Positions 1-41,267 of a stretch of 41,267 nucleotides of DNA are shown piece by piece. The notes under the pieces are model-generated. The model searched no databases. It was not told where the DNA came from and saw nothing but the letters and a program-made list of their open reading frames with translations. Both the position numbers and the translations under genes were made by a program. This stretch comes from Desulfobacterales bacterium GWB2_56_26 (GTDB lineage: Bacteria > Desulfobacterota > Desulfobulbia > Desulfobulbales > Desulfocapsaceae), in NCBI GenBank assembly GCA_001799365.1, contig MGTI01000202.1, forward strand, positions 191-41,457, in the 5' to 3' direction. Each line of letters opens with the position of its first letter. The first letter of the stretch is position 1.

Positions 1-99
1 CTTAATTATTTTTCTCCGAATTGGAACAAAAAAGGAACAAATTAATTTTACAAATAGTTTTTAATATTTAATTTTAAATACTTACACTGTATTTACCAT

Positions 100-147
100 G
101 GACTTCGAATCCGGGTGTCGGGGGTTCGAATCCCTCCGGGTGTACCA
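100..147 (+). tRNA. 3' half of a tRNA-Arg(UCG)-like gene (partial; likely attachment-site remnant)
   Basis: GGACTTCGAATCCGG-GTGTC-GGGGGTTCGAATCCCTC-CGGGTGTACCA reads as anticodon loop CUUCGAA, 3' anticodon strand, variable loop, T-arm with TTCGAAT, 3' acceptor strand and CCA. Upstream is AT-rich with no D-arm or matching 5' acceptor strand. Confidence 0.7.
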
Positions 148-159
148 AAAAAAATTCAA

Positions 160-193
160 GGGGTTATCGGCAGTAGCCGGTAACCCCTTTTTC
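160..193 (+). terminator. Rho-independent terminator downstream of tRNA fragment
   Basis: GGGGTTATCGGC-AGTA-GCCGGTAACCCC forms a 12-bp stem (one G-T pair), followed by TTTTT. Confidence 0.85.
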
Positions 194-196
194 ATT

Positions 197-415
197 TTAT
201 ATTGGATCAAATCCTATATGGTAAATTTTCAAGAGATGTAGGTAGCAGCTTTCAAAGACATTGCCAATCGATACTCGCGCCTGCCGGTTCTGTTGAAATC
301 CGTGTAACAATATTTCCCCACGCAAGTTGTGGGCCATGGCAAACGCGGGTTCTTTGCGCAGCAGGAGATCGACCTTTTTGAGAGCAGAATCATAATTGGT
401 CGTGCTCATGAGCAC
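197..415 (-). pseudogene. TPR-repeat protein fragment
   Basis: NYDSALKKVDLLLRKEPAFAMAHNLRGEILL fits a TPR helix-turn-helix pattern. The ORF is short and stands alone. Confidence 0.35.
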
Positions 416-581
416 GCCGATTTCCCGAATTTCCTTACTGTATTTGATTTACGCTCAAATAGGGTTCTTTGCCAAGCCCGGCAAGACCAAGTATGGTACT
501 TGATATCATAGGAAATGGCTATGACAAGAACTAATGCCGTCTGCAAAAATATTATTTAAGAGCTGTGATTTAACCGGCTAT

Positions 582-785
582 CTATCTGAGTTTCAATTCG
601 CCTATCCTGGCTCCCTGCCGATACTGTATGGCGAGGTTGGTAACTACGTGGAAGGCACCGAGCCGGAGTATCGGTTCAAGCTGGTTGTTTTCTTCAAGGT
701 AACGCCATCGGGCTTCCTCTAATAATTCCACGTAACGCACTTGACTAACATGACCAAAATTGAAAGCTGAAAAAACAACCTCTCG
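582..785 (-). pseudogene. Truncated hotdog-fold acyl-CoA thioesterase-like fragment
   Basis: Translation REVVFSAFNFGHVSQVRYVELLEEARWRYLEENNQLEP...FHVVTNLAIQYRQGARIGELKLR resembles the N-terminal half of YbgC/FcbC-type thioesterases, then stops. Confidence 0.5.
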
Positions 786-1406
786 CGAGTGTATTGACAT
801 AGTTGACATAGTTCGCATGCAAGTAGCTCTTGATTACCTTGCCAGACCTGGCTCGACAATGGGCGATGTGGACTCCTGCTCGGATTTTCTGAACAGAGCG
901 CCTCAACCACGCCTTCAAACGATGGACAGGAAAAAGCCCTAGAGCATATGCCTGAGGCATGAGGGGGAAAAGATACTTGTTCCACCAGCTCGCCCTTGAG
1001 AATAACAACCGAATTATGCTGCCGGTTGAATTGGCAGCGTTAAAACAAGCGAATATTCCACCTAAGAAATCGCGCCCCGCCAACTTCATATCCGGGTGTC
1101 GGGGTTTCCTGATCCTATTTCTTTACTTTCTCTCCTCTTTTGTTTGCCATTGCACTTCTTCGAAGAATTATTTACGATTTATTACATATTTTTTAAAATC
1201 ACCCTGATATCCTGAATAATTTTTCTGGACAAAAAACATCTCATACTGTTAGGTTTGTTTGTCATCATCACCAATCAACACGTCAGGTTACCGAATATCC
1301 GATTTCAATGGAGGCAATAACAATCTATCGTTTCTGGCAAGATCTTCCAAGTCAATGTGTTTTGTTTATCTGAATAACTGAGCCTTCTGGAGGATAGGAT
1401 AAAAAC

Positions 1407-1727
1407 ATGGTCGATTTCAATCTCGCAGTCTCCGCCATCGAAACCTTGCTCCACAGCATGAACGGGGCATCGCAGGTCGAGCAGTACAAGGCCTACACTT
1501 CCATTATCAGCTTGTCTCACGAAATCGAAAATTTATACAAAAGACGTGGTATTTCAGATTGCTATGTGGACGAAAAGTTATCCGAAATGCGATATTATGC
1601 AGCGCATTCCGCAGGCCTGATAACCGACGGCAAAAGCCAGGACACCCATATCCGCTGGAGCAGCGGCGCCTTGCAATCCATGATTTCAAGCCTTGAGCTG
1701 CTCGGCTTCGAACAGACATATCGATAA
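1407..1727 (+). CDS. Hypothetical protein (106 aa)
   Basis: Intact ORF with GGAGGATAGGATAAAAAC upstream; soluble, non-repetitive translation. Confidence 0.55.
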   Translation: MVDFNLAVSAIETLLHSMNGASQVEQYKAYTSIISLSHEIENLYKRRGISDCYVDEKLSEMRYYAAHSAGLITDGKSQDTHIRWSSGALQSMISSLELLGFEQTYR

Positions 1728-2206
1728 TTGCGGCCCGCGGAACGAAGCCCGTGAAGTCTGGGGTCGGCTTGCTTCAGCCCGGCACCCTCAACTGCCGGGC
1801 GACAGGTCTCTGTTGCCCCAATTCTGACAATGACGGACCCTTCTCGAAAAGAAGCTGAAAAACGATTTTGCTTGATCAGCTTGTTTACCTCATCCCACCA
1901 CACCATAGACAGCTCGAAAAATCAGTCCTCCTCGGTCTTACCTCTCCCTTCGTTTCGGATTAAAAGACAGTCGCCCTTGAAACGAACCGTCAAAATGTAT
2001 AAAATTTTTATGGCTTCACATACGTTCGCCTGAGTTGGACTTTGACATTTTTGTACGCCTTCTGTTATACAGATGTATTATAAACATACGATTCCGCACC
2101 GACAAATCCGGGTTATTGACAGGAAGGTCAACGGATGAGGATGCATAAATTCAAAATTATTTGGCGTACTGTCTGATCAAAAGAATAGAATCCACCAGGA
2201 GGCTCT

Positions 2207-2521
2207 ATGAAACGGCGCATTTCATTTCTTCTCTCTCTGTTTTTGCTCATTCCGGCTATCGCTTCCGCCGCTGCCTCGTCGGAGCCTGCTCCCCTCCTGC
2301 CCGAGAGCGTTGCCGCAAGATCGGAAATGGCTGCCAGCCAGAAAACCCTCACTATCTTCCTGAAGGAACGAGACCCCAATAAGGCTACGGATCTGCTCAA
2401 TAAATCCAACGACGAGTATGGCCGTAAGGGGTGGACCGTTTTCAGCGTCCTGCCCTACATGCACGAAGAAGACTTCCATGGTTTTTTTGTGACCTACCAG
2501 AAAAACCTTATCATCGAATAA
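2207..2521 (+). CDS. Small secreted hypothetical protein
   Basis: Signal peptide MKRRISFLLSLFLLIPAIASAA; CAGGAGG ribosome-binding site just upstream. Confidence 0.65.
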   Translation: MKRRISFLLSLFLLIPAIASAAASSEPAPLLPESVAARSEMAASQKTLTIFLKERDPNKATDLLNKSNDEYGRKGWTVFSVLPYMHEEDFHGFFVTYQKNLIIE

Positions 2522-2623
2522 GTGCTCGAACTCAATAGCAATGCAGGGTGGCTCCGCTCCTCAGGAAGGACCTTCGTGCACCACATGTCTGTAAGGTATT
2601 TTAGACCCGAGAGGTATCCGACA

Positions 2624-3304
2624 ATGACAAAGAACAATACATTTTTCAGCCTGTTGATATGTGCGCTCCTTTTTAGCGGTTGCGCAAAAACGACGCTTGA
2701 TACGGAAATCAAGACAACTCCTCCGGGGGCTACAGTTACCATCGATGGGTTGAAATCAACCGAGGTCACACCTTTCAAGCATCCCTTTGACTTCTCGACC
2801 GGACAGGAGGAATACAAGTTACTGTTTGCCAAGGAGGGCTATTTCGAGCAGGAACTGGTAATCAATAGAAGCCTGCCGTCCCTGTCGGATAGAGAAATCA
2901 GTGTCAGCCTCACTCCCAGTCCTCTGTGGGAAGCCACAACCACTTCTCCTGCCACTAACAGCTGGGTACAGGTTCCGGTGGGCGCCGATCTCGATGCGCG
3001 CAATGCCTGGCAGATCATGATCGATGCGGCCATCAAACGCTCCTCGAACGTCAAGGAACTGAATTACGAATCGGGCTACCTGCAGACAAAATACACAGTC
3101 AGGAAATTCGAGACGAAAAATGGCGAATTCCTCCTCCGTTGTCAGCTCATTGCCACCCTCGTCTCTTCCGAACCTCTGATCTATCGGATCAAGGATGTCG
3201 CCGAATGGTCGGGCAATGGGGTACAGTGGCATCCCTACAACAGGATCTTTCATGAGCATGCAGAGATGATAACGGAGATTCAGGATCGCCTCAGAAGCAA
3301 CTGA
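2624..3304 (+). CDS. Lipoprotein with PEGA-like N-terminal segment
   Basis: MTKNNTFFSLLICALLFSGCAK lipobox, then TEIKTTPPGATVTIDGLKSTEVTPFKH. The ORF extends from 2522, but the start at 2624 fits the signal peptide. Confidence 0.65.
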   Translation: MTKNNTFFSLLICALLFSGCAKTTLDTEIKTTPPGATVTIDGLKSTEVTPFKHPFDFSTGQEEYKLLFAKEGYFEQELVINRSLPSLSDREISVSLTPSPLWEATTTSPATNSWVQVPVGADLDARNAWQIMIDAAIKRSSNVKELNYESGYLQTKYTVRKFETKNGEFLLRCQLIATLVSSEPLIYRIKDVAEWSGNGVQWHPYNRIFHEHAEMITEIQDRLRSN

Positions 3305-3352
3305 GCCGATCAGGCGAAACCAGAAGTAATACGAGAAGCCTAGATTTAAATC

Positions 3353-5152
3353 ATGCAGGTTGCATTTTCCGGCATGTGCGAGATTCCCATGGTCATCAGA
3401 AAAACCGGCAGTGCCTTTATTGTTTTTATTTTCCTGCTCGTTATCTTCAAGACCGCCTGCTGCGCCGATTTCAAAAAGACCAAAATTGCCGTTTTAGATT
3501 TTGAGCTGCGCGGCGATTCTTTCACCACCAAGGATATGGGAGGAATCGTTGCTGAATGGTTCACCACGGCCATGGTCCAGGACGGTCGTTTCGAAGTGGT
3601 CGAACGAGCCCTGCTGAAGAAGATCGTGGAGGAACAGAAACTCGGCATGACCGGCCTGATCGACGAAAATAGTTCGGCTCAGCTGGGCAAGATTCTTGGC
3701 GTCAAGACCATCATTTCCGGCTCAGTTCTCCAATTCCAGGACACCATCGAGGTAAACGCCCGGATCATCAACGTCAACACCGGGTCGATAGTCGCGGCTG
3801 AGAATGTCCGCAGTAATACCAGTGAAAACCTGAAGAGTCTCATCGAGCTTCTGACCTCGAGGATTGTCAAGAATTTCCCGCTCACCGGCTACGTTGTGAA
3901 AAAGCGCGGCGATTCCGTGCTGATCGACCTGGGGGCCACCTCGGGGCTACAGCTCGGCATGGAATTCATCGTCTTCAAGGAAGGTGAAGTCATCAAGCAT
4001 CCGAAAACCGGCATCGTTCTCGACGTGGAACAAATCCATACCGGAAAAGTCAGGATCACCGAGATCAGCCTCAACACTGCGAATGCGGAAATACTCAGCG
4101 AAGAAGACGGCCGAAAGATTGCCGTCGGCCAACTGGTGCAAAATATCCGCAAACCGGAGAAGGTCGACGATAAGACCGAGCCACAGTCGCTGAGTCAGAA
4201 AGAGGAAAAACCACCAGAGCAACCGGTCAACAAGCAGGAACCGGAACCCGAAACGGTGCAGCCGCCGGAGCCGGTCAAACAGGAAGGCCCTGCCGGCGAA
4301 AGAGACAATCTGGCCTCCGGCGGCCAGGGTCCCCCGGTTCTGCCGCTCCCTCTCGGCACCTATATGATGGGCAGCAGTCGTTTTCCCGAGAAACCCGCCC
4401 ATTATGTAAAAATTGAAAAGCCCGTGCAGATGACGATGACCGAGATCACCTTCGACGATTATGAAAAATTCTGTCTTGAAGCCGGCTACCCCTTCCCGGA
4501 CGACTCCAGCTGGGGCAAGAAAGATCGACCGGTCATCAACGTCAACTGGCAGGATGCTCAGGCCTACGCAAAATGGCTGACCGAACAGACGGGGGTAACT
4601 TACCGGCTGCCTTTTGAAACGGAATGGGAGTGGGCGGCCGGAGCCGGTTCGGGGACCATCTATGCCTGGGGCAACTCGCTTATGCCGGACATGGCCAACT
4701 GCAAAGGCTGCGGCGCCTTGGGAGAAAAGCAGCAGACATCGCCGGTCAGGAGCTTTCAGCCCAATAAAACGGGCTTCTTCGATATGACCGGCAATGTCTG
4801 GGAGTGGGTGGAAGACTGCTGGGTTGAAAACTATGCGGGTGCCCCGGAAGACCAGTCACCCCGAATGTTTACCGGAAAATGCGGTAACTATACGATCCGC
4901 GGCGGCGCCTGGAACTCAAAGGAAAAGCAGATCTCGGTGACTTCCCGATTGGGAGTATGGGTCGATACCAAAAGCAATTACATAGGATTCAGGCTGGTTC
5001 GCGATCCGAACAGCTCCTCGCAGGCAAAAACCGATGCCCCTCCCCAAAGGGAAGGCGATACAACACTGCAGGCAGCCGCAGATCAAGGCAGGGACAATCT
5101 CTCCGCAGGAAAAACAATAACTCTGTCCTCAACATCGGAGAACGAAAAATAG
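3353..5152 (+). CDS. CsgG-like domain protein fused to a SUMF1/formylglycine-generating-enzyme-like domain
   Basis: N-terminal KIAVLDFELRGD...VAEWFTTAMVQDGRFEVVERALLKKIVEEQ...GVKTIISGSVLQF is CsgG-like; C-terminal YMMGS...TFDDYEKFC...PVINVNWQDAQAYAKWLTEQTG..YRLPFETEWEWAA...GFFDMTGNVWEWVEDCW..RGGAW...GFRLVRD is SUMF1-like. Confidence 0.85.
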   Translation: MQVAFSGMCEIPMVIRKTGSAFIVFIFLLVIFKTACCADFKKTKIAVLDFELRGDSFTTKDMGGIVAEWFTTAMVQDGRFEVVERALLKKIVEEQKLGMTGLIDENSSAQLGKILGVKTIISGSVLQFQDTIEVNARIINVNTGSIVAAENVRSNTSENLKSLIELLTSRIVKNFPLTGYVVKKRGDSVLIDLGATSGLQLGMEFIVFKEGEVIKHPKTGIVLDVEQIHTGKVRITEISLNTANAEILSEEDGRKIAVGQLVQNIRKPEKVDDKTEPQSLSQKEEKPPEQPVNKQEPEPETVQPPEPVKQEGPAGERDNLASGGQGPPVLPLPLGTYMMGSSRFPEKPAHYVKIEKPVQMTMTEITFDDYEKFCLEAGYPFPDDSSWGKKDRPVINVNWQDAQAYAKWLTEQTGVTYRLPFETEWEWAAGAGSGTIYAWGNSLMPDMANCKGCGALGEKQQTSPVRSFQPNKTGFFDMTGNVWEWVEDCWVENYAGAPEDQSPRMFTGKCGNYTIRGGAWNSKEKQISVTSRLGVWVDTKSNYIGFRLVRDPNSSSQAKTDAPPQREGDTTLQAAADQGRDNLSAGKTITLSSTSENEK

Positions 5153-5217
5153 GCCGATCCTGATCCGGTGGCAACCATACTCCGAAGGTTCCAAACAACT
5201 TTAACCTGTGGTGGCAA

Positions 5218-5955
5218 ATGAAGATCTCTTTTTACCTCGTATGCCTGATACTCTTTTTTCAGGGACCTTCCTTGGCGTTCGGCGGGAATCTGGCCCTCAT
5301 CGAAAAGCGGCTGATCGAGCTCGATAAACTGAATCAGCAGGCGGTGCAGGAAGCGGGGGAAATACCAAAAAACGGTTCGGTTGAAATCGAAGCCCGCGTG
5401 AAACCCGGAGTTGCCGACCCCAATACGGACACAGGGATCGGTGAAGGGCGGTTTCAATTTTCCAAAAAAGCCGTTTTGGCTATCGAGGAAAAGCTGCCGT
5501 TTACGGTGCAGATAAGTTCCAGCCGCTCGCAGCAGCAATGTTATCGCGTCGCCGCAATGTTGCGGCGAACCGGATATCCGGCGTTTACCGCATCGATTAC
5601 CCTGAAAGATCAAGGACTTTGGCACCGAATATTCGTCGGCTCTTTCGCCTCCCGGGAAGAGGCGGAAAAGACCAGACAAAACCTGGAAAAAGACGAGATC
5701 CCCGATGGCATGATCAGGAGCATGCCCTATGCAGTGCAAATCGGCAACGCAGGTTCGCTGGAAAGTCTAAAAAGCCTGAGGGATAAACTTTCAGCCATGC
5801 AGTACATGCCGTACACCAGTTATGTACGGGAGACCACAAGCAATCAGCCGCAGACGCGTCTGCTCATCGGTGCCTACGAGACCAAAGAGGATGCGACCAA
5901 CCTGCTGGCCGCCCTTCGCTCGGAAGGACTCACAGCGATAGTGGTGAACCGCTGA
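5218..5955 (+). CDS. Secreted protein with two SPOR-like repeats
   Basis: Signal peptide; LPFTVQISSSRSQQQCYRVAAMLRRTGYPAF...RIFVGSFASREEAEKTRQNL and PYAVQIGNAGSLESLKSLRDKL...RLLIGAYETKEDATNLLAAL. Confidence 0.75.
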   Translation: MKISFYLVCLILFFQGPSLAFGGNLALIEKRLIELDKLNQQAVQEAGEIPKNGSVEIEARVKPGVADPNTDTGIGEGRFQFSKKAVLAIEEKLPFTVQISSSRSQQQCYRVAAMLRRTGYPAFTASITLKDQGLWHRIFVGSFASREEAEKTRQNLEKDEIPDGMIRSMPYAVQIGNAGSLESLKSLRDKLSAMQYMPYTSYVRETTSNQPQTRLLIGAYETKEDATNLLAALRSEGLTAIVVNR

Positions 5956-6005
5956 CGGCCGAAACCGACTTCATATCCGTCATCTCAGCCGGTACCGGGG
6001 ATGCT

Positions 6006-7238
6006 TCACGAATCCCGCAGGGCGAGGGCCGGCGAAAGAGATGCCGCCCGCCGGGCGGGATGGAGTCCGAAAACGATCCCGGTCGCTATGGCCGAAAGCG
6101 GGGCTACGACGAGGCTGAAGGTTGAGAAAACCACCGGCCAGTCGGCAATTTTCTCGATGCCGAGTGACAGCAGCAGGCCGGCCAACACTCCCCAGAGACC
6201 GCCCGACATTGTCAGCAGAATGGAATTCCATAAGTACAGGCTGACAATCCTGCTCTTCGGTGCCCCGAGCGCCATGCGCAGGCCAATTTCCCTTGTCTGC
6301 TCGGCGATATTGGCGAGCATCACGTTCATCACCCCGATGCCTCCCACCAGTAGGGAAAGCCCGGCAATCGCCCCCATGATGATTGAGAAAACCTTCTGAC
6401 TCTCCCATGCCTCCCGAAGCAGAGTGACCGGCACGACGATGGTGAAATCTTCAACATTCCGGTGATTCCTGGCGAGCAGCTGCTTTACCTGGTCGGCAAT
6501 GGAAAGAATCGCCGCCTCCTGCGCCGCAGCGAGGGAAATGACCAGGCCATCGAGCCTGACGCGACCAGCCACGTTCTTGGCAAATGGCATGCTCGATATC
6601 GGCAGGATGACGGTATTATCGAAATCGAGTGTGGAGAGTCCGGTCCCTTCGGTGAGCAGACGACCCCGCGGAGCAGCCACCCCGACGACGGTCGAGGGAT
6701 GATGGTCGAGCTGAACGGTTGCCAGGATATCGCTCTGCAGGGCCACCGCGACGGATCTGCCGATGACGCAGGAATTGCCTCGATAGGCGATATCGCCGTC
6801 ATCGATCGACCGGCCTTTTTCAACGATGAGCCGTTCCGCTGCGAACCATTCGCTCGTCACGCCCAAAACGGTTGCCACCGCGGTCCTGCTGCCCGCCCTG
6901 ACCAGGACATTATCCTTGCGGACATACGCGCCGACCGTGCCCCTGCTACCCAGCCACTGTCCGATATGGATGTTGTCCTCCTGGCTGAGGCCCTGGGACA
7001 GGTTGATTGCGCTGTCATTGTGCCGTAAACCGGAGGCTTCCACCCGCAAGGTGTTGATACCCATGGAGCTGATCTTTTCAAAGGCCGCTTTCTTCGCCCC
7101 TTCGCTGATGGACAGCATGGCGATGAGCGCCGTCACGCCAATGCCGATGCCAAGACTGCTGAGGAGTGATCTGAGCGGCCGCCTGCGCAGGTTTTTCAAG
7201 GCATCTTCGATATCCAGCAGAAATTGTTGGCGCAGCAT
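6006..7238 (-). CDS. MacB/FtsX-type ABC transporter permease
   Basis: N-terminal MacB periplasmic core-like sequence and C-terminal FtsX segment GGIGVMNVMLANIAEQTREIGLRMALGA. Confidence 0.88.
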   Translation of the reverse strand: MLRQQFLLDIEDALKNLRRRPLRSLLSSLGIGIGVTALIAMLSISEGAKKAAFEKISSMGINTLRVEASGLRHNDSAINLSQGLSQEDNIHIGQWLGSRGTVGAYVRKDNVLVRAGSRTAVATVLGVTSEWFAAERLIVEKGRSIDDGDIAYRGNSCVIGRSVAVALQSDILATVQLDHHPSTVVGVAAPRGRLLTEGTGLSTLDFDNTVILPISSMPFAKNVAGRVRLDGLVISLAAAQEAAILSIADQVKQLLARNHRNVEDFTIVVPVTLLREAWESQKVFSIIMGAIAGLSLLVGGIGVMNVMLANIAEQTREIGLRMALGAPKSRIVSLYLWNSILLTMSGGLWGVLAGLLLSLGIEKIADWPVVFSTFSLVVAPLSAIATGIVFGLHPARRAASLSPALALRDS

Positions 7239-7244
7239 GGCGGA

Positions 7245-7916
7245 TTACCGGGGAGAAGGCGGCTTTTCCAGCCGCAGGACCCGACTGCCGTAGCGGATGG
7301 CTTCCGGATCGTGACTCACCATGACCACGGTGCAGCCTTGCCGGGTCTGCTCCTGCAGGAGTTTCATGATTTTTTCGGAGTTGTCCACATCGAGGCTGCC
7401 GGTCGGCTCATCGGCGAAGATCAGGGTCGGCCGCCGCACCAGAGCCCGGGCAAAAACCACCCGCTGCATTTCCCCACCGGAGAGGGTATCGGGATACCGG
7501 TCGGCCAGATCGGCCATGCCGATATAGGAAAGCAATTCGCGGCAACGGCTGTCCATGTTATTCTTACTTGCCGGCTCACCGTAATGGAAGGGCAGGGAAA
7601 TATTTTCGGCGACGGTCCGGTCGACAAGGAGATGCGGCGTCTGAAAGATAAAGCCGAAGGCGCTGTTGCGCAGCAAGGCGACTTGACTCTCCTCCATCGC
7701 CGTAAGACTCTGTCCGCCATAACGCACCTCTCCCCGGGATGGCCTGTCCAGCCCCCCGAGAAGATTGAGCAGCGTCGATTTTCCGGCGCCCGATGGTCCT
7801 GAAATCACCAGGAATTCCCGAGGCTCTACCACAAGTGACACTTCCGGCAACGCGAGGCTCCGGTTCTTCCCGGCAACAAAGGACCGGGATACCTTATCCG
7901 CCTCCAGCAAGGCCAT
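7245..7916 (-). CDS. ABC transporter ATP-binding protein (LolD/MacB-ATPase type)
   Basis: Walker A SGPSGAGKST, signature LSGGEMQR, Walker B LIFADEPTGSLD. Confidence 0.92.
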   Translation of the reverse strand: MALLEADKVSRSFVAGKNRSLALPEVSLVVEPREFLVISGPSGAGKSTLLNLLGGLDRPSRGEVRYGGQSLTAMEESQVALLRNSAFGFIFQTPHLLVDRTVAENISLPFHYGEPASKNNMDSRCRELLSYIGMADLADRYPDTLSGGEMQRVVFARALVRRPTLIFADEPTGSLDVDNSEKIMKLLQEQTRQGCTVVMVSHDPEAIRYGSRVLRLEKPPSPR

Positions 7917-7922
7917 CAGCGG

Positions 7923-9371
7923 CTACTGCCCCTCGGCATACACTCTGTCACCTGCCGCGATGCCGTCAGTGATCTCGGCCCACAACTGGCCGCGGTCGCC
8001 TACAGTAACCGGGACATCCTGCGAACCGTCCTGATGACTGCGGCGAACCATCGACTGGCTCTCCTGGTAAAATACAGCACTGAGCGGCACAGCGACGGCA
8101 TCCTCGACCTGCCGGTAGACAATGCGGGTGGTGACGGACATGCCCACATGGATGTTGCCGGTATCGCCCGAAAGACGGATACGCGCGTAGAATCTTCTGA
8201 GATTCTCATTATTTTCATCTTCTTTGGCAAGAGAAGCCACGGACTCGACGGTGCCCGTAAACACCTTGCCGGGGAAGGCATCGACCTCGATCTCGGCGCT
8301 CATCCCGGCGGCAACTTTCGCCACATCCACCTCTCTGATATGGATTTCGGCAATGAGGGCGCTGGTATCGGGAACCTCAAGAAAAGTCTGGCCAACCCAG
8401 ACCGAATCGCCGATCTGAATCTTTCTTCGGCCGTTTTCCCTTGGCAACTCAGGATAGAGAAGGATGCCGTCGGTCGGAGAATGGACATCGCAATTGACGA
8501 TTTCCGTTTTGGCGAGACCCAGGGCGGCGACCTTGTTCTCTTCATTGCGCCGGCTTTTTTCCACCTCCGCCTCGCGGTTCTGGATCAGCAGTTCCGCCGT
8601 CCGTTTCACCCTGTCGAGATTGCTCTCCGCGCCATCGACCAGGAGCTGCGCCTCACGCTGCATCTGCGGCCAGACATAGGCCTTGAAGTTGTCAAGCTCC
8701 GCCCGGGCAACCGCCAGCTGTTCTTTGGCGGTCGACACCTTATCTGCCGCCTTGTCACGTTCGCGCAGGCTGACATGGCCTTTCTCCAAGAGGATATCGA
8801 GATCGGCAAGCTCGCTCTGGCTTAAGTCAAGCGATCTCTCCGCCTGATGAACCTGCTGCTCGAGCGTCTTTCTTTTCAGCGGACCGGAACCGTTTCGGAT
8901 ATTATCCGCCTGAATCCTGGCTATCTCGACCTTTCTGGTGGCCTCTTCGATTTTGCCTGCCTCCTCCTCTTTTTGCAGGGACAGCATCTTCTCGGCGGCT
9001 GCCGAGGTCGCCTTGGCATCGGCGAAAGCCTGCTCGGCCTTTTGCAGATTGTCGAGAAAGGGTTTGGCATCGAAGCGGGCCACCAGCATCCCTTTCCTGA
9101 CCTCGGTGCCCTCCTTGACCAGCCAGACGATTTTCGCCTGGTTGCTTGAAATAAGGGAGGTGATCGGCGAGATGCCGGCCGGGCGGATCACGCCGCGCTC
9201 GATGACCTGGAGGGGAAAGGATCTTTTTTCAACCGTGATGAGTTGCATGGGTTGCGTTTTGCCTGCACCCACGGCAAAGAGGTAATGCCAGCTCAGCCAG
9301 GCGCCGGCGATCAATGCGACGATTCCTGCAGCCATAGTCCTGTATGTGGTAACTCTACCGTACAGTGACAT
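7923..9371 (-). CDS. HlyD/MacA-type periplasmic adaptor
   Basis: N-terminal TM segment, biotinyl-lipoyl-like halves, long coiled-coil, beta-barrel region; lies between the ABC and TolC genes. Confidence 0.85.
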   Translation of the reverse strand: MSLYGRVTTYRTMAAGIVALIAGAWLSWHYLFAVGAGKTQPMQLITVEKRSFPLQVIERGVIRPAGISPITSLISSNQAKIVWLVKEGTEVRKGMLVARFDAKPFLDNLQKAEQAFADAKATSAAAEKMLSLQKEEEAGKIEEATRKVEIARIQADNIRNGSGPLKRKTLEQQVHQAERSLDLSQSELADLDILLEKGHVSLRERDKAADKVSTAKEQLAVARAELDNFKAYVWPQMQREAQLLVDGAESNLDRVKRTAELLIQNREAEVEKSRRNEENKVAALGLAKTEIVNCDVHSPTDGILLYPELPRENGRRKIQIGDSVWVGQTFLEVPDTSALIAEIHIREVDVAKVAAGMSAEIEVDAFPGKVFTGTVESVASLAKEDENNENLRRFYARIRLSGDTGNIHVGMSVTTRIVYRQVEDAVAVPLSAVFYQESQSMVRRSHQDGSQDVPVTVGDRGQLWAEITDGIAAGDRVYAEGQ

Positions 9372-10839
9372 CGTTCATCCTCTGCGGTTCGGGACTTGCG
9401 GAATCATCCGTACCATCAAGCGACATGGCCACCCACTGCCGATCCAGGACACCAAGATTATAGGCCAGTGTGGTTGCCGCAATGTTATACGCCGTCATCG
9501 ACCTGGAGATATTGACCTCGGCCTCGGAGTATGCCGATTCCGCATCGAGCACCGCGAGATTATCGGAGAGTCCTTGTTCATAACGGGTCTTGGCGAGATC
9601 AAGGGCCATCCTCGCCTGCTCCAGTCGTTTGATATTTATCTGATGATTTCGCTCCTCGGCGAGGAGGTCCTGAAAGGCCTCTCTGGCCTCTCTGGTGATT
9701 TTGCGCTGCAACGCCTCTTTGCCTCGGTGCAGTTTCGCCTTCTCGACCTTTTTCCGCAACAGGGCACTTTCCTCATTGAATCTGTCGAAGGTGGACATCA
9801 TCTCCAGTTGAACCGCCCAATTGGTCTCGTCGAGAGAAAGCGCATCCTCGCTCGAATTCCCCTCTCCGCGCTGCTCCAGCACGAAGCTGAGACCGACATC
9901 GGGGGCCAGATTCTGCTTAGCCTTGAAGGTTTCCGCCTCGTTGATCTCGACACTCACCCGATAGGCCTGCCAGTCCAGGCGGGTGAGGAAGAGATCCTCT
10001 TCCCACGACTCGGGGATGACAGGAACCATCTTATCGATGGCATCCGGTACCTGCATCGCATGATCATCCGCTATTCTTACCATCTCCCGAAAGGCGTCTT
10101 CGCCCCGTTGCTTCTGCCGCAGCTGATTTTCCCTGGCGCTCTCGGCGTCAAGCACGGCCAGTTCGGCTCGGTAGACGTCGACCTTGGAAACCAGCCCCAC
10201 CGACTGCCGCGACACCGCGGAATTCAGGTGCTCCCGGTTGCGGGTGAGGGCCTTTTCCACCTTGGCGAGGAGCTGTTCGGCAAGAGCCAGATCGTAATAT
10301 TTCTTTACCGCAGAAAGAATCAGAGTCTGTCTTGCCCGCTCGGTCTTGATCTCCTCTTCTTTCTGCCGCAATTGCGCCACAGTCAGATCGCTTAAGTTGT
10401 ACTTCGCTCCCCAACGGCGAAACAACCCCTGGGATACTCGCACATAGGCTTTGGCGTTGGTCGAATTCTCGACCACATAGCCCGCATTGTCGTCAATCCT
10501 GTTGCCGACCATCCCGTAGGCAATCGAACTGCCGATACCGGTCTCTTTGCGCATCTCCAGTCCGATCTGCTGGGAACCGGTCCCCTGGCGGATACCGAAA
10601 TTAGTCAACGGCACCAGTCTCGTATCGAACCGATGCTCCGCACTGTTGATGTCCATCTTGCTGAACAGCAGATTATCACGGAGATCGTACGCCGCATCGC
10701 TTTGCGTAAGAGTGAGATCGATAGTCTGCATGAGACCCAGGCTTTCTGCCGCTTTGGCTGAAGCCGGGGGCTGCACGAGAAGGCAGCATAGCAGTGAGGA
10801 GATGAAAAAACGAACCACTTTTCCCGATATGAATGGCAT
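9355..10839 (-). CDS. TolC-family outer-membrane efflux protein
   Basis: Signal peptide, TolC-like repeated helical hairpins (SAVKKYYDLALAEQLLAKVEKAL...); overlaps the adaptor gene start by 17 bp. Confidence 0.82.
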   Translation of the reverse strand: MPFISGKVVRFFISSLLCCLLVQPPASAKAAESLGLMQTIDLTLTQSDAAYDLRDNLLFSKMDINSAEHRFDTRLVPLTNFGIRQGTGSQQIGLEMRKETGIGSSIAYGMVGNRIDDNAGYVVENSTNAKAYVRVSQGLFRRWGAKYNLSDLTVAQLRQKEEEIKTERARQTLILSAVKKYYDLALAEQLLAKVEKALTRNREHLNSAVSRQSVGLVSKVDVYRAELAVLDAESARENQLRQKQRGEDAFREMVRIADDHAMQVPDAIDKMVPVIPESWEEDLFLTRLDWQAYRVSVEINEAETFKAKQNLAPDVGLSFVLEQRGEGNSSEDALSLDETNWAVQLEMMSTFDRFNEESALLRKKVEKAKLHRGKEALQRKITREAREAFQDLLAEERNHQINIKRLEQARMALDLAKTRYEQGLSDNLAVLDAESAYSEAEVNISRSMTAYNIAATTLAYNLGVLDRQWVAMSLDGTDDSASPEPQRMNDVTVR

Positions 10840-11170
10840 AAAATTAAAAAATCCACGACTGAACGATCATCACGTGCAAAAGGACGGCTGAACGCTGCTG
10901 CCGTTGCGATACAATCAAGTTCCGGTACCATACCATATCGTCCCTATTTATCAATTCATCTTTCCTTGACAGTGTAATGTTTGAAAGTATAGAATTATCA
11001 GGTAGGTACAGGTTTGGGAAACCATTGGTGTTCCGAGCCTGGAACGCACCGGCACTCCTTCACGAATCCGGCATCCGTAGCGCATTGAATGGCATTTCCC
11101 TCTTCACGGATCGCACTGGTTTTGGAACGTGTGCAGTTGGCCATCAAACTCTTCTTGGAGCATGACAACA

Positions 11171-11554
11171 ATGAAAGCACTCTTGTTCTTGGTTCTCGCC
11201 CTTGCCGTTTTTTTTGCTTCGCTGGCATCTTTTGCAGGGCAAACCGGCAATCTCAATTCAACCCAATTCGAGCAGAAGCTGATTGCCGTCGAGGACCTTG
11301 CCGCAGAGTTCCATTCCGACAGCGGCACCGTTATGGTGACGGCCAGGATAAAGAATGTCTCGCAGGCAATGATCAGAGGTTATGCAACAATTTACCTGTT
11401 ATCCGCCGAAGGCAAAAAAATTCATGCCTTCCAGGAAGAGGTCAACAGTGGAGAGGTCTTTGCCCATGGTACGACAGTCGATTTCAAAGCGACCTCGAAA
11501 GTAAGCGACCTCAAAAAGGTGGCTTCGATCAGTGTCGATTTTACCCAGAGCTGA
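11171..11554 (+). CDS. Small secreted protein of unknown function
   Basis: Signal peptide MKALLFLVLALAVFFASLASFAG; start could also be 11162. Confidence 0.6.
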   Translation: MKALLFLVLALAVFFASLASFAGQTGNLNSTQFEQKLIAVEDLAAEFHSDSGTVMVTARIKNVSQAMIRGYATIYLLSAEGKKIHAFQEEVNSGEVFAHGTTVDFKATSKVSDLKKVASISVDFTQS

Positions 11555-11566
11555 GCAGAACGAAAA

Positions 11567-11596
11567 ACGGCCCGGTCTTGATCGAGACCGGGCCGT
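11567..11596 (-). terminator. Terminator hairpin between convergent genes
   Basis: ACGGCCCGGTCT-TGATCG-AGACCGGGCCGT, perfect 12-bp stem; T5 follows in the minus-strand direction. Confidence 0.8.
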
Positions 11597-11626
11597 ATAC
11601 AGGACAGATGATAATTTTATGTTTTT

Positions 11627-12340
11627 TCAGTCTTCGGGGGTAAATTCACTGACATCCTGAGCATCCACGTCTACGACTTTAGGTTTTCCCGAGTAGTGGA
11701 TGGTACTCGCATCGGTCCCCGTCCCGGTCAATTTACCGGTAACATTGAGGCGGGCCGTGGTTGCATCGCTTGCCTTGATGCTGATATTTCCGGCGTTGAG
11801 TTCGGAACCGTCGAATTCGGCAGTATCCTGAATCTTGAGATCGAGCGATTTGACGGTACCGGAAATTTTCAGGGTAGTTGTCCCGTGGAGGTCGACCGAC
11901 AATTTGTCGTTCACGAACGAACTGCAGTCGACGACCAGTTCGCTGCTGCCGTCAGCGGTAATAGATGAGAGGTCTTTTTGGACAATATCGACAACAAAGG
12001 AATTTTCGGTGCAGTACGATTCGGTGGTTGAGAGGCTCAGCTTGTTATTCTTGACCACCGCGTCAATCAGGGGATGAAGATTCTTGTCGGCCGTGACAGC
12101 AACCTCGGACTTTGGCCCGCAACTGAGATTGACGACGAATACACCTTCAACTGCCAGATCCTTAAACGCCTCAAGGGAACGCTGTTCCTTGACGATTATG
12201 CCATTGCCTTTGCGGCAGTTGCCCCCGACAATTGTGCCGGTATTCACTTGATTGTTCACTCCGATGTTGATCTCGGTTGTTGCCCCAAGCAGGAAAACCA
12301 GGGCCGATCCGGCAAGCGCATACTTTATTCCGATATTCAT
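11627..12340 (-). CDS. DUF2807 / head-GIN-domain-like putative auto-transporter adhesin
   Basis: SLEAFKDLAVEGVFVVNLSCGPKSEVAVTADKNLHPLIDAVVKNNKLSLST...ITADGSSELVVD..., serial short beta-strand pattern typical of DUF2807. Confidence 0.75.
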   Translation of the reverse strand: MNIGIKYALAGSALVFLLGATTEINIGVNNQVNTGTIVGGNCRKGNGIIVKEQRSLEAFKDLAVEGVFVVNLSCGPKSEVAVTADKNLHPLIDAVVKNNKLSLSTTESYCTENSFVVDIVQKDLSSITADGSSELVVDCSSFVNDKLSVDLHGTTTLKISGTVKSLDLKIQDTAEFDGSELNAGNISIKASDATTARLNVTGKLTGTGTDASTIHYSGKPKVVDVDAQDVSEFTPED

Positions 12341-12353
12341 CCAGCCCCCTTCA

Positions 12354-12659
12354 TTACTCGATGGCGATGAACGGCTTCTTCAAATCATTTTTAGTCATTT
12401 TACTCTCCGGGGTATCGCCGTAGGTCCGCATATACACGGTTCTCGTTTCCCCGGAAACCGTATCCAGCACAAAGGCGCCGATCACGCCGCTCTTGTTGTC
12501 GATCTGGGTTGCCCAGGAGGAAATGGCATATCTGCCGAAATTTAACGTATTGTTTTGAAAATCCGAAGAAGCTCCAAGGAGCAAAAACACCGCGGCAAGA
12601 CTAATAATCCCCAAAGAAAAATACAGAAACCTTTCCCGCCATTTTTTCGCAGTATTCAT
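12354..12659 (-). CDS. Small membrane-anchored protein of unknown function
   Basis: N-terminal TM helix then NFGRYAISSWATQIDNKSGVIGAFVLDTVSGETRTVY; in line with the operon. Confidence 0.6.
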   Translation of the reverse strand: MNTAKKWRERFLYFSLGIISLAAVFLLLGASSDFQNNTLNFGRYAISSWATQIDNKSGVIGAFVLDTVSGETRTVYMRTYGDTPESKMTKNDLKKPFIAIE

Positions 12660-12738
12660 AATGAGCCAAAAAGTTAAAGATCAAGCGGATGGAAGAACCT
12701 TTGGGGATCCTCCATCCGATTAGTCAAAAAATCAGCAA

Positions 12739-13530
12739 TTACATCTGCTTATTGGGTTCTCCGGATGCCGGGGGAGCTTCCGCGGCCACCTGTTTTTTGG
12801 CTTCAGAGAAGTCGTCAACCGAGGCGCCATGGCCTTCAACCTCCACAAATTCGCCAGCCCCGGGGATGGTAGCACCCAACAGCTCCTCGATATCCTTGAC
12901 ATTGACCCTGAACTTGACAAAGGCGTTCCCTTCTTCATCCCAGCCATAGTCGACGAGATCGGCGAGATAGGTGGTGGCCATGACTTTGACTTTGACCACA
13001 TCCGAACTCAACATATAGTTTTCAACCGTAGTCTGGCTCTCAAGGGTAAAACCCACCACCGTCTTCACCAGGTTTTTGTAACCGTCGAGTTCTGCCGCCC
13101 GCAGGGCTTTTATGGGGCCGGCGTTGGCCGGGGTGGAGGTGGCAAAGGCCACTCTCTTGAAAATCTTGCCTTTCAGGCTCAGCACCTGGCCATCGATATT
13201 GGTGATTTCATCGAGGCTTATCGACGCGGTGGCCTGGGCGATATCCTTCTCGGCATCATACACAACTTCATCGATTTTGATGCCCTGGATATCGGCACTC
13301 GTCTTGGATTCGGTCTTGCCGACAAAGCTTGCGGCAATCATATCGACCACTTCCTCGCTCGACCGTATCTTCAGGCCATATACCGACTCAACGATCGCAC
13401 GCTCGGCGAGCACCCTGGCGGCCCGGGTCGACATTATTTTCTTATTCCCGGCCCAGGCGACACCAACACTTCCCATCACTGCTATCAGCAGCACCACAAA
13501 AGCCCTATTCTTTGACAACATGGCTGTCAC
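12739..13530 (-). CDS. LPP20-like secreted protein
   Basis: Signal sequence ending in AWA; IKALRAAELDGYKNLVKTVVGFTLESQTTVENYMLSSDVVKVKV resembles LPP20-family proteins. Confidence 0.6.
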   Translation of the reverse strand: MTAMLSKNRAFVVLLIAVMGSVGVAWAGNKKIMSTRAARVLAERAIVESVYGLKIRSSEEVVDMIAASFVGKTESKTSADIQGIKIDEVVYDAEKDIAQATASISLDEITNIDGQVLSLKGKIFKRVAFATSTPANAGPIKALRAAELDGYKNLVKTVVGFTLESQTTVENYMLSSDVVKVKVMATTYLADLVDYGWDEEGNAFVKFRVNVKDIEELLGATIPGAGEFVEVEGHGASVDDFSEAKKQVAAEAPPASGEPNKQM

Positions 13531-13567
13531 TCCTTTAATGTCCTTTTTTGACCGGCAGATTGGTGTC

Positions 13568-15034
13568 TTACCACTCGTCAGCAGAGAGCTGACGTCCGAA
13601 TTTCTTTGGTTTTACGGCCGGAGCTGCGGCGGCCGGAGCCGCGGCGGAAGCTTGCTCGACCGCAGCTGCTTTCCTCTGGATCACCGGCGCAGGAGCTGCC
13701 TGAACCGCCTGTTGAGCCTGAGCAACCTCTTGAACGGGCTCTGCGGCCTGAACAACAGGAGCCTCGACAGCCTGTTGCTGCGCGACAGGTGGTGCCTCGA
13801 CCGGAGGTGCAGTTTTCTTCTGAGCCTTGGCGGTGGATTTTGGCTCTGGGACATCCTGGGCCTGCATCTGTCTAGCAAAATAATCGTTGATCTTTGTTCT
13901 TCTGGCGAGCACTTCGCGACTGACGGGAATGGTGAGATACAATTTGGTGAACAAGGCTTCGCTGATGCCCTTTTCATCACCGGCAAACGACGGGTCAAAG
14001 CTCCGTAATGCCGCCTGGGTATTGCTGTCCAGCCTGTTGTTGATGACAACATCATGGCCATGGAGAACCAGCCATTGCTGGGCCGCACCTATTCGATCAG
14101 CCCGCTCCATCCTATAGTAGGTAGCGGAAATGGAATCGAGGACAACCTTGTCCGGCTGGACATCGTCGCCCATTAGGCGCCAGTACGGCAGGGCCAGATA
14201 TTTGCCTATCATCTGGATCATGCTCACCTGGACCAGAACCCGCACCGCTTCGTGGCGGCCCTGGACTTTTTTGATAGAGCCTTTCAAACCGAAAGTCGGT
14301 CCGAATAAGGTAATGCCGACCTCCTCCTCGCGCAGGCCTTTATACACCTCCATGCTGTTGGTGGTGGTCATCCGCGGGATTCCCGCGAGCGTCTGGAAGT
14401 CCTTGAGATTGAAGTCGAGGGTTATCCTCGCCTTGCCCGTTTTTGAGGTATCTCCGTAACTTGCCCCGGCGGTTTCGGAAGGAAACCATTTGGGGGCGCC
14501 GGTAAATTCGGCTTCGACATCCAGGTTGGTACCCTCACCCCGGGTTTCCAGGCCACGATCGAATTCGGTAATGCCACCAGTGATAACCACGTCGGGGATA
14601 GTCTTGTTATCGAAGCTGCTGTATCCGGAAACCATCTGGTTCTGAATATAGGACGGGTTGTATTCGATGAAAATGATATTGCCACCGATGTTGTTGAGCG
14701 TGCTTTTCATTATCTCGGTGATGTTACGCTGGATCTCCCCACCGGTCGTTACCGAGGTTCCCGTTTCATCGGCAATGTCCTGACTCTGCACCTTCATGAG
14801 TCCCGTGTCATAAATCTGCGACATCAAACCGAGATCGATGAGTGCTTGTGAATAGGAAGTTACCTTTTCCACCGGCGCACTCTTTTCGAGCTGGACATCG
14901 ACATTCTTAGGATTCATATCGCCACAAGAGGACATAAGAACGAGCGCCAGGCCCAACAGGAAGCAGTTGACAGCGGTTTTTGATTCCCCGCCGCAAGCCA
15001 GCTGACGAGCATTCACAGTTTTGTTGAGTCTCAT
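13568..15034 (-). CDS. HfaB/CsgG-like outer-membrane lipoprotein with C-terminal peptidoglycan-binding-like segment
   Basis: Lipobox LVLMSSC; SAPVEKVTSYSQALIDLG...GGEIQRNITEIMKSTLNNIGGN...DVVITGGITEFD...ITLDFNLKDFQT...GRHEAVRVLVQVSMIQMIGKYLALPYWR is CsgG/HfaB-like. Tail is Ala/Pro/Gln-rich. ORF extends to 15088, but the start at 15034 fits better. Confidence 0.75.
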   Translation of the reverse strand: MRLNKTVNARQLACGGESKTAVNCFLLGLALVLMSSCGDMNPKNVDVQLEKSAPVEKVTSYSQALIDLGLMSQIYDTGLMKVQSQDIADETGTSVTTGGEIQRNITEIMKSTLNNIGGNIIFIEYNPSYIQNQMVSGYSSFDNKTIPDVVITGGITEFDRGLETRGEGTNLDVEAEFTGAPKWFPSETAGASYGDTSKTGKARITLDFNLKDFQTLAGIPRMTTTNSMEVYKGLREEEVGITLFGPTFGLKGSIKKVQGRHEAVRVLVQVSMIQMIGKYLALPYWRLMGDDVQPDKVVLDSISATYYRMERADRIGAAQQWLVLHGHDVVINNRLDSNTQAALRSFDPSFAGDEKGISEALFTKLYLTIPVSREVLARRTKINDYFARQMQAQDVPEPKSTAKAQKKTAPPVEAPPVAQQQAVEAPVVQAAEPVQEVAQAQQAVQAAPAPVIQRKAAAVEQASAAAPAAAAPAVKPKKFGRQLSADEW

Positions 15035-15084
15035 AATAATTTTATCCAGTAAGTAGTTCATGAGCGATACACAATACGCTGCCT

Positions 15085-15423
15085 TCAATCTGAAATATTG
15101 GTCTTCGAACCTTTGCTCTGGTCGATAATGTAAATATCTCCCTTCACCTTGCTGCCGGCACCCAAGACCACGCTATTCATGTTGGCATCGCCTGACTTGC
15201 CGCCAATCTTGTCCTTATCGCCTTTTTTGGTGGCCGCTTTGCTCTTAGCATTCATAACGATGAACTTGATGTTTTGATCCCCTTTTCCTATCTCATCGTC
15301 CTTCGCTATCCCTTCATCGTCAAACTTGGAAATACCGTCATCCAGGTCGCCGCCAAAGGCTGCGCCCGATAAAAGAATCAAGGAGAGAGATAAGAGAAGG
15401 CTTAGAGTGATTCGAGTTTTCAT
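15085..15423 (-). CDS. Small secreted companion of the repeat protein (possible minor subunit/nucleator)
   Basis: Signal peptide MKTRITLSLLLSLSLILLSGAAFGG; C-terminal GDANMNSVVLGAGSKVKGDIYI echoes the ANMGSV repeat motif of the neighbouring gene. Confidence 0.6.
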   Translation of the reverse strand: MKTRITLSLLLSLSLILLSGAAFGGDLDDGISKFDDEGIAKDDEIGKGDQNIKFIVMNAKSKAATKKGDKDKIGGKSGDANMNSVVLGAGSKVKGDIYIIDQSKGSKTNISD

Positions 15424-15496
15424 TTTTGCATCTCTCATGAGTATAAAGAAGAAGTGTCATCGGAAAACGGATCGAGCGTGTCAAGCTCTTCCCAGC

Positions 15497-15537
15497 GTCC
15501 CTCTTGACTCAGCGGTCATCCGTGAATCAAGAGGGAC
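15497..15537 (-). promoter_or_regulatory. Intercistronic stem-loop between repeat protein and downstream gene
   Basis: GTCCCTCTTGA...TCAAGAGGGAC, 11-bp perfect arms; no T-tract in the minus direction. Confidence 0.6.
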
Positions 15538-15556
15538 CTCTGTCGTTCTTCTTCAG

Positions 15557-16738
15557 TTATTGTACCTGAACCGAGCCCATGCTCGCCTCATTGCCCTTGC
15601 CGATGGCGATGTTAGCCGCCTGCTTGACGTCTGAAGTATTGGTGATGACGCCGGTTTTGCCGACGGTGCCGCCCTTGATATCGACAGAGCCCATGCTGGC
15701 GGTATTGTTCTCGCCGATAGCGATATTTGCAGCCTGCTTAACGGTGGAGGTGTTGGTGACTTTGCCGTCCACCTTGGCATTCTGCATGTTTATCGAGCCC
15801 ATGTTGGCGGTATTGCCTTTGCCGATGGCGATGTTGGCAGCCTGCTCAACCGTGGATTTGTTCGTTACTACACCGGTTTTGCCGATCTCACCGCCCTTCA
15901 TGTTGACCGAACCCATATTAGCGGTGTTGTTCTCGCCGATGGCGATGTTGGCGGCCTGCTTGACTTGCGAATCATTGGTCAGTTTGCCGTCGACCTTGGC
16001 GTTTTTCATGTTGATCGAGCCCATATTGGCCTCGTTGCCTTTGCCGATGGCGATATTGGCGGCCTGCTCAACATTCGATTTGTTGGTGACCACACCGGTC
16101 TTGCCGATTGAGCCACCCTCCATGTTGACAGAGCCCATATTGGCTTTGTTGTTCTCGCCGATGGCGATATTGGCGGCTTGCTTGACTTTCGAATCGTTGG
16201 TCAGTTTGCCGTCGACCTTGGCGTTCTTCATGTTGATCGAGCCCATGTTGGCCTCGTTGCCCTTGCCGATGGCGATGTTGGCGGCCTGCTTGACATCGGA
16301 TTTGTTCGTTACCACACCGGTCTTGCCGATAGAGCCGCCCTGCATGTTGACAGAGCCCATGTTGGCCTTGTTGTTCTCGCCGATGGCGATGTTGGCGGCC
16401 TGCTCGACTTTCGAGTCATTGGTCAATTTGCCGTCGACCTTGGCGTTTTTCATGCTCACCGAGCCCATGTTGGCCTCGTTGCCCTTGCCGATGGCGATGT
16501 TGGCGGCCTGCTTGACATCGGATTTGTTCGTTACCACACCGGTCTTGCCGACAGTCGAATTTTTGATGTCGATAGATCCCATACTGGCCTTGTTGTTTTC
16601 ACCGATGGCGATGTTGGCAGCCTGCTCGACTTTGCTGTCGTTCGTAACCTTGCCATCGATCTTCGATGCGGCCCAACCGGTGGAAATACTCATTGCGACA
16701 GCCAATCCCAATGCACTTGCTAACAATCTTTTTTTCAT
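15557..16738 (-). CDS. Curlin-like alternating-repeat secreted protein (candidate amyloid/adhesin subunit)
   Basis: Start MKKRLLASALGLAVAMSISTGWAA (16738) with AGAAGAGGG upstream; ten tandem units with core QAANIAIGxxNxAxMGS. The upstream 58-codon extension of the ORF is probably not translated. Confidence 0.8.
   Translation of the reverse strand: MKKRLLASALGLAVAMSISTGWAASKIDGKVTNDSKVEQAANIAIGENNKASMGSIDIKNSTVGKTGVVTNKSDVKQAANIAIGKGNEANMGSVSMKNAKVDGKLTNDSKVEQAANIAIGENNKANMGSVNMQGGSIGKTGVVTNKSDVKQAANIAIGKGNEANMGSINMKNAKVDGKLTNDSKVKQAANIAIGENNKANMGSVNMEGGSIGKTGVVTNKSNVEQAANIAIGKGNEANMGSINMKNAKVDGKLTNDSQVKQAANIAIGENNTANMGSVNMKGGEIGKTGVVTNKSTVEQAANIAIGKGNTANMGSINMQNAKVDGKVTNTSTVKQAANIAIGENNTASMGSVDIKGGTVGKTGVITNTSDVKQAANIAIGKGNEASMGSVQVQ
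15560..16645 (-). repeat. Tandem repeat array: five A/B dyads of ~74 codons (38 + 36 aa)
   Basis: A units TN(D/T)SxVxQAANIAIGENNxAxMGS...GKTGVV alternate with B units TNKSxVxQAANIAIGKGNxANMGS..NAKVDGKL; the last B unit is truncated. Confidence 0.9.
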
Positions 16739-17834
16739 GACGTATGCCCTCTTCTGATGTTTTTTGATGTGTTGAACAAAACCTGCTTCTTCATTATAAC
16801 AGAATCCTTGTTTGCGCCTCCTCCTGTTGCAATGTTGAGATTTTGGCCATTTATCGGCAAAAAGACATCTTGTGTTGAATCCTCTTCCTGTAATATATAT
16901 GGGCATCGCCAATACTCACGTTGCTCATACCGACAGCCCCCGATGCCTTCCGGGCTAACTGTCTGGAACCTATTCCGACCGTTCCATCGCCACATCGATT
17001 TGCTGAACTCATTATAGCATCAATTGCTTTGCCTTTATCAAGGGCTATCGACAAATGAACAGCTGCCATTTCCTGAAAACGACTATCCCGAACGTATCAT
17101 GATCGATCAAAACATTCTCAAAAAAAAGTCCTAGTGAGCACTGATCTGTTTCCTATTAGTGACTGTGAGACCTCTGCAGGTTCAAAGAGATTCTTAAAAA
17201 AGTAATTTTTTTATGGCGTCGTTAATGTTTTTCTCTCAGCAAGACTTCGGAGATGTCGAGATTGCCCCTTATTTATTGACCGGACCCTCACTGGAGGAGA
17301 AGACCAATCTCTAACATTAACAACTATGGAAGTCAGTAATTCATCATTCCGCTGCAAGGCACCAGCCGCTTCCCGACGTAAATACACGGAGAGAGTAAAG
17401 GCTGTGAGCCAGAGGAGAGGTCCCAAAATGGCTGCCGATGAACACTGGAAGAGAGAAAAGACGAGCGGGAAAGACAGCAGAAACCACCTGCCCAAGGTTT
17501 CCGGAATATTTGCCTTACACTTTTTGCAAAGAAGAACCAGCAACATACCACCACCAAAACCTTGCAGTCTTTTCCGTGGGATAGGAAATTTATCTTAAGT
17601 ATGACAACTTAATGTAATGGGAAGATTATAATGCATCGCCCCCTCCACTTCAAGGAAGGCGAGGAAAAAGATCCGGAAGAAATCGGGAAAACATGATATT
17701 TTGCCTCCTTGCCTCCGAACCTCTTTCGGCCTTGTACGATCCTCATTATGAGTATTGTGATATGAACTGTAAAACGACACGCCGTCTCGGATACTTCCGT
17801 TTCGGTTCCACCACCCCTACAGAAGAATAGTGCC

Positions 17835-19169
17835 ATGAAACAGCTTTCCGTGTTCGCAGGAACTCCCCGACCCGCGGAAACGCCTCTGGCGGAAAGGGTG
17901 AGACCGCAGGATATCAGCGACATTAAAGGTCAAGCAAATCTCTTTGCACCTTCGTCCGCTCTCTCCCGAATGATCGCCCAGGACGATTACAGCTCCTTCG
18001 TTCTCTGGGGGCCGCCGGGAACTGGCAAAACAACCATCGCCCGACTTATCGAAAGACAAACCGGGCACACCTTCCGGTCGTGCAGTGCGGTGCTCAGCAA
18101 GATCGCCGAAGTGAAGGAACTGATGGAACGGGCCAGGTTCGCTCACCTCAACGAGAGCCGCAAGACGCTCGTTTTTATCGATGAGATCCACCGCTTCAAC
18201 AAATCGCAGCAGGATGCCTTTCTTCCCTATGTCGAATCGGGAGCGATTGTCCTGATCGGGGCAACCACGGAGAATCCGTCCTTCGAGGTCATCCCCGCCC
18301 TGCTTTCCAGATGTCACGTTTTTGTCCTGGAACCCTTGACGGATGCCGACATCTACGAGATTCTCACCCGGGCCATGCCAGCCTTAGCCAAAGAACTGAC
18401 GATGGAAACCGAGGCCCTGCACCTCTTGGCCAGGAGCGCCGGCGGCGACGCCAGAAAGGCCCTGAACAACCTCGAACTGGTGTCGCGGCAGGCGGAGTCC
18501 GGCGAGCATCTCACAGCGGAGAGTCTGGTCAAGGCGCTCAACACCCGCTCGGTCTTTTACGACAAAGGCGGGGAAGAACACTACAACCTCATTTCCGCCC
18601 TGCACAAGTCCATCCGCGGCAGCGATCCCCAGGCGGCCTTGTACTGGCTCGCCAGAATGCTGGAAGGCGGAGAAGATCCACTGTATCTTGCCAGAAGACT
18701 GGTGCGCATCGCCTCCGAAGATGTCGGACTGGCCGACCCTCAGGCGCTGGTTCAGGCCATGGCGGTAAGAGATGCCGTCCACTTCCTCGGGATGCCGGAA
18801 AGCGGCCTGGCCCTCAGCCAGGCGGTCGTTTATCTCGCCTGCGCCCCTAAAAGCAATTCACTGGAAACGGCCTACAACGAGGCCATGGCCGATGCCGGCA
18901 AGACCAGCCACTTCAAGGTTCCACCGGTTATTCGCAACGCGCCAACCAAAATGATGGCAGAGATGGGCTACGGCAAAGGCTACCGCTATTCCCACGATTT
19001 CGACAATCACTACAGCTACCAGAAGTATTTCCCGGAGAACATGGCCGAAAAGGACTATTACACGCCGTCGCAGTTCGGCTTTGAAAAAGAGATTAAAAAG
19101 CGGCTCGACTGGTGGCAGGCTCTCAAAAGCCAGCAAGTGAGCGAAAATAAAAAAAGAAACAAAAAATAA
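17835..19169 (+). CDS. rarA: Replication-associated recombination protein A (AAA+ ATPase)
   Basis: LAERVRPQDISDIKGQ, Walker A WGPPGTGKTT, FIDEIHRFNKSQQDAFLPYVE, IGATTENPSFEV. Confidence 0.95.
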   Translation: MKQLSVFAGTPRPAETPLAERVRPQDISDIKGQANLFAPSSALSRMIAQDDYSSFVLWGPPGTGKTTIARLIERQTGHTFRSCSAVLSKIAEVKELMERARFAHLNESRKTLVFIDEIHRFNKSQQDAFLPYVESGAIVLIGATTENPSFEVIPALLSRCHVFVLEPLTDADIYEILTRAMPALAKELTMETEALHLLARSAGGDARKALNNLELVSRQAESGEHLTAESLVKALNTRSVFYDKGGEEHYNLISALHKSIRGSDPQAALYWLARMLEGGEDPLYLARRLVRIASEDVGLADPQALVQAMAVRDAVHFLGMPESGLALSQAVVYLACAPKSNSLETAYNEAMADAGKTSHFKVPPVIRNAPTKMMAEMGYGKGYRYSHDFDNHYSYQKYFPENMAEKDYYTPSQFGFEKEIKKRLDWWQALKSQQVSENKKRNKK

Positions 19170-19342
19170 AACCTTTGTTTCTCCCGGGTCCGGCCTGTCG
19201 CGACCGTAAAGTTCCGCCCCTCCCTTGCTTTTTCCCCTCGAACCTCTACAATGAAACATTCTTTATTTTGTCCTTCATGTTTGATCTTCAGTCGGTGCAG
19301 CACAACCTGCTTTTAAACCACGAGACAACGGGTGAGACAAAG

Positions 19343-19684
19343 ATGGATAAGCGACGACATCCCAGGATGCCAGTGGATAAGCTGATGGTCGATCTTTCCG
19401 ACGGCAGAGGCTTCTTCGCCGGTACGGTGAGCGATCTTTCGCGGTTTGGGTTGATGGTGGACAATGTTCCCCATAAACTTGACGAGAAAGCGCCGCAAAT
19501 TTCAGTGATCGTTTCCGGCCGGGGCAAAAGCTTCAAGATGAAGACGCGGCCGCGATGGTCCGTCCGTCAGTCCATAAGCAAAAGAATCGGGATGGAGATC
19601 ATTCATGCGCCATGGGGCTGGACGGAGTTCGTTATGCAGTTCGAGCCGAAGAAAGACGACATCTGGGGTGAAATAGATCTCTGA
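19343..19684 (+). CDS. PilZ-domain protein
   Basis: MDKRRHPRMPVDKLMVDLSDGRGFFAGTVSDLSRFGLMV matches a PilZ RxxxR...D(L)SxxG pattern. Confidence 0.75.
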   Translation: MDKRRHPRMPVDKLMVDLSDGRGFFAGTVSDLSRFGLMVDNVPHKLDEKAPQISVIVSGRGKSFKMKTRPRWSVRQSISKRIGMEIIHAPWGWTEFVMQFEPKKDDIWGEIDL

Positions 19685-19846
19685 CGTCATTACCGGCGCA
19701 AAAACCGGCCTCACCGTACCTGCCGCACTGACAGGCGGCATCATTGCGACCTCTATCACTGGCTGTTTGCCATAGGCTGCCTTTTATGGTACAAGCCGGC
19801 ATGATAGTGTCTGTGATTGCTGCCCTGTCCTTTCCCTTGGAAAAAA

Positions 19847-20731
19847 ATGAGTTCGGTCTACGAAAAAATAACCTATATCTTCGACCCGCTGCATCACCGC
19901 TGGGAACACGAAAAGATGCACAGGAAGATCTCCATTACCCTGGTGCTGCTCTTTCTCCTCGGCCTCGTCTGCATTGAACTCAATCGCCGCCAGCTGCTGC
20001 CCGGCTCGCTGGAACAGATTGTTCCCCGCAACCATTTCTTTGCCGTTCAGGCAGCCTTTACGGCCGTGCTCATTCTCGAGGTGATCAGCCTGGTCTTTAC
20101 CATCCCCTGTTCGTTCAGCAAGTCGGTGGGCAAGCAGTTCGAGATACTCTCTCTCATCCTGATGCGGAACGCCTTCAAGGAACTGTCCGGCTTTGCCGAA
20201 CCCATCACTTTTGCCGGCAACGAGCGGGCCGTGCTGCACATCCTCTCCGACGGCTTCGGCGCCTTGCTGGTTTTTGCCGCGCTGGGCTGGTATTACATCG
20301 TCCAGGCCCGGGGATCGGAGGAAAAAATGCAGCCGGTTGATCTTTACAGCTTCGTCGCCGCCAAGAAAGGGATAGCCCTTGTTCTCCTCATGGTTTTTGC
20401 AGGCATGGGACTGCACAGTGCGTTTGCCACCGTGGCAGGCATCCCGCATACCGATTTTTTACACAACTTCTACACCATCCTGATCCTCAGCGACATCCTG
20501 ATCGTTCTTATCTCCCAGTGCTTTCAGCCGTCTTTCTATGCGGTCTTCCGCAATTCGGGATATGCGCTGTCGACGCTGATCATGCGGCTCGCCCTTGCGG
20601 CTCCGCCCTTTTTCAACGTGCTCCTCGGACTTGCCGCAGCGCTCTTTGCCATCTCCCTGACCTACGCCAGCAGGACATTATTTGCCAAAAAGCTTGCAGA
20701 TAAGAAGCACTTGAGTAATATTCTAAATTAG
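19847..20731 (+). CDS. Multi-TM membrane protein of unknown function
   Basis: Several hydrophobic helices; start chosen at MSSVYEKITYIFDP inside ORF 19817-20731. Confidence 0.65.
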   Translation: MSSVYEKITYIFDPLHHRWEHEKMHRKISITLVLLFLLGLVCIELNRRQLLPGSLEQIVPRNHFFAVQAAFTAVLILEVISLVFTIPCSFSKSVGKQFEILSLILMRNAFKELSGFAEPITFAGNERAVLHILSDGFGALLVFAALGWYYIVQARGSEEKMQPVDLYSFVAAKKGIALVLLMVFAGMGLHSAFATVAGIPHTDFLHNFYTILILSDILIVLISQCFQPSFYAVFRNSGYALSTLIMRLALAAPPFFNVLLGLAAALFAISLTYASRTLFAKKLADKKHLSNILN

Positions 20732-20749
20732 AAAAAAGTGTCGTGGGGG

Positions 20750-21850
20750 TTACGACCAGATGCCGGCGATGTCCCGGGCGCAGTCCGGACATTTGCCGTT
20801 TTTCAGCCGCGAGGAAGATACACGGAAACCCTGGCGCGAGATGAGGATCGCTCCGCAGTGGGGACAGCTGGTATCTTCTCCCCCCGAACCGGGCCGATTG
20901 CCGGCATAGACATGGTGCAGCCCGCGATCGAGACCGATCTGTCTCGCCATTCTGAGGCTTTTTTCACTTGTGGGGGGCGGTGCGGTTGTTCCGGACATCT
21001 TGTAGGTGGGGTAGTAGCCGGTGACATGCCAGGGAATGGACGGATCGATTCCGGCGAGAAAAGAAGCAATTTGCGTCAATTCACCGGTGGAGTCGTTCAG
21101 ACCGGGAATGATCAGGGTGGTGACCTCCACCCAGACGCCCAATTCCCGAAAGCGGACAATGTTGTCAAGGACCGGCTGCAGCCTTGCCCCGCAGACCTTG
21201 CGGTAGAAGTCGTCGGTGAAGGCCTTCAGGTCGATATTGATTGCCGTCAGGACCGGCGCAAGCTCCTTGGCGATCGTCTCCGTCATATAACCGTTGGAGA
21301 CAAAGACATTTTTCAGGCCGCGATCGACCGCCGCCACGCAGCAATCATAGGCGAATTCGTAAAAAATGGTCGGTTCGACATAGGTGTAGCTGACCGACCG
21401 GCATGTATTATCGAGTGCCAGCCGGACAATGTCTTCCGGTTTTCGCAGGATGCCGGACGACTCTACATCCATGTCGCGGGAGACCTGGGAGATGGAGGCA
21501 TTCTGGCAATGCAGGCAGCGGAAATTGCAGCCGTAGGTGGCTATGGAATAGGAGAGACTGCCCGGCAGGACGTGGAAGAGAGGTTTTTTTTCAATGGGAT
21601 CGATATGTTCGGCGATGATCCTACCATACACCAGGCTTTCCAGCCGATCTCCGCGCCGTACTCGAACGCCGCACAAGCCTCTTTTGCCTTCGCGGAGTCT
21701 GCAACCATGGCCACAGACCTGGCACTCGATGGTGCCATCGTCCAAAACCACGGATAATGAGGCTCTTCGTCCGTCACTTTTCGACACAGTACCAGTCATA
21801 GCTATCGACCTCGATAAACGACCTTTGCCACTCGTCCCGAAATTCGTCAA
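20750..21850 (-). CDS. amrS: AmmeMemoRadiSam system radical SAM enzyme
   Basis: Radical SAM motif CNFRCLHC in SIATYGCNFRCLHCQNASISQ; N-terminal CQVCGHGCRLREGKRGLCGVR; start may be 21799. Confidence 0.88.
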   Translation of the reverse strand: MTNFGTSGKGRLSRSIAMTGTVSKSDGRRASLSVVLDDGTIECQVCGHGCRLREGKRGLCGVRVRRGDRLESLVYGRIIAEHIDPIEKKPLFHVLPGSLSYSIATYGCNFRCLHCQNASISQVSRDMDVESSGILRKPEDIVRLALDNTCRSVSYTYVEPTIFYEFAYDCCVAAVDRGLKNVFVSNGYMTETIAKELAPVLTAINIDLKAFTDDFYRKVCGARLQPVLDNIVRFRELGVWVEVTTLIIPGLNDSTGELTQIASFLAGIDPSIPWHVTGYYPTYKMSGTTAPPPTSEKSLRMARQIGLDRGLHHVYAGNRPGSGGEDTSCPHCGAILISRQGFRVSSSRLKNGKCPDCARDIAGIWS

Positions 21851-22240
21851 TCCGGCACGAGAATTCTTTCGGCAGGGTCGTATGATGAGAAAACCAGCTT
21901 TTTCAGGTACTATAATTCAAGTTCACCGAAAGATCAGCTTCTTGCGGGATGCTAACGTTGAGAAAAATCTGAAACAACCGAGCAGCGAAGGCTTCCGCCG
22001 AGTCTCCGCCAAGTAGTTGCCTGCACAGAGAAAAATCTGGTTTCTCTGACCGAAGACCACCCTTCTCTGCAGATTGTTCGCCTTGTTTATAATACCTTCC
22101 ATATGCCATTTTTTCATTGGTCCCCCCGTAAAAAAGTCTACAGACCAACTCATCTTGCCGCGCAAAGAATGCAAACAAAATCCTATCACAAACAAAGGGT
22201 ATTGTCAACTCCTTGAAATGGCAACGACTTAAAGAAGCAA

Positions 22241-22314
22241 TCAGCGGTCAGCAGTCAGCATTCAGCTCATTCCTCGCCGATAGCGGCAGCTGAAAGCTGA
22301 TCACTAAGAGCTGA
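22241..22314. repeat. Degenerate TCAGC-type inverted repeat downstream of bpt
   Basis: TCAGCGGTCAGCAGTCAGCATTCAGCT...AGCTGAAAGCTGATCACTAAGAGCTGA, imperfect palindrome. Confidence 0.6.
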
Positions 22315-22315
22315 C

Positions 22316-23077
22316 TCACCCACGCTGCCACTCTTGACCGGATAACAGGTAATGAGGACAGAAGTTTGCTTTGTAGCTCATGGCGGGAACGACGCGGATG
22401 TAATAACCAAGATAGAGGTATTCGATCTCCCATTCCCGGCACAGATCGACAAGAGAGAGGATATTGTAGGTTCCGAGGCTGCGCTGCGACTCGTCGGGAT
22501 CGAAATAAAAATAGACGGCATTCAGCCAGTTGTAGCCGATGTCGATGATTGAGGTACCGACCAGGCGGTCGCCTACCCGGTATTGAAGTTGGATGGTGTT
22601 GACGACCCGGTTCAGAAAGAAATCGCGATAGTAGCCCTTGGCGGTATTGTTTTCGCGAGGATATCTGGCCTGCAGGAATTTTTCGCACAGTCCAAGGTCC
22701 TCGTCCGTCACCTTGAGAGGCAGCAGTGACTTTGTCACATCCCCGTTCTTCGCAAAGACCCTTTTTTGATTGCGATTGGGGTAAAATTCAGAAGTATGCA
22801 GACGGATCGGAATGCAGGCGGAACAGGCAGCACAGGCCATATTGTACAGACAGTTGCCGTTCCGCCGATAGCCGGCCGCCAGGAAAAGCTCCATGGCCCG
22901 CTCGCTCAAGGGGCCGAAGGTCGCCTGGTGGAAGGTGGCAACATAGGGCAACCCATACGGGCACCCTATATCGATATTGACAAAGAGATGCTCCACGCGC
23001 ATGAGCAGCGATGAGAATTCCTTACGACAACGCTCGTCATAGGTGAGTTTCATGGTTCTGGTCATGATATTGCGCAA
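22316..23077 (-). CDS. bpt: Aspartate/glutamate leucyltransferase / arginyltransferase family (Bpt/Ate)
   Basis: CPYGLPYVATFHQATFGPLSERAMELFLAAGYRRNGNCLYNMACAACSACIPIRL and LYLGYYIRVVPAMSYKANFCPHYLLSG. Confidence 0.88.
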   Translation of the reverse strand: MRNIMTRTMKLTYDERCRKEFSSLLMRVEHLFVNIDIGCPYGLPYVATFHQATFGPLSERAMELFLAAGYRRNGNCLYNMACAACSACIPIRLHTSEFYPNRNQKRVFAKNGDVTKSLLPLKVTDEDLGLCEKFLQARYPRENNTAKGYYRDFFLNRVVNTIQLQYRVGDRLVGTSIIDIGYNWLNAVYFYFDPDESQRSLGTYNILSLVDLCREWEIEYLYLGYYIRVVPAMSYKANFCPHYLLSGQEWQRG

Positions 23078-23108
23078 GCTTTGGTAAGAATTCTGCCGGG
23101 AGCAGGCG

Positions 23109-23167
23109 TCAGCTATCAGCCATCAGCGTTCAGCTGCTTCTGCTGAAAGCTGATGGCTGATAGCTGA
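23109..23167. repeat. TCAGC-type inverted repeat upstream of bpt
   Basis: TCAGCTATCAGCCATCAGCGTTCAGC / GCTGAAAGCTGATGGCTGATAGCTGA; arms match at 24/26. Confidence 0.85.
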
Positions 23168-23186
23168 ACGCTTACTCAAAGGGCTA

Positions 23187-24536
23187 TTATACCAGACCCT
23201 GGTCGAGCATGGCATTCACTACTTTGACAAAACCGGCGATGTTCGCGCCGGCGACATAATTGCCCGGCGAGCCGTATTCCTCGGCCGCATCGAGACAGGT
23301 CTTATGGATCGATTTCATGATCTGCTTGAGCCGGGCGTCGACTTCAGCCCGCGGCCACGACAAGCGCATGGAGTTCTGGGCCATTTCCAGCCCCGATACA
23401 GCCACGCCGCCGGCGTTGGCGGCCTTACCGGGGGCAAAGAGGAGCCTGTTGTCGAGAAGAATCTCCATCGCTCCATGGGTCGTCGGCATATTCGCCCCTT
23501 CGCTGACCAGGCGCACGCCGCCCGCAACAAGGTGCCCGGCATCTTCGCCGTTGATCTCGTTCTGGGTGGCGCAGGGAAAGGCGCAGTCAGCCCGATGAGC
23601 CCAGAGCGGATTGGAGGTCAGTGCCGGATTGACGGGGGTGTAGACAGCTTCCGGATACATGGCCGCATACTCGCTGATCCGGCCCCGGCGAATATTCTTC
23701 AGCATCTTGACGTATGCCAGTTTTTCCACATCGACGCCCCGTTCATCGTAAATATAGCCCGATGAATCTGATAGGGTATGCACCGTTCCGCCAAGTTCAA
23801 GGATTTTTTCCACGGTAAACTGGGCGACGTTGCCCGACCCCGAGACCAGGCAACGCTTGCCGGTCATGGTCTCGCCTTTCGTTGCCAGCATTTCCGCGGC
23901 AAAATAGACATTGCCGTAACCGGTTGCCTCGGGGCGGACCAGGCTGCCGCCCCAGCCGAGGCTCTTGCCGGTCAGGACGCCGGTGAATTCGTTCTTCAGC
24001 TTTTTGTACATGCCGAAGAGGTAGCCGATTTCCCGCGCGCCCACCCCGATATCCCCGGCCGGCACGTCGGTGTTCGGTCCGATGTGCCGGAAGAGTTCGC
24101 ACATGAAGGACTGGCAGAAGCGCATCACCTCGTTATCCGATTTGCCCTTGGGATCGAAATCCGACCCCCCCTTGCCGCCGCCCATGGCGAGAGTGGTCAG
24201 TGAATTCTTGAACACCTGCTCAAACGCCAGGAATTTAATTATCCCGAGATTCACCGAGGCATGGAAACGCAGGCCGCCCTTGTAAGGGCCAAGCACGCTG
24301 CTCATCCCCACGCGAAAGCCCCGGTTGACATGAACCTGGCCCTCATCGTCCATCCAGGGAACCCGAAACAGGATCACCCTCTCCGGTTCGGTAATCCGCT
24401 GCAGCACGGACTGCTGCCGGTATTCCAGGTTGCGGTCCAACACCGGCTTGACACTTTTCACCACCTCTTCGACCGCCTGATGAAATTCACGTTGCTCCGG
24501 GTCCTTCTCCTTGATCCGATCGATTATCGCGTCCAC
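23187..24536 (-). CDS. gdhA: NADP-type glutamate dehydrogenase
   Basis: NRGFRVGMSSVLGPYKGGLRFHASVNLGIIKFLAFEQVFKNSLTTLAMGGGKGGSDFDPKGKSDNEVMRFCQSFM. Confidence 0.96.
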   Translation of the reverse strand: MDAIIDRIKEKDPEQREFHQAVEEVVKSVKPVLDRNLEYRQQSVLQRITEPERVILFRVPWMDDEGQVHVNRGFRVGMSSVLGPYKGGLRFHASVNLGIIKFLAFEQVFKNSLTTLAMGGGKGGSDFDPKGKSDNEVMRFCQSFMCELFRHIGPNTDVPAGDIGVGAREIGYLFGMYKKLKNEFTGVLTGKSLGWGGSLVRPEATGYGNVYFAAEMLATKGETMTGKRCLVSGSGNVAQFTVEKILELGGTVHTLSDSSGYIYDERGVDVEKLAYVKMLKNIRRGRISEYAAMYPEAVYTPVNPALTSNPLWAHRADCAFPCATQNEINGEDAGHLVAGGVRLVSEGANMPTTHGAMEILLDNRLLFAPGKAANAGGVAVSGLEMAQNSMRLSWPRAEVDARLKQIMKSIHKTCLDAAEEYGSPGNYVAGANIAGFVKVVNAMLDQGLV

Positions 24537-27500
24537 TGCATTCTCCTTGTAGAATTATACTCTGGTTCCTGACATCTTTCCCTTTCAGTTTACAGACCAT
24601 TCTGCAGGGTGCGCCGCCCGCCTGCAGAATGACGCTTTCCGAATGCAAACCGTCGCATTTGAGCGTCAGCGGCGCATCCAGCCTCACCTGCCGGACATAT
24701 TCCCCCTGTTCAACCACCGATTGCCGGTCGAGCCACTGCCAATCGAGAAAATCCCGGTGCCGTCTGCCCGGTGCCCGCTCCCCGTTATCGTCGAGGGTCA
24801 GATAGGGGATGCCCAGCGAGGTGATATTCTGGAAGAAATGGGTCCCTTGGGAGGGATCGGCCCTGATCGTCTTGCCTCTCACCTCGATAATCGCCGCCAC
24901 CCCGGAGATATCCGACCACTGCACGGGAATGCCGAGCCAGGGGTCGGCGGATCCCCACCGCCCCGGGCCGACCAGCAGAAACGGCCGCTTATCCCGCCGC
25001 AGGGCGCGGTTCATCACCCCTATTTCCCGGGCCGCCTCCCGGGTCTTCGCCGGATTGAACGTCGCAGGATTAACATAGACGATATCGGCGATATCGCCGT
25101 AGGTGCCATGCCCCAGGGACCTGCCGACATAGCAAACTGCCTGGCCGATTTCGTGATCGCAGATCTCGACATCGATCAGCTCGCCGCCGGTCACCATGGG
25201 CCGAATCTGGAGAAAGTAGAACACCGATTTGGCCAGGTCCGGGTCGAGATGCACGGCGAACTCAATTTCCACCTCGCCGCCCATGCCCTCCTTGCCGATC
25301 GCCAGGAGCTCGGTGAGGATTTCGGCCAGCGGATAACCCGAATACTTGAGGATGGGGGCAAAGGTCATGATCTTCTGCCCCGGCAGGCAGGCGTCCCGGA
25401 CCCGTTCCTCCTCGGCGATGTAGGTGGAAGCCAGCATGGTCACCGGCAGTTCGTTTTCCGCCTGATGAATCTCCCGCAGAACCAGATTGGAGGTCTCGCG
25501 ATGCAGGCAACTTGAGGTCATATCGAGGGCATAAAACTGCCGCTGGCTCGTTTTGAGCATGTTCTCGACGGTTGCGAACTGCAGCAACTTCTTGGCCCGG
25601 GGCGGGGAAAACCATAAGGTTTTGCCGCCTTCCACCACCGTCTTGCCGATTCCGAGAGCGATATGAGCAACCCCCTCATCGGCCCGCATGTCCATGACGG
25701 GGTAAAAATTCCGCGACTGGGCAACACCCGATACTGCCGGATACCAGAAATCGCCATACCGCCCGCCCGCCAGTTCCTGGATGATGACCGCCATTGAATC
25801 CTCCCGACCGTGGGCGGTGGCCTTGGAAAAAGCCAGCGGACTTTCGAACCAGGTCGAGGCGTAGACCAGTTTGACGGCGCTTTCGAGCTGGGCCAGCCGC
25901 TCGTTGAAATCGGCGTGATTATTGGCGAGAAAATAGGTCGAATAGAGACCGGCGTAGGGCTTGAAATGAGCGTCTTCGAGCAGCGAAGAAGACCGGACCG
26001 ACAGCGGGTGATCGCATTTCAACAGAAAAGAGCGCAGCTCCTGCCGAAACCAGGACGGCAAAACCGCATCGAGGAAGATGTCGGCAACCTCTTCGTCGGA
26101 CATCGGTTTGTTGAAGAACAGGTTGTTCGCCTCGACAAAGGCATTGAACCCGTCGGCGGTGATGACGCAGGTCTTGGGGATGGTGATGGTATGGGAATTG
26201 AGAACGGAATTCTCCCGGTAGGATTCCTGCAGGCGGGCCCACATGAAGGCGATCCCCCGGGCCTTGCCGCCCATCGAGCCGCTGCCGATCTTGACGAAGT
26301 CCATGATATCGCTGTCGTAATCCTCGGCGGAAAACTTGACTACCACCCCCTTCTGCCTGAGTTTCCGCAGCGAATGCACCTTGTAGAGGAGATCCTCCCG
26401 AATGCTTTGCAGGTCGTCGAAATTGAGCACATAGTCCTTGTGCAGCCTACGGGCAAGCGTCACTTCGGCTCTTGCCATGACCCAGTTGGAAAAGTGGTTC
26501 CGCATAGTGTGGTATCTGAGCGATACTTCGGGGATGACGCGGAGCTGCTTTTCGAACTCGTGGAGATTGGCCGCCGAGCCGATCGCCGTCTCGTCCGGCA
26601 GGCGGAAGATGAAATCGCCGAAGCCCAGGTGTTCGAGGAAAAAGCTGTGCAGTTCCTCCTTGATCATCGGCGAGTTTTTATCGAGGAAAACCGCCGGGAT
26701 TCGCTCGGCAACCCAACGATTGTGATGTTCGTTGGAGACAACCAGCAGGGGCAGGTCGTGAATCTCGGTCCGCACGAAGCGCAGGAAATCGATGCCCGCC
26801 TCGTCGGCCATCACTCCGCCCCGCCGGAACCTGGCATCCGAAATTATCCCGAAAACGTACGGTTTGTACGCCTGGTACAACATCATCGCCTCCTCGTAGT
26901 TGGTGGCCATGAGAATGCGCGGCCTCGCCCGCATGCGCAAAAGACGATGGCGCTCGTTGAGGCTTTCATCCAGCACCGACTGGGTCTGCCGCACTACTTC
27001 GCGGTAGATGAGGGGCAGGAAAAGGGACCGGTAGAGCGGCGAATCCTCGACATAGATAAGGACGCGGACCATGGCCCGCTGGGTATCGGAGTCGACATTG
27101 TGGTGGTCCTCGACATTCTTGATGATGGCCAGCAGCAGGTCTGCCTCGCAGCACCAGATGAACGTCTTGTCCACGCCGTAGCTGTCGATTTTCTCGGGAA
27201 AGGTCGAGCGCAGATTGTGAGCGACCAGGATCACCGGCACCTGCGGCTGGATCTTCTTGATGGCCGCCCCAAGGGCAAAGGCATCCATGCCGCCCAGGTA
27301 GGGCATGGTGATGACCATGTCGAACTTTTTCAGGCCGAGGATCTCCAGGGCCTCGCCGGCGGAAGATGCCCGGGTGATTTTCGGCGGCTTGCTCAGGTTC
27401 AGGCCGTGGTATTCGTTGATCAGCCTGGTGGCGAGACTGCCGTCTTCCTCCATGATGAAGGCATCGTAGCGGCTGGAGACCAGGAGAATGTCCTGCACCT

Positions 27501-27675
27501 TGAACGGCATGAGATCGTGGAAGATCTTGAAGTGCGGATCAAAACCCAGAAGCTGCTCGCTCGCATCCTGAAACATCTCTTCCCCATCCCCGATTCGATC
27601 GTTGTAGAGAATCTTTTTAATACCTCCGGATCCCGGCAAAAGATCACGCCCAAGTTTTTCCCGGCATACATTCAT
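24487..27675 (-). CDS. Receiver-like domains fused to PEP/pyruvate-binding (PEP synthase-like) domain
   Basis: N-terminal receiver-like folds (YVEDSPLYRS...YVFGIISDARF) then GSMGGKARGIAFM, VRSSSLLEDAHFKPYAGLYSTYF. Start may be 27576. Overlaps gdhA start by 50 bp. Confidence 0.8.
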   Translation of the reverse strand: MNVCREKLGRDLLPGSGGIKKILYNDRIGDGEEMFQDASEQLLGFDPHFKIFHDLMPFKVQDILLVSSRYDAFIMEEDGSLATRLINEYHGLNLSKPPKITRASSAGEALEILGLKKFDMVITMPYLGGMDAFALGAAIKKIQPQVPVILVAHNLRSTFPEKIDSYGVDKTFIWCCEADLLLAIIKNVEDHHNVDSDTQRAMVRVLIYVEDSPLYRSLFLPLIYREVVRQTQSVLDESLNERHRLLRMRARPRILMATNYEEAMMLYQAYKPYVFGIISDARFRRGGVMADEAGIDFLRFVRTEIHDLPLLVVSNEHHNRWVAERIPAVFLDKNSPMIKEELHSFFLEHLGFGDFIFRLPDETAIGSAANLHEFEKQLRVIPEVSLRYHTMRNHFSNWVMARAEVTLARRLHKDYVLNFDDLQSIREDLLYKVHSLRKLRQKGVVVKFSAEDYDSDIMDFVKIGSGSMGGKARGIAFMWARLQESYRENSVLNSHTITIPKTCVITADGFNAFVEANNLFFNKPMSDEEVADIFLDAVLPSWFRQELRSFLLKCDHPLSVRSSSLLEDAHFKPYAGLYSTYFLANNHADFNERLAQLESAVKLVYASTWFESPLAFSKATAHGREDSMAVIIQELAGGRYGDFWYPAVSGVAQSRNFYPVMDMRADEGVAHIALGIGKTVVEGGKTLWFSPPRAKKLLQFATVENMLKTSQRQFYALDMTSSCLHRETSNLVLREIHQAENELPVTMLASTYIAEEERVRDACLPGQKIMTFAPILKYSGYPLAEILTELLAIGKEGMGGEVEIEFAVHLDPDLAKSVFYFLQIRPMVTGGELIDVEICDHEIGQAVCYVGRSLGHGTYGDIADIVYVNPATFNPAKTREAAREIGVMNRALRRDKRPFLLVGPGRWGSADPWLGIPVQWSDISGVAAIIEVRGKTIRADPSQGTHFFQNITSLGIPYLTLDDNGERAPGRRHRDFLDWQWLDRQSVVEQGEYVRQVRLDAPLTLKCDGLHSESVILQAGGAPCRMVCKLKGKDVRNQSIILQGECSGRDNRSDQGEGPGAT

Positions 27676-27708
27676 TGTATAGCCGTTTTGCCAAAAAATA
27701 AAATGGCT

Positions 27709-28734
27709 TCACCACTCTCCGCCAGATGCGAGGTATACCGCCGGAAACCATGAGATGACAAAGAGAAAGAGGACGAGCAGGATGAGCGAGAGCCGAATGG
27801 CCCGCAGGCGGTAGGCTTCGACCGGTCTCGCCATGTCCGGCAGGAGGCCCATCGGGGCGACGGCCCCGGCGCTCATGCCGGCAAAGACCGAAGTGAAGAG
27901 CAGAAAATAGATGGGATAGCCGACGCCGTGATACTCCCTCAGGAGAATATCGAAGGGACAGCGATGGGACGGCATGGCATAGATATAGGAAGAGATCACC
28001 GCGGTAATGATCAAAAGAGAAAAGAGGAAAAAGAGCAGCCAGCCCATGGCAAGACAGATATTGCCGGACAGGTAGCGATAGGTGGTCCGGCTGCGCCCTT
28101 GCAGCTGTCCCCAGCCGCCCCAAAAAAGCAGCCCCGAATAGCCGTAGTACAGGGCCATCAGCGGCAATGCCGGCAGCGCGCCGACGAGGTTTCTGCCATC
28201 GCCGCTTACCCCGCCGAAGATCACTCCGCAGCAGGAGGTGATGATGTCGGGCTGCAGGCGACCGAGATAGGCCAGCAACAGCAGGGTATCGGCCAGCAGG
28301 TACGGGACCAGCAGCAGCAGGTAATAGAATTTCATGCGGGTGAGCGGCGTCTCTTCGGAGCGGAGATCGAGCCGGTGCATGAGGATCCAGAAACCGTACA
28401 GAAAGAGACCGAAGATCTTGACCGCAAGTGCTGGAATGCCGAAGTCGTTGGCCAGAAAAGCCCCGGTGGCACACATTGCACCCACCAGGATCTTTGAAAA
28501 GCTGTCGGCGGCCAGGACCAGCAGCAGCAGCGAAATTATCTGGAGGGCAAGACCATACTCCATCAGCATCGCCGACAGCCAGCTCTCGTTTTCCAGCCTG
28601 ATCTGCCTTGCGGTATCCGCCCCCGCATCCCAGAATCTCACGACCCGCAGCGCCGTGACGGCCGCCCGGGCGCCGAGTAGTATGGTTGCCGCGCTGCAGA
28701 CGAGGAGAGCAATGGACCAGGAGTTGAGCAGCAT
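27709..28734 (-). CDS. Polytopic membrane protein of the NosL/ABC operon
   Basis: Multiple TM helices; near-contiguous with the ABC genes. Confidence 0.7.
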   Translation of the reverse strand: MLLNSWSIALLVCSAATILLGARAAVTALRVVRFWDAGADTARQIRLENESWLSAMLMEYGLALQIISLLLLVLAADSFSKILVGAMCATGAFLANDFGIPALAVKIFGLFLYGFWILMHRLDLRSEETPLTRMKFYYLLLLVPYLLADTLLLLAYLGRLQPDIITSCCGVIFGGVSGDGRNLVGALPALPLMALYYGYSGLLFWGGWGQLQGRSRTTYRYLSGNICLAMGWLLFFLFSLLIITAVISSYIYAMPSHRCPFDILLREYHGVGYPIYFLLFTSVFAGMSAGAVAPMGLLPDMARPVEAYRLRAIRLSLILLVLFLFVISWFPAVYLASGGEW

Positions 28735-28739
28735 TCGAC

Positions 28740-29429
28740 TCAGCCTCCGGCATCCGCATGGCGGATCCTGCCGTCCCGCAGGTCGACGATCCGGTCGACG
28801 CGGGGGTGGCCGGCCACCAGCGGATCGTGGGAGGAGAGGATGAGCGTCCTGCCTTCGCCCTTCAGCCCCGCTAGCAGGTCGACAATCTCCCGGGCGAGCT
28901 GGCCGTCGAGATGGGCGGTCGGTTCGTCAGCGACGACGATCGGCGGATTGTTGATCAGAGCCCTGGCGATGGCCGCCCGCTGCAGTTCGCCGCCGCTCAG
29001 CTGGCGGGCGGGGAAATGCTTGCGATGGCCGATGGCAAGTTTTGAGAGCAGCGCATCGGCCCGCTTCTCCCTCTCCCGCGGGCTCACGCCGAGCGGCAGG
29101 AGCGGCAGGGTGACGTTGTCCAGAACCGTGAGATGGCCGAGCATATTGAAATGCTGAAAGACAAAACCGATCAGCTCCCGGCGATAGCGGGTCAGAAAAT
29201 GGTCGGGCAGCCGGGAGATGCGCTTGCCGCCGATGGTAGCCCGGCCGCTGGTCGGTCCGAAGATGCAGCCGATGATCGAGAGCAGCGTCGTCTTGCCCGA
29301 TCCGCTCGGCCCCCGCAGGCAGACCATCTCGCCTTCGGCCACGGTAAGGTCGATATCGTGCAGGGCTGCCACCTCGTTTGGTTCGCCAAGGTTGTAGATT
29401 TTGTTCACCGACTCAAGCTCAATTATCAT
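28740..29429 (-). CDS. ABC transporter ATP-binding protein
   Basis: RGPSGSGKTT, LSGGELQRAAIARAL, VVADEPTAHLD. Confidence 0.92.
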   Translation of the reverse strand: MIIELESVNKIYNLGEPNEVAALHDIDLTVAEGEMVCLRGPSGSGKTTLLSIIGCIFGPTSGRATIGGKRISRLPDHFLTRYRRELIGFVFQHFNMLGHLTVLDNVTLPLLPLGVSPREREKRADALLSKLAIGHRKHFPARQLSGGELQRAAIARALINNPPIVVADEPTAHLDGQLAREIVDLLAGLKGEGRTLILSSHDPLVAGHPRVDRIVDLRDGRIRHADAGG

Positions 29430-29430
29430 G

Positions 29431-30627
29431 TCAGATCACCGAATCGGCCCGGACCACCGCCGCCCGCCAGGCCGGCACCGCCGTGGCGCAGAGATACGGC
29501 AGGACGGAAATCGAGAAAGTGAGCAGAAGATCGGCAAAGGCGAACTGGGGCGTAAAGGCGCCGGCCGGCCGCAGCACCGACCAGCCGAGCAGGACCTGCC
29601 GCAGGAGGGTCCCATGGAAGACGGCCACATGAATCCAGGCAAGCAGAAATCCGGTCAGGAATGCCAAGAGGGAGATGACCGCCGACTCGCAGAACCTGAG
29701 GAGGATAATATCCTCAGTCTGCCAGCCCAGAACCTTCAGGATGCCGACCTCCCGCACCTCTTCCCGGGATAGCCCGGAAGCCCGGTCCCAGGCAAAGATC
29801 GCAAAGGCCGCAAGCGCGGTCAGAAAACAGATCGCCCCGAGGCCGCTCCGCCAGGAAAAAACCACGTTATAGGTTTTGCGGATCTGGTTTCTGGTGATAA
29901 CCCTGACTCCCGGCAAGATTCCTGCGATCTTGCCGGCGATGGTGTCCAGTTCCTGCGGATTGGCCACCGTAACCAGGAGATCCGTGACAAGACCCGGTTC
30001 GATGGCGAAAAGATCCCGGGCATCCGCGAGCGTCATGAGGATGACATCCGCCGTGAGCAGATCGAGTTTCTCGGCAAAGGTCCCGACCGTCTCAAAGGAA
30101 GCCATGGACAGGTCCGGCCTGAACAATGAAAAATGGCGGCGGTCGCCAAGACCGAGTGTATCGCGGATGTCGCGGCTGACCACCACCTTGCCCCGGTCGT
30201 GGGGCAGCAGCAGGCGGCCTTCGGAGACCCCCGGCCAGCTGGCGTCGTCCCTGGCTCCTTCCGGCGGAGTGAGGCCGATCACCGTATAGTTGGCGCCAGT
30301 TGCCTCATCGAAATAGTAGCCCCAGATCCGCTCGGTAACTTTTTTCACCCCAAGGATCCCGGCCAACTTCTCCTTCGCCCCCTCGGCGATGGCCACCTGG
30401 CGGCCGGCGGACATCTGCTGCACGGTGATATCCGGGGCCGTGACCAGGATTTTTTCGGCAAGAACCGTGAGACTGCCGGTCATCAGCTGAAACGAGGCAA
30501 AGAGAAAAATCACCAGGGTGAAAAGGATGAAGATCGAACAGTTTTTGCCGAAGTTCCGCATGAGCGAACCGAGGGCATAATCGAGAATATTCAGGAAACG
30601 GCCGAAGAAGGCGCTCATGGACGGCAC
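29431..30627 (-). CDS. FtsX-like ABC transporter permease
   Basis: N-terminal TM, periplasmic MacB-like core, three C-terminal TM; REEVREVGILKVLGWQTEDII. Confidence 0.85.
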   Translation of the reverse strand: MPSMSAFFGRFLNILDYALGSLMRNFGKNCSIFILFTLVIFLFASFQLMTGSLTVLAEKILVTAPDITVQQMSAGRQVAIAEGAKEKLAGILGVKKVTERIWGYYFDEATGANYTVIGLTPPEGARDDASWPGVSEGRLLLPHDRGKVVVSRDIRDTLGLGDRRHFSLFRPDLSMASFETVGTFAEKLDLLTADVILMTLADARDLFAIEPGLVTDLLVTVANPQELDTIAGKIAGILPGVRVITRNQIRKTYNVVFSWRSGLGAICFLTALAAFAIFAWDRASGLSREEVREVGILKVLGWQTEDIILLRFCESAVISLLAFLTGFLLAWIHVAVFHGTLLRQVLLGWSVLRPAGAFTPQFAFADLLLTFSISVLPYLCATAVPAWRAAVVRADSVI

Positions 30628-30908
30628 CCGCCCGGTGCCCAGAACAGAGTGGAGGGAAAATGATCGAGTGCCCCGGGATGATCCATCGTTACCACCACCG
30701 GATCGCTGACCGCCGGATGCCTGGTATAACGGGCCTCCGTGGATAGCGCCAGATCTGAAAGACCGAATTTTGCCGCCGCCTCCTGCATGAGACGGATGTC
30801 CGCAGCCTGTTCGCCACTGTTCTGCCCGACTCCCGGCAACCCGAACGACAGACCGTACAACAGCACATAGCCCGACAAAACCAGAATCAAGATGGAGGAA
30901 GGCCGCAT
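30615..30908 (-). CDS. Small membrane-anchored protein in NosL operon
   Basis: N-terminal hydrophobic segment; starts 2 nt after NosL stop and overlaps permease start. Confidence 0.6.
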   Translation of the reverse strand: MRPSSILILVLSGYVLLYGLSFGLPGVGQNSGEQAADIRLMQEAAAKFGLSDLALSTEARYTRHPAVSDPVVVTMDHPGALDHFPSTLFWAPGGCRP

Positions 30909-30909
30909 A

Positions 30910-31431
30910 TCAATTTTTTTTCCCGTGATGCATCATCCCATGGCCATGCCGCAGGGATTCGATCAACTGCGGGGTAATGTCCGGGAAAGGCAGGATCTCC
31001 CGTCCCTTGTGATCCTTCAGAAAAGTCTCGGCGGGGGATTCCTCGGCAAACGGGATCAACTCATGGCCCATGGGTCCGTACACATCGCTGCCGATCACAT
31101 AGCTCGCCCGGCGGCCGTCGATCCACTGCTGACCGTAATAATCCTTGACCCGGACCTCGCCCACCGTTACGCCCGCGGCGGCTCCGTACGACTGGGGAGA
31201 AAAAAAATAGGCCATCATATCCTTCACCCCGTCGAACGTCTCGGTCCGGCCGTCGGACAGGACGAGTTGCGTCACCCATTGGGGGTATTTCGCCACGAAC
31301 ATGCCGCAAACCGGGCACCGGGCGTCTTTAGCGATGCCGGGCTCATCCGCCCGAGCCGCAACCACCTGCCATGTCCCCAGCGCAAAAAGAGTGGAGACCC
31401 AAAAAAGAAATATCAGATTACGCACATTCAT
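30910..31431 (-). CDS. NosL-family copper-binding-like protein
   Basis: CPVCGMFVAKYPQWVTQLVLSDGRTETFDGVKDMMAYFF, His-rich C-terminus HGHGMMHHGKKN. Confidence 0.85.
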   Translation of the reverse strand: MNVRNLIFLFWVSTLFALGTWQVVAARADEPGIAKDARCPVCGMFVAKYPQWVTQLVLSDGRTETFDGVKDMMAYFFSPQSYGAAAGVTVGEVRVKDYYGQQWIDGRRASYVIGSDVYGPMGHELIPFAEESPAETFLKDHKGREILPFPDITPQLIESLRHGHGMMHHGKKN

Positions 31432-31468
31432 TTCTTCCTCCCCAAATTACGTATCCGCGAGCCGGATT

Positions 31469-31969
31469 CTATTGATCCAGATATTTGCCCAGGATTTCCT
31501 GCAACTCGGCCTTCCCCACGCCGCCCAGCAAGGCGGCGAGAATCTTTTGATCGGGGCTGATGAAAAGGGTCTGCGGGTAGGCCCGGATGTCGTACAGATC
31601 GGCAAGTTTTGCCTCCGCGTCCATGACTATCGGAAAATCAATCTGCATGTCTGCGGCAAACTTCTGCAAGTTCTCACGCTTTTCATAAAAGCTCCCGATA
31701 TACATAACCTGCAGCCCCTTGTCGCGGTACTTTTGGTAAAATTCCTTGAAGGCCGGGGTATCGGCCTGGCAGAAACGGCAGTTGGTTTCAAAAAAACGCA
31801 GGATCACCGGGCCTCCCCGCAGGCTGGAAAGGACAATAACACGATCATCGAGACCCTTGGCGGCAAAATCGGGCGCCGGGTCGCCCAGCCGCAAGCCCTT
31901 CGGCGTTTCCTGCGGACTGCACCCGGCAAGGATCAGGCAGAAGAGCATGACCAATAATCTTTCTTCCAT
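31469..31969 (-). CDS. TlpA/ResA-like thioredoxin-fold lipoprotein
   Basis: MEERLLVMLFCLILAGCSP lipobox; GDPAPDFAAKGL..VILRFFETNCRFCQADTPAFKEF. Confidence 0.88.
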   Translation of the reverse strand: MEERLLVMLFCLILAGCSPQETPKGLRLGDPAPDFAAKGLDDRVIVLSSLRGGPVILRFFETNCRFCQADTPAFKEFYQKYRDKGLQVMYIGSFYEKRENLQKFAADMQIDFPIVMDAEAKLADLYDIRAYPQTLFISPDQKILAALLGGVGKAELQEILGKYLDQ

Positions 31970-32204
31970 GAGTTAGGTTCCTTTGGCTCCGACTATTTCG
32001 GCAATTGCATATGTCCTTCGCAATATGTTACACTGTGGTATATTTGTCGGGCTGGGCATATGCCGTAGACGCCCAGCAGTCTTCAGCTTCCATTCCCAGT
32101 ATGTACAATAACCTTTTGACAAACGAGAGCTAAAGCACTTTTTGCCTGACAAGTACTATTTTTACCGAAAAGAGCCACGCTCGCCTCACAGCTCGGGGAA
32201 CATC

Positions 32205-32579
32205 ATGGATAGCGCCGAATTTACCGATATCAGAAAAAAACTGGAGAAAACCCAGAAGGAGATCGCCAGCCTTCTCGGCATTTCCCTCAAAGCGGTCTGC
32301 AGCTATGAGCAGGGCTGGCGAACGATCCCCGCCCACGTGGAGCGGCAACTCATCTTCCTCCTCGCCCGGAGGGGTCATCGCGACAAGGCCAATCCCAACT
32401 GCTGGGATCTGCGCAAGTGCCCGGAAGAAAAGAAGACAAAGTGCCCGGCCTGGGAGTATGATGCCGGGGAATTCTGCTGGTTCATCAACGGCACTATCTG
32501 CGAGAATGCCACCTGCAAGAACTGGGAAAAGAAGATCCTGGTCTGCAAGAATTGCGTGGTGATGAAGAGCATCAAGTAG
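32205..32579 (+). CDS. HTH domain protein with Cys/Trp-rich (two-CW-like) C-terminus
   Basis: LEKTQKEIASLLGISLKAVCSYEQGWRTIP then NCWDLRKCPEEKKTKCPAWEYDAGEFCWFINGTICENATCKNWEKKILVCKNCVVMK. Confidence 0.75.
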   Translation: MDSAEFTDIRKKLEKTQKEIASLLGISLKAVCSYEQGWRTIPAHVERQLIFLLARRGHRDKANPNCWDLRKCPEEKKTKCPAWEYDAGEFCWFINGTICENATCKNWEKKILVCKNCVVMKSIK

Positions 32580-32617
32580 CTCATTCCAACTTGCATTCAA
32601 GATGATAATTGTTTTCC

Positions 32618-32713
32618 GTAGGGTGCGCCGTGCGCACCGTCTTTATTGTCCCATGGGACGGAATTGAATTCTGTCCCCGGCTGACCAAAATTGGTGCGCA
32701 CGGCGCACCCTAC
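32618..32713. repeat. 96-bp nested palindrome (MITE/REP-like)
   Basis: Perfect 21-bp arms GTAGGGTGCGCCGTGCGCACC / GGTGCGCACGGCGCACCCTAC; inner palindrome GGGACGGAATT..AATTCTGTCCC. Confidence 0.85.
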
Positions 32714-32723
32714 CTGAAGGACG

Positions 32724-33713
32724 TCATCTTGAAAGCTCTTTGGAATAGGGCTTGGCCGCCGCCAGTTCCGCCGGCGTATTAACATTCAAAAAAGCGTGAC
32801 GCAAGGGTTCGGGAACGAGCGGGCTATCGATCCGCGGATGGCCGGCCACCTCGCCGATCCGCAGCTGCCCGGCGCAGAACTGTTCTTCAAAGAGTTGGGC
32901 GGCACGGCAGTCATACCAGGCAAAGAGCGGTTCGCAGTGGTCACTGCCCGCCAGTCGCGGCACCCTTCCCCAGCATCCCGCCCGGCGTCCCGCCAGGAGC
33001 CATTGCACCGCCGCAGCCGTAATATCCGGCATATCGCAAGCCACAATCAGCCACGACACCTGCGGTTGAAAGCGGCAGGCCGAAAGGATGCCGGCGAGCG
33101 GACCCACAACCCCGGGAATATCGGCAAGGCGAATGGTATCCGCCACCGGCTCGGGGATCTGACCTTTTCCCGAGACCACTATGCCGGCAACGGAAGGTTG
33201 CAGGAGTTCGATGGTCCTCTCCAGCCATGTCCGCCCATCTTCGCCCGCGATCAGGTGTTTCGGCCGACCCATTCGGGAACTCTTGCCGCCGATCAAGATG
33301 CAAGCCCATACCGGCGTCCGGTTCACAAGTTCATCGAGCCTTGCCACCAGCCGGGGCATGAAGATCTCCACTGTCTCGACCTCTGGCCCGGGCAAGAATA
33401 AATCCCCGGCTGCCTCAGCCCCCGACTCGCCGAGGTAGATCCGTTGGAGCGGCAGATGGCTTGGCCCATCCACGACGACCAGATCGTGATGTCGGGCAGA
33501 AAGGCTGAGGGTGTACGGATTGTGAAAAATTTCGCCCGGCAGCACCGCGAGATCCAGCCCTCTTTTCGTAAACTCGGTCTCCAGGCTCCGCAGGAATTGG
33601 GCTCGAAACCCTGTCGCGCCCCCGACCAAAGAAAAGACGGGGAGACCGGCCCAGTCGATAATAAGGTCTCCCGAGTTCGCATGCCGACCTTTGCTCTTCA
33701 CTTTATCTGCCAT
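32724..33713 (-). CDS. mobA: Molybdenum cofactor guanylyltransferase with N-terminal MobB-like domain
   Basis: MobA-type ACILIGGKSSRMGRPKHLI, VACDMPD; N-terminal LPVFSLVGGATGFRAQFLRSLETEFTKRGL..LVVVDGP resembles a degenerate MobB. Confidence 0.82.
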   Translation of the reverse strand: MADKVKSKGRHANSGDLIIDWAGLPVFSLVGGATGFRAQFLRSLETEFTKRGLDLAVLPGEIFHNPYTLSLSARHHDLVVVDGPSHLPLQRIYLGESGAEAAGDLFLPGPEVETVEIFMPRLVARLDELVNRTPVWACILIGGKSSRMGRPKHLIAGEDGRTWLERTIELLQPSVAGIVVSGKGQIPEPVADTIRLADIPGVVGPLAGILSACRFQPQVSWLIVACDMPDITAAAVQWLLAGRRAGCWGRVPRLAGSDHCEPLFAWYDCRAAQLFEEQFCAGQLRIGEVAGHPRIDSPLVPEPLRHAFLNVNTPAELAAAKPYSKELSR

Positions 33714-33725
33714 CTACACCTGCTC

Positions 33726-34565
33726 TCAGTCGATGGAGATGGGCCGGCTGCAGGCCGGCAGGATTCCGGCGCTTCGCCCTTTTTCGAGGAATGCAGCAAT
33801 CGCGGCCCAGCCCTCCGTCCCCAGGTCTTTTGAGAAATCGTTGACGTAGAGACCGATATGGTTCTTCACCACCGCTTCCTCCATCTCCTGGCTTTTGCTG
33901 CGGATATACGGCAGACACCGGTCCGGATGGCGAAAAGCGTAGTCGACACTGTCCCGGATAGCCCGGTCGATCGCCCGGATCTTTGTTTCGCCGAGGCTCC
34001 GGCGGGCGACAATACAGCCGAGCGGGATCGGCAGGCCAAAACTCTTCTCCCACCACTCGCCAAGATCCTGCAGGCAGACCAGGCCTCGCTCCCGGTACGT
34101 GAAGCGGGATTCGTGGATGATGACTCCTGCGTCCACCTCACCTTTGCAGATGGCATCCATGATCAGGTCGAAGCGCATCTCCACCAGCTCGCAACGCTCG
34201 GGGAGAAACATCTGCAGGAGAAGCGCCGCGGTGGTCAGTCTGCCGGGAATGGCAATCCGCTTGCCGGTAAGCTGGACGGTCTCGCTGTCTGTCCTGGCTA
34301 CCAGCAAGGGGCCGCACCCCCTTCCCAGGGCACTGCCGGCAGAGAGGACACAGTACTCATCGAGAACATGCCCCAGGGCATGGCAGGAGAGTTTGGTAAC
34401 ATCGAGGTTTGCGGCCAGCGCCCACAGATTGAGTTTTTCCACGTCTTCCAGAAGAGGCTCCCGGAAGACCAGGTCGCCCATGGCGATCCTGCCGTGAACG
34501 AGGGCGTAGAAGATGAAGGTGTCGTTGGGACAGGGCGAAAAGCCTAAGGAGAGATCATTGCTCAT
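33726..34565 (-). CDS. mqnD: 1,4-dihydroxy-6-naphthoate synthase (futalosine pathway)
   Basis: LSLGFSPCPNDTFIFYALVHGRI; SRFTYRERGLVCLQDLGEWWEKSFGLPIPLGCI. Confidence 0.93.
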   Translation of the reverse strand: MSNDLSLGFSPCPNDTFIFYALVHGRIAMGDLVFREPLLEDVEKLNLWALAANLDVTKLSCHALGHVLDEYCVLSAGSALGRGCGPLLVARTDSETVQLTGKRIAIPGRLTTAALLLQMFLPERCELVEMRFDLIMDAICKGEVDAGVIIHESRFTYRERGLVCLQDLGEWWEKSFGLPIPLGCIVARRSLGETKIRAIDRAIRDSVDYAFRHPDRCLPYIRSKSQEMEEAVVKNHIGLYVNDFSKDLGTEGWAAIAAFLEKGRSAGILPACSRPISID

Positions 34566-35224
34566 TGGAACAGTCCTTTCGTGATCAAAGCTGCGGCCCG
34601 GCCGGCCTGACGGCAGGCATCAACCAGGCGCCAGCTGGCCGGCTGCCGGTCTTCGACATAGTTGGAGACAGCGCGCAGTTCAAGGCACGGCAGGGAGAAT
34701 TCCCGACAGACCCGGGCCACCGCCGCACCCTCCATATTTTCACAGATCCCCTGCCACCGAGCCCGCAGCATCTCGCCGCGGCACAGGGTACCGGAAACAC
34801 CATTGACCGTGATGAAAACGCCGGTATGGCAGACAAGGCCGTGCGATTCAAGCAGCCGTTGTCCCGCTTCGAGCAGTTCGCCACCCAGAGAACACATGAT
34901 TTCTCCGGTCAGCGACCGATCAAGGGGAACTATCTCATCCGGCAGTGAGATGCCGAAATCGCCCAACACTTCCTGTTCGGCCAGACAGAGGTCGAGCAAA
35001 GCCGGCTGTTTGCTGCCGGCCGGCTGCAGGTAGGCGCCGCCAATCCCAAAATTGACGACCGCCTCAACCGGTTGCTCCAGCAGGCAGAGAAACCTGGTCA
35101 GGCACACCGCGGTCTCCACCGATCCGACGCCGGTCACCAGGGTCAGGCAGGAGGAAGCATCGCCCGCGAACTCTGCCAGGAACGGCTGCATCTCTATTTC
35201 GGTTGCGGCAACGGCCAGGATCAT
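34562..35224 (-). CDS. mqnB: Futalosine hydrolase
   Basis: Nucleoside-phosphorylase fold: LVTGVGSVETAVCLTRFL..VVNFGIGGAY, ENMEGAAVARVCREFSLP; overlaps mqnD by 4 bp. Confidence 0.9.
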   Translation of the reverse strand: MILAVAATEIEMQPFLAEFAGDASSCLTLVTGVGSVETAVCLTRFLCLLEQPVEAVVNFGIGGAYLQPAGSKQPALLDLCLAEQEVLGDFGISLPDEIVPLDRSLTGEIMCSLGGELLEAGQRLLESHGLVCHTGVFITVNGVSGTLCRGEMLRARWQGICENMEGAAVARVCREFSLPCLELRAVSNYVEDRQPASWRLVDACRQAGRAAALITKGLFQ

Positions 35225-35408
35225 GGTATCTACATCAACTTTACAGATTATCGTCGTTTTTTAGTACCCCCCTTGTGGGGGGTGAGGTTATCTTTCCCTT
35301 GCCAACTGCGCCATTCTCCCGCAGCCGGCAAAATACCTTAACGTATTCGGTTTTTTTCTGCATCGCTTACCGCGAGCAGCAGTTCACTTTTCATCGACAA
35401 GAAGTACC

Positions 35409-36503
35409 ATGCCCCACGACCATCTCCTCAGCGCCTATTCCTACCATCTTCCGGCCGAACTCATCGCCCAGCATCCGGCGGACAAGCGGGACGATTCCCG
35501 ACTGATGGTGGTGAACATGGCCGATAACCAATCCAGCCAACCGCACCATCACCGCTTCAGCGACATCGCGGCCTTCATCGGCAAAAAAGATATGCTGGTA
35601 GTGAATAACACCAGGGTTTTCCCGGCAAGACTCCTCGGCAAAAAGGAGAGCGGCGGCAAGGCGGAAGTCTTTTTACTGGAATTCCCCATCATCGACCATG
35701 CCGCGGGGAACACCGCCGTCGCCAGCGCCCTGATCAAGGCCTCGAAGCGGCCGAAACCTGGCACGAAAATCCATATCACCGAAACGTTTTATGGGACGGT
35801 CATGGCAGACCAGGGCGACGGCAAGGTAAAACTGCAACTGCATTTCGACCGGGCGGTGGGCCTTGCGGAGACGCTCAGGTGCTCAGGCCAGGTTCCCCTG
35901 CCGCCGTATATCGAAAGACGGGAAGGTTGCACCGCGGAGGATGTGCAGCGCTATCAGACGGTCTATGCCAGCACGCCCGGAGCCGTGGCCGCCCCGACGG
36001 CGGGCCTGCACTTTACCGATGAGTTACTCAGGACCATAACCGAACGGGGAACCCTATTCGGCCAAGTCACCCTGCACGTTGGCTACGGGACGTTTGCCCC
36101 GGTGAGAGAGGAAGATATCACCCGCCACCGGATCCATCATGAATACCTCAGTATTTCGCAGGATACGGTGGATGCAATTGTCAGAACAAAAGAAAGAGGC
36201 GGAAAAATCTGGGCGGTCGGAACTACTACGGTGCGGGCCCTGGAATTTGCGGCAAAAGAAACGGGGAACCTGCGGGCCATGGACGGCTGGTGCGATCTCT
36301 ATATCTATCCCGGCTTCGCCTTTCAGGTCGTCGATAATCTTATTACCAATTTCCACCTGCCGGATTCATCGCTGATGTTCCTGGTCTCGGCCCTGTGCGG
36401 CCGGGAAACCCTCCTTGACTGCTATAATACGGCAATCAGGGAGGGTTATCGTTTCTTTTCCTACGGGGATGCAATGACCGTGATAACCGGCCGGTCCGAA
36501 TGA
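35409..36503 (+). CDS. queA: S-adenosylmethionine:tRNA ribosyltransferase-isomerase
   Basis: YSYHLPAELIAQHPADKRDDSRLMV, TPGAVAAPTAGLHFT, HVGYGTFAPVREEDI, NFHLPDSSLMFLVSALCG. Confidence 0.96.
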   Translation: MPHDHLLSAYSYHLPAELIAQHPADKRDDSRLMVVNMADNQSSQPHHHRFSDIAAFIGKKDMLVVNNTRVFPARLLGKKESGGKAEVFLLEFPIIDHAAGNTAVASALIKASKRPKPGTKIHITETFYGTVMADQGDGKVKLQLHFDRAVGLAETLRCSGQVPLPPYIERREGCTAEDVQRYQTVYASTPGAVAAPTAGLHFTDELLRTITERGTLFGQVTLHVGYGTFAPVREEDITRHRIHHEYLSISQDTVDAIVRTKERGGKIWAVGTTTVRALEFAAKETGNLRAMDGWCDLYIYPGFAFQVVDNLITNFHLPDSSLMFLVSALCGRETLLDCYNTAIREGYRFFSYGDAMTVITGRSE

Positions 36504-36528
36504 GTGGCGGAAGAAGAGCGGCGATGGA

Positions 36529-36804
36529 TCAAGCTGTTGCTGTCGCTGACGCGGCTGCCGGACAACCGGCACAACTCCCGCCCGATTGACAGGGAGAGGC
36601 CGCCGGTTTCGCGGCTGCACCGGAGGTGCTCGAATAGCCGTCCGCATACCAGCCGCCGCCTTTCAACTGAAAGGAAGACATCGACATCAGCTTTTTAACC
36701 GGAGCCTGGCATTCAGGGCAATTGGTCAATGGCTTATCGGCCATTTTCTGCTGAACTTCAAAAACCCTGTCACACTCTTTGCACTCATACTCATACACTG
36801 GCAT
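36529..36804 (-). CDS. FmdB-type zinc-ribbon protein
   Basis: MPVYEYECKECDRVFEVQQKMADKPLTNCPECQAPVKKLMS. Confidence 0.9.
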   Translation of the reverse strand: MPVYEYECKECDRVFEVQQKMADKPLTNCPECQAPVKKLMSMSSFQLKGGGWYADGYSSTSGAAAKPAASPCQSGGSCAGCPAAASATATA

Positions 36805-37144
36805 TGCTCGTCACCTCTTGCACCACATTATAAATTGTTAAAACTGTTGCTGTTTGAGTTGAAATGATTTTTCTCCGTCCCTGCCAAAAACCGATCTTAC
36901 GGAGGGACAGCTATCTCGTTCAATAATAAGACAAATTTGTAAATACTGATTACCCCGGACTTTCACCCAAGAAGCAACAGCAGAATAATTCTCGCGCTTC
37001 CATCTGTCAATATCGGCAATCGACCGGGATAAAAATTATCATGACATGAACCTGAAGTTGCCGGCTTGTTGAAGGAAGAGTTTTCTGGTAGAGTAGCGCG
37101 ACATTTACACTTATCTTTTACACTCTCTGCTCTCTTAATCACCC

Positions 37145-37930
37145 ATGATCGGTATTTTTGATTCAGGCGTTGGCGGCATGACCGTGGCCAGGGCTGTTGA
37201 ACTGCTGCTGCCGCGCTTTCCCCTGCTCTATCTTGGCGATATCGCCAGATCTCCTTACGGCACCAAAAGCGACCGCACGATTGTCGAGTACTCGATTGAG
37301 AATACGAAATTCCTCATCGAAAGAGGAGCGCAGGTCATCGTCATCGCCTGCAATTCGGCTTCGAGCGTCGCCACCGACCGCCTTCGCCAGGAGTTCAGCA
37401 TTCCCATCATCGAGGTCATTACCCCTGCGGTCGAGCAGGCCCTGCGGCAGACCCGGAGCTGCAGGATAGGCGTGATCGGCACCAAGGCGACCATCCGCAG
37501 CAACATTTATGAGCGGAAGATCCTGGCGGAAAGACCCGAATGCCGGGTCGTTTCGACCCCGTGTCCGCTGCTCGTGCCGCTGGTCGAAGAGGGCTGGACG
37601 AACAAGAGGGAAACCAAGATGATTCTCCGGCGGTATCTCCATAGCCTGAAGGAATCCCAGGTCGATACCCTGGTACTGGGCTGCACCCACTATCCGCTGT
37701 TGAAACACCTGATCCAGCCCCGCATCGGCAAAAGGGTCACCCTGATCGATTCGTCGCTGGCCGCCGCCGAATATCTCCGGCAATACCTGCAGGATAATCC
37801 TGATTTTACGCCGTCCACGCAGCATGAGCCGGGTAAAAACAGATACTTTGTCACCGACCTTACCGAATCCACCCGATCTATGGCCGAGAAGATATTCGCC
37901 CGGCCAATCGATCTTCAACCTGTCGAGTAA
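37145..37930 (+). CDS. murI: Glutamate racemase
   Basis: IGIFDSGVGGMTVARA, YLGDIARSPYGTKS, ACNSASS, LGCTHYPLLK. Confidence 0.96.
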   Translation: MIGIFDSGVGGMTVARAVELLLPRFPLLYLGDIARSPYGTKSDRTIVEYSIENTKFLIERGAQVIVIACNSASSVATDRLRQEFSIPIIEVITPAVEQALRQTRSCRIGVIGTKATIRSNIYERKILAERPECRVVSTPCPLLVPLVEEGWTNKRETKMILRRYLHSLKESQVDTLVLGCTHYPLLKHLIQPRIGKRVTLIDSSLAAAEYLRQYLQDNPDFTPSTQHEPGKNRYFVTDLTESTRSMAEKIFARPIDLQPVE

Positions 37931-37933
37931 CCG

Positions 37934-38632
37934 ATGCATATCTCACGCAACCTTCTTCTTATATTGCTGGTATTGTCGTTTTTTGCCGCAACCGCCCACG
38001 CCGCCGAAACCGCGGTGGAATATCCGGAGGACATCGCCGCCCGGCTGCAACGCCGCTACGATGCCATGCAGAGCCTCACCTTCAACTTCTACCAGGATAT
38101 CCGCGGCGAAATGAGCGGCCGTCCCCGGCAGGGCTCGGGCCAGGCGGTCTTTTACAAGCATGACGGCCTCGCCCGGATGCGCTGGGACTACACCAGCCCG
38201 GACCGCCAAGTGCTGATCAGCGACGGCGTGCTGTTTTCCATGTATGTGGCCAACCAGCAGCAGCTGATCATCACCCCGGCGGAAAATCTCGATGCCGACC
38301 TGACCTACTCCTTTTTCACCGGCAAAGGTCTTTTGCAGAGGGATTTCCATATCCGGCCAGCCAATGAGGACGAGCAGCCGGAAAACGAAACGGAATTCAA
38401 GGTGATCAAACTGATCCCCAAGACCCCGCAGTCCCAGGTCCAGGATATCCATGTCTGGGTCACGCCCGAGTCGCTGATTCGCCGGATCAAGCTCCAGGAT
38501 CATTTCGGCACTATCACCGTCCTCAACCTGAGCGACATCGAAACGGAAACCCTGGCCAACAAGAGTTCGACGGAGATCGACAAAATATTTACCTTCACGC
38601 CGCCGGAAGGGACGGAGATCATCAGGCAATAG
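37934..38632 (+). CDS. lolA: Outer-membrane lipoprotein carrier protein LolA
   Basis: Signal peptide; LQRRYDAMQSLTFNFYQDI...YKHDGLARMRWDYTSPDRQVLISDGVLFSMY. Confidence 0.88.
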   Translation: MHISRNLLLILLVLSFFAATAHAAETAVEYPEDIAARLQRRYDAMQSLTFNFYQDIRGEMSGRPRQGSGQAVFYKHDGLARMRWDYTSPDRQVLISDGVLFSMYVANQQQLIITPAENLDADLTYSFFTGKGLLQRDFHIRPANEDEQPENETEFKVIKLIPKTPQSQVQDIHVWVTPESLIRRIKLQDHFGTITVLNLSDIETETLANKSSTEIDKIFTFTPPEGTEIIRQ

Positions 38633-38633
38633 C

Positions 38634-40436
38634 ATGACTGTGCCGGCATCCGGGTTCAGGATCGGTCTTGCGGCGACGCCCTGGTCGATTTTCAACCGGC
38701 CTTCACTGCAGTTGGGTGTCCTGAAGAGCTATGTGGAAGAAAGGCTCGACGCCCGGGTGGATACCTTTCACCTCTCTTTGCCCGTTACGGCTGCCATCGG
38801 TGTCGACCGTTATGCCCGGATCGCCCGTTCCGGCTGGGCAGGCGAGGCTCTTTTTGCCCCGCTGTTGTTCCCCGAAATGAGAGTGCCGGCCGAAAAGCTC
38901 TTTTACACAAGTCTTGCCGGGGAGAAGCGGTCATTGGCCAGTTTTTCCGAACTGGTCGAGCGAGTCGAAGAGAGCTGCACTACCTGGCTCTCATCGCTTC
39001 CGACGGAGGACTACCACTTGTTCGGTTTTTCCGTCTGCTTTTTTCAACTCCTGCCCTCGCTCTATCTGGCAAAACTGCTCAAAAAAACCAGGCCTGAGCT
39101 GCCGATCGTGTTCGGCGGGTCGTCCTGCACCGGAGCGGTTGGCGCCTCGCTTATCGAACATTTTCCGGAAATCGATTACCTCGTCGACGGCGAAGGCGAG
39201 GAAGCGCTCTGCCGGCTCTGCCGCTTTATTGCCGGCGACGCGACCTCGCTGCCGACAAATGTGAGGTCGCAACGCCCCATTGCCCGTGCACAAAACCCTG
39301 CGGCAGGTCTTGAACCGGACGACCTGCCCTGCCCCGACTACTCTCCCTATTTCCAGGAGATGCGTAAGTTTTTCCCGGAACTGCCGTTCATCCCGATGTT
39401 GCCGGTCGAGTTTTCCCGCGGCTGCTGGTGGAATACCTGCACCTTCTGCAATCTGAATCTGCAGTGGCTGGACTACCGGTGCAAAACAGGAGAAAAGATG
39501 GCGGCGGAGATCCTGCATCTCGCCCGGACCCATGAATCCCTGCATTTCACCTTCGCCGACAACGCCCTTCCCCTCCGGGAAGCGGATCTTTTTTTCAGCA
39601 AAATTGCAGCAGCAGGCCTCGATCTGCAGTTTTTCGCCGAGATCAGGGCGATTGCCGAACCGGAAAGGCTGCAGCTCTACCGGCGGGGGGGACTGAAAAC
39701 GATCCAGGTCGGCATCGAAGCCCTGTCGACGTCCCTGCTGCAGAAAATGGCCAAAGGCACGACAGTTATCGGGATCATGGCGACAATGAAAACGTGCAGC
39801 GAAACCGGGATCCGCCTCGAAGGCAACATCATCACCGAATTCCCGACCACGACCGAAACGGAGATTGCCGAGACGCTTGCCCATCTCGACTACCTCTTTC
39901 CTTTCCCCCCGCTGCAGGCCGCCCGTTTTTTTCTGGGCTACGGCTCCCCCATCCATGCCAGGGCAAAAGAATTCTCCATCCGGGCCGTACTGCCCCACGC
40001 CAAAAACCGCAGGCTTTTCCCCCGCAACCTGCTGCGGTCGATGACCCTCTTGACCTGCGGCTACAGGGGCGATCGGCGAACACAGCAGCGGCTCTGGCGG
40101 CCGGTTCACGAAAAGATCAGAGCGTGGCAAGAATACCACCGGCAAAGGAACAAAGATCAGCCGTATCCTCTCTCGTATGAAGACGGCCGCACCTTTTTGA
40201 TCATCCGGCAGGAACGACCGGCCGGCGCGCCGCTTTTGCACCGGTTGCGCGGTCTTTCCCGGGATGTCTACCTCTTTTGCCGGAGACCGCAGAAAAGAGC
40301 GGACATCTCCCGCGAGTTTCCCGCTGTCTCCGCGAGGAACCTGGAAAATTTTTTCGCCGAGATGAGCACCAAACGGCTCATGTTTATCGAAGGCGACCTG
40401 GCCCTGTCGCTTGCAGTCCGGGCTGTTCGGCGGTAA
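38634..40436 (+). CDS. B12-binding/radical SAM protein related to RiPP-maturation radical SAM family
   Basis: B12-like GGSSCTGAVGASLIEHFPEIDYLVDGEGEEAL; SRGCWWNTCTFCNLNLQWLDYRCKTGEKMAAEIL; starts 2 nt after lolA stop. Confidence 0.8.
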   Translation: MTVPASGFRIGLAATPWSIFNRPSLQLGVLKSYVEERLDARVDTFHLSLPVTAAIGVDRYARIARSGWAGEALFAPLLFPEMRVPAEKLFYTSLAGEKRSLASFSELVERVEESCTTWLSSLPTEDYHLFGFSVCFFQLLPSLYLAKLLKKTRPELPIVFGGSSCTGAVGASLIEHFPEIDYLVDGEGEEALCRLCRFIAGDATSLPTNVRSQRPIARAQNPAAGLEPDDLPCPDYSPYFQEMRKFFPELPFIPMLPVEFSRGCWWNTCTFCNLNLQWLDYRCKTGEKMAAEILHLARTHESLHFTFADNALPLREADLFFSKIAAAGLDLQFFAEIRAIAEPERLQLYRRGGLKTIQVGIEALSTSLLQKMAKGTTVIGIMATMKTCSETGIRLEGNIITEFPTTTETEIAETLAHLDYLFPFPPLQAARFFLGYGSPIHARAKEFSIRAVLPHAKNRRLFPRNLLRSMTLLTCGYRGDRRTQQRLWRPVHEKIRAWQEYHRQRNKDQPYPLSYEDGRTFLIIRQERPAGAPLLHRLRGLSRDVYLFCRRPQKRADISREFPAVSARNLENFFAEMSTKRLMFIEGDLALSLAVRAVRR

Positions 40437-40720
40437 GTGCGATCCGGAAGGTAAGGACTTGCCGGAGAAACTCCAAGATCTGCTGTGGACTTTCCCTTCG
40501 TCTTCGGGTTGAATAGCATGACAATATCATCGACTTCCGAACTAAACCGCGAGGGACATGACCGCCGCTTTGACCGATCTTGACATTATCCCGTTCAAGA
40601 TACAGGGTATCTCGGGAATCGACACTGAGAGATCAAGAGAATCACGACTGTACACCATTCACGCCCGACATCAGCTCATGCCGGACAATACCCGTAACCC
40701 ACAGTTTCCTGAAAACAGAC

Positions 40721-41267
40721 ATGACAGACACGACCAGCGACAATTTCGAAGACTTGTTCAAGGCTGAAGAGACCAAAAAAATCAGACACCTGACTCCAGG
40801 TCAAAAGATTACAGCCATCATCGTCGGGATCACCGGGGAGTCGGCCTTTCTTGATGTCGGCAGCAAGAGCGAGGGGGTCCTCAACAGTGCCGAACTGAAA
40901 GACAACGAGGGGAATTTCAGCAAAAAGGTCGGCGACACAATCGACGTCTACTTTCTCCGCTCCAAAACCTCCGAGCAGCTCTTTACCACCTCCATCGGAT
41001 CGGGTGCCGGCAACAGTCACCTGGAGGAGGCCTTTCAAAGCGGCATTCCGGTCGATGGGTTTGTCAAGGCAGAGATCAAAGGCGGCTTCGAAGTCACCCT
41101 CGGCGGCAATGTCCGGGCCTTCTGCCCCTATTCCCAGATGGGTCTTCGCCGCATCGACGATCCGGCGGGGACCTATCTCGAAACCCACATGAAATTCCAG
41201 ATCACCCGATACGACGAGAACGGCCGCAATATCGTCCTCTCCGCCCGGGCACTGCAGGAGGCGGAAC
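40721..41267 (+). CDS. S1 RNA-binding-domain protein (30S ribosomal protein S1-like), truncated by window end
   Basis: Manual translation MTDTTSDNFEDLFKAEETKKIRHLTPGQKITAIIVGITGESAFLDVGSKSEGVLNSAEL...GFVKAEIKGGFEVTLGGNVRAFCPYSQMGLR; open to the last base. Confidence 0.8.
   Translation, partial: MTDTTSDNFEDLFKAEETKKIRHLTPGQKITAIIVGITGESAFLDVGSKSEGVLNSAELKDNEGNFSKKVGDTIDVYFLRSKTSEQLFTTSIGSGAGNSHLEEAFQSGIPVDGFVKAEIKGGFEVTLGGNVRAFCPYSQMGLRRIDDPAGTYLETHMKFQITRYDENGRNIVLSARALQEAE

Follow-up and report, generated by a model that had tools for sequence, protein, structure and literature searches.

Does the CsgG-like gene of this locus export the repetitive protein encoded beside it, and if so, is that protein a curlin? 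It is mainly as exporters of curli that CsgG pores are known. The locus lies in the window, a 41,267-nucleotide stretch of contig MGTI01000202.1 of Desulfobacterales bacterium GWB2_56_26, where a sequence-only reading had proposed a type VIII-like secretion system of six minus-strand genes closed by a terminator. All six ORFs were confirmed on the minus strand at the positions claimed, and the terminator was present as described (Table 1). The intergenic gaps in operon order are 133, 50, 46, 79 and 13 bp, which is consistent with one transcription unit. No polysaccharide genes were found inside the six-gene operon in the ORF list or by Pfam. We consider that the operon probably codes for an outer-membrane export system of the CsgG-based (type VIII-like) kind, with a non-curlin beta-helix protein as its cargo.

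Table 1. Features of the operon and its surroundings, in positions of the window.
Feature	Position	Strand	Details
Repeat protein, putative cargo	15557..16738	-	393 aa, Sec signal, ten 36/38-aa repeats
Small secreted companion	15085..15423	-	112 aa
CsgG-family lipoprotein pore (predicted)	13568..15034	-	488 aa, lipobox Cys37
Tandem LPP20/FlgP-type secreted protein	12739..13521	-	260 aa from ATG; GTG at 13530
Small protein, N-terminal hydrophobic segment	12354..12659	-	101 aa
DUF2807 (head GIN domain) secreted protein	11627..12340	-	Pfam E 1e-20
Intrinsic terminator, operon end	11596..11567	-	12-bp stem, 9 GC pairs, T-tail
Relic of second, long repeat protein, decayed and frame-shifted	16798..17069	-	tblastn E 5e-4

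The product of 13568-15034 is, as judged from profiles and a predicted structure, a CsgG-family outer-membrane lipoprotein. In hhalign, an alignment of 80 pore orthologues matched the CsgG-family alignment at 96.7% (E 3.3e-10); the controls, which were unrelated families of the operon, mostly gave 0.2-3.5%, although one reached 13% across its signal peptide. The Pfam CsgG family matched 23 of the 80 members. When the AlphaFold model was compared with the PDB, CsgG was the top match (E 7.6e-10) and occupied all of ranks 1-25, so that the structural match proposed for a CsgG/HfaB-type pore was confirmed; FlgT, directly below, was the first non-CsgG fold. The TM-scores to CsgG were modest (≤0.61 with target normalisation), as one might expect of a single subunit taken from a ring. 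Only the profiles and the model were informative, as the single protein gave nothing useful against Pfam, NCBIfam and PDB sequences.

The CsgG fold covers residues ~80-290 of the model and includes two membrane hairpins (strands 149-176/188-212 and 218-243/247-257). The lipobox of the window's pore is LMSSC, and a lipobox pattern is found in 70 of the 80 members. The constriction loop of CsgG carries a ring of Tyr66, Asn70 and Phe71 (PMC7304575), which is absent from the shortened loop of the window's protein, TSVTTGG. The loop has seven residues in 70/80 members, only 13 of these 70 having an aromatic residue in it. This short, ringless loop marks a subfamily and leaves membership of the CsgG fold family unaffected. 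C-terminal to the fold lies a PG_binding_1-like helical domain (~296-394), followed by an Ala/Pro/Gln linker; PG_binding_1 is present in 36 of the 80 members and is elsewhere missing or replaced (DUF4384, TPR). The protein ends in KFGRQLSADEW, which follows a conserved tail pattern, GRxLSxxEW.

The tail appears to be connected with the LPP20-like protein, an internal duplication of two LPP20/FlgP-type copies that matched FlgP-type chains in the PDB with E 5e-5 to 7e-4 (9hmf_C, 3e-6). Tail and LPP20-like gene were both present in 38 cases and both lacking in 30, with 0 discordant, a concordance that comprises only four independent switches with good support (sign test p 0.125). This co-occurrence is circumstantial evidence for the LPP20-like protein as a partner of the pore and its C-terminal tail.

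The repeats of the putative cargo follow the pattern xGxVTNxSxVxQAANIAIGxxNxAxMGSVxM and were also detected as tandem repeats by TRF; the protein has no Cys. Among homologues the number of repeats varies freely, from 2 to 25 by profile count, and the C-terminus, ASMGSVxV[EQK], is constant. AlphaFold predicted a regular beta-solenoid (pLDDT 93.7, pTM 0.89), with the caveat that it tends to give regular solenoids for perfect repeats. The nearest solved folds were the beta-helix adhesins Ag43 and TibA, a weak match (E 3e-4) with low TM-scores, which we do not take as homology. Pfam also matched the repeat protein to CsgE, YajR_YAM, hirudin and others; these hits were rejected as artefacts of repeat composition, and in the CsgE hit no individual stretch was significant. 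Further repeat-protein genes occur in the same genome, away from its single pore gene. The relic listed in Table 1 aligns to the C-terminus of long repeat-protein paralogues. A comparable relic was found at the locus of a relative (L038; E 3e-8), and in other relatives an intact long repeat protein adjoins the short one.

The module was met again in 80 genomes, which belong to Desulfobacterota, Nitrospirota, Gammaproteobacteria, Campylobacterota, Planctomycetota and Elusimicrobiota. Many sediment and water bacteria have it, and culturable carriers include Desulfobulbus elongatus and Geomonas. A repeat gene lies ≤6 kb upstream of the pore gene in 58 of the 69 testable loci; in the other 11 it was not found by profile. 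The small companion gene adjoins the pore gene in 65/77 loci, and its product has the conserved pattern LDDGISxxxDD...NMNSVVxGAGSxVxGDIIIIDQSKG. The DUF2807 gene is an optional member at the downstream end. The 101-aa protein has a conserved beta region, GRYQISSW...GAFVxDTVSGETKTVY; its PDB match to sialidase B, an unrelated enzyme, fell within the N-terminal part of the latter and was taken as chance. Conservation of the gene order in relatives was tested and found, and since the same order recurs there, the arrangement is not due to chance. It is from this adjacency that we infer the pairing of the repeat protein, as probable cargo, with the pore. In the literature we found no earlier paper on the operon and no link to cable bacteria, and the export module is widespread and, it appears, so far undescribed.

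We propose that the repeat protein would cross the inner membrane by Sec, be kept unfolded in the periplasm and leave through a presumed oligomeric ring that the CsgG-family lipoprotein would form. Outside the cell it may fold into a rigid beta-solenoid rod, held at the surface as a filament with an adhesive or structural role. The peptidoglycan-binding-like domain would tether the pore to the cell wall, and the tandem LPP20 FlgP-type protein may dock on the GRxLSxxEW tail, probably forming a ring around the base on the periplasmic side. The small companion is probably an anchor or nucleator of the rod, in a role like that of CsgB or HfaA.

Could the operon instead be a diverged curli system, its repeat protein an amyloid of curlin type and its small proteins and LPP20-like protein forms of CsgB, CsgF and CsgE that have changed beyond recognition? 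The CsgG-family pore would fit, as would the Asn/Gly-rich repeats with a GxxNxA motif echoing curlin, and curli operons have been reported in Desulfobacterota (PMC12822426). The 101-aa protein also gave a weak score with the CsgF model of Pfam (E 0.0011, short of the cut-off); however, its profile comparison with 8 CsgF sequences gave 3.3%, the N-terminal CsgF motif NPxFGGNP is absent from it, and it was rejected as CsgF. Comparison gave no support for the LPP20-like protein as CsgE (0.2%) or for the small companion as CsgB. Among 148 genomes of the order, the window's own included, none had CsgE. The earlier statement that no CsgB, CsgE or CsgF is recognisable was upheld; the one correction to it is the weak Pfam trace of CsgF, which was lost in the profile comparison. 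That the LPP20, DUF2807 and small proteins replace CsgE and CsgF can only be inferred. True CsgF and this pore occur within the phylum in 9 and 9 of 398 genomes with no overlap, and the non-overlap is not significant. The repeat proteins contained 0 QX10Q and 0 canonical curlin motifs, the Pfam matches listed for 22 homologues included no curlin family, and no curli was among the 50 best fold matches of the model. Moreover, the repeat length is 36-38 aa, against 23 +/- 5 in curlin (PMC10192328). As to the "amyloid or beta-solenoid fibre" first suggested, the solenoid is retained as a prediction, whereas the amyloid nature of the repeat protein is unproven and finds neither a curlin motif nor a curli match. 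We regard a diverged curli system as quite unlikely.

An Hfa-type complex, with a CsgG-like pore exporting surface proteins that fasten exopolysaccharide to the outer membrane, is also unlikely, if somewhat easier to entertain. HfaB is CsgG-like, and outer-membrane targeting of HfaA and HfaD depends on it (PMC6707917); the operon likewise pairs a small secreted protein with a larger repetitive one. It has no polysaccharide genes, however, and HfaA is curlin-like while the repeat protein is not. The rank of FlgT below CsgG, the match of the LPP20-like protein to FlgP and the wall-binding domain of the pore protein could also point to a scaffold or lipoprotein ring of the envelope, comparable to the FlgT/FlgP assemblies of flagella, that does not secrete the repeat protein. 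This seems very improbable, as the model has four long CsgG-like membrane-hairpin strands and CsgG at every one of its best ranks, and the genes that almost always adjoin the pore gene encode secreted repeat proteins and are not flagellar.

CsgG is in use for nanopore sequencing. If export of a non-curlin beta-helix protein is true, a clade with cargo, accessories and a rebuilt constriction of its own would reveal the CsgG channel as an exporter of unfolded repeat proteins in general, and nature would offer a collection of CsgG-type pores with differing eyelets. There would also be a function for a repeat-protein family of sediment and groundwater bacteria that curlin-based screens should miss. 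To the further view that these operons form a separate multi-phylum branch of CsgG secretion, with a wall-tethered pore, a tail-docked tandem FlgP-type ring and a solenoid filament of variable repeat number in place of curlin amyloid, we would give an even chance.

The proposed system shares with curli (type VIII) a CsgG-family lipoprotein pore, an adjoining Sec-exported and predicted beta-solenoid repetitive cargo, and a small secreted companion. It differs in that the operon is without CsgE, CsgF and curlin repeats and has the tandem FlgP-type and DUF2807 proteins instead; the constriction loop of its pore is shortened and lacks Tyr/Asn/Phe, and the pore protein also carries a wall-binding-like domain and, at the C-terminus, a tail. 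With Caulobacter HfaA/HfaB/HfaD it has in common a CsgG-type pore that serves surface proteins other than classical curli (PMC6707917); the Hfa system, set apart by its literature description, has other accessory genes, and the operon contains no holdfast genes. As a homologue of solved, ring-forming FlgP (E 5e-5), the LPP20-like protein is related to the flagellar FlgP/LPP20 rings, but it consists of two fused copies, has no flagellar context and its gene is tied to the CsgG tail. The repeat protein resembles TibA/Ag43 autotransporter adhesins in its predicted beta-helix, a weak fold match; unlike these it has no autotransporter barrel, and a separate CsgG-type pore would export it.

The operon's pore protein belongs to the CsgG fold family. 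As a single query it gave no Pfam match; among its 80 orthologues, Pfam CsgG matched 23 and PG_binding_1 matched 36. Profile comparison of the orthologues with an alignment of E. coli CsgG and its relatives gave 96.7% (E 3.3e-10). The other operon proteins, used as a control, mostly reached 0.2-3.5% against this alignment, with one at 13% that was limited to the signal peptide. The AlphaFold model from the 80 sequences (mean pLDDT 82) showed four long strands (149-176, 188-212, 218-243, 247-257) followed by helices, and a Foldseek search of the PDB with this model placed CsgG chains at all of ranks 1-25 (best E 7.6e-10), with FlgT next. The lipobox ends at Cys37, and its pattern was found in 70 of the 80 members. 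The closest named relatives were from Desulfobulbaceae and Desulforhopalus.

The constriction of E. coli CsgG is formed by rings of Tyr66, Asn70 and Phe71 (PMC7304575), whereas the corresponding stretch of the pore family mostly lacks aromatics. Exactly seven residues separate DxTG from the Glu-Ile of the next helix in 70/80 orthologues; in the window they read TSVTTGG. An aromatic residue occurs among the seven in just 13 of the 70. Unlike CsgG, the pore protein continues after the core with a helical peptidoglycan-binding-like domain, a low-complexity linker and a conserved tail, GRxLSxxEW. DUF4384 (11/80 homologues in alignment A6, loci L038-L117) or TPR (about six) apparently stands in for the wall-binding-like domain in some members.

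The LPP20-like protein has relatives among the FlgP lipoproteins whose flagellar rings have been solved (E 5e-5 to 7e-4), and is also related to 9hmf_C (3e-6). Its two halves are homologous to each other (E 5e-6). When the pore tail was compared with the LPP20-like gene across loci, the first, stricter tail pattern gave counts of 35, 0, 2 and 30 (Fisher 5e-17). The pattern was loosened after the two exceptions, ending in SDDEW and SEEEW, were seen, and 38 loci then had both, 30 neither and none was discordant. Because the relatives are not independent, switches were counted; four independent ones were supported, all concordant (sign test p 0.125). With moderate confidence, we interpret the tail, from this co-occurrence, as a peptide on which the LPP20-like protein docks.

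The repeat protein contains ten repeats, alternately of 36 and 38 residues, rich in Asn, Gly and Ala and free of cysteine; curlin repeats, in contrast, measure 23 +/- 5 residues (PMC10192328). Its AlphaFold model (22 sequences) predicted a regular beta-solenoid with pLDDT 93.7 and pTM 0.89, although AlphaFold may over-regularise repeat proteins. Each 37 residues hold five to six short strands, which suggests a turn of 18-19 residues. Among solved structures, the best fold matches were two beta-helix adhesins, TibA (E 3.3e-4, probability 0.54) and Ag43, both at low TM-scores; none of the 50 best matches was a curli entry. Neither QX10Q nor the canonical curlin motif was found in the sequence, and no curlin family was among the Pfam matches listed.

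In Pfam, the 101-aa protein is similar to the final third of CsgF (E 0.0011), and so are 10/36 homologues. As a CsgF candidate it was rejected: profile comparison with eight CsgF sequences gave only 3.3%, and the NPxFGGNP that is conserved at the N-terminus of CsgF is absent. For the small companion, neither the PDB nor E. coli CsgB gave a significant match. The DUF2807 assignment was clear. A search for CsgE in 148 genomes of the order had no hits.

Scanning a single genome for each species yielded 113 relatives, and 80 of them were kept. By the tree they fall in Desulfobacterota, Nitrospirota and Gammaproteobacteria, with single cases in Campylobacterota, Planctomycetota and Elusimicrobiota, some taxon names being MAG labels. 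Among loci having enough sequence, the companion adjoins the pore gene in 65/77 and repeat genes lie upstream in 58/69; LPP20-like, 101-aa and DUF2807 genes are present in 40/71, 43/72 and 30/69. A few loci (L046, L049, L083) have the repeat gene and the companion on the downstream side instead. Within the order the pore gene is distributed patchily, being present in 16/58 relatives. Among 398 Desulfobacterota genomes, nine had the pore gene and nine others true CsgF; with such small numbers, this zero overlap is not significant.

All six minus-strand ORFs of the sequence-only reading were found where it had placed them, close together with gaps of 133, 50, 46, 79 and 13 bp, and the strong terminator that it placed at the operon's end was borne out.

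Features of the operon, its surroundings and the rest of the genome
Feature	Position	Strand	Remarks
Repeat protein	15557-16738	minus	393 aa
Small companion	15085-15423	minus	112 aa
Pore protein	13568-15034	minus	488 aa
LPP20-like protein	12739-13521	minus
101-aa protein	12354-12659	minus
DUF2807 protein	11627-12340	minus
Terminator	11596-11567	minus
Repeat-protein relic	16798-17069	minus	decayed, frame-shifted; just upstream of intact repeat gene; parent type, long repeat protein
Small secreted protein	11129-11554	plus	convergent with operon
TolC/HlyD/ABC/MacB-type export genes	6006-10839	minus	downstream of operon
599-aa protein	3353-5152	plus	CsgG/FlgO N-terminal domain; formylglycine-generating-enzyme-like (FGE-sulfatase) domain
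SPOR-domain protein	5218-5955		after 599-aa protein
Further repeat-protein genes, same type, own genome	L166:5604-7154, L166:8824-10953, L167:5590-6453, L168:2563-4008, L169:2713-3597

The long repeat proteins related to the relic have 700-1500 aa in relatives, and the close relative L038 carries a similar relic. A protein similar to the convergent secreted product occupies the same place in L038 (13631-14017), possibly also in L049 and L083. TolC and HlyD homologues likewise follow the operon in four loci (L020, L025, L027, L028).

The five further repeat genes of the 4.5-Mb draft genome containing the window all lie away from its only pore gene, which may serve several cargos. One (about 90% identity) has both a sigma-factor-like gene and a long paralogue nearby, and another has a FecR-like start. 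Some relatives carry two module copies (L021/L023 in genome G008, L026/L027 in G016, L022/L035 in G005), L023 with an additional repeat gene on the opposite strand.

In the proposed mechanism, the repeat protein would be exported by Sec, pass unfolded through a CsgG-type ring and fold outside the cell into a solenoid rod. The extra domain would fasten the pore to the wall, a FlgP-type ring would sit at the base, and the small companion would serve to anchor or nucleate the rod. Fold and synteny were computed; passage, ring, docking and function we infer.

No paper on this operon was found in the open-access text searched. A GTDB-wide curli screen demanded curlin repeats near csg genes (PMC12822426) and therefore should miss these loci. 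The operon is not a canonical curli system, since CsgA/B, CsgE and CsgF were each tested for and none was recovered. By analogy it may work like curli or like the Hfa anchor as described in PMC6707917, and deliver a different product.

Follow-up and report, generated by a model that had tools for sequence, protein, structure and literature searches.

Curli and Fap are well-studied functional amyloids of Gram-negative bacteria, and the initial annotation of the DNA studied here, a 41,267-nucleotide stretch from Desulfobacterales bacterium GWB2_56_26 (the window), had compared one of its tandem-repeat proteins with the curlin repeats of the former. The question that this locus raises is whether that protein, which we call REP, is the subunit of a surface fibre and, if it is, what kind of fibre this would be. 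REP (15557..16738, minus strand) is an exported protein of 393 aa, recognised from its open reading frame and sequence, its AlphaFold2 (AF2) model, a unit HMM and homologues in the corresponding operons of other genomes. It begins with a Sec-type signal peptide (MKKRLLASALGLAVAMSISTGWA; 16670..16738, minus strand), read from the sequence, and the model has a pLDDT below 50 for residues 1-21. The unit array (15560..16657, minus strand), delimited by sequence, TRF and unit alignment, runs 38-36-38-36-38-36-38-36-38-32 aa, so that the strict A/B alternation of ten 38- and 36-aa units in five dyads described earlier holds, with the last unit shortened to 32 aa. The repeat analysis proposed at that time recovers the same dyad, with TRF giving a period of 222 bp (74 aa; 4.8 copies, 84% matches). 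A units carry GENN and a GKTG end that makes them longer by 2 aa, B units carry GKGN and NAKVDGK, and the final B unit ends flush with the C-terminus. The core that had been noted, QAANIAIG-x-x-N-x-A-x-M-G-S, is present in all ten units, and amino acid identity is 68-95% between A units, 83-94% between B units and 62-72% between A and B. C, P, F, W, Y, H and R do not occur in mature REP. An overlapping plus-strand frame (15579-16757, 392 aa) was taken as a mirror open frame and not a gene, and the idea of a conductive filament was set aside given that mature REP has no aromatic residue or cysteine.

Other genomes keep the array at the protein level with 8, 10 or 12 units, which excludes a chance origin. 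These numbers, found among the closest relatives in the copy-number comparison that had been suggested, correspond to the gain or loss of whole dyads and bear out the proposal that the array grew by dyad duplication. Between two genomes, units that occupy the same position are slightly closer to each other (0.82 nucleotide identity) than units of the same type elsewhere in the array (0.76), and the dyads therefore do not become homogenised over short times. Strict alternation is a property of REP that is not universal, with many distant relatives failing to alternate. When 822 distinct units are pooled over all loci, two Asn and two Gly are all but invariant (98-100%), and two Ala reach 89% and 94%; the Q of QAANIAIG is replaced by S or K in relatives.

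The AF2 model of REP, built with 20 homologues, is a regular beta-solenoid (pLDDT 92.6, pTM 0.89) with one coil per unit and four to five short strands per coil. Given one coil per unit, A and B follow each other along the axis of the solenoid and do not form the two faces envisaged in the initial annotation. The same annotation had named disorder, a helical structure or membership of a non-amyloid repeat family as outcomes that would speak against it; we looked for all three and none occurred. Foldseek with the REP solenoid against solved structures gave no close match, only weak generic beta-helix matches with TM-scores below 0.3; the fold search against viral models likewise gave only weak generic beta-helix matches, and a PDB sequence search with the repeat found nothing. 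We have very little doubt that REP is a secreted solenoid. AlphaFold readily produces regular solenoids for near-perfect repeats, and the model is therefore no proof of polymerisation.

In order 3' of REP and on the same strand are genes for SML, CSGG, an LPP20-like protein, C5 and a DUF2807 protein. The most informative of these is CSGG (13568..15034, minus strand; 488 aa), two genes downstream of REP, which models, Foldseek and alignments identify as a CsgG-like outer-membrane lipoprotein. Its AF2 model (81 sequences) has a pLDDT of 80.5, and the top 25 Foldseek matches are all CsgG (E down to 4.5e-10, probability 1.00, 11-14% identity), membrane-bound CsgG pore structures among them. Two long transmembrane beta-hairpins typical of the CsgG superfamily are predicted (AF2 strands at residues 149-176, 188-212, 218-243 and 247-257), and the N-terminal lipobox cysteine, C37, is conserved in at least 90% of the 81 sequences. 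From the model, CSGG almost certainly adopts the CsgG fold. It resembles CsgG in fold only, its sequence signal being at noise level: CSGG matched no Pfam or NCBIfam family, PF03783 (CsgG) gave no match to CSGG of the window and a noise-level E of 0.049 in one relative, and a PDB search with the pore profile returned only matches to a PG-binding-like domain and to low-complexity sequence. That PG-binding-like domain is C-terminal in CSGG, which also has a P/A/Q-rich low-complexity tail and a conserved KKFGRQLS-DEW end. Elsewhere in the window (3353-5152, plus strand) is a further protein, in which a CsgG-family N-terminal domain (PF03783, 60 bits) is joined to a sulfatase-modifying-factor (FGE) domain.

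The remaining operon members are smaller and, like CSGG, lie on the minus strand. SML (15085..15423; 112 aa) is an exported protein whose family occurs in 54 loci and whose C-terminal half, compared with the repeat-unit profile by hhalign, resembles half a unit (P 9e-5, probability 59%), making it a candidate nucleator, cap or adaptor. The exported LPP20-like protein (12739..13521; sub-threshold PF02169; family in 36 loci) and the exported DUF2807 (head GIN) protein (11627..12340; PF10988, E 1.1e-20; family in 32 loci) are conserved, as is C5 (12354..12659; 101 aa; family in 31 loci). C5 shows a weak CsgF C-terminal signature (PF10614), its sole recurrent Pfam match, found in 8 of 24 members with a best E of 0.0011, below the cut-off; we regard this sub-threshold match as a lead.

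A scan of genome contigs for CSGG loci gave 80 named loci, spread over Desulfobulbales and other Thermodesulfobacteriota, Desulfuromonadaceae, Geomonas, Nitrospirota, Methylococcales, Scalindua, Elusimicrobia and Campylobacterota. Where at least 1.5 kb lay upstream of CSGG, a same-strand repeat protein ended within 3 kb upstream in 57 of 69 loci, with a median gap of 513 bp; several other loci have the repeat protein downstream. In the 52 fully covered loci the repeat was found in 48, SML in 36, the LPP20-like protein in 25, and C5 and the DUF2807 protein in 21 each. When 25 genomes were searched with both queries, four had both, one had a divergent CSGG only and none had the repeat alone (Fisher p ~4e-4). 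The host genome has one CSGG copy, and the contigs that carry paralogous repeat genes show no second. Changes of phylum on the tree exceed the minimum needed, although a claim of transfer is weakened by bins and paralogues. Viral contigs contained no relative of the repeat or of CSGG, and plasmids had no repeat protein and matched CSGG only with two distant DUF4384 proteins. We found no paper describing the operon in a literature search that covered few subscription journals or preprints.

The form of the repeat gene differs in some of these lineages. In Methylococcales (L131 8424-9545, L132 8614-9545, L127 8840-9550) it consists of two or three tandem, near-identical 98-aa genes, each with two units, and the gene for a CsgG-like protein lies downstream; in Methylotuvimicrobium buryatense (L132) that protein terminates in DUF4384. 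Desulfobulbus and related loci (L102, L103-L110, L121, L126) have very divergent repeat proteins (~198 aa), which are hardly picked up with the unit profile.

Directly 3' of the REP stop is a strong hairpin (15497..15537, minus strand) with a stem of ~18 pairs and no T-run, identified by folding and by a position kept across loci. The 117-nt spacer after REP folds at -51.7 kcal/mol (z -7.2). Taken over 60 loci, the first 90 nt beyond the repeat gene give a median z of -3.5, with 60% below -3, compared with 4% after SML and 1% after CSGG (Mann-Whitney p 1e-15); the position is kept while the sequences differ. The hairpin is probably an mRNA stabiliser or attenuator, and its placement would be the arrangement expected where a structural subunit exceeds its export machinery.

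What the analysis shows is the content and order of the genes, their homology across phyla, the folds predicted for them and a conserved hairpin. From this we consider it likely that a curli-like surface fibre, built by a divergent curli-type (type VIII) system, has REP as its main structural subunit. Several lines of evidence lead to this reading: the CsgG fold of CSGG with its membrane hairpins, the linkage and co-occurrence of REP and CSGG, the regular solenoid, the change in copy number, the hairpin after the repeat gene only, the half unit in SML, the composition of mature REP and the precedent of the Hfa proteins considered below. Counted against it are the fold-only match of CSGG, the absence of known CsgE or CsgF in eight genomes and the lack of a second CSGG beside the paralogues. 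That the system operates like curli is a judgement from gene content, and CSGG belongs to the CsgG superfamily by fold; the repeat could be assigned to no named family in these searches. For the secretion route, polymerisation and surface role we infer the following. REP would cross the inner membrane by Sec and then, probably in an unfolded state, traverse the outer membrane by way of the CsgG-like pore encoded in the same operon; that the neighbouring CSGG is its exporter is highly probable. Outside the cell REP would fold into its solenoid, each coil with four to five short strands, and the open ends of the solenoid would let subunits stack end to end, and polymerisation into a fibre is in our view quite probable. 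Gain or loss of dyads would alter the length of REP and leave the fold intact, SML with its half unit would probably start, cap or tether the fibre, and the fibre may have a role in adhesion or biofilm formation.

The linkage could also have another meaning. REP might be a monomeric surface or periplasmic beta-solenoid, an adhesin or coat protein that CSGG does not export, with the two genes kept together by a shared function such as polysaccharide anchoring, as in the holdfast anchor of Caulobacter. Relatives with the CsgG fold do include proteins that are not involved in secretion (FlgT and LPHT-ring matches in Foldseek), and both the PG-binding-like domain of CSGG and the DUF2807 and LPP20-like proteins of the operon would suit such a function. 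We nevertheless think this unlikely, as the nearest structural matches of CSGG are to the secretion pore and its long membrane hairpins are kept, the repeat is its most constant partner, and the hairpin pattern suggests a product made in bulk.

If any known repeat is closer to REP in its core motif it is that of FapC, and REP might then be a Fap-type amyloid repeat, kin to FapB and FapC, served by a CsgG-like pore in place of FapF. FapC has the repeat motif N-hydrophobic-A-x-G-x-G-N and five short strands per layer (PMC12392863); REP shares that core, has a similar number of strands and a similar repeat length (36-38 compared with 38-39 aa). Aligned to the unit HMM, the three repeats of FapC in PDB 9nqd all fall into one register, and of 1000 shuffles 3, 15 and 19 did as well; hhalign of FapC against the unit profile gave P 0.0014. 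The hhalign probability was however only 18% with three FapC sequences, N/G/A-rich repeats easily match by composition, and FapC had no significant match in eight genomes, nor were FapC relatives found on plasmids. Fap proteins, moreover, mostly have three repeats with long linkers, whereas REP has ten contiguous coils. The similarity is only suggestive, and we hold the Fap reading to be improbable.

More doubtful still is the idea of a true curli (csg) system that has diverged strongly, in which the repeat would be a curlin with enlarged coils descended from CsgA. There is a CsgG fold in the operon, the N-x-S-x-V-x-Q of the window units recalls motif a of curlin (PMC10192328) and C5 has its weak CsgF signature. 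Curlin, however, has a ~23-aa unit that forms a two-strand beta-arch with a QX10Q core (PMC10192328), whereas the unit here is a multi-strand coil of 36 or 38 aa that lacks QX10Q and whose motif-a Q varies among relatives. PF07012 (curlin) was found in 0 of 18 genomes (the host and 17 relatives), with a positive E. coli control, and in a scan of REP also gave no match; CsgE (PF10627) and CsgF (PF10614) were absent in eight genomes; and curlin fragments scored near shuffles against the unit HMM in three of four cases. REP reaches 36 bits with the CsgE Pfam model, an artefact of weak repeat matches adding up with no passing stretch. The earlier comparison with curlin is apt at the level of the system, with a CsgG-fold gene and an exported beta-solenoid in the same cluster, and fails for the repeat itself. 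An ordinary pentapeptide-repeat protein or autotransporter-type beta-helix is extremely improbable, as the weak NCBIfam and Pfam pentapeptide matches in two relatives and the weak autotransporter matches in Foldseek are set against a period of 36-38 aa with no five-residue periodicity of the A(D/N)LXX kind, TM-scores below 0.3 at an rmsd of 13-25 Å and no translocator domain.

Returning to the curli-like fibre, the same coil is found in other proteins. Giant proteins of this coil, ~500-1508 aa, adjoin the operon in many genomes, and upstream of REP is a decayed 3' remnant of such a paralogue (16789..17093, minus strand), detected in two separate pieces by tblastn of giant proteins (E 3.6e-7). 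Remnants likewise lie upstream in G003, G004 and G007 (L025, L027 and L026), and the gene is intact at the corresponding place in L030 and L033. Host contig C83 encodes a second repeat protein of 13 units (L050 5604-7154), in which the one A/B break coincides with a direct repeat of 557 bp, exact over its length and at an offset of 552; this may be a recent duplication or an assembly error. Repeat units are fused to a subtilase in three genomes (L050 8893-10953, host C83; L028 12378-14222; L166 2041-3960), each with ECF sigma and anti-sigma genes ahead of it and oriented divergently from a repeat-protein gene. In two genomes a FecR-domain protein has two C-terminal repeat units (L053 8713-9597, host C14; L169 5065-5931) and sits beside a CHASE2/adenylate-cyclase-like gene. 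Together with the half unit in SML, the sequences of the giant proteins and the two kinds of fusion suggest that the coil is a docking module, and these paralogues could dock into or onto the fibre. A bolder and rather tentative reading is that we are dealing with an independent, unnamed class of extracellular fibre, present in several phyla. It would possess a solenoid repeat, a CsgG-fold pore, a small partner resembling the repeat and an accessory set of its own, and its coil would also dock enzymes (subtilase) or sensors (FecR) on the fibre.

If the curli-like reading is true, this would be a third Gram-negative combination of repeat and pore beside curli and Fap, invisible to Pfam and NCBIfam, and CsgG-type secretion would reach environmental groups (sulfate reducers, Nitrospirota and methanotrophs) in which little is known of the matrix of biofilms and aggregates. 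Coils this regular, free of aromatic residues and cysteine and known in natural fusions to enzymes, would also lend themselves to use as a programmable protein fibre. The fibre model can be tested in cultured hosts (Methylotuvimicrobium buryatense 5G, L132; Desulfobulbus elongatus, L110; and Desulfobulbus alkaliphilus).

Compared with known systems, the locus shares with curli and type VIII secretion a Sec-exported repeat solenoid, a CsgG-fold outer-membrane lipoprotein in the cluster, a variable number of repeats and a minor repeat-like partner; it differs in having no curlin repeat or recognisable CsgE or CsgF, a pore protein with an added PG-binding-like domain, and extra operon genes. With Fap (FapC, PDB 9nqd and 9u4u) the likeness is in the repeat, and the difference lies in the linker-free coils and the CsgG-like pore. 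The MafA lipoprotein of Neisseria (MafB secretion) is also a proposed CsgG-like outer-membrane lipoprotein, likened here by description only, and no repeat protein has been described with it. A MafA homologue has been reported in Desulfobulbus elongatus (PMC7738311), which also has the present system. In the HfaA-HfaB-HfaD holdfast anchor of Caulobacter, whose operon differs from the present one as far as is known and whose HfaA and HfaD are likened to REP by description only, a CsgG-like protein delivers amyloid-like proteins to the surface, HfaA and HfaD both needing HfaB to arrive there (PMC6707917).
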